The notes below the pieces were generated by a model. The model made no database searches. It was not told where the DNA came from and saw only the letters and a program-made list of their open reading frames with translations. From positions 1-35,670 of the IMG/VR virus record IMGVR_UViG_3300025120_000219: a DNA stretch of 35,670 bases; one strand, written 5' to 3'. Positions 1 to 35,670 of the stretch are shown here, one piece after another. Each line of letters starts with the position of its first letter. Position 1 is the stretch's first letter. Source of the stretch: a virus. The translations under genes were made by a program, and so were the position numbers.

Positions 1-279
1 AATGGTGTATTTCAAAATTCAGGAGACCCTACAAGTGGTGCAACTGGAACAGGTGCTATTTCTATTACTGCTGTATCTTCTACAGATATAGGTTTTTATT
101 TTATAGCGGTAGGAGAATTTGATTCTAGTTATAATTATACTTTTAAAATTAACTTCGGCTCTCCACCTTACTCAATTTCATCAGGCAACACTGATGCTAA
201 TGGACATGGTAATTTTGAGTATGCAGTGCCTAGTGGCTACTTTGCTCTTTGTAGCAAAAACTTAGCGGAGCATGGATAA
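1..279 (+). CDS. Tail protein, C-terminal fragment (SPRY/ConA-like end)
   Basis: The frame is open from base 1 and ends in TAA at 277-279, giving 92 residues without a start. It contains NGVFQNSGDPTSGATGTG and the closing GYFALCSKNL segment. From memory, these are typical of the last third of SPRY/concanavalin-like domains in marine phage tail proteins. It is most likely the missing 3' end of the gene that runs off the right edge (34109-35670). The stop overlaps the ATG of the next gene (TAATG), so the two are translationally coupled. Family is inferred from the motif; the N-terminal part cannot be seen here. Confidence 0.75.
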   Translation, partial: NGVFQNSGDPTSGATGTGAISITAVSSTDIGFYFIAVGEFDSSYNYTFKINFGSPPYSISSGNTDANGHGNFEYAVPSGYFALCSKNLAEHG

Positions 280-1331
280 TGGCTTATACAGTTATAGATA
301 AACCATCAGATTATTTTAATACAGTTCTTTATACTGGTAATGGCTCTACTCAATCTATTACAGGTGTAAATTTTCAACCTGATTGGGTGTGGTTGAAGCA
401 AAGAAGTGGTACATCTAATCACAGGTGTTACGATATTGTTAGAGGTGCTACAAAACAAATTTACCCAAATCTAACTAATGCAGAAAATACAGAAACTAAT
501 GGATTAACTAGCTTTAATAGTGATGGTTTTTCATTAGGAAATGAAGGTGGTCATAATCAGAATAGTCAAACATTTGCATCATGGAACTGGAAAGCTGGAA
601 CATCCTTTACCAATGACGCAAGTTCAACAGGTGTTGGAAGTATTGATAGTGCTGGAAGTTTTAATAATGATGCTGGATTTTCTATAGTTTCTTATACTGG
701 TACAGGAGGCAATGAAACTATAAAACATGGAATGAATATTACACCTTCTATGATTATATTTAAAAACAGGAATACAACTAATAACTGGAATGTCTTTCAC
801 AAAACTTTGGGAAATGGAAAATTTATAAGATTAAATGAGTCTGATGCACCAGGTAATACTGGAAGATTTAATAGTACTAGTCCAACCTCTTCAGTGTTTT
901 CTGTTGGTGTTAATGGTGCTACTGCTGTTAATGGAGATGGAAATTCTATAATTGCCTACTGCTTCGCAGAGGTTAAGGGGTACTCAAAATTTTCATCGTA
1001 TATTGGGAATGGAAATGCTAATGGTACATTTGTGTACACAGGATTTAAACCATCTTTTATACTTATGAAAAATACTGCTGATGGAGGTGCTAATTGGCAA
1101 ATGTTTGATAATAAAAGAGATGTAGACAATGTTGCAAACCACAGATTATTTCCAAGTCTTAATAATGCTGAAAATTCAGATACTAATAACAATATAGATA
1201 TTGTAAGTAATGGTTTTAAAATGAGAACTTCCAATGGAGATACTAATGCAAACGGAAGCACTTTTATCTACATGGCTTTTGCAGAAAATCCTTTTGTAAA
1301 TTCTAAAGGAATCCCTAACAATGCAAGATAA
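279..1331 (+). CDS. Tail/receptor-interaction protein, DUF7483-like
   Basis: 350 aa, rich in Gly, Asn, Ser and Thr. It has three pseudo-repeats, each a YTGNG or YIGNG strand followed by F-x-P-x-[FW] (residues about 18-36, 137-160, 242-262) and later a W or F plus NAENxxTN or similar. The C-terminus AFAENPFVNSKGIPNNAR closely resembles the C-terminal part of long LamG-SPRY tail proteins of marine phages. Here it is a separate gene, coupled by TAATG to the SPRY-end fragment before it. It is probably a beta-rich tail fibre or adhesin component. Family recognition is from memory and moderately sure; the receptor is unknown. Confidence 0.7.
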   Translation: MAYTVIDKPSDYFNTVLYTGNGSTQSITGVNFQPDWVWLKQRSGTSNHRCYDIVRGATKQIYPNLTNAENTETNGLTSFNSDGFSLGNEGGHNQNSQTFASWNWKAGTSFTNDASSTGVGSIDSAGSFNNDAGFSIVSYTGTGGNETIKHGMNITPSMIIFKNRNTTNNWNVFHKTLGNGKFIRLNESDAPGNTGRFNSTSPTSSVFSVGVNGATAVNGDGNSIIAYCFAEVKGYSKFSSYIGNGNANGTFVYTGFKPSFILMKNTADGGANWQMFDNKRDVDNVANHRLFPSLNNAENSDTNNNIDIVSNGFKMRTSNGDTNANGSTFIYMAFAENPFVNSKGIPNNAR

Positions 1332-1657
1332 TGGCTAATAATTATAAATTTAAAGGTGTTGCATTAGCAACCACAAACGAAACATCTATATTAACAGTAC
1401 CCACAGGATCAGCTATTATTATTAAATCTATTATGATTAGTAATAATACTGCTAATACTCCTACTGTAAATTTAGATATTAACGATTCATCTGCTAGTGC
1501 AGAATACACTTATATAAAAACAAATGCTTTAGTGGCTAACACTTCTGAAGAATTTTTGAACAAGCCACTTGTTTTAGAAAGTGGAGATATTTTAAAAGCA
1601 ACTGTTAGTAGTACCGACTCTATTCATGTCAATATATCTTATTTAGAAATATCGTAA
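1331..1657 (+). CDS. Small beta-sandwich virion protein (hypothetical)
   Basis: 108 aa, almost wholly short hydrophobic/Thr-Ser alternations (YKFKGVALA, TSILTVPTGSAIIIKSIMISN, GDILKATVSSTDSIHVNISYLEI), as in small phage head- or tail-decorating beta-sandwich proteins. The start overlaps the previous stop (TAATGG), so it sits in the tail operon. No enzyme motif and no transmembrane segment. A virion role is inferred from composition and position only. Confidence 0.6.
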   Translation: MANNYKFKGVALATTNETSILTVPTGSAIIIKSIMISNNTANTPTVNLDINDSSASAEYTYIKTNALVANTSEEFLNKPLVLESGDILKATVSSTDSIHVNISYLEIS

Positions 1658-1663
1658 TAAAAT

Positions 1664-2104
1664 ATGGAATTAGTAAGTATTCCTGAAGCCAAAATAAATG
1701 ATGTTTGGCCTTTAGTAGAAAAACCTATTCAAGAAGCATTATCTTATTCTGGCAATCATCAAGATAGCCAATTTGTGTATGATACTTTGCGAAACAAAAA
1801 ATTTCAACTTTGGATCATTTGGGATCAAAGCAAACCTACTACCCAAGAAAAATATCATGGGTTAGTTATTACAGAGGTCATTCAAAGAAAATTAAAAAAG
1901 GTTTGTCATATTTATATGATGACCGGCAAACAAAGACAGAAGTGGCAACATCTTATTAAAGTTATTGAAGATTTTGCTAGAGATCAAAAATGTGATTTGA
2001 TGGAGCTTATAGCCAGACCAGGATGGCAAGTCATCTTATCTAAATACAAATATCAAAGAACTCATGTAGTTCTTGAAAAACCAATAAACAACAAGGAGAA
2101 ATAA
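1664..2104 (+). CDS. GNAT-like protein of the phage structural module
   Basis: 146 aa. The order of elements matches the GNAT-like proteins often found beside phage tail genes: an N-terminal helix with VWPLVEKPIQEAL, a strand LWIIWD, a central strand GLVITEV, the segment KVCHIYMMTGKQRQKWQHLIKVIEDFA, then CDLMELIARPGW and a C-terminal strand THVVLEKP. The usual acetyl-CoA loop (Q/RxxGxG/A) is not obvious, so enzymatic activity is doubtful. It lies between a small beta protein and a Gly-rich internal protein. Fold call moderately sure; role unknown. Confidence 0.65.
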   Translation: MELVSIPEAKINDVWPLVEKPIQEALSYSGNHQDSQFVYDTLRNKKFQLWIIWDQSKPTTQEKYHGLVITEVIQRKLKKVCHIYMMTGKQRQKWQHLIKVIEDFARDQKCDLMELIARPGWQVILSKYKYQRTHVVLEKPINNKEK

Positions 2105-2106
2105 AA

Positions 2107-2805
2107 ATGTCATTCGGAGGAGGAGGCGGTGGTACACAAACAACACAAGTAACCCCATACGCACCAGCACAACCAGCATTAAATCAGATACTTTCTGAAT
2201 CTGGTAATCTATATAATCAAGGAGTAGCAGCATCAGGATATGTTGCACCTACAGAACAAACTCTAACAGGTCTTGCACAACAAGAAGTTATGGGTACAGC
2301 TGCTCAAAATGAATTAGCAGCAACTCTTGGCGGACAATATCTAAATCCATTTTTATCTCCTTTAATTCAAAAAGCAGGTTCAGATATTTATGGTTCAGTT
2401 GCATCACAATTTTCTGGTGCAGGTAGAACTCCAGGTTCTCCATTAATGCAAAATCAAGTAGCTAGTCAAGTGGCTCAAGCTGCATTACCTATGGCTTTTA
2501 ATACTTATGAGAATGAAAGAGCTAGACAGTTAGGTGTAGCATCACAAGCTCCAAGTGTTTTACAAACAGGCCAACAATTAGAATCTTTGCAAAGACAACA
2601 GCAATTAGCACCTTTTCAATCATTACAACAATATGCAGGTTTAGTTTCTCCTATTGCTTCTGGTTTCCCAGTTCAAGCAGGATCAACTAATACGCAGACT
2701 AATCCATTAACATCAGCAGCAGGTGGAGCTTTATTAGGTAGTCAATTTGGTGGGTATGGTGCTTTAGTAGGCGGTGGATTAGGATTATTAGGCGGTTTGT
2801 TATAA
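2107..2805 (+). CDS. Gly/Gln-rich internal virion or tail protein
   Basis: 232 aa with an unusual start: SFGGGGGGTQTTQVTPYAPAQ, then a Gln/Ala-rich helical stretch, and a C-terminal glycine zipper (GGALLGSQFGGYGALVGGGLGLLGGLL, about residues 206-232). Phage proteins with a GGG-T/Q start and a glycine-zipper end occur next to DNA-ejection proteins, and the two following large genes also look like internal proteins. An AAGGAGAAATAAAA stretch provides the ribosome site. Probably virion-associated and possibly membrane-interacting during ejection (inference). Confidence 0.6.
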   Translation: MSFGGGGGGTQTTQVTPYAPAQPALNQILSESGNLYNQGVAASGYVAPTEQTLTGLAQQEVMGTAAQNELAATLGGQYLNPFLSPLIQKAGSDIYGSVASQFSGAGRTPGSPLMQNQVASQVAQAALPMAFNTYENERARQLGVASQAPSVLQTGQQLESLQRQQQLAPFQSLQQYAGLVSPIASGFPVQAGSTNTQTNPLTSAAGGALLGSQFGGYGALVGGGLGLLGGLL

Positions 2806-2915
2806 TGGATAAAATTAAAAAAAAATATTACGACTTTCAAGTTCAAGTCAAAGAAAATCCAACTAAGCATATTCTTGCATTGTATTTATTATTAATCATT
2901 TCAATTATTTTTTAA
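2805..2915 (+). CDS. 36-aa single-pass membrane peptide
   Basis: A short ORF whose ATG overlaps the stop of the preceding gene (TAATGG). It has a basic N-terminus (MDKIKKKYY) and one strongly hydrophobic helix at residues 23-36 (ILALYLLLIISIIF). The tight coupling, and the next gene starting 10 nt downstream with its own AAGGAACAG site, support translation. Function unknown; tiny inner-membrane proteins are common in this part of phage genomes. Confidence 0.55.
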   Translation: MDKIKKKYYDFQVQVKENPTKHILALYLLLIISIIF

Positions 2916-2925
2916 GGAACAGACA

Positions 2926-3873
2926 ATGACTTCAAGCAGTGGTTCAGATTCTTATGGAAACCAAAATATTACATTAGAAGAGTTAGAAAAAAAAGCTCCT
3001 GAAGGAGAATTTGTAGCTTATATAAATCCTAGAGAAGCCAAAATGCTAAAAGATGCTGGAGGTTCTGGTAAATTGGTTAATGGAATACCTTCTTTTGAAG
3101 ATGATGATCCAGGAGATACTTTTGGTGGAGATGATGATAGCGGATCTACATCTAATTCAGATGGAACAGATAATGAAGAAGCAGATCCAAGTGGTGCAGA
3201 TACAGGATTTGGTGGTTCGTCTACATCTGGATCAGATGGTTCAGATTATGACGAAGGATTTGATGCAAGTATTTCGGTAACACCAACACAAGAAGATTCT
3301 ACTTTTGGAGAACAAGTAACAGATTTTATTACAGGTGGTGGATTAATTGGTGCAGGTATTAGAGGATTACAAGATGTTCTTGGTACACCAACTAATCAGT
3401 ATGCAGGAATTGAAGGAGAAGATGGTTATGGAGAAGGAGATTATGCTTCCACACTTGATGATTTTACAGAATCAAGAGGTTTAGGAACATCTTATAGTGA
3501 TTTAGATTTAGAAAATCAGGCCTTTATAGATAAAGAAGCTTTTGATGCTGGTTATAGAAGTGACTCTTTTAATGATCTTTATAATACTGGAGATACCTCT
3601 AATTTACAAAATTTAAACCAAGTAGAATCAGAATTTGTAAGACAACTTTTACCACAAGCTCCTTTTTTAATAGGCGGAGGTCAAGCACCTAAATCTATGG
3701 TCAATGATTATTTTTCTAATTTGCAGACGCAGCAGAATTCAGGAGGAATACTAGACAGATACAATGAAGCTAAGAGTAACATTAGCGGAATTCTAGGAAC
3801 AAACAATCAGTTAGGTGTATCTAACTCAACTAACTTTTATTACGACTATTTAACTAAACAAGGACTATTATAA
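2926..3873 (+). CDS. Acidic Ser/Asp/Gly-rich virion protein (hypothetical)
   Basis: 315 aa. Residues about 20-55 form an ordered-looking segment (GEFVAYINPREAKMLKDAGG). Residues 60-115 are a low-complexity acidic tract of Asp, Ser and Gly. The rest is mixed, with a Gly-rich hydrophobic patch (FITGGGLIGAGI). An AAGGAACAGAC site precedes the ATG. The YINPREAKMLKDAGG segment recalls proteins of the tail/internal-protein block of marine podoviruses, but I cannot name a function. The stop overlaps the next ATG (TAATGG). Confidence 0.6.
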   Translation: MTSSSGSDSYGNQNITLEELEKKAPEGEFVAYINPREAKMLKDAGGSGKLVNGIPSFEDDDPGDTFGGDDDSGSTSNSDGTDNEEADPSGADTGFGGSSTSGSDGSDYDEGFDASISVTPTQEDSTFGEQVTDFITGGGLIGAGIRGLQDVLGTPTNQYAGIEGEDGYGEGDYASTLDDFTESRGLGTSYSDLDLENQAFIDKEAFDAGYRSDSFNDLYNTGDTSNLQNLNQVESEFVRQLLPQAPFLIGGGQAPKSMVNDYFSNLQTQQNSGGILDRYNEAKSNISGILGTNNQLGVSNSTNFYYDYLTKQGLL

Positions 3874-4796
3874 TGGTAGATGATAAAAAATATAATAACT
3901 TTAGCTTAGCTGGGTTATTTGCAAGAAAACCAGGTCAATCTAGTTTGACTTCTGGCTTATTAGGAAACACAGATGCTTTAATAGGATTAGGTTTGTTGCA
4001 AGGAGCAGCACAAGGTAAAGATTTATTTTCTGCTGGTATGCCAGCAGTATTGCAGGCTGGAAAAATTAAAAAAACATTTCAAACAACCTTGCCAAAAACT
4101 AAAGAAGTTTATGACACAAAAACAGGAACTAAGGTTTTTCGTACAGAGGCTCAATTAAGATTAGAACCTGACAGATACACTGGCCAACCTTTTGAGCCAA
4201 TAGGATCTAAAGTTAAAAGAGGTCAAGAAAATACTTTATTTGGCAACTACACTAAAGATAAAGGTGTGCAAGGATTTAATCAATCAAGTACACAATTACA
4301 AAAAATGTTAAAATCATTTGAAGAAGGTACAGGTGCAGGAGATGTTGCTGGGATATTTGCATTTATGAAAACACTTGATCCTAATTCAGTTGTTAGAGAA
4401 AGTGAATTCCAAGTAGCTGAAGGTACAGGTGGTTCAAAATTACTTTCATTTGAAAAAGCATATCAACAATGGAAAAAATTAAGAAAAGGAGAAAGATTAA
4501 CTGACAGAGAAAAAGATAATTTTAAAAAAGCTGCAATAGGATTTTATGAAGGAGAGTTATCAAGTCTTGATAATTTAAGAGGTTCATATTCAGGAATAAT
4601 AAAAAATCAAAATTTAGATCCAAAAAATGTTTTTGTAGATAACGATCTAAGACCAAAAAACATAATGTTAAATAATAAAAAAATAAGAACACCTGCTGGA
4701 GCTACTTTAGCCGACTATAAAGATGGTGTTTATTATTGGAAAATACCTGGCATAAAAGGCTTTTATAAAGCTGACAGCAGAGGAAGGAGTAAATAA
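3873..4796 (+). CDS. Internal virion protein candidate (hypothetical)
   Basis: 307 aa. A Gly/Ala-rich stretch (residues about 22-60, containing GLLGNTDALIGLGLLQGAAQG) is followed by charged, probably helical regions. It sits between the acidic protein and the 652-aa glycine-zipper protein, coupled to the former by TAATGG and 3 nt before the latter. This position and composition fit a component of the DNA-ejection apparatus of a short-tailed phage. No recognisable enzyme motif. Confidence 0.55.
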   Translation: MVDDKKYNNFSLAGLFARKPGQSSLTSGLLGNTDALIGLGLLQGAAQGKDLFSAGMPAVLQAGKIKKTFQTTLPKTKEVYDTKTGTKVFRTEAQLRLEPDRYTGQPFEPIGSKVKRGQENTLFGNYTKDKGVQGFNQSSTQLQKMLKSFEEGTGAGDVAGIFAFMKTLDPNSVVRESEFQVAEGTGGSKLLSFEKAYQQWKKLRKGERLTDREKDNFKKAAIGFYEGELSSLDNLRGSYSGIIKNQNLDPKNVFVDNDLRPKNIMLNNKKIRTPAGATLADYKDGVYYWKIPGIKGFYKADSRGRSK

Positions 4797-4799
4797 TTA

Positions 4800-6758
4800 A
4801 TGTCTTTTGTTGAAGAATTGCCATCGCAAACTATTGAAAAAATACAATCTTTGGAAGAAATTCCAAATAAAGTTAGATTCTTAGTTGAAGCAGCTCCTAA
4901 TATGGAATCTAAAATTGCAACCTTAAAGAAATTTTACCCTACTGTAAATATAGACACAACACAGTCAAACAATTTTATTGTAGCTGATAATAAGGGAAAT
5001 CAATTTCAATTAGATAATAAAAATAAAACTAATGTAGGAGATTTAATTGATATTGGAAAAGAATTGGCAGAAGTTGCTGGATCAATAGGAGGTGCTATTG
5101 GAGGAACTGCTGTAGCTCCAGGTGTAGGAACAGTTGCTGGTTCTGGTGCTGGAATGGCTTTAGGTGCAGAACTTTTTGAAAGAGTTGGAAAGCAATTTGG
5201 TGCAGAAATGTTAAGAACTAATAAAGAGTGGGCAGCACAAAGAGCAACTGATTTTGCTTTTGGATCAATTGGTCAAGCTGTTGCTCCATTAATAACAAAA
5301 GGACTCAAAGGTGCTATAACAGGATTTGGCAAAACAGGAAAAGCTACATCTGAAAGATTAGCAAATTATATTGATGCAGGGGTTACACCATCTTTAGGAC
5401 AAGTAACGCAAAAACAAGGAATACAAACTGTAGAATTGTTTTTAGGCAATGTTCCTGGATCTTCTGGAAAGATTGCGGCAGTAGCACAAAAAGCACAAGA
5501 TGATTTGGGCAATAAAATATTAACTATTGCAAAAGCAAATATTTCCAAAGTATCAGACGAAGTTGCAGTTGGAAGAACAATTAATGTAGGTATTAAGGAT
5601 GGAGTCAATTCTGCCAATAGTTTTGTTGGTCGCTTTCAAGCAAGAGCAGGAGTTTTGTTTGGAGAAGTAGATAAATATTTAAAACCAAATCAAGGTGTGC
5701 GATTAGATAAAACAGTAGCTAAATTAAAAGAAATAGTATCTCCTGTAAAAGGTGCGGAAGGAACATCTGTAGTTTTTAAAAATCAATTTTTGGATGATAT
5801 ATTAAAAGGATTGGAAAAAGACTTAAAAGCTGGTTCTGGAACTTTACCCTATCAAGCTATAAAAAGTGTTAAAGGAAAAATTGGAAACAAATTGTCAAGT
5901 TTTGATTTAGTGAATCCAGTAGATAAAGCACAATTAAAAACAATCTATGGTCTTTTAAGTGAAGATATTAAATTATCTTTAAAAGGTAATGTAAAAGGAT
6001 TAAACGCATTATCAAGAGCTAACAAATATTATCAAGCAGGATTAAAAAGAGTAGATGATTATTTAGAGCCAATAGCGAAAACAGCAGATCCTGACCGAAT
6101 TGCTTCTATATTAATTAATACAGGTAAAGAAGGAGCTTCAAGATTAAATGCTATTAAGAAAAGTTTAACTACAGACCAATACAATGTTTTTTTATCTAAT
6201 GTACTTGATAGAATGGGAAGATTACAAGCTGGTCAGGCTCTAGCAGGAGATTTTGTTGAAGGAGTAGGTAAATTTTCTTCAGAAACATTTTTAACCAATT
6301 ATAATAAATTATCTAAAGCAGCTAAACAAAGCTTGTTTAAAGGCAAGGGTTGGACATCTGGAATGCAAAAAGATTTTGACCAAGTTTTAAACATATCTAA
6401 TTTTATAAGACAAAGTGGTAAAACTTTTAAAAATCCATCAGGAACAGCAGATAGAATTATAGGACAAGGAATATTACTAGGAGGTGGTGCTGGAGCATTT
6501 GTTGCAAACCCTGCCTTTGCTTTAATTGGACTTCCTTTAATTATAGGCGGTGCAAGAATTACCGCAGGTTTAATGACAAACCCTTCTTTTATAAAATGGT
6601 TAGCTCAAGGGATTAAAATTGGTGGCAATAAAGGTGTTGATGGAGCTATTGAGCATTTAGGAAAATTGGGGGTTGTAATGGGTAATGCAGATTCTGAATC
6701 AAGACAATTTATAAATGAATATCTACAAACAGTTATGGAAAGCCAAAAGAAAAATTAA
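4800..6758 (+). CDS. Large internal/DNA-ejection protein with glycine zippers
   Basis: 652 aa, the largest gene of this block. Residues about 80-122 hold a glycine-zipper run (AGSIGGAIGGTAVAPGVG, then GSGAGMALGAELF), and a second hydrophobic Gly-rich segment lies near the C-terminus (GQGILLGGGAGAFVANPAFALIGLPLIIGGARITAG). The middle is long and helical. Internal virion proteins of podoviruses that enter the host envelope often have this pattern of a soluble helical body with membrane-active Gly-rich segments. I infer an ejection role; no lytic transglycosylase motif is visible. It ends 3 nt before the next gene. Confidence 0.65.
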   Translation: MSFVEELPSQTIEKIQSLEEIPNKVRFLVEAAPNMESKIATLKKFYPTVNIDTTQSNNFIVADNKGNQFQLDNKNKTNVGDLIDIGKELAEVAGSIGGAIGGTAVAPGVGTVAGSGAGMALGAELFERVGKQFGAEMLRTNKEWAAQRATDFAFGSIGQAVAPLITKGLKGAITGFGKTGKATSERLANYIDAGVTPSLGQVTQKQGIQTVELFLGNVPGSSGKIAAVAQKAQDDLGNKILTIAKANISKVSDEVAVGRTINVGIKDGVNSANSFVGRFQARAGVLFGEVDKYLKPNQGVRLDKTVAKLKEIVSPVKGAEGTSVVFKNQFLDDILKGLEKDLKAGSGTLPYQAIKSVKGKIGNKLSSFDLVNPVDKAQLKTIYGLLSEDIKLSLKGNVKGLNALSRANKYYQAGLKRVDDYLEPIAKTADPDRIASILINTGKEGASRLNAIKKSLTTDQYNVFLSNVLDRMGRLQAGQALAGDFVEGVGKFSSETFLTNYNKLSKAAKQSLFKGKGWTSGMQKDFDQVLNISNFIRQSGKTFKNPSGTADRIIGQGILLGGGAGAFVANPAFALIGLPLIIGGARITAGLMTNPSFIKWLAQGIKIGGNKGVDGAIEHLGKLGVVMGNADSESRQFINEYLQTVMESQKKN

Positions 6759-6761
6759 ACC

Positions 6762-6974
6762 ATGACCAAATCGCAATCACAAAAAAATTCAGAGGAAATA
6801 ATAAAGATACAAGGCGAACTTAATTTAGTTCATCAAAAAATAGATACTATTAAAAACAACCACCTAGCGCACATAGATCAAAAAGTGAATCAAATCTACA
6901 AAATATTATGGATCGTACTAGCGACAAGTCTAGCATCCATCTTCAGTCTAATAAACACACTACTCCTAGATTAA
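6762..6974 (+). CDS. XhlA-like membrane protein (holin-type accessory)
   Basis: 70 aa: an N-terminal charged coiled-coil (EEIIKIQGELNLVHQKIDTIKNNHLAHIDQKVNQI) and a single C-terminal transmembrane helix (residues about 47-69, ILWIVLATSLASIFSLINTLLL). This layout is that of haemolysin XhlA-like phage proteins that work with holins and lysins, and the lysozyme is about 0.4 kb downstream. The next gene starts within its last 67 nt in another frame. Family assignment is by architecture. Confidence 0.6.
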   Translation: MTKSQSQKNSEEIIKIQGELNLVHQKIDTIKNNHLAHIDQKVNQIYKILWIVLATSLASIFSLINTLLLD

Positions 6975-7240
6975 GCAGAACAATCATTGGTGCTATTACA
7001 GAATATCAAGCTGTAATTAATTTAATGAATGAAGGTTACATTGTTGCGACAGCAACTGAACCTCATAGTTTGTTTGATCTAGTAGCAGTCCACCCTACTA
7101 CAGGAAAAATTAGATTGATTGATGTCAAGACTAAATCTTTTCGTAAAAATAATAATTACGAAATTTGCAGAACCCTAAATGAAAAGCAAAAAAAATTAGG
7201 GGTAGAACTATTAATTATAGACATGAGGAAAGATGATTGA
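6908..7240 (+). CDS. PD-(D/E)XK-type nuclease (small, resolvase-like)
   Basis: 110 aa. A PD-(D/E)XK core is visible: helix with E32 (GAITEYQAVINLMNEGY), D57 in SLFDLVAVH and the strand LIDVKTKS with D72-x-K74. Small proteins of this shape in phages are described as Holliday-junction-resolvase-like or single-domain nucleases. The chosen ATG lies inside the preceding gene, and the first 20 residues carry no conserved motif, so the real start may be slightly later. It is one of three PD-(D/E)XK-like genes in the window. Probable role: DNA processing before packaging, or host DNA attack (inference). Confidence 0.65.
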   Translation: MDRTSDKSSIHLQSNKHTTPRLSRTIIGAITEYQAVINLMNEGYIVATATEPHSLFDLVAVHPTTGKIRLIDVKTKSFRKNNNYEICRTLNEKQKKLGVELLIIDMRKDD

Positions 7241-7397
7241 AAAAGAAAAAACAGAAAAACAAAAATATGAAGATGGAACATACTTCAAATTGTTTAAAGA
7301 AATATTAAATCATTTCCCCTCCCCTGATCAATGGGAAGAAGTATTGCAAAAAAAAGATGGAAGACCATCTCCTAACAAACCAAATAAAAAAAAATAG
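7233..7397 (+). CDS. 54-aa charged protein (hypothetical)
   Basis: The ATG overlaps the end of the nuclease gene, and the stop lies 1 nt before the lysozyme ATG. Sequence: charged N-terminus, a central FKLFKEILNHFPSPDQW, and a Lys/Asn-rich tail. No motif recognised. The tight packing on both sides supports that it is translated. Confidence 0.5.
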   Translation: MIEKEKTEKQKYEDGTYFKLFKEILNHFPSPDQWEEVLQKKDGRPSPNKPNKKK

Positions 7398-7398
7398 T

Positions 7399-7857
7399 AT
7401 GAGTGATTATTCTGATTTACAAAGAGAGATTAAAAACCATGAAGGATATTCTTTAAATCCTTATCAGCTTGAATATAAAAATGCTGATGGAGAATACATA
7501 AAAGAAAATGTTTTTACCGGTGGCTATGGTCATGTGTTAAAAAAGGATGAAGTTGCTCCTACCACCGAAGAAGGTTGGGAAGCTATATTCCAAAAAGATT
7601 TTAATATTGCTTTAGAGGGTGCAGAAGCATTGTTACAAGATTGCAAAAATATCCACCCTATTGCCAAAGAAGTCATTATTGAAATGTGTTACCAAATAGG
7701 AACTTTTGGGGTATCCAAATTTAAAAAAATGTTTCAAGCTCTTGCAATACCTGACTATGTGTTAGCAGCACAAGAGATGACTGACTCCAAATGGTTTGTG
7801 CAAACACCATCCAGAGCTAACAGAATGGCAATCAAGATGAGGAACTGCACTATATGA
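7399..7857 (+). CDS. Endolysin, T4-type lysozyme (GH24)
   Basis: 152 aa from the chosen ATG. The fold and catalytic signature of phage lysozymes are seen: E15 in the NHEGYS motif, then T40 in FTGGYGH, the helix MCYQIGTFGVSKFKKM (compare MVFQMG-type helices of T4 lysozyme) and a C-terminal SKWFVQTPSRANRMA segment. It hydrolyses the MurNAc-GlcNAc bond in peptidoglycan at lysis. No signal peptide is present, so release through a holin is expected; the next gene is a membrane protein that may do this. An upstream in-frame ATG at 7357 lies inside the previous gene and adds 14 unconserved residues, so it was not chosen. Confidence 0.9.
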   Translation: MSDYSDLQREIKNHEGYSLNPYQLEYKNADGEYIKENVFTGGYGHVLKKDEVAPTTEEGWEAIFQKDFNIALEGAEALLQDCKNIHPIAKEVIIEMCYQIGTFGVSKFKKMFQALAIPDYVLAAQEMTDSKWFVQTPSRANRMAIKMRNCTI

Positions 7858-8237
7858 TTTGGTTTAATTTATTAGGTTCAGTTGTCAAAACTGGAGCAGA
7901 GGTATTTAAAAATAGACAAGAAAGTAAAAGATTAGAATCTGTTGCTGAAAAAACTTATATGGCAAAAATGGCTTCTGGTGAAATTGATTATAAAAAAGCT
8001 GTTATGTCAAATAACCAACAAGGATGGAAAGATGAGCTAGTTTTAATTATTGTTGTACTTCCCATTGTAGTTCTTGCATGGAGTATTTTTAGTGAAGATC
8101 CTCTTGCTAAAGAAAAGCTAGATTTATTCTTTCAATATTTTAATAACTTTCCAGAGTTCTACAAATGGTTAGTTCTTGGCATATTTGGATCTATATATGG
8201 ATTAAAGCCAGGCATGGATCTATTCAAAAAAAAATAA
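7854..8237 (+). CDS. Putative holin with two transmembrane helices
   Basis: 127 aa. A basic amphipathic N-terminal region is followed by two hydrophobic helices, about residues 62-79 (ELVLIIVVLPIVVLAWSIF) and 104-118 (WLVLGIFGSIYGLKPG), and a Lys-rich end. The ATG overlaps the lysozyme stop (ATGA), so both products are co-translated. Similar two-helix proteins directly after phage lysozymes are usually annotated as holins. Holin function is inferred from architecture and position. Confidence 0.65.
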   Translation: MIWFNLLGSVVKTGAEVFKNRQESKRLESVAEKTYMAKMASGEIDYKKAVMSNNQQGWKDELVLIIVVLPIVVLAWSIFSEDPLAKEKLDLFFQYFNNFPEFYKWLVLGIFGSIYGLKPGMDLFKKK

Positions 8238-8396
8238 ATGACCAAATCCTCAAAGGTTAATGACTTAACAGTGGAGTACAGGCATCAAATTCAATTACTA
8301 AAAAATGAAATAGAGAAGCTAAGACAAATTATTCAAGAAAAAGACAACATTATAAAAAGGTCTTTAATAAAATTAGAGGATGCAACTAAGGAATGA
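8238..8396 (+). CDS. 52-aa coiled-coil protein (hypothetical)
   Basis: The ATG immediately follows the holin stop and the end overlaps the next start (AATGA). Nearly the whole protein is a heptad-type coiled coil (YRHQIQLLKNEIEKLRQIIQEKDNIIK). No membrane segment. It may be an oligomerisation or spanin-like accessory, but that is speculation. Confidence 0.5.
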   Translation: MTKSSKVNDLTVEYRHQIQLLKNEIEKLRQIIQEKDNIIKRSLIKLEDATKE

Positions 8397-8656
8397 AGGG
8401 ATATAAAATTGGAGTACATAAAAGCAGATCAGGTGGTTTAACTAAAAAGGGTATTGAAAAATACAAAAGAGAAAATCCTGGATCTAAATTAAAAATGGCA
8501 GTCACTAAAAAGACTGGTCTTACACCTTCAGAAAAGAAAAGAAGATCATCTTTTTGTGCAAGGATGCTTGGAATGAAAAGAAAATTAACTTCTGCAAAAA
8601 CCGCCAAAGATCCTAATTCAAGAATTAACAAAGCATTAAGAAAATGGAATTGTTAA
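8393..8656 (+). CDS. Basic phage protein with SFCARM motif (DUF6321-like)
   Basis: 87 aa, very basic. It contains SGGLTKKGIEKYKRENPGSKLK, then KKRRSSFCARMLGMKRKLTSAK and a C-terminal INKALRKWNC. This arrangement (SxGL-x-KG, later RRxSFCARMxGM, ending in KWxC) is a family widely seen in marine phages; I recall it as close to DUF6321 but cannot confirm the accession. The two cysteines (in FCARM and the terminal C) suggest metal binding. Role unknown, possibly DNA binding. Confidence 0.65.
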   Translation: MKGYKIGVHKSRSGGLTKKGIEKYKRENPGSKLKMAVTKKTGLTPSEKKRRSSFCARMLGMKRKLTSAKTAKDPNSRINKALRKWNC

Positions 8657-8830
8657 ATGATTAAAAAACACAAAAGAAAATGGTATGTGGGAAAATGCAA
8701 ACATTGCTTGGAGGATTTATTTAATGATGATTCTTTTGTATCTTTTGCAGACAAGACTTCCTCTCATTATAGCTGCATGGAAAAAGAAGATTTAATAGAA
8801 CAAAACAACAAGGTAACAAAAAATGCTTAA
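8657..8830 (+). CDS. 57-aa Cys-containing basic protein (hypothetical)
   Basis: It starts right after the previous stop (TAAATG). A CKHC pair at residues 14-17 plus H38/C40 (SSHYSC) could bind one zinc ion. Zinc-ribbon-like only in spacing; no family recognised. Confidence 0.45.
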   Translation: MIKKHKRKWYVGKCKHCLEDLFNDDSFVSFADKTSSHYSCMEKEDLIEQNNKVTKNA

Positions 8831-8915
8831 AAAAATTATAAGAAAAATCATGCGCAAATTATTTTCAATCAAGGAATGTTCTTGCAAAAAATTACAATGC
8901 AAAAATAAAAAGTAA
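8823..8915 (+). CDS. 30-aa basic Cys-rich peptide (hypothetical)
   Basis: ATG in the end of the previous gene, stop overlapping the next ATG (TAATG). The sequence is basic and amphipathic (LKKIIRKIMRKLF), followed by three cysteines (CSCKKLQC). Support is only from tight coupling on both sides. Confidence 0.35.
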   Translation: MLKKIIRKIMRKLFSIKECSCKKLQCKNKK

Positions 8916-9103
8916 TGAGTAGGAAAACTAACAGTATGCTAATAGCACTTTTAGGCACAATTCTAATGGGATTGGCTACATGGACATTAGTTACACTGAT
9001 AGAACTTTCAACAATTGTAGCTATGCTTCAGCAAGAAATGATGGATTTAGATAAGGTTATAGGCAGAATGTATAATCATATGGACAGGTTGTCAGACAGA
9101 TGA
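8915..9103 (+). CDS. Single-pass membrane protein, 62 aa
   Basis: A transmembrane helix at about residues 8-36 (MLIALLGTILMGLATWTLVTLIELSTIVAML) is followed by a short coiled coil (LQQEMMDLDKVIGRMYNHMDRL). Coupled to the next gene by ATGA. The pair of one-helix plus coiled-coil proteins (this and the next) downstream of lysozyme suggests a lysis accessory, such as antiholin or inner-membrane spanin, but sequence alone does not decide. Confidence 0.55.
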   Translation: MSRKTNSMLIALLGTILMGLATWTLVTLIELSTIVAMLQQEMMDLDKVIGRMYNHMDRLSDR

Positions 9104-9399
9104 ATATAGCAGAACTATTTAAAAAAAATATTATATTAGTACCAGTCATTGCCTCTGTTCTAGTCGGAACATTTACAGGAGTTAAGTATGTAGTCAATCT
9201 AACCGACACTATTAATGCTTCTGAACAACACATTGTTAATATGGAAAGAGATTTAGGTGTTGCTCAAGATTCTATTAATGATTTAAAAACTAGACTTGGT
9301 AAAGCAGAAGCTACATGGGAAATGGCAGAAAACTTATATGAAGTTTTAGCTGATAAAGTTAGGGAGCATGATTATGATATTAAGGATCTTAATCGTTAG
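9100..9399 (+). CDS. Membrane-anchored coiled-coil protein, i-spanin-like
   Basis: 99 aa: an N-terminal transmembrane helix (about residues 10-32) followed by a long coiled coil to the end. This is the layout of an inner-membrane spanin. The next gene starts inside it, in another frame, and encodes an exported protein, which recalls the nested i-/o-spanin arrangement. The exported partner has no clear lipobox, so the spanin idea is only a possibility. Confidence 0.55.
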   Translation: MNIAELFKKNIILVPVIASVLVGTFTGVKYVVNLTDTINASEQHIVNMERDLGVAQDSINDLKTRLGKAEATWEMAENLYEVLADKVREHDYDIKDLNR

Positions 9400-9829
9400 T
9401 TTATTTTTATTTTCTTTCAAAGCAGAAGCTAGAAATGATTATCTTAATGATGGTGCTTCTAGATGTGGAGAAATAGACCTTAGTATTACAGGTAGACAAG
9501 ACGATTATAATCAAAACGATAGCAGCTTTAATGATAACAACAGAAACTCAGAAGAATTAAGATTAACTTTTAGAAAATATTTAGGCACTGATTGCAAAAC
9601 TTCAAAGCAAAATGCCAAGCTTAAACAGCAATTAGAGCTATACAAAAAGTGTGGTTCGGTTAATAAAAATTCAGCTCTAGCATCTAATAAAAACTTTTCT
9701 GAGTTAGTGCAATACTGCAAAGGCATTGGTGTTGGAGAGAAAACTAGACCCACTGGTTCATTGTGGGAAGATTTAAAAAAAAAATACAAAGAAGAAAATC
9801 CTAATGTAAAAACACATGGAGATAAATAA
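9368..9829 (+). CDS. Exported periplasmic protein (o-spanin candidate, unproven)
   Basis: 153 aa. The signal peptide is MIMILRILIVSLFLFSFKAEA (residues 1-21), with an AxA-type cleavage site. The mature part is polar, with four cysteines (GASRCGEI, LGTDCKT, YKKCGSV, VQYCKG) that can form disulfides in the periplasm. It begins within the last 32 nt of the coiled-coil membrane gene. No lipobox cysteine follows the signal peptide, so it is not a typical o-spanin lipoprotein. Function unknown. Confidence 0.55.
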   Translation: MIMILRILIVSLFLFSFKAEARNDYLNDGASRCGEIDLSITGRQDDYNQNDSSFNDNNRNSEELRLTFRKYLGTDCKTSKQNAKLKQQLELYKKCGSVNKNSALASNKNFSELVQYCKGIGVGEKTRPTGSLWEDLKKKYKEENPNVKTHGDK

Positions 9830-9942
9830 TGATTAACCAAATGTATAGATTTGTATTAAGAAAATTGCTTATTTTTTTAAGCCGAATGGAAAATAAAATT
9901 TGGAAAGAATTGTATGTTTGCAACAAAAAAAGGAGAAAGTAA
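9829..9942 (+). CDS. 37-aa basic peptide (hypothetical)
   Basis: The ATG overlaps the previous stop (TAATGA). The helix MYRFVLRKLLIFLSRMENKIW is amphipathic and basic. An AGGAG at its 3' end serves the next gene. No family recognised. Confidence 0.4.
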   Translation: MINQMYRFVLRKLLIFLSRMENKIWKELYVCNKKRRK

Positions 9943-9945
9943 ATT

Positions 9946-10101
9946 ATGAAAAAAGGTTATCACAAAACTAAATCTGGAAAGATTGCCAAAAAAGGACTTT
10001 ATTTCTATGCAAATAGAAGAAAAAAGGCTGGTAAAAAACCAATTAAAAGTGGCAAACCTGGCTATGTTACCAAGGCTGCCATAAAACGATCAGCTAGTTA
10101 A
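9946..10101 (+). CDS. Small Lys/Gly-rich basic protein
   Basis: 51 aa with a strong AGGAGAAAG site upstream. Sequence features: GYHKTKSGKIAKKGLYFYANRRKKAGKKP, then KPGYVTKAAIKRSAS. The KKGL-YxNxxxKKKAG pattern matches small phage proteins of the GLxxNIxxKRKAG type that accompany late genes. Probably nucleic-acid binding or virion-packaged; unknown. Confidence 0.55.
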   Translation: MKKGYHKTKSGKIAKKGLYFYANRRKKAGKKPIKSGKPGYVTKAAIKRSAS

Positions 10102-10105
10102 TTTA

Positions 10106-10288
10106 ATGAAAAGCAATTTGATTGATTTTATCAGTAAAGAAAACGATAGAAAAATTTTAAGAAGTAAGGAAAAAACTCTTTTACAGGCTAGAAAAGAAGT
10201 AAATATCTATGGCAATGGAACTACTGGCTATAAACTAAAATCAGGCAGAGTCTTAAAGCACATACAGATACCTACTAAAAATTTATAA
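10106..10288 (+). CDS. 60-aa basic protein, last gene of the late operon
   Basis: It starts 4 nt after the previous stop. A helical N-terminus (LIDFISKENDRKILRSKEKTLLQARKEVNIYG) is followed by GNGTTGYKLKSGRVLKHIQI, which looks like a short beta hairpin. Followed by hairpins and the attP-like region. Function unknown. Confidence 0.55.
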   Translation: MKSNLIDFISKENDRKILRSKEKTLLQARKEVNIYGNGTTGYKLKSGRVLKHIQIPTKNL

Positions 10289-10304
10289 ATATTAAAAGTT
10301 TGGA

Positions 10305-10365
10305 GCAGCCGTTATACCTTTCTGAGGGCTGCGACTTGTAGTTTAATTTTTTTTTTAATTAAACT
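10305..10365 (+). terminator. Two hairpins with T-tract after the late operon
   Basis: First hairpin: GCAGCC (10305-10310) with GGCTGC (10327-10332), loop 16 nt. Second: AGTTTAATT (10340-10348) with AATTAAACT (10357-10365) around a run of T. It lies just after the last rightward late gene, so a transcription stop or a processed 3' end is likely. The first stem is short, so it could also be a structured RNA. Confidence 0.45.
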
Positions 10366-10507
10366 GGGATTGGGTGGGCAAGTTATCTATTGACTTTAGG
10401 TTTTATTATTCCTAATGTGAAAAGATAACTTTTTTGATAACAAGAATGGAAGGTAAATAAAAATGATTGCTAATACACATTTTTTTAACCACTGTTTTTA
10501 TAAAAAC

Positions 10508-10522
10508 TTGATTACAAATCAA
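10508..10522. other. attP core candidate, symmetric, tRNA-Thr anticodon-loop match
   Basis: TTGAT-TACAA-ATCAA is a perfect inverted repeat with a 5-nt centre. GATTACAAATC (10510-10520) is identical to 24946-24956, the anticodon loop and two stem pairs on each side of tRNA-Thr(UGU). Tyrosine integrases that use anticodon loops cross over in such 7-nt loops. The match is short and AT-rich, so chance cannot be excluded. Confidence 0.5.
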
Positions 10523-10566
10523 TGAGTGGATTGACAGAATATGTAAATAAGCTAGGAAAACCAATA

Positions 10567-10613
10567 GGTTTTAGAGATATAAAAAATTATATCTCTAAAA
10601 CCACTTTTTTTTT
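10567..10613 (+). terminator. Strong intrinsic terminator with 16-bp perfect stem
   Basis: GGTTTTAGAGATATAA (10567-10582) pairs perfectly with 10587-10602 around an AAAA loop, followed two bases later by nine T (10605-10613). It faces rightward and would isolate the integrase from late read-through. A second pairing of AAAACC (10558-10563) with the GGTTTT arm start could compete with it. Confidence 0.7.
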
Positions 10614-10669
10614 GCCTGTAATAAAATGGCTATTTCATTGGCTTATTTTACAGCACTCTCCTGTTGGGC

Positions 10670-10711
10670 GATAACTTTTGGATAACTTTTGGTTGATAAT
10701 TTTAAGATAAC
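10670..10711 (+). repeat. Four GATAAC-type repeats before integrase (arm sites/iterons)
   Basis: GATAACTTTT starts at 10670 and 10681, GATAATTTTA at 10695 and GATAACATCA at 10706, with starts 11, 14 and 11 nt apart, close to one helical turn each. They lie about 75-115 nt before the integrase ATG. Likely arm-type integrase sites or regulator sites. Two more copies occur at 20773 and 20785. Confidence 0.55.
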
Positions 10712-10785
10712 ATCAAGGTATTGATTATAGCAATTATGTTATATACAGTAGAAACCTAAAAGAAACATAAAAAAGGAAGGTACTA

Positions 10786-11916
10786 ATGACTGAACTATTG
10801 TTAAAAAAAAAGAAAAATACAGATGGCTCTATTACAAAATCTTGGAGGTTTGAGTATGTAAATGAAAAGGGAGTAAGAAAATTTAAGCAATCTAAAAACA
10901 AAGATTTTTTAAAAGAACAAGCTGAAGCTCTTGCAAAGAAAATATCCAATGTCATTAGCAAAGATCCCCTATGGCTAGATGAGTCGCATGATGCTTATTG
11001 TAAAATTTATTATCAGAAAATTTGCAATGGTCTTAGGAGTCATGCAGCATTAAAAAACCATGAAAGCTTTTATAAAAATTATATACAAAGAAAAGCACCC
11101 TTAGATTTAAGAACTATAGATGAGCAATTTGTGATTGATTGGTTGGCAAACTTAAATGCTGAAAGCGATGTCAACAACCAAACCAAAAGAAAAATATTTA
11201 ATGCTTTTAAAAACATTTATGAAGTCCATGTTCCAGGTAAAATTAAAAAGAATGTTTTCAAATCTCAAGATTATTTAAAAGATTTTGAAGTTGCTGAAAA
11301 GGACTTTGCTGAAATTGATTTTAATGTTTGGGATAACGATCAAATACAAACTATCATTAATGCTGTTGCTGATAAGCAAATAAGATTGATGTTTAGCATT
11401 ATGTTCCAAACCGCTTGTAGGCCTAGTGAAGCTAGAGCATTGTATAAAAACAATTTAAAGTTTTTAAATAACCATCCTTATATTCAGATAACTCATGCTA
11501 TTGGTGCTAACAAGGAACGCAAAAGTCCTAAGTCCAAGAATGGGGTAAGAAGAATTTATATTAGCAATACTTTGATTGACGAAATAAAAGCTCATGTTCA
11601 AACCTTGCCTGAACACCAAGATGCTTTATTTTTAAATTCAGAAAAAAAACCTGTCTGCTTGTCTGTGATGACTCAGCAACTTAATAAAGCTTTAAAAAAA
11701 TGCAATATAGATAAACTGCCAGTGGATCGTAAAACCTATTTCTTTAGGCACTTTACAGCTTCATGGTGGGGTTATTCTGGTAAGTATGAGAACCCTTTAG
11801 ACTTTGCTAGGGATTTTGGAGATGGAGATATTAACTTCATTTACAAGACATATATAGCTAAATACCAGCCAAAAAACGAAAGCAAATATTTAGATTATTT
11901 AAATAAGACCTATTAG
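10786..11916 (+). CDS. int: Tyrosine-type integrase
   Basis: 376 aa with an AAGGAAGG site. An N-terminal arm-binding-like region (1-60) precedes a SAM-like core-binding domain (about 65-165) and a catalytic domain. Visible catalytic elements: R212 (TACRPSEARALY), the beta-hairpin lysine at K249/K251 (SPKSKNGVRRIYI), R321 in YFFRHFTASWW and a C-terminal tyrosine, probably Y356 (FIYKTYIAKY). The position normally His in HxxRH is Y318, and the LGH histidine is D346 (DFGDGD). The lysine-rich start and full length argue for a working recombinase. It stands next to the attP-like region and is convergent with the XRE repressor. Role: phage integration and, with an unseen excisionase, excision. Confidence 0.9.
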   Translation: MTELLLKKKKNTDGSITKSWRFEYVNEKGVRKFKQSKNKDFLKEQAEALAKKISNVISKDPLWLDESHDAYCKIYYQKICNGLRSHAALKNHESFYKNYIQRKAPLDLRTIDEQFVIDWLANLNAESDVNNQTKRKIFNAFKNIYEVHVPGKIKKNVFKSQDYLKDFEVAEKDFAEIDFNVWDNDQIQTIINAVADKQIRLMFSIMFQTACRPSEARALYKNNLKFLNNHPYIQITHAIGANKERKSPKSKNGVRRIYISNTLIDEIKAHVQTLPEHQDALFLNSEKKPVCLSVMTQQLNKALKKCNIDKLPVDRKTYFFRHFTASWWGYSGKYENPLDFARDFGDGDINFIYKTYIAKYQPKNESKYLDYLNKTY

Positions 11917-11919
11917 AAA

Positions 11920-11948
11920 GTGGGGGTTAAAGGTAAAAAAACCCCCAC
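11920..11948. terminator. Bidirectional terminator between integrase and repressor
   Basis: GTGGGGGTT (11920-11928) pairs with AACCCCCAC (11940-11948), loop 11 nt. It separates two convergent genes. On the minus strand the stem is followed by TTTCT; on the plus strand there is no T-run, so it may work better leftward. Confidence 0.6.
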
Positions 11949-11952
11949 CACA

Positions 11953-12291
11953 CTAGCAACTTTTAATAGTTTTTAGACAACTATTAATATTTTTTACCAT
12001 TTGCAAAGCTGAATCTTCAGCTATCACAGAGGAAGGTAAATCTCCTATGCAATTCTGTTCTTGAAACTTTATCCCCTGCACAAAATATGTAATGTCAGTA
12101 TGTAAAGCTTCAGCTATTTGTAAAAGTCTAATGGAAAATGTTTTATTGTTTCCTGATTCGTATTTTTGTATTTGTTGGAAGGTAACATTAATTTTATCAG
12201 CCAACTTCATTTGTGAAATTTTTAATTCTTTTCTTTTCTTTCTAATTCTTTGACCAATAATTTTGTCAGCCATGCTAAACTTTATGTTCAT
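11953..12291 (-). CDS. XRE-family (HTH_3) repressor-like regulator
   Basis: 112 aa. Residues 10-70 form a Cro/CI-type helix-turn-helix domain: IGQRIRKKRKELKISQMKLADKI, then TFQQIQKYESGNNKTFSIRLLQIAEAL. The C-terminal part is short, with no peptidase domain, so RecA-dependent self-cleavage is not expected. A GAAAGGGAACA site precedes ATG 12291; an in-frame Met at residue 7 is an alternative. It lies at the end of the leftward lysogeny/recombination operon, with a 7-3-7 inverted repeat just upstream. Probably controls lysogeny, but the repressor at 16088 is a competing candidate. Confidence 0.85.
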   Translation of the reverse strand: MNIKFSMADKIIGQRIRKKRKELKISQMKLADKINVTFQQIQKYESGNNKTFSIRLLQIAEALHTDITYFVQGIKFQEQNCIGDLPSSVIAEDSALQMVKNINSCLKTIKSC

Positions 12292-12310
12292 TGTTCCCTT
12301 TCATTTAAGC

Positions 12311-12327
12311 AAATAAGATCCTTATTT
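12311..12327. promoter_or_regulatory. Inverted repeat upstream of XRE gene (operator candidate)
   Basis: AAATAAG (12311-12317), ATC, CTTATTT (12321-12327), a perfect 7-3-7 palindrome 20 nt before the XRE start codon. Suitable for autoregulation by a dimeric HTH protein; untested. The whole 12292-12361 gap holds no ORF. Confidence 0.4.
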
Positions 12328-12361
12328 AAAAATCGCCTTTCAGTTGCACCACTTTTTTTAT

Positions 12362-12664
12362 TTAAAAAGTAGGCTGTTTTTTTAGCTCTTCAGTTTGGAT
12401 TTGTTCAAATACTTTTGCAATCTTGGCCTGATATTTGTAGCACTTCAATTTATGACTTGCTAACAAGTTTGCATATTTATATTTTTTCTCCTCCAACTGT
12501 TTTAACTTCTTTGGATCTATTATCATTTGCTCCATTAGTTTTAACAGATGCTCCCTTAAAGTTTGCAGAGAGCAGGTTACACTTGGCATTTTTGCCAGGC
12601 GATTTTTGTAGTGATGCGGATTCCACATCCTCAAAAATTTCTTGAAATTGAACTTCAACATCAT
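12362..12664 (-). CDS. Basic helical protein (hypothetical), 100 aa
   Basis: The start lies 2 nt after the stop of the gene upstream, so it is part of the operon. Very basic N-terminus (MLKFNFKKFLRMWNPHHYKNRLAKMP), then a helical coiled region (LREHLLKLMEQMIIDPKKLKQLEEKKYKYANLLASHKLK). A competing frame (12477-12698) overlaps it and the upstream gene. I prefer this one because of its junction and its clean helical pattern. Possibly DNA binding; not recognised. Confidence 0.5.
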   Translation of the reverse strand: MMLKFNFKKFLRMWNPHHYKNRLAKMPSVTCSLQTLREHLLKLMEQMIIDPKKLKQLEEKKYKYANLLASHKLKCYKYQAKIAKVFEQIQTEELKKQPTF

Positions 12665-12666
12665 AG

Positions 12667-12984
12667 TTATATAGTTTTACAAAATTCATCTTTAACATAT
12701 CCTTTGTTTAGTTGAATTGAATCCACTTTTGCTATGATGGCAGAATCAATAATTACTTTTCTATGACTTTGAGTATTACTTTTTTGTAGCAATCCTAGAT
12801 CCACTAAATCTTTACAAATCTTAGCAGCTCTAGCTTTGGTAATATTTTTTTCTGAAGTAACTGATTTGACCCCTTTGGCAATTTCCAAATAGGTCGGAGA
12901 GTATTTGTGCTTGTCAATAAATTTTACAATAAAATCTAAGACAGTTTTCTTAATTGGGGAATAATAAATATATTCTTTTGTCAT
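12667..12984 (-). CDS. LexA-like winged-helix DNA-binding protein
   Basis: 105 aa. The N-terminal 75 residues match the LexA DNA-binding wing fold in order: VLDFIVKFIDKHKYSPTYLEIAKGV (helix 1, the Y-SPT-xEIA helix-turn-helix), a helix KARAAKICKDLVDLGLLQKS and the wing RKVIIDS. No S24 peptidase domain follows. A small regulator of the leftward operon or of early genes. Its ATG overlaps the upstream stop. Confidence 0.7.
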   Translation of the reverse strand: MTKEYIYYSPIKKTVLDFIVKFIDKHKYSPTYLEIAKGVKSVTSEKNITKARAAKICKDLVDLGLLQKSNTQSHRKVIIDSAIIAKVDSIQLNKGYVKDEFCKTI

Positions 12985-13292
12985 TTTTTCTTTTTGTTAA
13001 AATTAGTTACATTTGTTTGGTCTGTAGCATCAAAATATTGAAATTTTTTTCCATCTTTATTAAATGTATCTAAAAGATTATAAAGTTTAGTAGAATACCA
13101 CATGGATTTTTTTATATCTTCCATTGCCTGTGTTATAGTAGGAATATTTTTTCTTCCAAATCGGAAAACATATTTTGCAATTTGTCCTTTTAAAAATCCT
13201 AACTTCTCCTCATCCGTCAATTGACTTAATATGGCATCACAAGTTTGCAAATTGTTTTGATAATGAGGAGGATTGATAGGATCTTTGCTCAT
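12981..13292 (-). CDS. DUF3310 protein (T7 gp1.7 nucleotide-kinase-like)
   Basis: 103 aa. The DUF3310 pattern is visible: DPINPPHYQ (the typical xPxNPxHY start), QLTDEEKLGFLKGQIAKYVFRFGRK (the hallmark GNxxKYxxRxGxK-type helix) and MEDIKKSMWYSTKLYNLL. T7 gp1.7 of this family is a nucleotide kinase. Most phage members are short and of unproven activity. Located among the recombination genes, so a role in nucleotide supply or DNA metabolism fits. Confidence 0.8.
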   Translation of the reverse strand: MSKDPINPPHYQNNLQTCDAILSQLTDEEKLGFLKGQIAKYVFRFGRKNIPTITQAMEDIKKSMWYSTKLYNLLDTFNKDGKKFQYFDATDQTNVTNFNKKKK

Positions 13293-13537
13293 TAAAATGG
13301 GATCTCCTCAGTTTTCTTTTGCATAGGCTCTTGAATTTTGCCACTCATAATCGGCTGCTGACCTCCTTCTTTTCTGTCAGTATTAACCCAAACAGAAACA
13401 TTAAGTTTTTTTCCATTAACAGTTAATAATCCAGTATAATTAGGATATTTCTTTCCAGCTTGGTCATCTTTGCGTTTTTCCCTTTGCCACAATGCAATAG
13501 AGTTATCAAAGTTATTGTCTTTGTTTTCTTCACTCAT
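13292..13537 (-). CDS. Small ssDNA-binding-type protein with SSB-like C-terminal tip
   Basis: 81 aa. The central part (SIALWQREKRKDDQAGKKYPNYTGLLTVNGKKLNVSVWVN) resembles the LWK-N-K...PDYTG...W pattern of short beta-barrel phage proteins (DUF736-like in style). It ends in KTEEIPF. An acidic tip ending in IPF is the protein-interaction tail of bacterial SSB (DDDIPF in E. coli). It sits between the DUF3310 gene and the annealing protein. I infer an ssDNA-binding role with recruitment of host SSB-partners; the OB fold is not proven from sequence. Confidence 0.55.
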   Translation of the reverse strand: MSEENKDNNFDNSIALWQREKRKDDQAGKKYPNYTGLLTVNGKKLNVSVWVNTDRKEGGQQPIMSGKIQEPMQKKTEEIPF

Positions 13538-13539
13538 TT

Positions 13540-14181
13540 TTATTTGCTCCTCATTTGTTGCTGCAGTGTTTTCTCTTTTTCTTCAATCATGTGAAAAGAC
13601 TCAGGATCTTCTATTTGTAATTGAAGTAAAAAATCTTTATTTCTTGAATGGATTTGTTCAAGATTAGTTTCTAAGACATGAGGATTGATAGAACTTTTGC
13701 ATTTTTCTATGTCCTGGATAATTTCATTTACTTTAGAGTCGGAATTTTCAGATTCTAAATTTACATTGCTAGACTCAATGCTAGGCTTTTGTTTGTTGGT
13801 TTGTAAAAAATCCTGCATTTCTTCTGCGGTTGCAATCTCATCTCCCATAAATCCTAAGAAACTTAAAGCTCTACCAATTGAAACAGTATTTTGTTTTTCA
13901 AATTCTTTATCAGCATTTTTCATTTGCTTACTTTCCCCAGTGCTAATGAGCCTGTCATCAAGATATATGTAAGCTTTAAATTTGTGTGAGCCATTAGAAA
14001 GCTCTATGCTTTCTGTTTGAATAGATAGTCGTTCTCCAAAAAAATTTCTTACATGATTAATTCTATATCCTACTGTAATGTAATTTCCTTTTGCACCCAG
14101 TCGCACATAGCTAGAATCATTTAATTCACTTTTAAATTTTTTAATTGCGTCAATTAAATTTAATTTAGTTTCTGCTGACAT
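13540..14181 (-). CDS. Single-strand annealing recombinase (ERF/Rad52-like)
   Basis: 213 aa. The core is VRLGAKGNYITVGYRINHVRNFFGERLSIQTE, AYIYLDDRLISTGESKQM and EKQNTVSIGRALSFLGFMGDEIATAEEM. The SIGRALxxLG-xxxEIATAEE segment is the recognisable end of a group of phage single-strand annealing proteins. The C-terminal 85 residues are a charged helical linker and coiled coil. With the RecB/Cas4-like nuclease upstream it forms a nuclease plus annealing pair like Red or RecET. AGGAGAGCA precedes ATG 14181. Exact family (ERF, Sak or other) uncertain. Confidence 0.75.
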   Translation of the reverse strand: MSAETKLNLIDAIKKFKSELNDSSYVRLGAKGNYITVGYRINHVRNFFGERLSIQTESIELSNGSHKFKAYIYLDDRLISTGESKQMKNADKEFEKQNTVSIGRALSFLGFMGDEIATAEEMQDFLQTNKQKPSIESSNVNLESENSDSKVNEIIQDIEKCKSSINPHVLETNLEQIHSRNKDFLLQLQIEDPESFHMIEEKEKTLQQQMRSK

Positions 14182-14311
14182 TGCTCTCCTCTGTTTTTTT
14201 CATTTTTAATAATGCTTTTTCAATTTTCATTTTTTGCAATTCGTTAGATAAGAAATAAATAATTTCTGTAAGCTGCTCTTTAGTTTTTTTTAATAAATAA
14301 TTATCTTTCAT
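14165..14311 (-). CDS. 48-aa coiled-coil peptide (hypothetical)
   Basis: The ATG overlaps the stop of the membrane peptide upstream (TTATGA), and its end runs 17 nt into the annealing-protein gene whose ribosome site it contains. The sequence is one helix (LKKTKEQLTEIIYFLSNELQKMKIEKALLKMK). No homology recognised. Confidence 0.45.
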   Translation of the reverse strand: MKDNYLLKKTKEQLTEIIYFLSNELQKMKIEKALLKMKKTEESNVSRN

Positions 14312-14403
14312 AAAACTCCTATTAAAATTAAAGATAGGTACATTCCAAATCCAATACCTAAAATAAAAAATACGACATAATCTAAATGATCTGATATTTT
14401 CAT
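14308..14403 (-). CDS. 31-aa membrane peptide (hypothetical)
   Basis: A strong AAAGGAG site 8 nt before the ATG, which overlaps the nuclease stop (ATGA). One transmembrane helix, residues about 10-31 (VVFFILGIGFGMYLSLILIGVL). Coupled at both ends, so probably real although very short. Confidence 0.5.
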   Translation of the reverse strand: MKISDHLDYVVFFILGIGFGMYLSLILIGVL

Positions 14404-15332
14404 ATTGTTTGCTCCTTTGGGTTTAAATAAAAATTTACATAATCATCTAAATATTCTTGGGGTATGCCTTGATACCAAAAAGTTTTTTTCTTAATTTCAC
14501 TAAAATCTGGTGGACATAACCACATTAATTCTTCTAAACTTCCATCGGCTGCTTTTAATTTTTTCTCCCATGCAATTTCATAAGCTGCCAATTCTTTTAA
14601 TTTTTCTGCAAGATTTTTAGGTTTTAATTCTTCACAAGAATCTTCCGTAAATAACATACGATCATTGGCAGTTGCATAACTCAAGGTTGGTTTTAATCCA
14701 GAGCTATGAAAGTAGAGTGCCATTTGCATGAGGTCAGTGGTAAAAACTTTATTTGTGTCTAATTTGGGAAAGCTACAAACATAATCGCCAATTCTATTAG
14801 GGTTGTCTTTGGTTGCTGTTTTTTTTAGTGGAGCATATTTTACAGTTACAAATTTATTTTTTAAATCGTTCAAATGAGTTTCCCCAGCAAGATCAATAAA
14901 CATTCTAAAATAAATATTTACATTGGGCAGCCAGGTTGTCATTTCCTGTTCTACTTTCCATTTTTGTTTCGGCAATTCTTTCAGATTTAATAAGTGATTA
15001 TTACAAATTTCTTTTATAAATTTAATAATAAATTTTGCTTTCATTCCATCTTTTTCATTGTGTGGGGTATAATTATTTAATTTTGTAAAAACTTTTGGAT
15101 CTTTTTCAATCAGCTCAATTGCTTCTTCTATTGAAATATTTTCTGCAAAACTTTTTTGAACAATTTGATGAGCTACTGTTCCAAAGTGTAAAGAAGCATT
15201 AGTACAATTTCTGTTTTGCTCTGGGGTTAAAAAATGTTTTTGTAAGGTACGAATGTGATGAGGATTTTTATTGGCAGATACCGAAGTATTTTTAATATTA
15301 AATTTTTTGTAACAATCAGCTATGATTCTCAT
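14400..15332 (-). CDS. RecB/Cas4-like PD-(D/E)XK exonuclease
   Basis: 310 aa. Motifs in order: H55 in LHFGTVAHQIVQ (the GxxxH motif of RecB-type nucleases), D147 in FIDLAGETHLNDLKNK with D156-x-K158, then Q203-xxx-Y207 (DLMQMALYFH), the QxxxY motif of RecB/AddB/Cas4. It would resect DNA ends and pass single strands to the annealing protein two genes downstream. No SD sequence is visible. The predicted promoter is only about 10 nt before the ATG, so a very short leader or leaderless mRNA is possible. Confidence 0.75.
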   Translation of the reverse strand: MRIIADCYKKFNIKNTSVSANKNPHHIRTLQKHFLTPEQNRNCTNASLHFGTVAHQIVQKSFAENISIEEAIELIEKDPKVFTKLNNYTPHNEKDGMKAKFIIKFIKEICNNHLLNLKELPKQKWKVEQEMTTWLPNVNIYFRMFIDLAGETHLNDLKNKFVTVKYAPLKKTATKDNPNRIGDYVCSFPKLDTNKVFTTDLMQMALYFHSSGLKPTLSYATANDRMLFTEDSCEELKPKNLAEKLKELAAYEIAWEKKLKAADGSLEELMWLCPPDFSEIKKKTFWYQGIPQEYLDDYVNFYLNPKEQTI

Positions 15333-15340
15333 AAACAGAG

Positions 15341-15383
15341 AAATAATACAAAAATAACCTCATGTCAACCTAATTATGCTTAG
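15341..15383 (-). promoter_or_regulatory. Leftward promoter of recombination operon with shared upstream element
   Basis: The minus strand has a perfect -35 TTGACA (15363-15368) and, 14-17 nt on, candidate -10s TATTAT or TTATTT (15341-15348). Immediately upstream is CTAAGCATAATTAGG, nearly the same as CTCAGCTATAATAGGG before the promoter at 20144-20171. The rest of the gap 15384-15401 holds nothing else. Confidence 0.6.
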
Positions 15384-15401
15384 AACCTAATTTGGTTAAT
15401 A

Positions 15402-16088
15402 TTAGCTTTTTTTAACCTTTTTTAAAAAACCACTACTAGAACTTCTTTGTAGCCATTTAAAATCTATATTATCATGCAGCCGTTCTGTTTTTTTGTTTTG
15501 GACAACATCATATCCCCAAACTTCAAATTTATTATTATCTTTAGGGATCGCCATGCCATAGATTAGTCGCTGAGTTTTCTTTTCTTCCCCCACTGCGATA
15601 CGATAATGCGCATCTGGCTCAACTATTTTGGTGGGATTATAAATAATATATTTTCCATCAATTGCACCGCCTTTATGCACAAAACAAACATGTCCAAGAT
15701 AAAACGACCTACAATTAACTTTGTACTGATTAGCTGTCGGTATGGCATTTAATTTACCCTCATAAAGCTGTGCCACAACTTTTATTTCTACATCACTTGC
15801 TAGAAAATATCCTGGAGCGTAAAAATTTTCTGAATTATATTTTTTATCATTAATAAATTTTGCTAATAAAGTGCTAAGCTCTAAAACATCAAAATTTCTA
15901 GGAGAATCAGGAGTTTTATTTACTAGCTTTGAGATTTGAGATTTTTTGGTTAAAAAATCCTTCTTTTTAAAAGAGTATTTAATAACATCTTCCATCGTAA
16001 AATTATATTTATCTTTAAGAAATCGCAACCGATCTTTATTTAGCATAGTGGCATCTAAGGTATCAAAATCGTCTAGTAGAGCAATCAT
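15402..16088 (-). CDS. Repressor-like protein at the divergent switch
   Basis: 228 aa. The N-terminal 85 residues are helical, with a possible helix-turn-helix (MEDVIKYSFKKKDFLTKKSQISKLVNKT, then VLELSTLLAKFI). The C-terminal part has the order of an S24/LexA-like beta domain (GHVCFVHKG, DGKYIIYN, KIVEPDAHYRIAVG, RLIYGMAI). I see no clear Ser-Lys catalytic pair, so it may be a non-cleaved or divergent form. It faces the early operon across a palindromic operator that overlaps its own promoter, which suggests autoregulation and control of lysogeny. Assignment is from layout plus weak motif. Confidence 0.5.
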   Translation of the reverse strand: MIALLDDFDTLDATMLNKDRLRFLKDKYNFTMEDVIKYSFKKKDFLTKKSQISKLVNKTPDSPRNFDVLELSTLLAKFINDKKYNSENFYAPGYFLASDVEIKVVAQLYEGKLNAIPTANQYKVNCRSFYLGHVCFVHKGGAIDGKYIIYNPTKIVEPDAHYRIAVGEEKKTQRLIYGMAIPKDNNKFEVWGYDVVQNKKTERLHDNIDFKWLQRSSSSGFLKKVKKS

Positions 16089-16117
16089 TATATGTATCCT
16101 TTATGTTTAGTTTAGGT

Positions 16118-16140
16118 TTAAGTTATTATTCATAACTAAC
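16118..16140. promoter_or_regulatory. Palindromic operator in the divergent switch
   Basis: Left half TTAAGTTAT (16118-16126), 5-nt spacer, right half ATAACTAAC (16132-16140). The inner AGTTAT/ATAACT pair is perfect. It covers the -10 and spacer of the leftward promoter. The half-site ATAACT also occurs in the repeats beside the integrase (10670, 10681, 10424 and inverted at 10381). Confidence 0.55.
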
Positions 16141-16150
16141 ATGGTTGCAA
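16123..16150 (-). promoter_or_regulatory. Leftward promoter for the repressor-like gene
   Basis: On the minus strand TTGCAA (16145-16150), 16 nt, TAATAA (16123-16128). About 28 nt of leader precede the AAAGGATAC ribosome site and ATG 16088. It shares its -35 with the rightward promoter. Confidence 0.5.
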
Positions 16151-16173
16151 ATAAAAGCAAATCAAATTATATC
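16145..16173 (+). promoter_or_regulatory. Rightward early promoter
   Basis: TTGCAA (16145-16150), 17 nt, TATATC (16168-16173). It would drive the early operon beginning at 16190. TTGCAA is its own reverse complement, so the same six bases can serve as -35 for both directions. Confidence 0.5.
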
Positions 16174-16189
16174 TAAAAACAATTTAATT

Positions 16190-16288
16190 ATGATTATGCC
16201 TAATAAGATTAAATATGGGACTATGTGTCTGAAATGGCATTTATTCGCAAAAAACAGGCAAATTTGCAAGGCTATGAGGCATTTTTAA
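16190..16288 (+). CDS. 32-aa basic leader-region peptide (hypothetical)
   Basis: MIMPNKIKYGTMCLKWHLFAKNRQICKAMRHF, ending directly before the next ATG (TAAATGG). First ORF after the early promoter. No clear SD and no family, so it may be only leader RNA. Confidence 0.3.
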   Translation: MIMPNKIKYGTMCLKWHLFAKNRQICKAMRHF

Positions 16289-16570
16289 ATGGGTAAGAGT
16301 AAGAAAAATCCAAGTAAAATTTCATATCCATTGGTTCAGGTTGTTTGGATTGATGCAACCAGTTCCGCAGAGTGGATGTCAGAAAAAAAAGGAATCAAGT
16401 TGGAAGCAGCAACCTGTCATTCTATTGGCTACAAGCTTTTTGAAAACAACAGAAAAGTAATTTTGTTTGCTGATTATAATTTTGATGACGATGGATCCAT
16501 AGATATTGGCAATGTCAATGTCATTCCTAAATCTTGGGTAACAGAAATTACAGAAATTATTATTAAATGA
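16289..16570 (+). CDS. Early phage protein, 93 aa (hypothetical)
   Basis: A compact beta-rich protein: YPLVQVVWIDATSSAEWMS, CHSIGYKLFENNRKVILFADYNFDDDGSIDIGNVNVIPKSWVTEI. The V-x-W-x-DA...SxGxL...ILAxDxxxD...IPKxxI pattern is one I recall from many short early phage proteins of unknown function. First substantial gene of the rightward operon, overlapping the next by 4 nt. Confidence 0.6.
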   Translation: MGKSKKNPSKISYPLVQVVWIDATSSAEWMSEKKGIKLEAATCHSIGYKLFENNRKVILFADYNFDDDGSIDIGNVNVIPKSWVTEITEIIIK

Positions 16571-16779
16571 AATTAGTGGTGATCATTTATTTTTTATTTG
16601 CAGGTCAATTATATTCACAAAAATATTTTTTTTTTAATGAAATGGATTGTGTGGAAGCTGGAGAAAAAATTATACAAGATATTGCTGTCTATAAACAACA
16701 AGTCAATAATAATTTTAATTTGCAGGGGTGGTACACCAAAGAGGATGATTATTTAATTATAGGATATAGCTGTGAGTAA
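16567..16779 (+). CDS. Exported small protein, 70 aa
   Basis: The signal peptide is MKLVVIIYFLFAGQLYS (residues 1-17), then QKYFFFNEMDCVEAGEKIIQDI. Two cysteines (C28, C69) could form a disulfide. An early-expressed periplasmic peptide may act in superinfection exclusion or lysogenic conversion; this is a guess from location. ATGA overlap with the preceding gene. Confidence 0.5.
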   Translation: MKLVVIIYFLFAGQLYSQKYFFFNEMDCVEAGEKIIQDIAVYKQQVNNNFNLQGWYTKEDDYLIIGYSCE

Positions 16780-17278
16780 TGTGGTTCGCCTTGAATGGTA
16801 CGAAATAGATTCTGGGAGTATGGTCGGACTTTCCAGATGTTTAGAAAATATCCGAATGGAAAAGGGATTTGGATGGAATTATGACAAAGGCTTTACCGAT
16901 CAGGCCAAAGATTCCATTATGGGTGCAATGGGAGAAGTTGCAACAGCAAAACATCTCCACATTTATTTTGGCTGCCATGTCAATTCTTGGAAAGAACCTG
17001 ACTTAATTTATAATGGGAAACATTTACAAGTAAGAACGCAGCAAAAGAAAAATAGTAATTTTTTAATTATCAGAAAAAATGCCAAGCCAGAAGATTTGTA
17101 TATTTTAGTTTTAGAAAATACTCCTGAATTTACCATTGCTGGTGCAATTTATGCAAAAGATGCCATGCAGGATAAATATTTAACTGACTTTGGCCAAGCT
17201 CATAGACCTAAAGTCTGGGGTATTCCGCAACAGGATTTGTTTCCCTTAAAAGAAATTTTAAAAAAGGAATTGGTGTGA
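16772..17278 (+). CDS. PD-(D/E)XK-like nuclease fold protein
   Basis: 168 aa. A restriction-endonuclease-like core: E55 in GAMGEVATAKHL, D77 in KEPDLIYNGKHLQVRTQQ with Q86-x-R88 where E-x-K is usual, then strands LIIRKN and LYILVLE, and the segment FTIAGAIYAKDA. Phage proteins with GAxGE...PDL...xVRT are known as hypothetical nucleases. The altered third motif makes activity uncertain. It overlaps the adenine methyltransferase gene (GTGA), which raises the possibility of a restriction-modification-like pair. Confidence 0.55.
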   Translation: MSNVVRLEWYEIDSGSMVGLSRCLENIRMEKGFGWNYDKGFTDQAKDSIMGAMGEVATAKHLHIYFGCHVNSWKEPDLIYNGKHLQVRTQQKKNSNFLIIRKNAKPEDLYILVLENTPEFTIAGAIYAKDAMQDKYLTDFGQAHRPKVWGIPQQDLFPLKEILKKELV

Positions 17279-17817
17279 AAATTGAATTTCCCAATAAAAA
17301 ATATAATATCATTTATGCAGATCCAGCTTGGTACTTTAAAACATATTCTAAAAAGGGTAATGGAAGGAGTCCTGAACAGCATTATTCCTGCATGTCTATT
17401 GATGATATTTGCAATTTACCTATTGGTAGTATTGCTGACAACAACTGTATATTATTTATTTGGGTTATTGATCCAATGCTACCAGAGGCTTTTAAAGTGA
17501 TTGAAAGCTGGGGTTTTAAATACAAAACTGTTGCTTTTACTTGGGCTAAGACAAACAAAAAATCAGAAGGATTCTTTACTGGACTTGGATATTGGACAAG
17601 AGGAAATCCTGAGATGTGTTTATTGGCTACAAAAGGGAAACCAAAAAGAATATCTAAATCAGTCAGACAATTAGTAGTAAATCAACGCAGAGAGCATAGC
17701 AGAAAACCTGACAGAATCAGAAATGACATAATTCAATTATGTGGAGATATTTCAAGAATAGAATTGTTTGCTAGGCAAAAAACGAAGGGTTGGGATGTTT
17801 GGGGTAATGAAATTTAA
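17275..17817 (+). CDS. MT-A70 family adenine-N6 methyltransferase
   Basis: 180 aa. MT-A70 signature: YNIIYADPAWYFKTY with the catalytic D16-P17-A18-W19 (DPPW variant), EQHYSCMSIDDICNLPIG, CILFIWVIDPMLPEAFKVIESWGFKYKTVAFTWAK, YWTRGNPEMCLLATKGKP, and the C-terminal HSRKPDRI and RIELFARQKTKGWDVWGNE. This is the usual length of phage and bacterial MT-A70 single-domain enzymes. The start is GTG 17275, overlapping the previous stop (GTGA). It would methylate adenine in phage DNA, either as protection against host restriction or as CcrM-like control; target site unknown. Confidence 0.9.
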   Translation: MKIEFPNKKYNIIYADPAWYFKTYSKKGNGRSPEQHYSCMSIDDICNLPIGSIADNNCILFIWVIDPMLPEAFKVIESWGFKYKTVAFTWAKTNKKSEGFFTGLGYWTRGNPEMCLLATKGKPKRISKSVRQLVVNQRREHSRKPDRIRNDIIQLCGDISRIELFARQKTKGWDVWGNEI

Positions 17818-17905
17818 AAAACAAATTAAAAATAAACGAAAAATCACAGGCTACTACTGGGATGGAAAAAAACTAATTACATTATATGAAAAAAAGCCAA
17901 ATTAA
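17807..17905 (+). CDS. 32-aa basic peptide (hypothetical)
   Basis: The ATG is inside the methyltransferase end, and the stop overlaps the next gene. KFKKQIKNKRKITGYYWDGKKLITLYEKKP is basic with a short beta hairpin GYYWDGKKLITLY. Coupling on both sides is the only support. Confidence 0.35.
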   Translation: MKFKKQIKNKRKITGYYWDGKKLITLYEKKPN

Positions 17906-18305
17906 ATATAAGGTTTCTTATACCATTGTTACCAATGACTTGATTAACAATCCTCATTTAAATGCTGCTGAAAAAATGATTTATATTATTTTGAAGAGCT
18001 TAGAAAATGCACCATATGGAATTAGACCCAGCCATAGATATATCATGCAAAGAACCGGCATTAAAACCAGGCAGACTCTTATAAGACATTTAGACCGGTT
18101 AGCTATGTTTGGGTTGGTAGGTTTTAGACAGCCTAAGAAGAATGAGCCAAATGAATATTCTTTTGATCCTCCAAAAATCCAGGAATTCATTAAGCATAAT
18201 AAGAATAAAAGAAACAAAATTAAAAAAGGTTTGCATCAAGTCAGAACGATTAAGCAATTAAAAGGCTGTGGAAAAGTAATTAAATTTAACAGGGAGGAAG
18301 TATGA
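17886..18305 (+). CDS. Winged-helix replication-initiator-like protein (HTH_36 type)
   Basis: 139 aa. Residues 8-90 follow the HTH_36 / DnaD-adjacent pattern: YTIVTNDLINNPHLNAAEKMIYIILKSLE, GIRPSHRYIMQRTGIKTRQTLIRHLDRLAMFGLVG. The tail is strongly basic (KHNKNKRNKIKKGLHQ). Phage replication initiators and primosomal regulators often have this domain, and a perfect DnaA box and AT-rich repeats lie just downstream. I infer a replication-initiation or regulatory role; it is not certain. No polymerase, helicase or primase gene is seen elsewhere. Confidence 0.6.
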   Translation: MKKSQIKYKVSYTIVTNDLINNPHLNAAEKMIYIILKSLENAPYGIRPSHRYIMQRTGIKTRQTLIRHLDRLAMFGLVGFRQPKKNEPNEYSFDPPKIQEFIKHNKNKRNKIKKGLHQVRTIKQLKGCGKVIKFNREEV

Positions 18306-18340
18306 TAAATGCTCTTTGGTTGTATGATTATCGCTACACA

Positions 18341-18391
18341 ATAATTAATAAAATATAATTAATAATACAAATTGATTTGAAATTATCCACA
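18341..18391. other. Candidate replication origin: AT repeats and DnaA box
   Basis: ATAATTAATAA occurs twice (18341-18351 and 18355-18365, 14 nt apart) in an almost pure A/T stretch, followed by TTATCCACA (18383-18391), the exact E. coli DnaA box consensus. It sits between the initiator-like gene and the sigma-like gene. Only one such box was found by eye. Origin function is inference. Confidence 0.45.
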
Positions 18392-18393
18392 TT

Positions 18394-18825
18394 ATGATAA
18401 ACCGCTTCCCTGACAAAATAGATACGAACCAACTGGATTCCTTTTTTCAGATTGCATCTTTTGTAGACTCTAAGCTGCCAAAGCCTAAGGAGCTTTGTAA
18501 AAATGCTCCTTCTATGTACGATTTGCTAACTATAAAGCCTGATGAAATGGATCACTCCTACCATGAAAAGCCTAAAATGACATTGAGGTTAAATCCTCAC
18601 CAAATTGCTGTATATGAATTCGTTATAAGCATACTGCTAAAACTACATAAAAAAGATAGGGAGATTATACAACTTAGGAACTTCCCTCATAAAATATCTT
18701 TTAATGATTTAAAAAAATTCTATATGCCTATCAGTAAAGAAGGAATTAGATTAAAATATAATAATGCTGTGTATGAGTGTTGTAGAACCGCTAACAGAAT
18801 AGGTATTAAAAAGCTTTTAAAATAA
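18394..18825 (+). CDS. Sigma-region-4-like regulator (late activator candidate)
   Basis: 143 aa. The C-terminal half contains LNPHQIAVYEFVISILLKLHKKDREIIQLRNFPHKISFNDLKKFY, then ISKEGIRLKYNNAVYECCRTAN. This resembles sigma-70 region 4 / DUF6362-like helix-turn-helix (the L-x-RxIIxLR turn and a SxxxVxxxYxxAxxxxA recognition helix). Phage proteins of this type, such as Q/ArpU-like regulators, sit at the end of the early operon and turn on late genes. That position is met here. Function inferred. Confidence 0.55.
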   Translation: MINRFPDKIDTNQLDSFFQIASFVDSKLPKPKELCKNAPSMYDLLTIKPDEMDHSYHEKPKMTLRLNPHQIAVYEFVISILLKLHKKDREIIQLRNFPHKISFNDLKKFYMPISKEGIRLKYNNAVYECCRTANRIGIKKLLK

Positions 18826-18884
18826 AAGGTCAATAAAGATTCAATCAATATTCAACTTGCCAAATATGACAAAATTACTCTAAG

Positions 18885-18941
18885 GGGTATTATAATGGTA
18901 AATATAATTATATTTTTTTAGCAACCCTTTTGCCAATACCC
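18885..18941. terminator. Convergent-operon terminator region
   Basis: GGGTATT (18885-18891) can pair with AATACCC (18935-18941), enclosing the self-complementary AAATATAATTATATTT (18900-18915) with T7 at 18913-18919. It lies between the rightward operon end (18825) and the leftward operon end (18943), where a bidirectional terminator is expected. The remaining gap 18826-18884 shows no gene. Confidence 0.4.
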
Positions 18942-18942
18942 T

Positions 18943-19122
18943 CTACCCTTTTTTTGGTTGTTGATTAATCCATAATTTAGCAGCTTCTATAGTTGGAAAA
19001 TCCTCAGCAACTACATCAAGTCTATTAGGAGTCCAGATTGCATAATGATTAATTTCATCATAACCCTCTGAACAATCATTAACATGATCTATATGCCATT
19101 TTTTATATGTTATTGATTCCAT
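18943..19122 (-). CDS. 59-aa protein with WxxxQ end (hypothetical)
   Basis: A strong AGGAGGGT site 6 nt before the ATG. MESITYKKWHIDHVNDCSEGYDEINHYAIWTPNRL is followed by DFPTIEAAKLWINQ. The last part (TIEAAKLWINQ) looks like the C-terminal helix of many small phage proteins with a YxIxxP...TxEEAKxxID layout. Last gene of the leftward operon. Function unknown. Confidence 0.6.
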   Translation of the reverse strand: MESITYKKWHIDHVNDCSEGYDEINHYAIWTPNRLDVVAEDFPTIEAAKLWINQQPKKG

Positions 19123-19289
19123 TTTTTAACCCTCCTTTTTTGGTTGTAATAGTTTTTAATAGGGAATTGATAAATATTAGAATTATCTTTTAATTCTTTG
19201 ACCTGTTTAAAGGTCATAAAACTAAAGAAATTTCTTTTTAGATGCTTTTCTAATATCCTTGCTATACCTGGATAGTCTTTGTTTTTCAT
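19110..19289 (-). CDS. 59-aa basic protein (hypothetical)
   Basis: It overlaps the next gene by 13 nt and carries that gene's ribosome site. Charged, helical start (KNKDYPGIARILEKHLKRNFFSFMTFKQVKELK) and a Lys/Arg end. A GGAGAATAGCA site precedes the ATG. Not recognised. Confidence 0.5.
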   Translation of the reverse strand: MKNKDYPGIARILEKHLKRNFFSFMTFKQVKELKDNSNIYQFPIKNYYNQKRRVKKWNQ

Positions 19290-19291
19290 TG

Positions 19292-19426
19292 CTATTCTCC
19301 TTTTATTTTTTGATTTAATAAATACAGTTTTCTGTCGTAGTGCCTCATCATAAGCATTGAAACGATATACAATAAAAAACCTGAAGTAATCAAAGCGACA
19401 CCGCTATAAAGTAAAATATTATACAT
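19292..19426 (-). CDS. 44-aa single-pass membrane protein
   Basis: AGGAGGTTGCTTAA precedes the ATG, which immediately follows the upstream stop. One transmembrane helix at residues about 4-27 (ILLYSGVALITSGFLLYIVSMLMM) and a basic tail. Function unknown. Confidence 0.5.
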   Translation of the reverse strand: MYNILLYSGVALITSGFLLYIVSMLMMRHYDRKLYLLNQKIKGE

Positions 19427-19774
19427 TTAAGCAACCTCCTTTATTGGTTTATGAAATTCTATATATTCAGAATTTTTAGCTTGTTTCTTAATGTCAATTA
19501 ATTTTTGTATCGGAGAATAATTAAACTCAACTATATAATCGTTGCCAACCTTTTTAAATACATTCCAATCATAAAAAATAACATTTGGATTGTCGTTCTT
19601 ATGAACCAAATATCTAGGATGGTGGACATTGTAATAGGTATCAATATAATTTTTTACACCTGTTTTTTCAGAATGCAATATCATTAAAGTAACAGCTTTT
19701 TTCTTAACTACTCTAGTAGATATTATTTTCCCATTTAATTTAATTATATACTTTGGTATTTTATAGTTTTTCAT
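19427..19774 (-). CDS. Hypothetical protein, 115 aa
   Basis: A basic protein with alternating strands (PKYIIKLNGKIISTRVVKKKAVTLMILH) and a Tyr-rich middle (YYNVHHPRYLVHKND). No motif recognised. Overlaps the upstream gene by 4 nt (ATGA), so it is part of the same leftward operon. Confidence 0.55.
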   Translation of the reverse strand: MKNYKIPKYIIKLNGKIISTRVVKKKAVTLMILHSEKTGVKNYIDTYYNVHHPRYLVHKNDNPNVIFYDWNVFKKVGNDYIVEFNYSPIQKLIDIKKQAKNSEYIEFHKPIKEVA

Positions 19775-20109
19775 GCAGACTCCTTTTTTTCTAGTTGATT
19801 TATATAGTCGGAAACAATTTCTTCACCAATGATATAAGTGTACATATTAACAACCGCTTCAGGTTCGCTGAAATCAGTATTTACTTTGCCAAAATTATCT
19901 TGCTCATATTCTTTTATAAAGTTTATGATTTCAAATACTTGATCTTCAAGCCATTGTTTGGCTTTGTATCTTCCAATAATATAAAAATCTCTATTGAATA
20001 TTTCAAAATGCAAATCATCAAGATTATTTTTTATAAAATCTTTGTTGTTTTCATCATTAATAAAATCTTCAAAATGTGATTTTATTTCTTCATATTTGAA
20101 TTGTGTCAT
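19771..20109 (-). CDS. Conserved hypothetical phage protein, first gene of leftward operon
   Basis: 112 aa from ATG 20109, preceded by AGAAAGGCACACA. The frame can be extended to a GTG at 20145, but that codon lies inside the predicted -10, so the shorter start is chosen. DDLHFEIFNRDFYIIGRYKAKQWL and FEIINFIKEYEQDNFGKVNTDFSEPEAVVNMYTYIIGEEI form a pattern I recall from hypothetical proteins of marine phages. Acidic and helical, probably cytosolic. No function known to me. Confidence 0.6.
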   Translation of the reverse strand: MTQFKYEEIKSHFEDFINDENNKDFIKNNLDDLHFEIFNRDFYIIGRYKAKQWLEDQVFEIINFIKEYEQDNFGKVNTDFSEPEAVVNMYTYIIGEEIVSDYINQLEKKESA

Positions 20110-20143
20110 TGTGTGCCTTTCTTTATTTGTTAAGTTACGAATC

Positions 20144-20187
20144 ACAATAACATAAGTATATCTAATGTCAACCCTATTATAGCTGAG
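20144..20187 (-). promoter_or_regulatory. Leftward promoter with shared upstream element
   Basis: The minus strand has TTGACA (20166-20171), 16 nt, TATTGT (20144-20149). Directly upstream is CTCAGCTATAATAGGG, matching the element before the RecB-like gene promoter (15369-15383). The gap 20188-20212 to the divergent terminase gene has no further feature. Confidence 0.6.
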
Positions 20188-20212
20188 TTACAACTAAATA
20201 AATTAATAATAA

Positions 20213-20656
20213 ATGAATAAAGAATTAGTCAAAAACACCACAAAAAGATCAATGTCTGTCAAATATAGCCAAAAGATCGTTGATTCTATTTGTGAGGATC
20301 TAGCACTAGGTAAAAGCCTTAGAAATGTGCTTTCCCCAACTATGAAGAACAGGCCTTGTTGGCAATCACTTAGAAAATGGTTCAAGAAATATCCAGAAGT
20401 TAGAAAGCAATATGAAGAAGCTAAACAAGATGGAATTGATTACGAATTATCTAAAGCTCAGAGCTTATTGGATCAGACTTTGGAAGATGCTAGGCACTCT
20501 GAAAAGGTAGATTTAGGCAAGACTCATTTAATAAAAGAGTATCTTTCTTTAGCAAAATGGAGAGCTGAAAGACTCCAAAGCAAGGTTTATGGTAAGCAAA
20601 CAGAACTAAATGCTAAAGTTGGTGATGAATTAATACAAATTAAATGGCAACAATAA
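20213..20656 (+). CDS. terS: Terminase small subunit
   Basis: 147 aa. It has the N-terminal DNA-binding helix pattern of small terminases: SQKIVDSICEDLALGKSLRNVLSP, then PCWQSLRKWFKKYPEVRKQYEEAKQDGIDY (a helix-turn-helix with SxRxW and a following coil). It ends with the typical KWRAERLQSKVYGKQTELNAKVG (oligomerisation/exit part). It binds the packaging site and loads the large subunit. No good SD is seen. Confidence 0.8.
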   Translation: MNKELVKNTTKRSMSVKYSQKIVDSICEDLALGKSLRNVLSPTMKNRPCWQSLRKWFKKYPEVRKQYEEAKQDGIDYELSKAQSLLDQTLEDARHSEKVDLGKTHLIKEYLSLAKWRAERLQSKVYGKQTELNAKVGDELIQIKWQQ

Positions 20657-20955
20657 TAAGCTTTTATGCTAATTTAATGCAAGAAACGAACAAGAAAATA
20701 GCACAAAGATATTATAGTTAATGCAATTAAAACTAGAATATTTAACAAAATAATTAAAAAAAATTCAGCTAAGATAACCGGTAAGATAACTTTTAAAAAA
20801 AACCTTACAAAATAAAGGTTATTAAGCCAGGTCAATGCTTCCCAATCAATAGCTTGATTTTTATGAGCAAAATAGGGGGGGTTTTTGACGACCCACCACA
20901 CCAAATCTAAGTCCGCCGTCTTTGAAATATTGATAGGACTTTCAAACAGATAAAC
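20657..20955. other. Intergenic region between terminase genes (packaging-site candidate)
   Basis: About 300 nt with no rightward gene. Features: GATAAC at 20773 and GATAACTTTT at 20785 (as at the attP region), and a run of seven G followed by five T (20875-20886), repeated as G7T4 at 21154. A leftward frame (20674-20904, TTG start, hydrophobic) exists but is weak. The position between small and large terminase fits a cos/pac site, but no proof is visible. Confidence 0.35.
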
Positions 20956-21153
20956 ATGAAAAAAACTATGGCACTATTAGATGAAAAACCTTACGCAGCT
21001 ATTATCTATGTCAAAGAAGATAGTAAGCAAGTTGTAGTTCACTTCTCAGGTTTCCATGATCTACCAGAATGTGATTTGTTTAGTGTGTATTTAATGGAAG
21101 AGCTTGGACTAGCAAACAAAGATTTTAGACCTAAAGATTGTACCCTGCATTAA
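20956..21153 (+). CDS. Small protein between terminase subunits (hypothetical)
   Basis: 65 aa: MKKTMALLDEKPYAAIIYVKEDSKQVVVHFSGF, then DLFSVYLMEELGL. An alpha/beta protein with no recognised motif. A second Met (20968) is an alternative start. It is flanked by the two G7-T tracts. Confidence 0.5.
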   Translation: MKKTMALLDEKPYAAIIYVKEDSKQVVVHFSGFHDLPECDLFSVYLMEELGLANKDFRPKDCTLH

Positions 21154-21172
21154 GGGGGGGTTTTGTTTTAAA

Positions 21173-22441
21173 ATGGCAATAATTGAGATTCCTTACAAGC
21201 CAAGAGATTTGCAAAAATTTTTGCACCAAAAAATTGATAAGCACCGATTTTCAGTTTTAGTGTTACACCGAAGAGCTGGTAAAACAGTTATGTGCATTAA
21301 CCACTTGTTAAGAGCTGCACTTACTAGTCCTTTGCCAAACTCAAGGTATGCTTTTATTTCGCCTACCTTTAAACAAGGAAAAGCGACAGCATGGGATTAC
21401 ATAAAACAATTTGCAGGTAAAATACCTGGTACTAAATTTAATGAGTCTGAACTAAGAGCAGATTTACCCAATGGATCTAGGATCACTATTCTAGGTGCTG
21501 AAAATGACCAAGCTTTAAGAGGTCTGGCATTGGATGGATGTGTATTTGATGAAACGCAAAGCATAAAGCCAAGTATCTTTCCTGAAGTAGTTAGACCTGC
21601 TTTAGCAGACAGAAAAGGTTTTTGTATCTTCATAGGTACACCCAAAGGAAGAAATTACTTTTACCAATTGTATCAATCTGCAGAAGAAAACAAGGATTGG
21701 TATTCTTGTGTATTTAAAGCTAGTGAAACCAAAATATTAGATCAAGAAGAATTACAATCTGCTCAAAAGATGATGAGCGATGATTTGTATGAACAGGAAT
21801 TTGAATGTAGCTTCCAAGCTGCGATTACCGGATCATACTATGGTAATATTTTGGATAACTTAGATTCTCAAGGAAAAATTTGTGAAGTTCCTTATGATGA
21901 AAACCTAGATACAGAAACATGGTGGGATTTAGGTATGAACGATCAAACCTGTATTTGGTTTGCTCAAAGGCATAAAGAACAAATACGATTAATAGATTAT
22001 TACGAAAACGCAGGTCAAGGTTTAGACCATTACGCAAATATTTTAGATCAAAAAGATTACAAATATATCAGACACATTGCTCCCCATGACATCAAAGTTA
22101 GGGAACTTGGAGCTTATGGTAAGTCAAGATTGGAGAGTGCTTTAGAGTTAGGCATATCTTTTGAAGTAGCTCCAAAACTATCTATTGAAGATGGCATTGA
22201 AGCTGTAAGAAAAGCATTACCTGATTGTGTGTTTGACAAGAATAATTGCTATCAAGGTATTGAGTCTTTAAAGGCATACCAAAAAAAATGGGATGAGCTA
22301 AACCAATGCTTTAGAAATAAACCCAAGCACAATTATGCAAGTCATAGTGCAGACGCATTTAGAACTGGAATTATTGGACTAGGTGCAGAACTATCCAACT
22401 GGAAACAAGAAATACCAGTCAATACAAATTATATTATTTAG
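21173..22441 (+). CDS. terL: Terminase large subunit (ATPase-nuclease)
   Basis: 422 aa. Walker A: HRRAGKT (residues 32-38). Walker B-type CVFDE with D126/E127. Coupling motif IFIGTPKG (152-159). The RNase-H-like nuclease domain starts with D252 (WWDLGMNDQTCIW) and has a C-terminal SHSADAFRTG motif. The enzyme cuts and pumps DNA into the prohead through the portal, which is the next gene (stop followed directly by ATG). Length is on the short side for the family but all motifs are present. No clear SD apart from the G7 tract 12 nt upstream. Confidence 0.9.
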   Translation: MAIIEIPYKPRDLQKFLHQKIDKHRFSVLVLHRRAGKTVMCINHLLRAALTSPLPNSRYAFISPTFKQGKATAWDYIKQFAGKIPGTKFNESELRADLPNGSRITILGAENDQALRGLALDGCVFDETQSIKPSIFPEVVRPALADRKGFCIFIGTPKGRNYFYQLYQSAEENKDWYSCVFKASETKILDQEELQSAQKMMSDDLYEQEFECSFQAAITGSYYGNILDNLDSQGKICEVPYDENLDTETWWDLGMNDQTCIWFAQRHKEQIRLIDYYENAGQGLDHYANILDQKDYKYIRHIAPHDIKVRELGAYGKSRLESALELGISFEVAPKLSIEDGIEAVRKALPDCVFDKNNCYQGIESLKAYQKKWDELNQCFRNKPKHNYASHSADAFRTGIIGLGAELSNWKQEIPVNTNYII

Positions 22442-24670
22442 ATGGCAAAAAAAACAGAAAACGAATTAAAAGCAATTATTGGTAGTGAGATTAATAACTC
22501 ATTAGGATTTATGGGAGGCAATTTAAGTTCTGCCAGAAAAAAATCCTTAGAGTATTACATGGGCGAAAAGCTTGGTACTGAAATTGAAGGCAGATCCCAA
22601 GTGGTGTCCACCGATGTGGCAGATACTATTGAAACTATTTTGCCTAACCTACTTAGAATTTTTACAGCATCCGAACAAGTAGTAAAATGTGAACCAGTTA
22701 AATCTGAAGATGTGGCTTTAGCAGAACAGGCAACCAATTATGTCAATTATGTGTTCAATAAAGACAATCCTGGTTTTTCTATTTTCTACACTTGGTTTAA
22801 AGATGCACTCTTAGAAAAAAATGGGATAGTAAAAGTTTATTGGGATGACTCTGTAAAAGTTGAGCAAGAAACTTATGAAAATTTAAGCGAACAAGAATAT
22901 CAATTATTAATTGATGATGAAGATGTAGAGATTGTTGAAGAAGAATCTTTTGAAGATGAGGCTGCTAAAGAACAAATAAAACAGCTTAAAGAAAAGATGG
23001 AGCAGATGATGCTGATGGCTCAACAGCAAGGACAAGAAATTCCTGCTGACCAACAGATAGCCGATGTTCCTGTTCCTTTGTTACACAACATTATTATTAA
23101 AAGAACTGTTGGGTTTGGCAAAGTTAAAATAGAAAATGTTCCACCTGAAGAATTTTTAATTCAAAGAAATGCAAAATCTATTGAAGAATCTTCTTTTGTT
23201 GCACATAGAGTTTTAAAAACTAGATCCCAACTGATTGAAATGGGTTATGATGCGGCGGTAGTAGAAAACCTTCCTACTTCTAATAGCTCTTTGACCGATG
23301 AAGAAAGATTAACAAGATTTTCAGACATTGATGAAAATCCGATTAACAATGCACCGGATAAATCAACCGAAGAAATAGAAATTTATGAGTGCTATGTCAA
23401 AGTGGACATGGATGGAGATGGTGTTGCAGAGCTTAGAAAAGTAATTGTAGCTGGTGGCAGTGCCAATGAGATTTTAGAAAACATGACTTGCGATCATACT
23501 CCTTTTTGTTCGCTAACCCCTATTCCTATGCCGCATAGGTTTTATGGAAGAAGTGTTTCTGAATTAGTGGAAGATGTTCAGTTAGTAAAATCAACTGTCA
23601 TGCGTCAATTGTTGGATAATATGTATTTAACCAACAATAATAGAGTGGCTATCATGGATGGTATGGTTAATTTGGATGACCTACTTACTTCCAGACCTGG
23701 TGGAGTGGTTAGAACGAAACAACCACCTTCTCAAGTGATGATGCCGATGCAAAATCAAACCATTAACCAACAAGCTTTCCCATTATTAGAATACTTAGAC
23801 ACAGTTAGAGAATCAAGAACTGGTGTTACTAGATATTCTCAAGGATTAGATGCACAAAGTTTAAACAAAACCGCAACTGGTGTGAACAGTGTGATGACTC
23901 AAACGCAAATGCGTATGGAGTTAATTGCTAGAGTGTTTGCAGAAACAGGTGTGAAAGATTTATTTAAACGAATTTTTGAATTAATAGTTAAGTACCAAGA
24001 CAAAGAAAGAATCGTACAATTAAACAATCAATTTATTCCAGTCAATCCTACCGAATGGAGAAACAGATATAATATTTCTATTACAGTTGGTTTAGGATCA
24101 GGTTCAAAAGATCAACAGCTTATTATTTTAAATAGTATTTTAGAAAAACAACTCCAGGCATTTCAATTACAAGGTGGCAAAGAATATCCAATGGTTACTT
24201 TGAAAAACATTTACAATAGTTTGACTAAAATGGTTGAGAACGCAGGACTTAAAAATGTTGAAAACTATTTTGTCAATCCTGATGTAGGAAAACAAAGTGT
24301 TCAGCCTACTCCACCACCACCATTAACACCGATTGAGAAAATTGAGTTCACTAGAATTGACAGTGAGAACAAAAGAAAACAAGCCGATCTTGCCTTAAAA
24401 CAACAAGAGTTAAAATCAGACAATGCAAGATTAGTTTTAGATTTTGAAACTAGAATTAAAGAATTAGAACTTAAATATAATGCTCAAATAGATTCTGCTA
24501 AAATGAGAATGGAAGCAGAGTTAAATAAGGTAGTAGTAAATAACGCAACTAAATCTATCAACCAAGCACAACAAGCAACTGAAAATTTTGGACAACAAAT
24601 TGAAGGGTTAGATGAACAGCAACGAACAAGCGAAGCTCCAACAGGAGATCAGCCAATCGAACAAGGCTAG
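22442..24670 (+). CDS. Portal protein (P22/SU10-type)
   Basis: 742 aa, the length of large podovirus portals. Recognisable parts: the N-terminal YYMGEKLGTEIEGRSQVVSTDVADTIETILP, EIYECYVKVDMDGDGVAELRKVIVAG, the clip/crown region PFCSLTPIPMPHRFYGRSVSELVEDVQLVKSTVMRQLLDN, and NKTATGVNSVMTQTQMRMELIARVFAETGVKDLFKRIF. An acidic coil (about 150-180) and a C-terminal helical barrel with coiled coil follow. It forms the dodecameric ring at the packaging vertex. The next gene starts within its last 59 nt. Confidence 0.9.
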   Translation: MAKKTENELKAIIGSEINNSLGFMGGNLSSARKKSLEYYMGEKLGTEIEGRSQVVSTDVADTIETILPNLLRIFTASEQVVKCEPVKSEDVALAEQATNYVNYVFNKDNPGFSIFYTWFKDALLEKNGIVKVYWDDSVKVEQETYENLSEQEYQLLIDDEDVEIVEEESFEDEAAKEQIKQLKEKMEQMMLMAQQQGQEIPADQQIADVPVPLLHNIIIKRTVGFGKVKIENVPPEEFLIQRNAKSIEESSFVAHRVLKTRSQLIEMGYDAAVVENLPTSNSSLTDEERLTRFSDIDENPINNAPDKSTEEIEIYECYVKVDMDGDGVAELRKVIVAGGSANEILENMTCDHTPFCSLTPIPMPHRFYGRSVSELVEDVQLVKSTVMRQLLDNMYLTNNNRVAIMDGMVNLDDLLTSRPGGVVRTKQPPSQVMMPMQNQTINQQAFPLLEYLDTVRESRTGVTRYSQGLDAQSLNKTATGVNSVMTQTQMRMELIARVFAETGVKDLFKRIFELIVKYQDKERIVQLNNQFIPVNPTEWRNRYNISITVGLGSGSKDQQLIILNSILEKQLQAFQLQGGKEYPMVTLKNIYNSLTKMVENAGLKNVENYFVNPDVGKQSVQPTPPPPLTPIEKIEFTRIDSENKRKQADLALKQQELKSDNARLVLDFETRIKELELKYNAQIDSAKMRMEAELNKVVVNNATKSINQAQQATENFGQQIEGLDEQQRTSEAPTGDQPIEQG

Positions 24671-24905
24671 AGAACTTTTAGATAATACACTTTTTAAAGA
24701 ATCTTTAGATAATTTAAAACAAATATACACTAACAGTTTATTTAAAACTGGAGCTACCGAAACTGAAGCTAGAGAAAAGCTTTGGTTAGCTTATAATGTG
24801 GTAGAAAAAGTAGAACAACACATTATAGAAATGTTGGAAACAGGAAAATTGGCTACAAAACAATTAGAAGATTTTAGAAAACAAATTTCTAGCCAGAAGT
24901 TTTAA
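24612..24905 (+). CDS. Small helical protein downstream of portal
   Basis: 97 aa, all helix: SNKARELLDNTLFKESLDNLKQIYTNSLFKTGATETEAREKLWLAYNVVEKVEQHIIEMLETGKLATKQLEDF. This pattern (A-x-LLDNxLFxEA...T...AREKLW...VxxHxxxxxETGKLAxxQL) is the conserved protein that follows portal genes in many podoviruses. Overlaps the portal by 59 nt in another frame. Confidence 0.65.
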   Translation: MNSNEQAKLQQEISQSNKARELLDNTLFKESLDNLKQIYTNSLFKTGATETEAREKLWLAYNVVEKVEQHIIEMLETGKLATKQLEDFRKQISSQKF

Positions 24906-24909
24906 TTTT

Positions 24910-24985
24910 TGGTGCCGCTTGTCGGATTCGAACTGACCACCTGCCGATTACAAATCGGCTGCTCTACCAAATGAGCTAAAGCGGC
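24910..24985 (-). tRNA. tRNA-Thr (UGU anticodon)
   Basis: Clover-leaf on the minus strand: acceptor GCCGCTT/AAGCGGC, D stem GCTC/GAGC, anticodon stem GCCGA/TCGGC with loop TTTGTAA (anticodon TGT, Thr), variable AGGTG, T stem GTCAG/CCGAC with TTCGAAT loop. The encoded ACCA end follows. The T stem has one A-C mismatch. It lies antisense to the late genes. Its anticodon loop matches the attP core candidate. Confidence 0.9.
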
Positions 24986-25092
24986 AACATAAATATACGC
25001 AGTTCTTATAACAAAAACACAGAATTCTAAACACCAAAGTTTGGGATAAGCCAACCTTATTTAAGGAGCTTTAACTAAATATAGGAGAAAAT
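24986..25092 (+). promoter_or_regulatory. Leader before scaffold gene
   Basis: No ORF. A weak hairpin ATAAG...CTTAT (about 25047-25061) and an AGGAG ribosome site 5 nt before the scaffold ATG are visible. The tRNA promoter, if any, should also lie here on the minus strand (a TATAAG is present near 25010). Confidence 0.3.
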
Positions 25093-26142
25093 ATGTCAGA
25101 CAATTATGCCAACCCCTTACAAGGAGCTGAAACTGATACACAAAAAGCAGCAAAATCTATTGCTGGATTGTTAAATGGTGAAAAGCCTTTAGCAAAAGAA
25201 GAAACTAAAGAAGAAACAAAATTACAAGATTCTTCTGAACAAGAAAATAAGGAATCTTCACAAGAAGAACAACCTGAAGTTCAGGAAATATCCGAAGAAA
25301 CAGAATCTCAAGAAGAAGAAGTTTCGGAGGAACAAGAAGAAGCAACTCAAGAAGAAGAACAGATTGAAACTCAAGAGAAACAAGATTCCACCTACAAAGT
25401 AAAAGTTGCAGGTCAAGAATTAGAAGTTACCCTTGATGAGTTGAGAAATGGTTACTCAAGAGATGCCGATTACCGCAGAAAGACGGAAGAACTTTCTAAC
25501 GAAAGAAAATCTTTCCAATCTGAAGCGGACAAGCAAAGACAAGACTATTCTCTCAAAATTAATGAACTGAATCAGCTAATGTCTGAAGCTCAATCACAAC
25601 TTAACCAAGACATGAATAATGTAAATTTGGAAGAGTTGTATGAAGAAGATCCAACCGAAGCTGCAAGAGTTGAACATAGAATGAGAAGAAAACAAGAAAA
25701 AATTTCTCAAGCTAGAAAAAAAGTTCAAGTCGAACAGCAAAAACAATTTGAGGGTTTTTTACAAGAACAGCAAAATCAATTGGTAACTAAAATGCCAGAA
25801 TTTGCAGACTCTTCTAAGGCCTCTAATTTAAAAAATAATATGAGAAGTTATTTGCAAGGTTTTGGTTTTAATGACCAAGAAATTTCGCAAGTGTACGATC
25901 ATAGAATTGTTATGTTGGTAAATGATGCAATGAAATATCGTAATATGCAAAAAGCCAAACCTGGCATTGCTAAAAAAATTACGAAACCTAGCAAAGTTTT
26001 TTCTTCAGGAGTTAAGACAGATAAATCTGATGTAAGTTTGTTGAAAAGGAAAGAAAAGTTTGGTCGTTTAAAAAAATCAGGAAGTGTGCAAGACGCAACT
26101 TCTATTTTTTTAGATATGATTAACAATAAACCTCAACAATAA
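25093..26142 (+). CDS. Scaffolding protein
   Basis: 349 aa, very acidic Glu/Gln-rich N-terminal half (residues about 30-98), then TYKVKVAGQELEVTLDELRNGYSRDADYRRKTEELS, a long coiled coil with many Gln, and a basic C-terminus (KKITKPSKVF, LLKRKEKFGRLKKSGSVQDATSIFLDMI). The VKVxGxExEVTLDELxxGYSRxADYxRKT motif is typical of phage scaffold/head-assembly proteins placed before the capsid gene. It is expected to line the prohead and leave before DNA entry. Confidence 0.85.
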   Translation: MSDNYANPLQGAETDTQKAAKSIAGLLNGEKPLAKEETKEETKLQDSSEQENKESSQEEQPEVQEISEETESQEEEVSEEQEEATQEEEQIETQEKQDSTYKVKVAGQELEVTLDELRNGYSRDADYRRKTEELSNERKSFQSEADKQRQDYSLKINELNQLMSEAQSQLNQDMNNVNLEELYEEDPTEAARVEHRMRRKQEKISQARKKVQVEQQKQFEGFLQEQQNQLVTKMPEFADSSKASNLKNNMRSYLQGFGFNDQEISQVYDHRIVMLVNDAMKYRNMQKAKPGIAKKITKPSKVFSSGVKTDKSDVSLLKRKEKFGRLKKSGSVQDATSIFLDMINNKPQQ

Positions 26143-26153
26143 GGAAAAATAAC

Positions 26154-27101
26154 ATGGCACAAGTAACAAACACATACAGTGCTTTTGATGCTATTGGTTT
26201 AAGAGAAGATTTATCAGATGTGATATATTCAATTTCACCAACAGACACTCCATTTATGAGTGGAATATCAAAAGAAAAAGCTTCTGCAGTTCTACATGAA
26301 TGGCAGACAGATACATTAGCGGCAGCAGCAGCAGACAATTACCAAATTGAAGGTGATGAAATTGCTTTTACAGCTCCAACAGCAACAGTAAGACTAGGAA
26401 ATAGAGCGCAAATCTCAAGAAAAGCGGTTCTTGTTTCTGGTACTTTAGAAGCTGTAAGCAAAGCTGGTAGAAACAATGAGTTAGCTTACCAAATCTCTAA
26501 AAGTTCAAAAGAACTTAAAAGAGATATGGAAACTTCTCTAACTGCAAACCAAGCTCCAGTCGTAGGCAATGACACTACACCTAGAAGATTAGCTGGACTA
26601 GAATCTTGGATTAAAACTAACACCTCAAAAGGTGGTGGTTCTGGTGCAGATCCTTCAACTTCTGGTACAAACGCAAGAGCTGATGGAAACCAAAGAGCTT
26701 TCACTGAATCTCAACTTAAAGAAACAATTAAAAAAGTTTGGGATGAAGGTGGAGATCCAAGCATGGTTATGTTGGGATCATTCAACAAACAAGTCCTATC
26801 TTCTTTTACTGGTGGAGCAACTAAATTTGATCCAGCAGAAAACAAAAGATTGGTCAATGCAGTGGATGTATATGAGTCTGATTTTGGTGCGCTTACAGTT
26901 GTGCCAAATAGATTCTCAAGAAACAGATCAGCTTATATTATAAGCCCAGATATGTGGGGAGTAGCTTTTTTAAGAGATTTCCAACTTATGGATCTTGCAA
27001 AAACTGGTGATGCTGACAAACAAGCATTATTAGCAGAATACACACTTGTTTCTAAAAATGAAAAAGCAAGTGGTGGTATTTTTGATCTAACTACTGCGTA
27101 A
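26154..27101 (+). CDS. Major capsid protein (DUF5309/SU10-type)
   Basis: 315 aa, 11 nt after the scaffold with AAGGAAAAATAAC. DUF5309-type features: YSAFDAIGLREDLSDVIYSISPTDTPFMSGI, WQTDTLAAAA, QISRKAVLVSGTLEAVSKAGRNNELAYQISKSSKELKRDMETSLTANQA, RRLAGLESWI, and the late VVPNRFSRNRSAYIISPDMWGVAFLRDFQLMDLAKTGDADKQALLAEYTLVSKNEKASGGI. It has an HK97-type fold in known members. Length is normal. Confidence 0.92.
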   Translation: MAQVTNTYSAFDAIGLREDLSDVIYSISPTDTPFMSGISKEKASAVLHEWQTDTLAAAAADNYQIEGDEIAFTAPTATVRLGNRAQISRKAVLVSGTLEAVSKAGRNNELAYQISKSSKELKRDMETSLTANQAPVVGNDTTPRRLAGLESWIKTNTSKGGGSGADPSTSGTNARADGNQRAFTESQLKETIKKVWDEGGDPSMVMLGSFNKQVLSSFTGGATKFDPAENKRLVNAVDVYESDFGALTVVPNRFSRNRSAYIISPDMWGVAFLRDFQLMDLAKTGDADKQALLAEYTLVSKNEKASGGIFDLTTA

Positions 27102-27115
27102 TCTTTGATTACCTT

Positions 27116-27140
27116 AGAGGGGGGAGCAAATCCCCCTTCT
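27116..27140 (+). terminator. Terminator after major capsid gene
   Basis: AGAGGGGGGA (27116-27125) pairs with TCCCCCTTCT (27131-27140), loop GCAAA, with one G-T pair, followed by TTC and an A/T stretch. It likely lowers read-through so that capsid mRNA exceeds downstream mRNA. Confidence 0.65.
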
Positions 27141-27209
27141 TTCAATTAATAATTTTGTTTGGTCTTTGAAGTCAATGACGGAACGAAGCAATCAAAAAAG
27201 GAAAAAACA

Positions 27210-27551
27210 ATGAGAACATTAAACGATTATTTTATAACTTCAGCAATTCCAGATGTATCATCTGCATCTTCTACATTTGTAGTAGTGCCTGATAAGGGAA
27301 GAATTGTAAAAGTATTTGCACATAATAAAGCGACTACTACTGGAACAGCAGCTATCACTTTTGAAATAGATGGTGTGGCTTGTACTTCAGCAGCTATCTC
27401 ACATATTGCAACAAGTTCGGCTGGAAAACAGTATGCAGTTGAACCAACCGCTTTAAATGATGTGAATGAAGGAAGTGTTATTGAAGCCATTACTAATGGT
27501 GGATCTACCAATGCTTCTAAAATGGAACTTACTTACGTTATCAGACGATAA
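27210..27551 (+). CDS. Head decoration-type beta protein
   Basis: 113 aa from ATG 27210 (AAAAGGAAAAAACA site); the upstream ATG 27159 adds 17 residues that span the ribosome site. SAIPDVSSASSTFVVVPDKGRIVKVF, TAAITFEIDGVA, NEGSVIEAITNGGSTNASKMELTYVIR is a beta-sandwich pattern of small capsid decoration proteins that follow DUF5309 capsid genes in marine phages. Structural role inferred. Confidence 0.65.
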   Translation: MRTLNDYFITSAIPDVSSASSTFVVVPDKGRIVKVFAHNKATTTGTAAITFEIDGVACTSAAISHIATSSAGKQYAVEPTALNDVNEGSVIEAITNGGSTNASKMELTYVIRR

Positions 27552-27562
27552 TATAAATCATT

Positions 27563-27589
27563 ATTAGGGAGGATTTATTCTTCCCTAAT
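27563..27589 (+). terminator. Hairpin after decoration gene
   Basis: ATTAGGGA (27563-27570) pairs with TCCCTAAT (27582-27589), loop 11 nt. No T-run follows, so it may be an RNA-stability or processing hairpin and not a terminator. Confidence 0.35.
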
Positions 27590-27609
27590 ATCAATTCGGA
27601 GAAAATACT

Positions 27610-27699
27610 ATGCCAATGGTAAATGGAAAAAAATATTCTTACACAAAAAAGGGTAAAGCAAAAGCTAAGAAAGCTAAAAAAAATAAAAAGAAAAAATAG
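27610..27699 (+). CDS. 29-aa Lys-rich peptide
   Basis: A CGGAGAAAATACT site. MPMVNGKKYSYTKKGKAKAKKAKK is one of the very common tiny Lys/Ala-rich phage proteins (MPMVxGKKYxYTxKGKAAAKKA). Probably packaged with DNA or the head; unknown function. Confidence 0.6.
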   Translation: MPMVNGKKYSYTKKGKAKAKKAKKNKKKK

Positions 27700-27711
27700 G
27701 AGAAAATACAC

Positions 27712-27996
27712 ATGAGTTTTAATTACGGATTAAGACATGGAACAGTTCTAAAATTGACCTCTGGAAGTTCTTCCACTGCGTCTGATGCTTTTACAGCAGG
27801 AACACAATACATCAGAGTGGTTAGTACCATTGATTGTCATATTGCAATATCTAAAACACCTACCGCAGCAGTTACGACTACTTTTTTACCAGCTAAAGAA
27901 GTGGAAACAATCAAAGTTACAGAAGGTCAAAAGATTGCAGTTTTAAGAATTGGTAGCTCTGATGGAGAATTATATATTACTGAATTAACTGCTTAA
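27712..27996 (+). CDS. Virion beta protein, 94 aa
   Basis: An AGGAGAAAATACAC site. The sequence FNYGLRHGTVLKLTSGSS, QYIRVVSTIDCHIAISKTPTA, FLPAKEVETIKVTEGQKIAVLRIG is beta-rich and resembles small phage head-decoration or tail-adaptor proteins (xPAxxxExIxVxxGxKIAVLxxG). Stop overlaps the next ATG (TAATGG). Confidence 0.6.
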   Translation: MSFNYGLRHGTVLKLTSGSSSTASDAFTAGTQYIRVVSTIDCHIAISKTPTAAVTTTFLPAKEVETIKVTEGQKIAVLRIGSSDGELYITELTA

Positions 27997-28121
27997 TGGC
28001 TAAGTCCAAAAGCTTTGGAGTCAATGATTATATAAAAAGCAGAAGAAAAAAAAGGCCTGGCAGACATTCTAAAAAACACAAAAAAGCCAGATTTAGTAAA
28101 GGGCAAGGCAAACCAACATGA
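27996..28121 (+). CDS. 41-aa Arg/Lys-rich peptide
   Basis: It contains YIKSRRKKRPGRHSKKHKK, a motif (xKSRRKKRPGxHSK) found in tiny proteins of many phage head modules. Coupled on both sides (TAATG, ACATGATG). Probably nucleic-acid or virion binding. Confidence 0.6.
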   Translation: MAKSKSFGVNDYIKSRRKKRPGRHSKKHKKARFSKGQGKPT

Positions 28122-28270
28122 TGAAATCAATAAAAGCACCTAAAAATTTTCATTTTATGAAAAGTGGATCTAGTTACAAATTAATGAAACATAGTGGAAA
28201 ATTTGTTCCTCATAAAGGAGCTTCTTTGACTGCTAAATTTAAAGTTCTTAAAAAACATAAATCTTCTTAA
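28118..28270 (+). CDS. 50-aa basic virion-type peptide
   Basis: KAPKNFHFMKSGSSYKLMKHSGKFVPHKGASLTAKFKVLKKHK is a KAPxGxHxMKxGxxxxLMKHxGKFxPHKGA pattern seen in small head-module proteins. The start overlaps the previous stop (ATGATG). Function unknown. Confidence 0.6.
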   Translation: MMKSIKAPKNFHFMKSGSSYKLMKHSGKFVPHKGASLTAKFKVLKKHKSS

Positions 28271-28276
28271 ATAATT

Positions 28277-28609
28277 ATGAAAAATACAGAAACTGAAAAT
28301 CTTATTACAGATAGTATTTTTGCAGACGAAAATAAAATTATTCAAAAAAGAAGCATTAATGCACAGCCAATCATAGAGCATAATAAAAAGCTTTATACTC
28401 ATAATGATGGTTATTCTAAAAGCAGAGAATTAAAAAGAGTAGCATCTATCCCTACTATTGTTTTAGAGATTTGGACTAAAGAATTTACAAAAGATCCTAA
28501 TAATGGAAATTGGTTTGGCTTACCTAAAGAAGATCAACAAAAAATATTAAAACAAAAATTAAACAGTTCTGAGTTTCAATACTTTAGAACAGCACCAGGT
28601 AAAATTTAA
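28277..28609 (+). CDS. Small connector-region protein (hypothetical)
   Basis: 110 aa. The second half, IEHNKKLYTHNDGYSKSRELKRVASIPTIVLEIWTKEF, then FGLPKEDQQKILKQKLNSSEFQYFRTAPGKI, is a conserved pattern of proteins placed before the adaptor gene in podoviruses. Stop overlaps the next ATG (TTAATGG). Likely neck assembly; inference. Confidence 0.65.
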   Translation: MKNTETENLITDSIFADENKIIQKRSINAQPIIEHNKKLYTHNDGYSKSRELKRVASIPTIVLEIWTKEFTKDPNNGNWFGLPKEDQQKILKQKLNSSEFQYFRTAPGKI

Positions 28610-29283
28610 TGGCACTTACTTCCTATTCAGAATTAAAATCTTCTGTAGCTAATTGGCTCAACAGATCAGATTTAACCACAGAAATTCAAGACGACTTTAT
28701 TACACTTACAGAAGCGGATATTAATTCTAAATTAAGAATAAGATCCATGATCGCACAAGCTAGTATTACTATTGATGCAGAAACGGAAAACTTACCTGCT
28801 GGATTTTTGCAAATAAGAGATTTTTATATTCTATCAGGTGCAACTAAAATACCTTTACGATATGTAACTCCTTCACAAATGGATCAGCTCAAAGGAACTT
28901 CCGTTACTGGATGCCCTAGCGCATATACTATTTTAGGAGATACTTTAAGATTTATGCCAAAACCAGATGCTTCTTATTCTGGTATTTTAAATTATTACAA
29001 AACCTTTGACCCATTATCAGATAGCAATACTTCCAATTTTATTTTATCAAGTCACCCTGCTATTTATTTGTATGGATCTTTATTTCATGCCAGTAACTTT
29101 TTAGGAGGCATAGATCCAAAGCAAGTATCAGTATGGCAAAGTATGTATGCCACTGCATTAGAACGATTAGAATTAAATGATAGAGAAGATCAGTTTTCTG
29201 GTTCTCCTTTACAAATAAGATCAGAAGATACAGTAGCAGCACCTTTTTCAGATAGTTATATCTCTACTACAAACTCATCTTAA
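28609..29283 (+). CDS. Head-tail adaptor protein (SU10 adaptor-type)
   Basis: 224 aa. SYSELKSSVANWLNRSDLTTEIQDDFITLTEADINSKLRIRSM, LPAGFLQIRDFYIL, LRYVTPSQMD, YTILGDTLRFMPKPDASYSGILNYYKTFDPLSD, NFILSSHPAIYLYGSLFHASNFLG: the full signature of phage adaptor proteins of the SU10 type. It would join the portal ring to the nozzle. Confidence 0.85.
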   Translation: MALTSYSELKSSVANWLNRSDLTTEIQDDFITLTEADINSKLRIRSMIAQASITIDAETENLPAGFLQIRDFYILSGATKIPLRYVTPSQMDQLKGTSVTGCPSAYTILGDTLRFMPKPDASYSGILNYYKTFDPLSDSNTSNFILSSHPAIYLYGSLFHASNFLGGIDPKQVSVWQSMYATALERLELNDREDQFSGSPLQIRSEDTVAAPFSDSYISTTNSS

Positions 29284-29288
29284 TTATT

Positions 29289-30773
29289 ATGCAATTACCT
29301 TTTGGCGAATGGCTACCAGATCAGCCAGAACATAACAATCCTGGAGCAACCATAGCAACTAATGTGTATCATGCACAGTCTAGTTATAAGCCAGTTAAAG
29401 GATTAGTAGCTTACAGTGGAACATCCAATGTAACACAAAATGCAAAAGGTGCAGGATCATTTAGAGATAATACCAATACAGTTTTTACTTTTGTAGGAAC
29501 AAAAAATAATATTTACAAATTAACTTCAGGAACTTTTGCTTCTGTTAAAGGAAGTTTAACAATCTCTGGATCTGATATAGATTTTTTTACATTTACTCAA
29601 TTTGGACAATACATCATAGCAAGTAATGGAGTTAATCCTCCTATGTATTATTTAATGGGTACTTCAACTAATTTTGCTACTTTGCAATCACTTGCCAATG
29701 CTTCTGGTTCAGGAACAGTACCAGCTAAATTTAAAGTTTCAGGAGTAGTTAGGGATTTTTTAATTACAGGAAATATTGAAAACGCAAAAAACAGAGTTCA
29801 GTGGTCAGGCATCAATGACATATCTGTTTGGGAGGCAGGTTCTAAATCTTCTGACTTACAAGACTTACCTGGATCTGGTGGAGAAGTAGTCGCTATTACA
29901 TCTGGAGAAATTGGTTATATTTTTAGACAAGACCAAATTACTAGATTAGATTTTGTTGGAGGTGCAACTGTATTTCGTTTTTCAGTAATCTCTCCTAATA
30001 GAGGAGCTGTCTATGGACAAACAGTTTGTCAAGATAATAGACAAGTATTCTTTTATGCTTCCGATGGATTTTATCAAATTAATGGAGATCAAATTCTTCC
30101 GATTGGTGCAGAAAAAGTAAATAGGTTTTTTGATAACGATTTAAACAAAGCTTACACAGATAGAATTACAGCAGCAGTAGATCCTTTCAATCAATTAGCT
30201 ATTTGGTTATACCCAAGTAAAAATAATCCTAATACGACAGGACTTTGTGATCGTTTATTGATTTACAATTATGTTACACAAAAATGGTCGGTTGCAGAAA
30301 TTCAAGCATCACAAATATTTAAACAATTTGTAGTTGCGAACACAGTGGAGTTGATGGATATTATATCTGAAAACTTAGATGAAATTAACATTTCTTTAGA
30401 CACTGCCTTTTGGACAAGTGGTCATTTGTATTTAGGTGCAATAGACGCAAACTTTAAAGCAGCTATTTTTTCAGGTAAAACTTTAGAAGCAGAACTAGAA
30501 ACTTCTGAGAGAGAACCTATTCCTGGATCAATATCTAATATTACTGGAATAAGACCTATTGTAGATGCTTCTGCAACTGTAACTATTAAAACAAGAAACA
30601 GATTGGCAGACACACCTACTGAAAGTTCTATTTCTTCTATGAACTCTACCGGTTTAAATCCAGTACGACAATCTGGAAGATATTTTAGAGCTAATGTAAA
30701 AATTCCAGCAGAAACTATTTGGAATCATGCACAAGGCATAGATTTAATTGTAGCTCCTGGAGGAAAACGATGA
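29289..30773 (+). CDS. Tail nozzle / DNA-stabilization protein (P22 gp10-like)
   Basis: 494 aa. It starts QLPFGEWLPDQPEHNNPGATIATNVY, then repeated beta-blades (YKPVKGLVAYSGTS, NNIYKLTSGTFASVKG, VQWSGINDISVWEAG, GEVVAITSGEIGYIFRQDQITRLDFVGG, VFFYASDGFYQINGDQILPIGAEKVNRFF). This beta-propeller pattern belongs to the gp10-like packaged DNA stabilization / nozzle proteins of podoviruses. It extends the tail channel under the adaptor. Its stop overlaps the next ATG (ATGA). Confidence 0.8.
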   Translation: MQLPFGEWLPDQPEHNNPGATIATNVYHAQSSYKPVKGLVAYSGTSNVTQNAKGAGSFRDNTNTVFTFVGTKNNIYKLTSGTFASVKGSLTISGSDIDFFTFTQFGQYIIASNGVNPPMYYLMGTSTNFATLQSLANASGSGTVPAKFKVSGVVRDFLITGNIENAKNRVQWSGINDISVWEAGSKSSDLQDLPGSGGEVVAITSGEIGYIFRQDQITRLDFVGGATVFRFSVISPNRGAVYGQTVCQDNRQVFFYASDGFYQINGDQILPIGAEKVNRFFDNDLNKAYTDRITAAVDPFNQLAIWLYPSKNNPNTTGLCDRLLIYNYVTQKWSVAEIQASQIFKQFVVANTVELMDIISENLDEINISLDTAFWTSGHLYLGAIDANFKAAIFSGKTLEAELETSEREPIPGSISNITGIRPIVDASATVTIKTRNRLADTPTESSISSMNSTGLNPVRQSGRYFRANVKIPAETIWNHAQGIDLIVAPGGKR

Positions 30774-30919
30774 GCGATACAATAGATATAGATAATGTTC
30801 GTTACTCAATTGAAACACAAGAATTTTTTCAAAGACAAATTGAAGAAGCAGTAAATACCTTAATTAACAAAAACAATACAGAATCCAATAAAGAATTTAG
30901 TTGGTTTATGGGAGATTAA
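30770..30919 (+). CDS. 49-aa acidic coil protein (hypothetical)
   Basis: ATG 30770 overlaps the nozzle stop and follows AGGAAAACG; the upstream ATG at 30719 lies well inside the nozzle gene. IDIDNVRYSIETQEFFQRQIEEAVNTLINK is helical; ends with FSWFMGD. Unknown; possibly a tail-assembly chaperone. Confidence 0.5.
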   Translation: MSDTIDIDNVRYSIETQEFFQRQIEEAVNTLINKNNTESNKEFSWFMGD

Positions 30920-30921
30920 AC

Positions 30922-33474
30922 ATGGCAGGAATAAAAGATTATTCAACTACTCAATCAGATAACACTACACTAAATGGAATTGATACAGCAGAAGGAATGT
31001 TACCTTCTAATCTGAACAATGCCATTAGAGCTTTGATGAAAAATACCAGAGAATGGTTTAATGATGCACAGTGGGTAGAGTATGGAGATGGAAACGGAGC
31101 TTACACAGCAGCTTATGCAAGTGGAACTTCATTTACTATAAATGGTATTAATGTTTCTGCTATTTATCATGTTGGAAGAAGAATTAAGTTAATAGCTTCT
31201 ACTCCAGGCACAATTTTTGGAACAATAACAGGAGTTTCATTTTCAAGTAATACAACAGTCGTAGTATCTTGGGATTCAGGATCTTTATCTAGTGAAACTA
31301 TTACTGCTGTTTATGTGGGTGCTTTATCAAAAACAAATAATTCTATACCGACAGAAGTTATTGGTACAGGTAATATTGCAGATAGTGCAATAACTTCAGC
31401 TAAAATTGCTAACAGTACAATAGTTGCAGATGACTTAGCTTCAAATGCAATTACTACAGCTAAAATTACTGATGGAAATGTTACTCAATCAAAATTAGCT
31501 TCAGATTCAGTAAATGGAACTAAGATTGCAGACGATAGTATAAATTCTGAACATTATGTAGATGCTTCAATAGACACAGCTCATATTGCAGACGCACAAA
31601 TTACTCTTGCTAAACTTGCAAGTAATTCAGTCAACTCATCAAAAATTGTAGATGACTCAATAGTTAATGCAGATATAAATTCTTCAGCAGCAATAAACTT
31701 TTCTAAAATGGAAAATCTTACTACTGCTAGAGCTTTAGTTTCAGATGGTAGTGGAGATGTATCTGTTAGTGCAGTTACATCAACTGAAATAGGACACTTA
31801 GATGGAGTAAGCTCAAATATACAAGATCAAATAGATGCTAAAGGTGCTTCTAATGCTAACTTAACAGCGATTGGTAATTTAGCAAAAACAGATGGCAATA
31901 TTATTGTTGGTAATGGATCAACTTGGGTAGCAGAAAGTGGTGCTACTGCAAGAACTTCTTTAGGAGTAGGTTCTATTGCAACACAAGCAGCAAACAATGT
32001 TTCTATATCTGGTGGATCTGTTACAGGATTAGGTTCTCCATCTTCTAATTCAGATGCAGCAACCAAATCTTATGTAGATGATTTAATAGCTGGATTAAGA
32101 ACTAGAGTTATTGCAGAATGTGCTTCAACAGCTAATATAAATTTATCAAATGGTTTAGAAGCTGGTGATGCAATTGATGGTGTAACACTTGTTGCAGGAG
32201 ATAGAGTTTTAGTTAAAAATCAAAGCACAGCTACAGAAAATGGTTTATACCTTGCAGTAGGTTCTGGTGCAGGAGCAGCATCAAGAGATCCAGAACATGA
32301 TACTATTGCAGAATTATCTGGTGGCATGGTTGTAGTAAATCAAGGTTCGGTAAATGATAATAAAATATTTTTATGTACGACAGACACTGATGCAACATTA
32401 GGATCTACCAGCATTACCTACACAACTATAACTCCACAAAATGTGGGAACAGTAACTTCAATAGCAACTGGCACAGGAATTGATGGAGGTACAATTACAT
32501 CTTCTGGAACAATAGCAATTGATTCAACTGTTGCTACACTTTCTGGAACACAAACTTTAACAAACAAAACTTTAACTACTCCTAAAATTGGTACTTCTAT
32601 TTTAGATACTAATGGAAATGAGTTGGCTAAATTAACAGCTACAGGATCAGCAGTTAATGAATTTACAGTAGCTAATGCTGCATCTAATGGTAGTCCAACT
32701 TTATCATCAACAGGTGGCGATACTAATATTGATTTAGATTTATTAGCCAAAGGAACAGGTCATGTAACTATAAGAGGTAATACTAATTCTGGTGCTGTTC
32801 AGTTTAATTGTGAATCTAATTCTCATGGTCAAATAGTAAAATCTCAACCACATTCAGCTGCTGTTACCAACACCATGTTGTTACCTGCTGGTGCTAGTTC
32901 AACTTTAGTATCTTTAGTTTCAACAGATACACTTACCAATAAAACTCTAACATCTCCTAAAATTAATGAAGATGTTGCAGTAACTTCTACTGCTACAGAA
33001 TTAAATATACTTGATGGAGCAACTGTAGTTGTTGGAGAAATAAATGCTTTAGATTTAGGATCAACAGCAGTAGGAACGGCAATAGCAAGTAAGGCTGTAA
33101 TTTTAGATTCTAATAAAGATTATACAGGCATAAGAAGATTAAGTGTAACAAGAGCAAACATTCCACAAGTAGCATTGTCATCTTCATCAAATGCTGTAGC
33201 TTGGGATGCTTCTGCTGCACCAAACGCATTTCATCTCACAACTGAAAACACTACTTTTTCTGCACCAAGCAACAATGTTGAAGGTGCTTTTATCTCTATT
33301 GAAATAAATTACAATGGAAGTCACTCAATAGCTTTCAATACCATATTTGAATTTGCAGCATCAACTGCACCAACATTTACTTCATCAGATGGCAAGACAG
33401 ACATATTAGTATTTAGATACAATGGTGCTGTATGGCAAGAGGTAGGTAGAACATTAAACCTAAGTGAAAGTTAA
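30922..33474 (+). CDS. Tail fibre / tailspike protein
   Basis: 850 aa from ATG 30922 (the upstream ATG 30901 is inside the preceding gene). The N-terminus (residues about 1-100) has MLPSNLNNAIRALMKNTREWFNDAQWVEYG, the usual attachment start of pelagic phage fibres. Residues about 153-265 are imperfect 10-12-residue repeats (such as ADSAITSAKIANSTIVADDL and ASDSVNGTKIADDSI). Later come two copies of LTNKTLT[TS]PKI and a LLAKGTGHVTIRGNT block. Beta-helical trimer with receptor contact at the end is expected. No autocleavage domain seen. Confidence 0.85.
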   Translation: MAGIKDYSTTQSDNTTLNGIDTAEGMLPSNLNNAIRALMKNTREWFNDAQWVEYGDGNGAYTAAYASGTSFTINGINVSAIYHVGRRIKLIASTPGTIFGTITGVSFSSNTTVVVSWDSGSLSSETITAVYVGALSKTNNSIPTEVIGTGNIADSAITSAKIANSTIVADDLASNAITTAKITDGNVTQSKLASDSVNGTKIADDSINSEHYVDASIDTAHIADAQITLAKLASNSVNSSKIVDDSIVNADINSSAAINFSKMENLTTARALVSDGSGDVSVSAVTSTEIGHLDGVSSNIQDQIDAKGASNANLTAIGNLAKTDGNIIVGNGSTWVAESGATARTSLGVGSIATQAANNVSISGGSVTGLGSPSSNSDAATKSYVDDLIAGLRTRVIAECASTANINLSNGLEAGDAIDGVTLVAGDRVLVKNQSTATENGLYLAVGSGAGAASRDPEHDTIAELSGGMVVVNQGSVNDNKIFLCTTDTDATLGSTSITYTTITPQNVGTVTSIATGTGIDGGTITSSGTIAIDSTVATLSGTQTLTNKTLTTPKIGTSILDTNGNELAKLTATGSAVNEFTVANAASNGSPTLSSTGGDTNIDLDLLAKGTGHVTIRGNTNSGAVQFNCESNSHGQIVKSQPHSAAVTNTMLLPAGASSTLVSLVSTDTLTNKTLTSPKINEDVAVTSTATELNILDGATVVVGEINALDLGSTAVGTAIASKAVILDSNKDYTGIRRLSVTRANIPQVALSSSSNAVAWDASAAPNAFHLTTENTTFSAPSNNVEGAFISIEINYNGSHSIAFNTIFEFAASTAPTFTSSDGKTDILVFRYNGAVWQEVGRTLNLSES

Positions 33475-33477
33475 AAT

Positions 33478-34107
33478 ATGTATGCACTAGTAGAAAACAA
33501 TCAAATAATAAAATTTATTAACCATCCTAAAGCTATGGTTATAGGAGATGTACAGTACCCAGCTAAAATATTTCAGCTTTGGTCAAAATTAGAATTAAAC
33601 GCAATAGGTTTATATGAGGTTATCTTTGATGACTCTAATAAAAAAGATGAAGCATTTTACATTAACACTAATCAAGGTTTTACTTATGATGCAGATGCAG
33701 GAACTGTAACCGCAGCTTATGGAACAGCTATAGCTAAAGCTATTGAAGACACTTTCTGGACACAAAATGAAATTAATGATGGAAAAGCACCAGAAGGTAT
33801 TTCACCTGGCGATGTAAAAACTAAAGGTTTAAAAACAAATCACAAAAACCATTTTAATGTAGAAGCAGCAGGTCTATTAGCTCCTACAGATTGGTATGTG
33901 GTTAAAGCAACCGAAGTTTCAGATTATTCAGTACCTAGTGCTGTTACTACTTACAGAGCAGCAGTTAGAACTAAAGTTAATGCAATGGAAACTGCAATAG
34001 ATAATTGTGCCAATGTAAATGCTCTTATAACTTTACTTACCTACACAATGCAAGATGATGGTACAATTACTAGACCACTTGGAGAGTTTCCAGATAAGGT
34101 AGTTTAA
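33478..34107 (+). CDS. Tail fibre-associated / assembly protein (DUF4376-like)
   Basis: 209 aa. An N-terminal ALVENNQIIKFINHPKAMVIGDVQYPAKIFQLWSKLELNAIGLYEV is followed by a late helical region VTTYRAAVRTKVNAMETAIDNCANVNALITLL. This matches the general style of phage tail fibre assembly proteins with a YALVxNxxIxxxxxxPKAM start. It follows the fibre gene, as assembly chaperones do. Confidence 0.65.
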   Translation: MYALVENNQIIKFINHPKAMVIGDVQYPAKIFQLWSKLELNAIGLYEVIFDDSNKKDEAFYINTNQGFTYDADAGTVTAAYGTAIAKAIEDTFWTQNEINDGKAPEGISPGDVKTKGLKTNHKNHFNVEAAGLLAPTDWYVVKATEVSDYSVPSAVTTYRAAVRTKVNAMETAIDNCANVNALITLLTYTMQDDGTITRPLGEFPDKVV

Positions 34108-34108
34108 T

Positions 34109-35670
34109 ATGCCTTTTATACTTGGAACTAACTCTATAAAAGACACAGGCTACAATGTAGATAATTCATTAAGGTTTAATAAAGCAAGTGGTGATTATCT
34201 AAACAGAACACAAGGAACACCTACTAGTAGAAGAACATTTACTTACAGTGGTTGGATAAAAATTTCTGAGTTAAATATTTATAATATTTTATTTGAATCT
34301 GCTAATGGCTCTCATAATTTTCAAATGGTTATTCAAAATGATGGTAATGGTAATGATTTTAGAGTGTACGATTATGATGGTTCAACTAATTTAAGTTTAA
34401 GAACTACTCAGGCTTTTAGAGATGTATCAGCTTGGTATCATATCGTATTGGCAGTAGATACAACACAAAGTACTGCATCTAATAGAGTAAAATTATATGT
34501 TAATGGAACAAGGGTTACTGCTTTTGATACAGAAACTTATATGAATCAAAATTATGACACTGCTTTTGCTAATGGTGTAAATATGCAAATAGGTCGCCAA
34601 CAATCAGCTAGTGATTATTTTCAAGGATATATGTGTGAAGTTGTTTTTATTGATGGATCTCAATTAGCCGCAGATTCTTTTGGAGAATTTGATTCAGACT
34701 CTCCAACTATATGGAAACCAATAGATGTATCAGGTTTAACTTTTGGAACAAACGGATTTTATTTACCATTTACTAATAAAGGTAAAATTCACACTGTAAC
34801 TGCTAATGGCGGTGTTCATCATGAAACAGATCAAAAAAAATTAGGATCTTCATCAATTGAATTTGATGGTAATGGAGATTATTTAAGTGTTAATGATATT
34901 GGACAATTTGTTTTTGAACAAGATTTTACAGTAGAATTTTTTGCAAGACTAGGGGATCAAGCAGATAATTATACTACAATAATGGATGATCCAGCCAACC
35001 ACAGATTTAGAGTGAACCTTGGATCGGCTGCTACTTCTGCACCTAAATTAACTTTTTATTCAGCAGTTTGGGATGCTCATACTTCTGGAACATCTGATAT
35101 AGGGGATGGTGCTTGGCATCATTGCGCTATTGTTAGAGATAATGGAACATTAAGAATTTTTGTTGATGGCTCACAAGAAAATACTAGAGCAAGTTCAGGT
35201 GGACTTGTTGATGTAACAGGAGTTCTTGAAATTGGTAGGTATAATGGTGGAGCTAACTTACAATATGAGGGATATTTAGATGAAATAAGAATTTCTAATA
35301 TAGCAAGATACACTTCTGGTTTTACACCTACTACTTCTGCTTTTGCAGATGATGAATTTACAAGATTACTAATACACTCAAACACTACCGATGGCAGTAC
35401 AACTTTCACTGATTCTAGCGGAGTGGCTGGTGGAATGGGTAATGATGAAAGTGGAAATAATAATGATTTTATATCAAACAATATAAATAGTAGTGTAGAT
35501 CAATCTACTGATACCTGTACAAATAATTTTGCAACCATGAATCCGCTTGATAATTTTTATGCTGGTTCTACATTTAGTGAAGGTAATTTACAATTTGTAA
35601 CAACCAATGGAAATTATACTTTTAACACTTCTACTTTCGGAGTATCTAGTGGTAAATGGTATGCAGAAGT
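34109..35670 (+). CDS. LamG/SPRY-type tail adhesin, truncated by window edge
   Basis: ATG 34109, frame open for 520 codons to the window end. It has two concanavalin/LamG-like domains. The first covers about residues 20-200 (SLRFNKASGDYLNRTQG, FTYSGWIKISEL, AWYHIVLAVDTTQ, YVNGTRVTAF, YFQGYMCEVVFIDGSQL). The second covers about 247-400 (SSIEFDGNGDYLSVND, FTVEFFARL, GAWHHCAIVRDNGTLRIFVDG, YEGYLDEIRISNIARY). From about residue 476 a third domain begins (MNPLDNFYAGSTFSEGNLQF, GVSSGKWYAEV), the start of the SPRY-type domain. The C-terminal end of such a domain is at position 1, so the gene most likely continues there after a short gap. Carbohydrate-binding adhesin role inferred. Confidence 0.8.
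   Translation, partial: MPFILGTNSIKDTGYNVDNSLRFNKASGDYLNRTQGTPTSRRTFTYSGWIKISELNIYNILFESANGSHNFQMVIQNDGNGNDFRVYDYDGSTNLSLRTTQAFRDVSAWYHIVLAVDTTQSTASNRVKLYVNGTRVTAFDTETYMNQNYDTAFANGVNMQIGRQQSASDYFQGYMCEVVFIDGSQLAADSFGEFDSDSPTIWKPIDVSGLTFGTNGFYLPFTNKGKIHTVTANGGVHHETDQKKLGSSSIEFDGNGDYLSVNDIGQFVFEQDFTVEFFARLGDQADNYTTIMDDPANHRFRVNLGSAATSAPKLTFYSAVWDAHTSGTSDIGDGAWHHCAIVRDNGTLRIFVDGSQENTRASSGGLVDVTGVLEIGRYNGGANLQYEGYLDEIRISNIARYTSGFTPTTSAFADDEFTRLLIHSNTTDGSTTFTDSSGVAGGMGNDESGNNNDFISNNINSSVDQSTDTCTNNFATMNPLDNFYAGSTFSEGNLQFVTTNGNYTFNTSTFGVSSGKWYAE

Follow-up and report, generated by a model that had tools for sequence, protein, structure and literature searches.

The integrase locus and its phage

The DNA analyzed here (the window, meaning the whole stretch of 35,670 nucleotides) is a 35.7-kb IMG/VR virus record with a G+C content of 32%. 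A gene on the plus strand at 10786-11916 encodes a tyrosine integrase of 376 aa (PF00589, 2.6e-9; phrog_1 integrase, 4.8e-28) and is adjoined by a gene for an HTH_3 repressor-like regulator at 11953-12291 on the minus strand. The profile matches bear out the first-pass annotation, which had placed an integrase gene next to an attP-like region; the gene starts 75 bases after the last of the putative arm-type sites described below. The catalytic residues are R in CRPSE, R in YFFRH, and Y in YKTYIA. Tyrosine integrases usually carry the motif HxxR...H/W; in the window (11737-11854), the box is YFFRH, and a D appears to stand in the later H/W position, as it does in the relatives. As this atypical box is conserved in relatives, the integrase is probably still active. 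Integrases 81% identical to it are encoded on three contigs, L003, L004, and L005, which share 92-95% DNA identity with the window around int, and the protein is full length in all four genomes. A search of solved structures gave no match for the integrase family at E 0.001, and an integrase search among genome contigs found no relative.

The window also encodes an SU10-type portal and a head scaffolding protein. Judged by the portal, the closest annotated isolate is Pelagibacter phage HTVC106P (MN698244; 63% identical), in which an integrase is neither annotated nor matched in a profile search and a tRNA gene is also absent, whereas the window contains both. The relationship to HTVC106P, together with the attP sites of sister phages, points to SAR11 (Pelagibacter) as the host, and the window phage is probably a temperate podovirus of these bacteria, which are among the commonest in the sea. 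Its only tRNA gene, for tRNA-Thr(UGU), lies at 24910-24985 on the minus strand, and relatives L006-L009 are 91-98% identical to the window at the DNA level around it. The window is the only contig on which an attP core standing alone and the tRNA gene occur together, L003-L005 and L006-L009 each showing one of the two parts.

A candidate attP upstream of the integrase gene

At 10508-10522 lies a perfect 15-base inverted repeat, TTGATTACAAATCAA, just as the first-pass annotation had described, and no other site in the window comes within 2 mismatches of it. With 2 mismatches allowed, shuffled sequences gave an expectation of 0.70 sites, so the exact sequence is far rarer. It was also correctly recognized that 11 bases, GATTACAAATC, recur at 24946-24956 inside the phage tRNA-Thr(UGU) gene. 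Two points had been overlooked. The match to the host is longer: the 16 bases at 10508-10523 (TTGATTACAAATCAAT), which we take as the attP core, coincide exactly with the anticodon stem-loop of SAR11 tRNA-Thr(UGU). In addition, the phage tRNA departs from the core in its stem bases. The 7-base overlap is presumed to be 10512-10518 (TTACAAA), which corresponds to the anticodon loop.

Putative arm-type sites with the sequence GATAAC flank the core. On the left, they are found at 10382-10387 (inverted, on the minus strand), 10424-10429, and 10436-10441 (both on the plus strand), and on the right, all on the plus strand, at 10670-10675, 10681-10686, and 10706-10711, with a variant, GATAAT, at 10695-10700. 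The earlier claim of GATAAC-type sites to the left and right of the core thus stands, save that the inverted site starts at 10382 and not 10381. The 331 bases from 10381 to 10711 contain 6 of the window's 20 copies of GATAAC/GTTATC, with 0.19 expected, and are its densest such stretch. The layout around the core is real and is conserved in relatives where these are covered. The three GATAAC sites on the right are invariant and the GATAAT variant is altered in L003; on the left, the outer two sites are kept in L003 and L005, and the middle one is kept in L005 and reads GAGAAC in L003. The L004 contig begins just left of the core, and the left sites are therefore not covered there.

The core is kept in L003, L004, and L005, with a change in L005 at 10522, the last base of the inverted repeat. 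In the alignment of these three contigs with the window, all 15 columns at 10507-10521 are invariant, compared with 9 of the 35 directly to the right of the core and 113 of the 124 beyond the hypervariable stretch. On this alignment, the invariant core adjoining a hypervariable stretch is the kind of pattern expected from selection on a recombination site. The hypervariable stretch (10524-10546) lacks tRNA sequence and takes the place that a tRNA 5' half occupies in sister phages. That it might itself be a decayed tRNA 5' half was considered and rejected, as its similarity to one does not exceed that of shuffled sequences (p 0.56-0.77). Between the core and the right arms, a hairpin of 16 pairs is followed by a run of T in a terminator-like arrangement (10567-10602); at this position, sister phages have a different hairpin, AGCCGAA...TTCGGCT.

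The tRNA-Thr(UGU) gene of SAR11 as the probable target

A total of 85,000 genomes were scanned for tRNA genes containing TTGATTTGTAATCAA, the core as it appears on the opposite strand, and the matches listed include many Pelagibacteraceae and also other bacteria. As the same anticodon arm occurs in other bacteria, the core alone cannot name the host. In Pelagibacteraceae, the tRNA-Thr gene reads GCCCTTGTAGCTCAGCTGGTAGAGCAATTGATTTGTAATCAATAGGTCCGCGGTTCGAATCCGTGCGGGGGCACCA, and what the window attP shares with SAR11 tRNA-Thr(UGU) is the 16 bases ATTGATTTGTAATCAA, which are the anticodon stem-loop and nothing beyond it, so the symmetry of the core is the symmetry of the anticodon stem. Judged by these matches, host tRNA-Thr(UGU) is the better candidate partner for the core than the phage tRNA-Thr with its 11 bases. 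Some SAR11 strains carry the stem ACTGA/TCAGT instead and would fit the core less well.

The 1.38-Mb single-contig SAR11 genome G067 contains 32 tRNA genes, among which tRNA-Thr is represented by one UGU and one GGU gene, and the pattern of the tRNA-Thr(UGU) gene was matched in 296 of 397 SAR11 genomes, in 295 of them as a single copy. By the rules of decoding, loss of tRNA-Thr(UGU) should leave ACA codons unread, and we infer that this unique gene is essential.

The proposal that integration targets a host tRNA-Thr gene at its anticodon loop is supported by the 16-base match to SAR11 and by the sister attP sites that contain the 5' half of this gene. Among the 397 SAR11 genomes, no match to the integrase was found at E 1e-8 in a search that does find relatives of 41% identity in virus records, and neither a lysogen nor a prophage junction of the window lineage was found. 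Orphaned tRNA-Thr 5' halves were also sought in SAR11, with one match, in G189. The possibility that this marks a prophage of the window type was rejected, as the insertion is an unrelated 8-kb element with another recombinase. The insertion point of this element (L541; G189:C1, 6500-14660) is the tRNA-Thr anticodon loop. An orphan tRNA-Thr 5' half borders the element on one side and an intact tRNA-Thr on the other, and its genes include one that is primase/AAA-like and one for a 495-aa protein without a Pfam match, which by eye looks like a tyrosine recombinase. In eight further SAR11 loci (L229, L246, L250, L259, L281, L295, L300, and L307), a second tRNA-Thr 3' half lies 0.8-6.4 kb downstream of the intact gene, preceded in several of them by similar AT-rich sequence; these extra 3' halves would be small elements or remnants at a hotspot. 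Given the G189 element and the extra 3' halves, elements other than the window phage insert, in both orientations, at the anticodon loop of SAR11 tRNA-Thr(UGU), making this loop a real attachment site.

Sister phages carry half of a SAR11 tRNA gene

More distant integrases, 32-41% identical to that of the window, come from phages with a tRNA 5' half in their attP. In these sister phages, the core is found upstream of int and is continued by the 5' half of tRNA-Thr(UGU) or tRNA-Asn(GUU) from SAR11, on the minus strand. The 15-base core by itself is too unspecific to serve as a query against virus records. A pattern scan of IMG/VR yielded 42 contigs in which only a tRNA-Thr 5' half is joined to the core, and in 30 of these a homologous integrase gene follows downstream on the same strand at a distance of 0.2-1.7 kb; the scan also yielded 78 complete tRNA-Thr genes, of which one has such an integrase. 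When the search instead started from the integrase, a tRNA-Thr 5' half was found at 23 loci, a tRNA-Asn 5' half at 10, and a whole tRNA-Thr at 2; a few loci had no core, and the core without a tRNA half was confined to the window lineage (the window, L003, L004, and L005).

Judged by their attP sequences, integration of the sisters would join the phage 5' half to the host 3' half and so rebuild the target gene, with the element supplying its new 5' end and promoter. The sisters that rebuild the target in this way contain no tRNA genes. The window lineage, unlike the sisters, lacks the 5' half of the target, and the window has instead a whole tRNA gene 14 kb away.

Other arrangements occur within the integrase family. 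L460, L461, L465, L467, and L470 encode a homologous integrase, with the attP core and tRNA half missing from the intergenic region upstream; by appearance, the attP stretch of L460 has been cleanly deleted. In L496 (5014-5088) and L498 (5137-5211), a complete tRNA-Thr spans attP, with a 3' half unlike that of the SAR11 gene, and after integration of these phages both junctions could contain a full tRNA. The loci with a tRNA-Asn(GUU) 5' half in attP (L473, L479, L480, L484, L489, L494, L495, L499, L502, and L503) form a branch that, from sequence, would represent a switch of target within one integrase family.

The phage tRNA-Thr(UGU) gene

The phage tRNA-Thr(UGU) gene is complete, includes an encoded CCA, and has the anticodon stem GCCGA/TCGGC. 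Among portal relatives, an ARAGORN scan detected a tRNA gene, the same tRNA-Thr(UGU), in L006-L009 only, which are the four closest that cover the region (95-99% portal identity), and a pattern scan added tRNA-Thr genes at the same place in L507, L508, and L511, whose structural genes are 72% identical in DNA. On the portal tree, the tRNA is spread over more than one branch, and its distribution needs two changes. From the D-arm to the variable loop, the tRNAs of the window and L507 are identical, and the changes in the acceptor and T-stem keep pairing, implying that the phage tRNA is maintained as a working tRNA. A promoter scan found no sigma-70-like promoter before the gene.

The attP and the phage tRNA gene have the same orientation and lie 14.4 kb apart, and if the phage tRNA were accepted as a target by the integrase, recombination between the two would delete part of the genome. 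The anticodon stem of the phage tRNA is GCCGA/TCGGC, compared with TTGA/TCAA in attP and the host. On an otherwise unrelated 41.5-kb virus contig, L513, the tRNA-Thr is identical to that of the phage over 76 bases except for two anticodon-stem pairs (ACTGA/TCAGT). We tentatively suggest, as a possibility that falls short of an even chance, that the altered pairs spoil the core-binding sites and thereby shield the phage tRNA from its own integrase, with loop and function kept; two paired stem changes are few, and conservation of this stem in the L507 clade is biased, as the pattern used to find that clade required GCCGA/TCGGC.

A proposed mode of integration and its alternatives

We propose that the region from 10382 to 10711 is an attP through which the window phage integrates into the single tRNA-Thr(UGU) gene of its host, and that the phage tRNA replaces the gene destroyed in the process, which would amount to tRNA-dependent lysogeny; we put the probability of this reading at about 0.74. 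The integrase would bind the GATAAC arm sites, and strand exchange would take place within the 7-base anticodon loop of host tRNA-Thr(UGU). As the sequence common to attP and the host is limited to the 16-base anticodon stem-loop, the tRNA would be rebuilt at neither junction and the host gene would be destroyed. The sequence flanking the core is not tRNA on either side and accordingly predicts no functional tRNA at either junction: one would consist of the SAR11 tRNA-Thr 5' half, the core, and AAGTTTTTATAAAAACAG, and the other of the right side of the window, the core, and the tRNA-Thr 3' half. The phage tRNA-Thr(UGU) would then take over for the host tRNA, and lysogeny would depend on it.

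It is conceivable, if unlikely, that the attP functions as described and that the phage tRNA-Thr serves lytic growth, by supplying codons or by replacing host tRNAs cut by defense nucleases, its agreement in isotype with the target being a coincidence. Such reasons account for the tRNA genes of many phages (PMC10865867), and in the L507 clade the tRNA is present on a short contig where no integrase is seen. However, the sole tRNA of the phage agrees exactly with the target in isotype and anticodon, and the sisters that rebuild their target are without tRNA genes. A codon-supply role is also unsupported by the use of Thr codons, which is not unusual: ACA makes up a fraction of 0.40 of them in the window, compared with 0.49 in the tRNA-less HTVC106P and 0.44 in SAR11 loci.

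Somewhat less probable still is that the core is a relic, the tRNA 5' half having been lost and integration at tRNA-Thr abandoned, so that the phage would now be lytic or use another site. The five contigs that retain the integrase with no attP core upstream, and the failure to find lysogens in 397 SAR11 genomes, would be consistent with this. A relic would not be expected to show the invariance of the core next to a stretch as variable as the one adjoining it, the retention of most arm sites, or an integrase that is full length in four genomes. Finally, the inverted repeat and GATAAC sites might be operators for int or neighboring genes rather than an attP, as int begins just downstream of the right-hand sites and has a repressor-like gene as its neighbor, but this is very improbable given that the core is the anticodon arm of a host tRNA and that homologous integrases have the same core, in the same place, fused to half of that tRNA gene.

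Comparison with known systems

In plan, the locus resembles the att/Int system of phage lambda, with a core between clustered arm-type sites, here putative, and an integrase gene adjoining attP. In a lambda-type attP, the integrase binds the arm sites on either side of the core through its N-terminal domain. The lambda attB, however, lies outside any tRNA gene, and lambda has no phage tRNA (PMC10865867). A closer likeness is to tRNA-dependent lysogeny, defined in 2024 in actinobacteriophages, with the mycobacteriophages Fionnbharth, LeBron, and Gaia and Gordonia phages as examples (PMC10865867). This mode of lysogeny is defined by three features: the short core lies within an essential tRNA gene, integration does not rebuild that tRNA, and the phage encodes a tRNA of matching isotype (PMC10865867). 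The window has a tyrosine integrase, a short core, no predicted rebuilding of the tRNA, and a complete tRNA of the same isotype. The parallel extends to relatives with a long core and no tRNA, as Boilgate has a long core without a tRNA and its relative Fionnbharth a short core with one (PMC10865867). The window phage differs from the actinobacteriophages in being a marine podovirus and in having sisters that carry the 5' half of the tRNA rather than the 3' half. In addition, experiments in mycobacteriophages have demonstrated that a short core goes together with a cognate phage tRNA (PMC10865867), whereas for the window both integration and the need for the tRNA are deduced from sequence.

In the open-access literature, with work on SAR11 and pelagiphages judged by title, we found no report of tRNA-dependent lysogeny in marine phages. 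The authors who defined it ask how common it is outside actinobacteriophages and leave open the order of events (PMC10865867). Membership of the window phage in this group, previously known from actinobacteriophages, appears to be the best explanation of the sequence data, and it offers a candidate reason why a small marine phage should carry just one tRNA gene. The sisters, which have kept the 5' half and have no tRNA gene, provide a clear state for comparison, so whether gain of the tRNA preceded or followed loss of the attP half is a question that can be tested by sequence alone.
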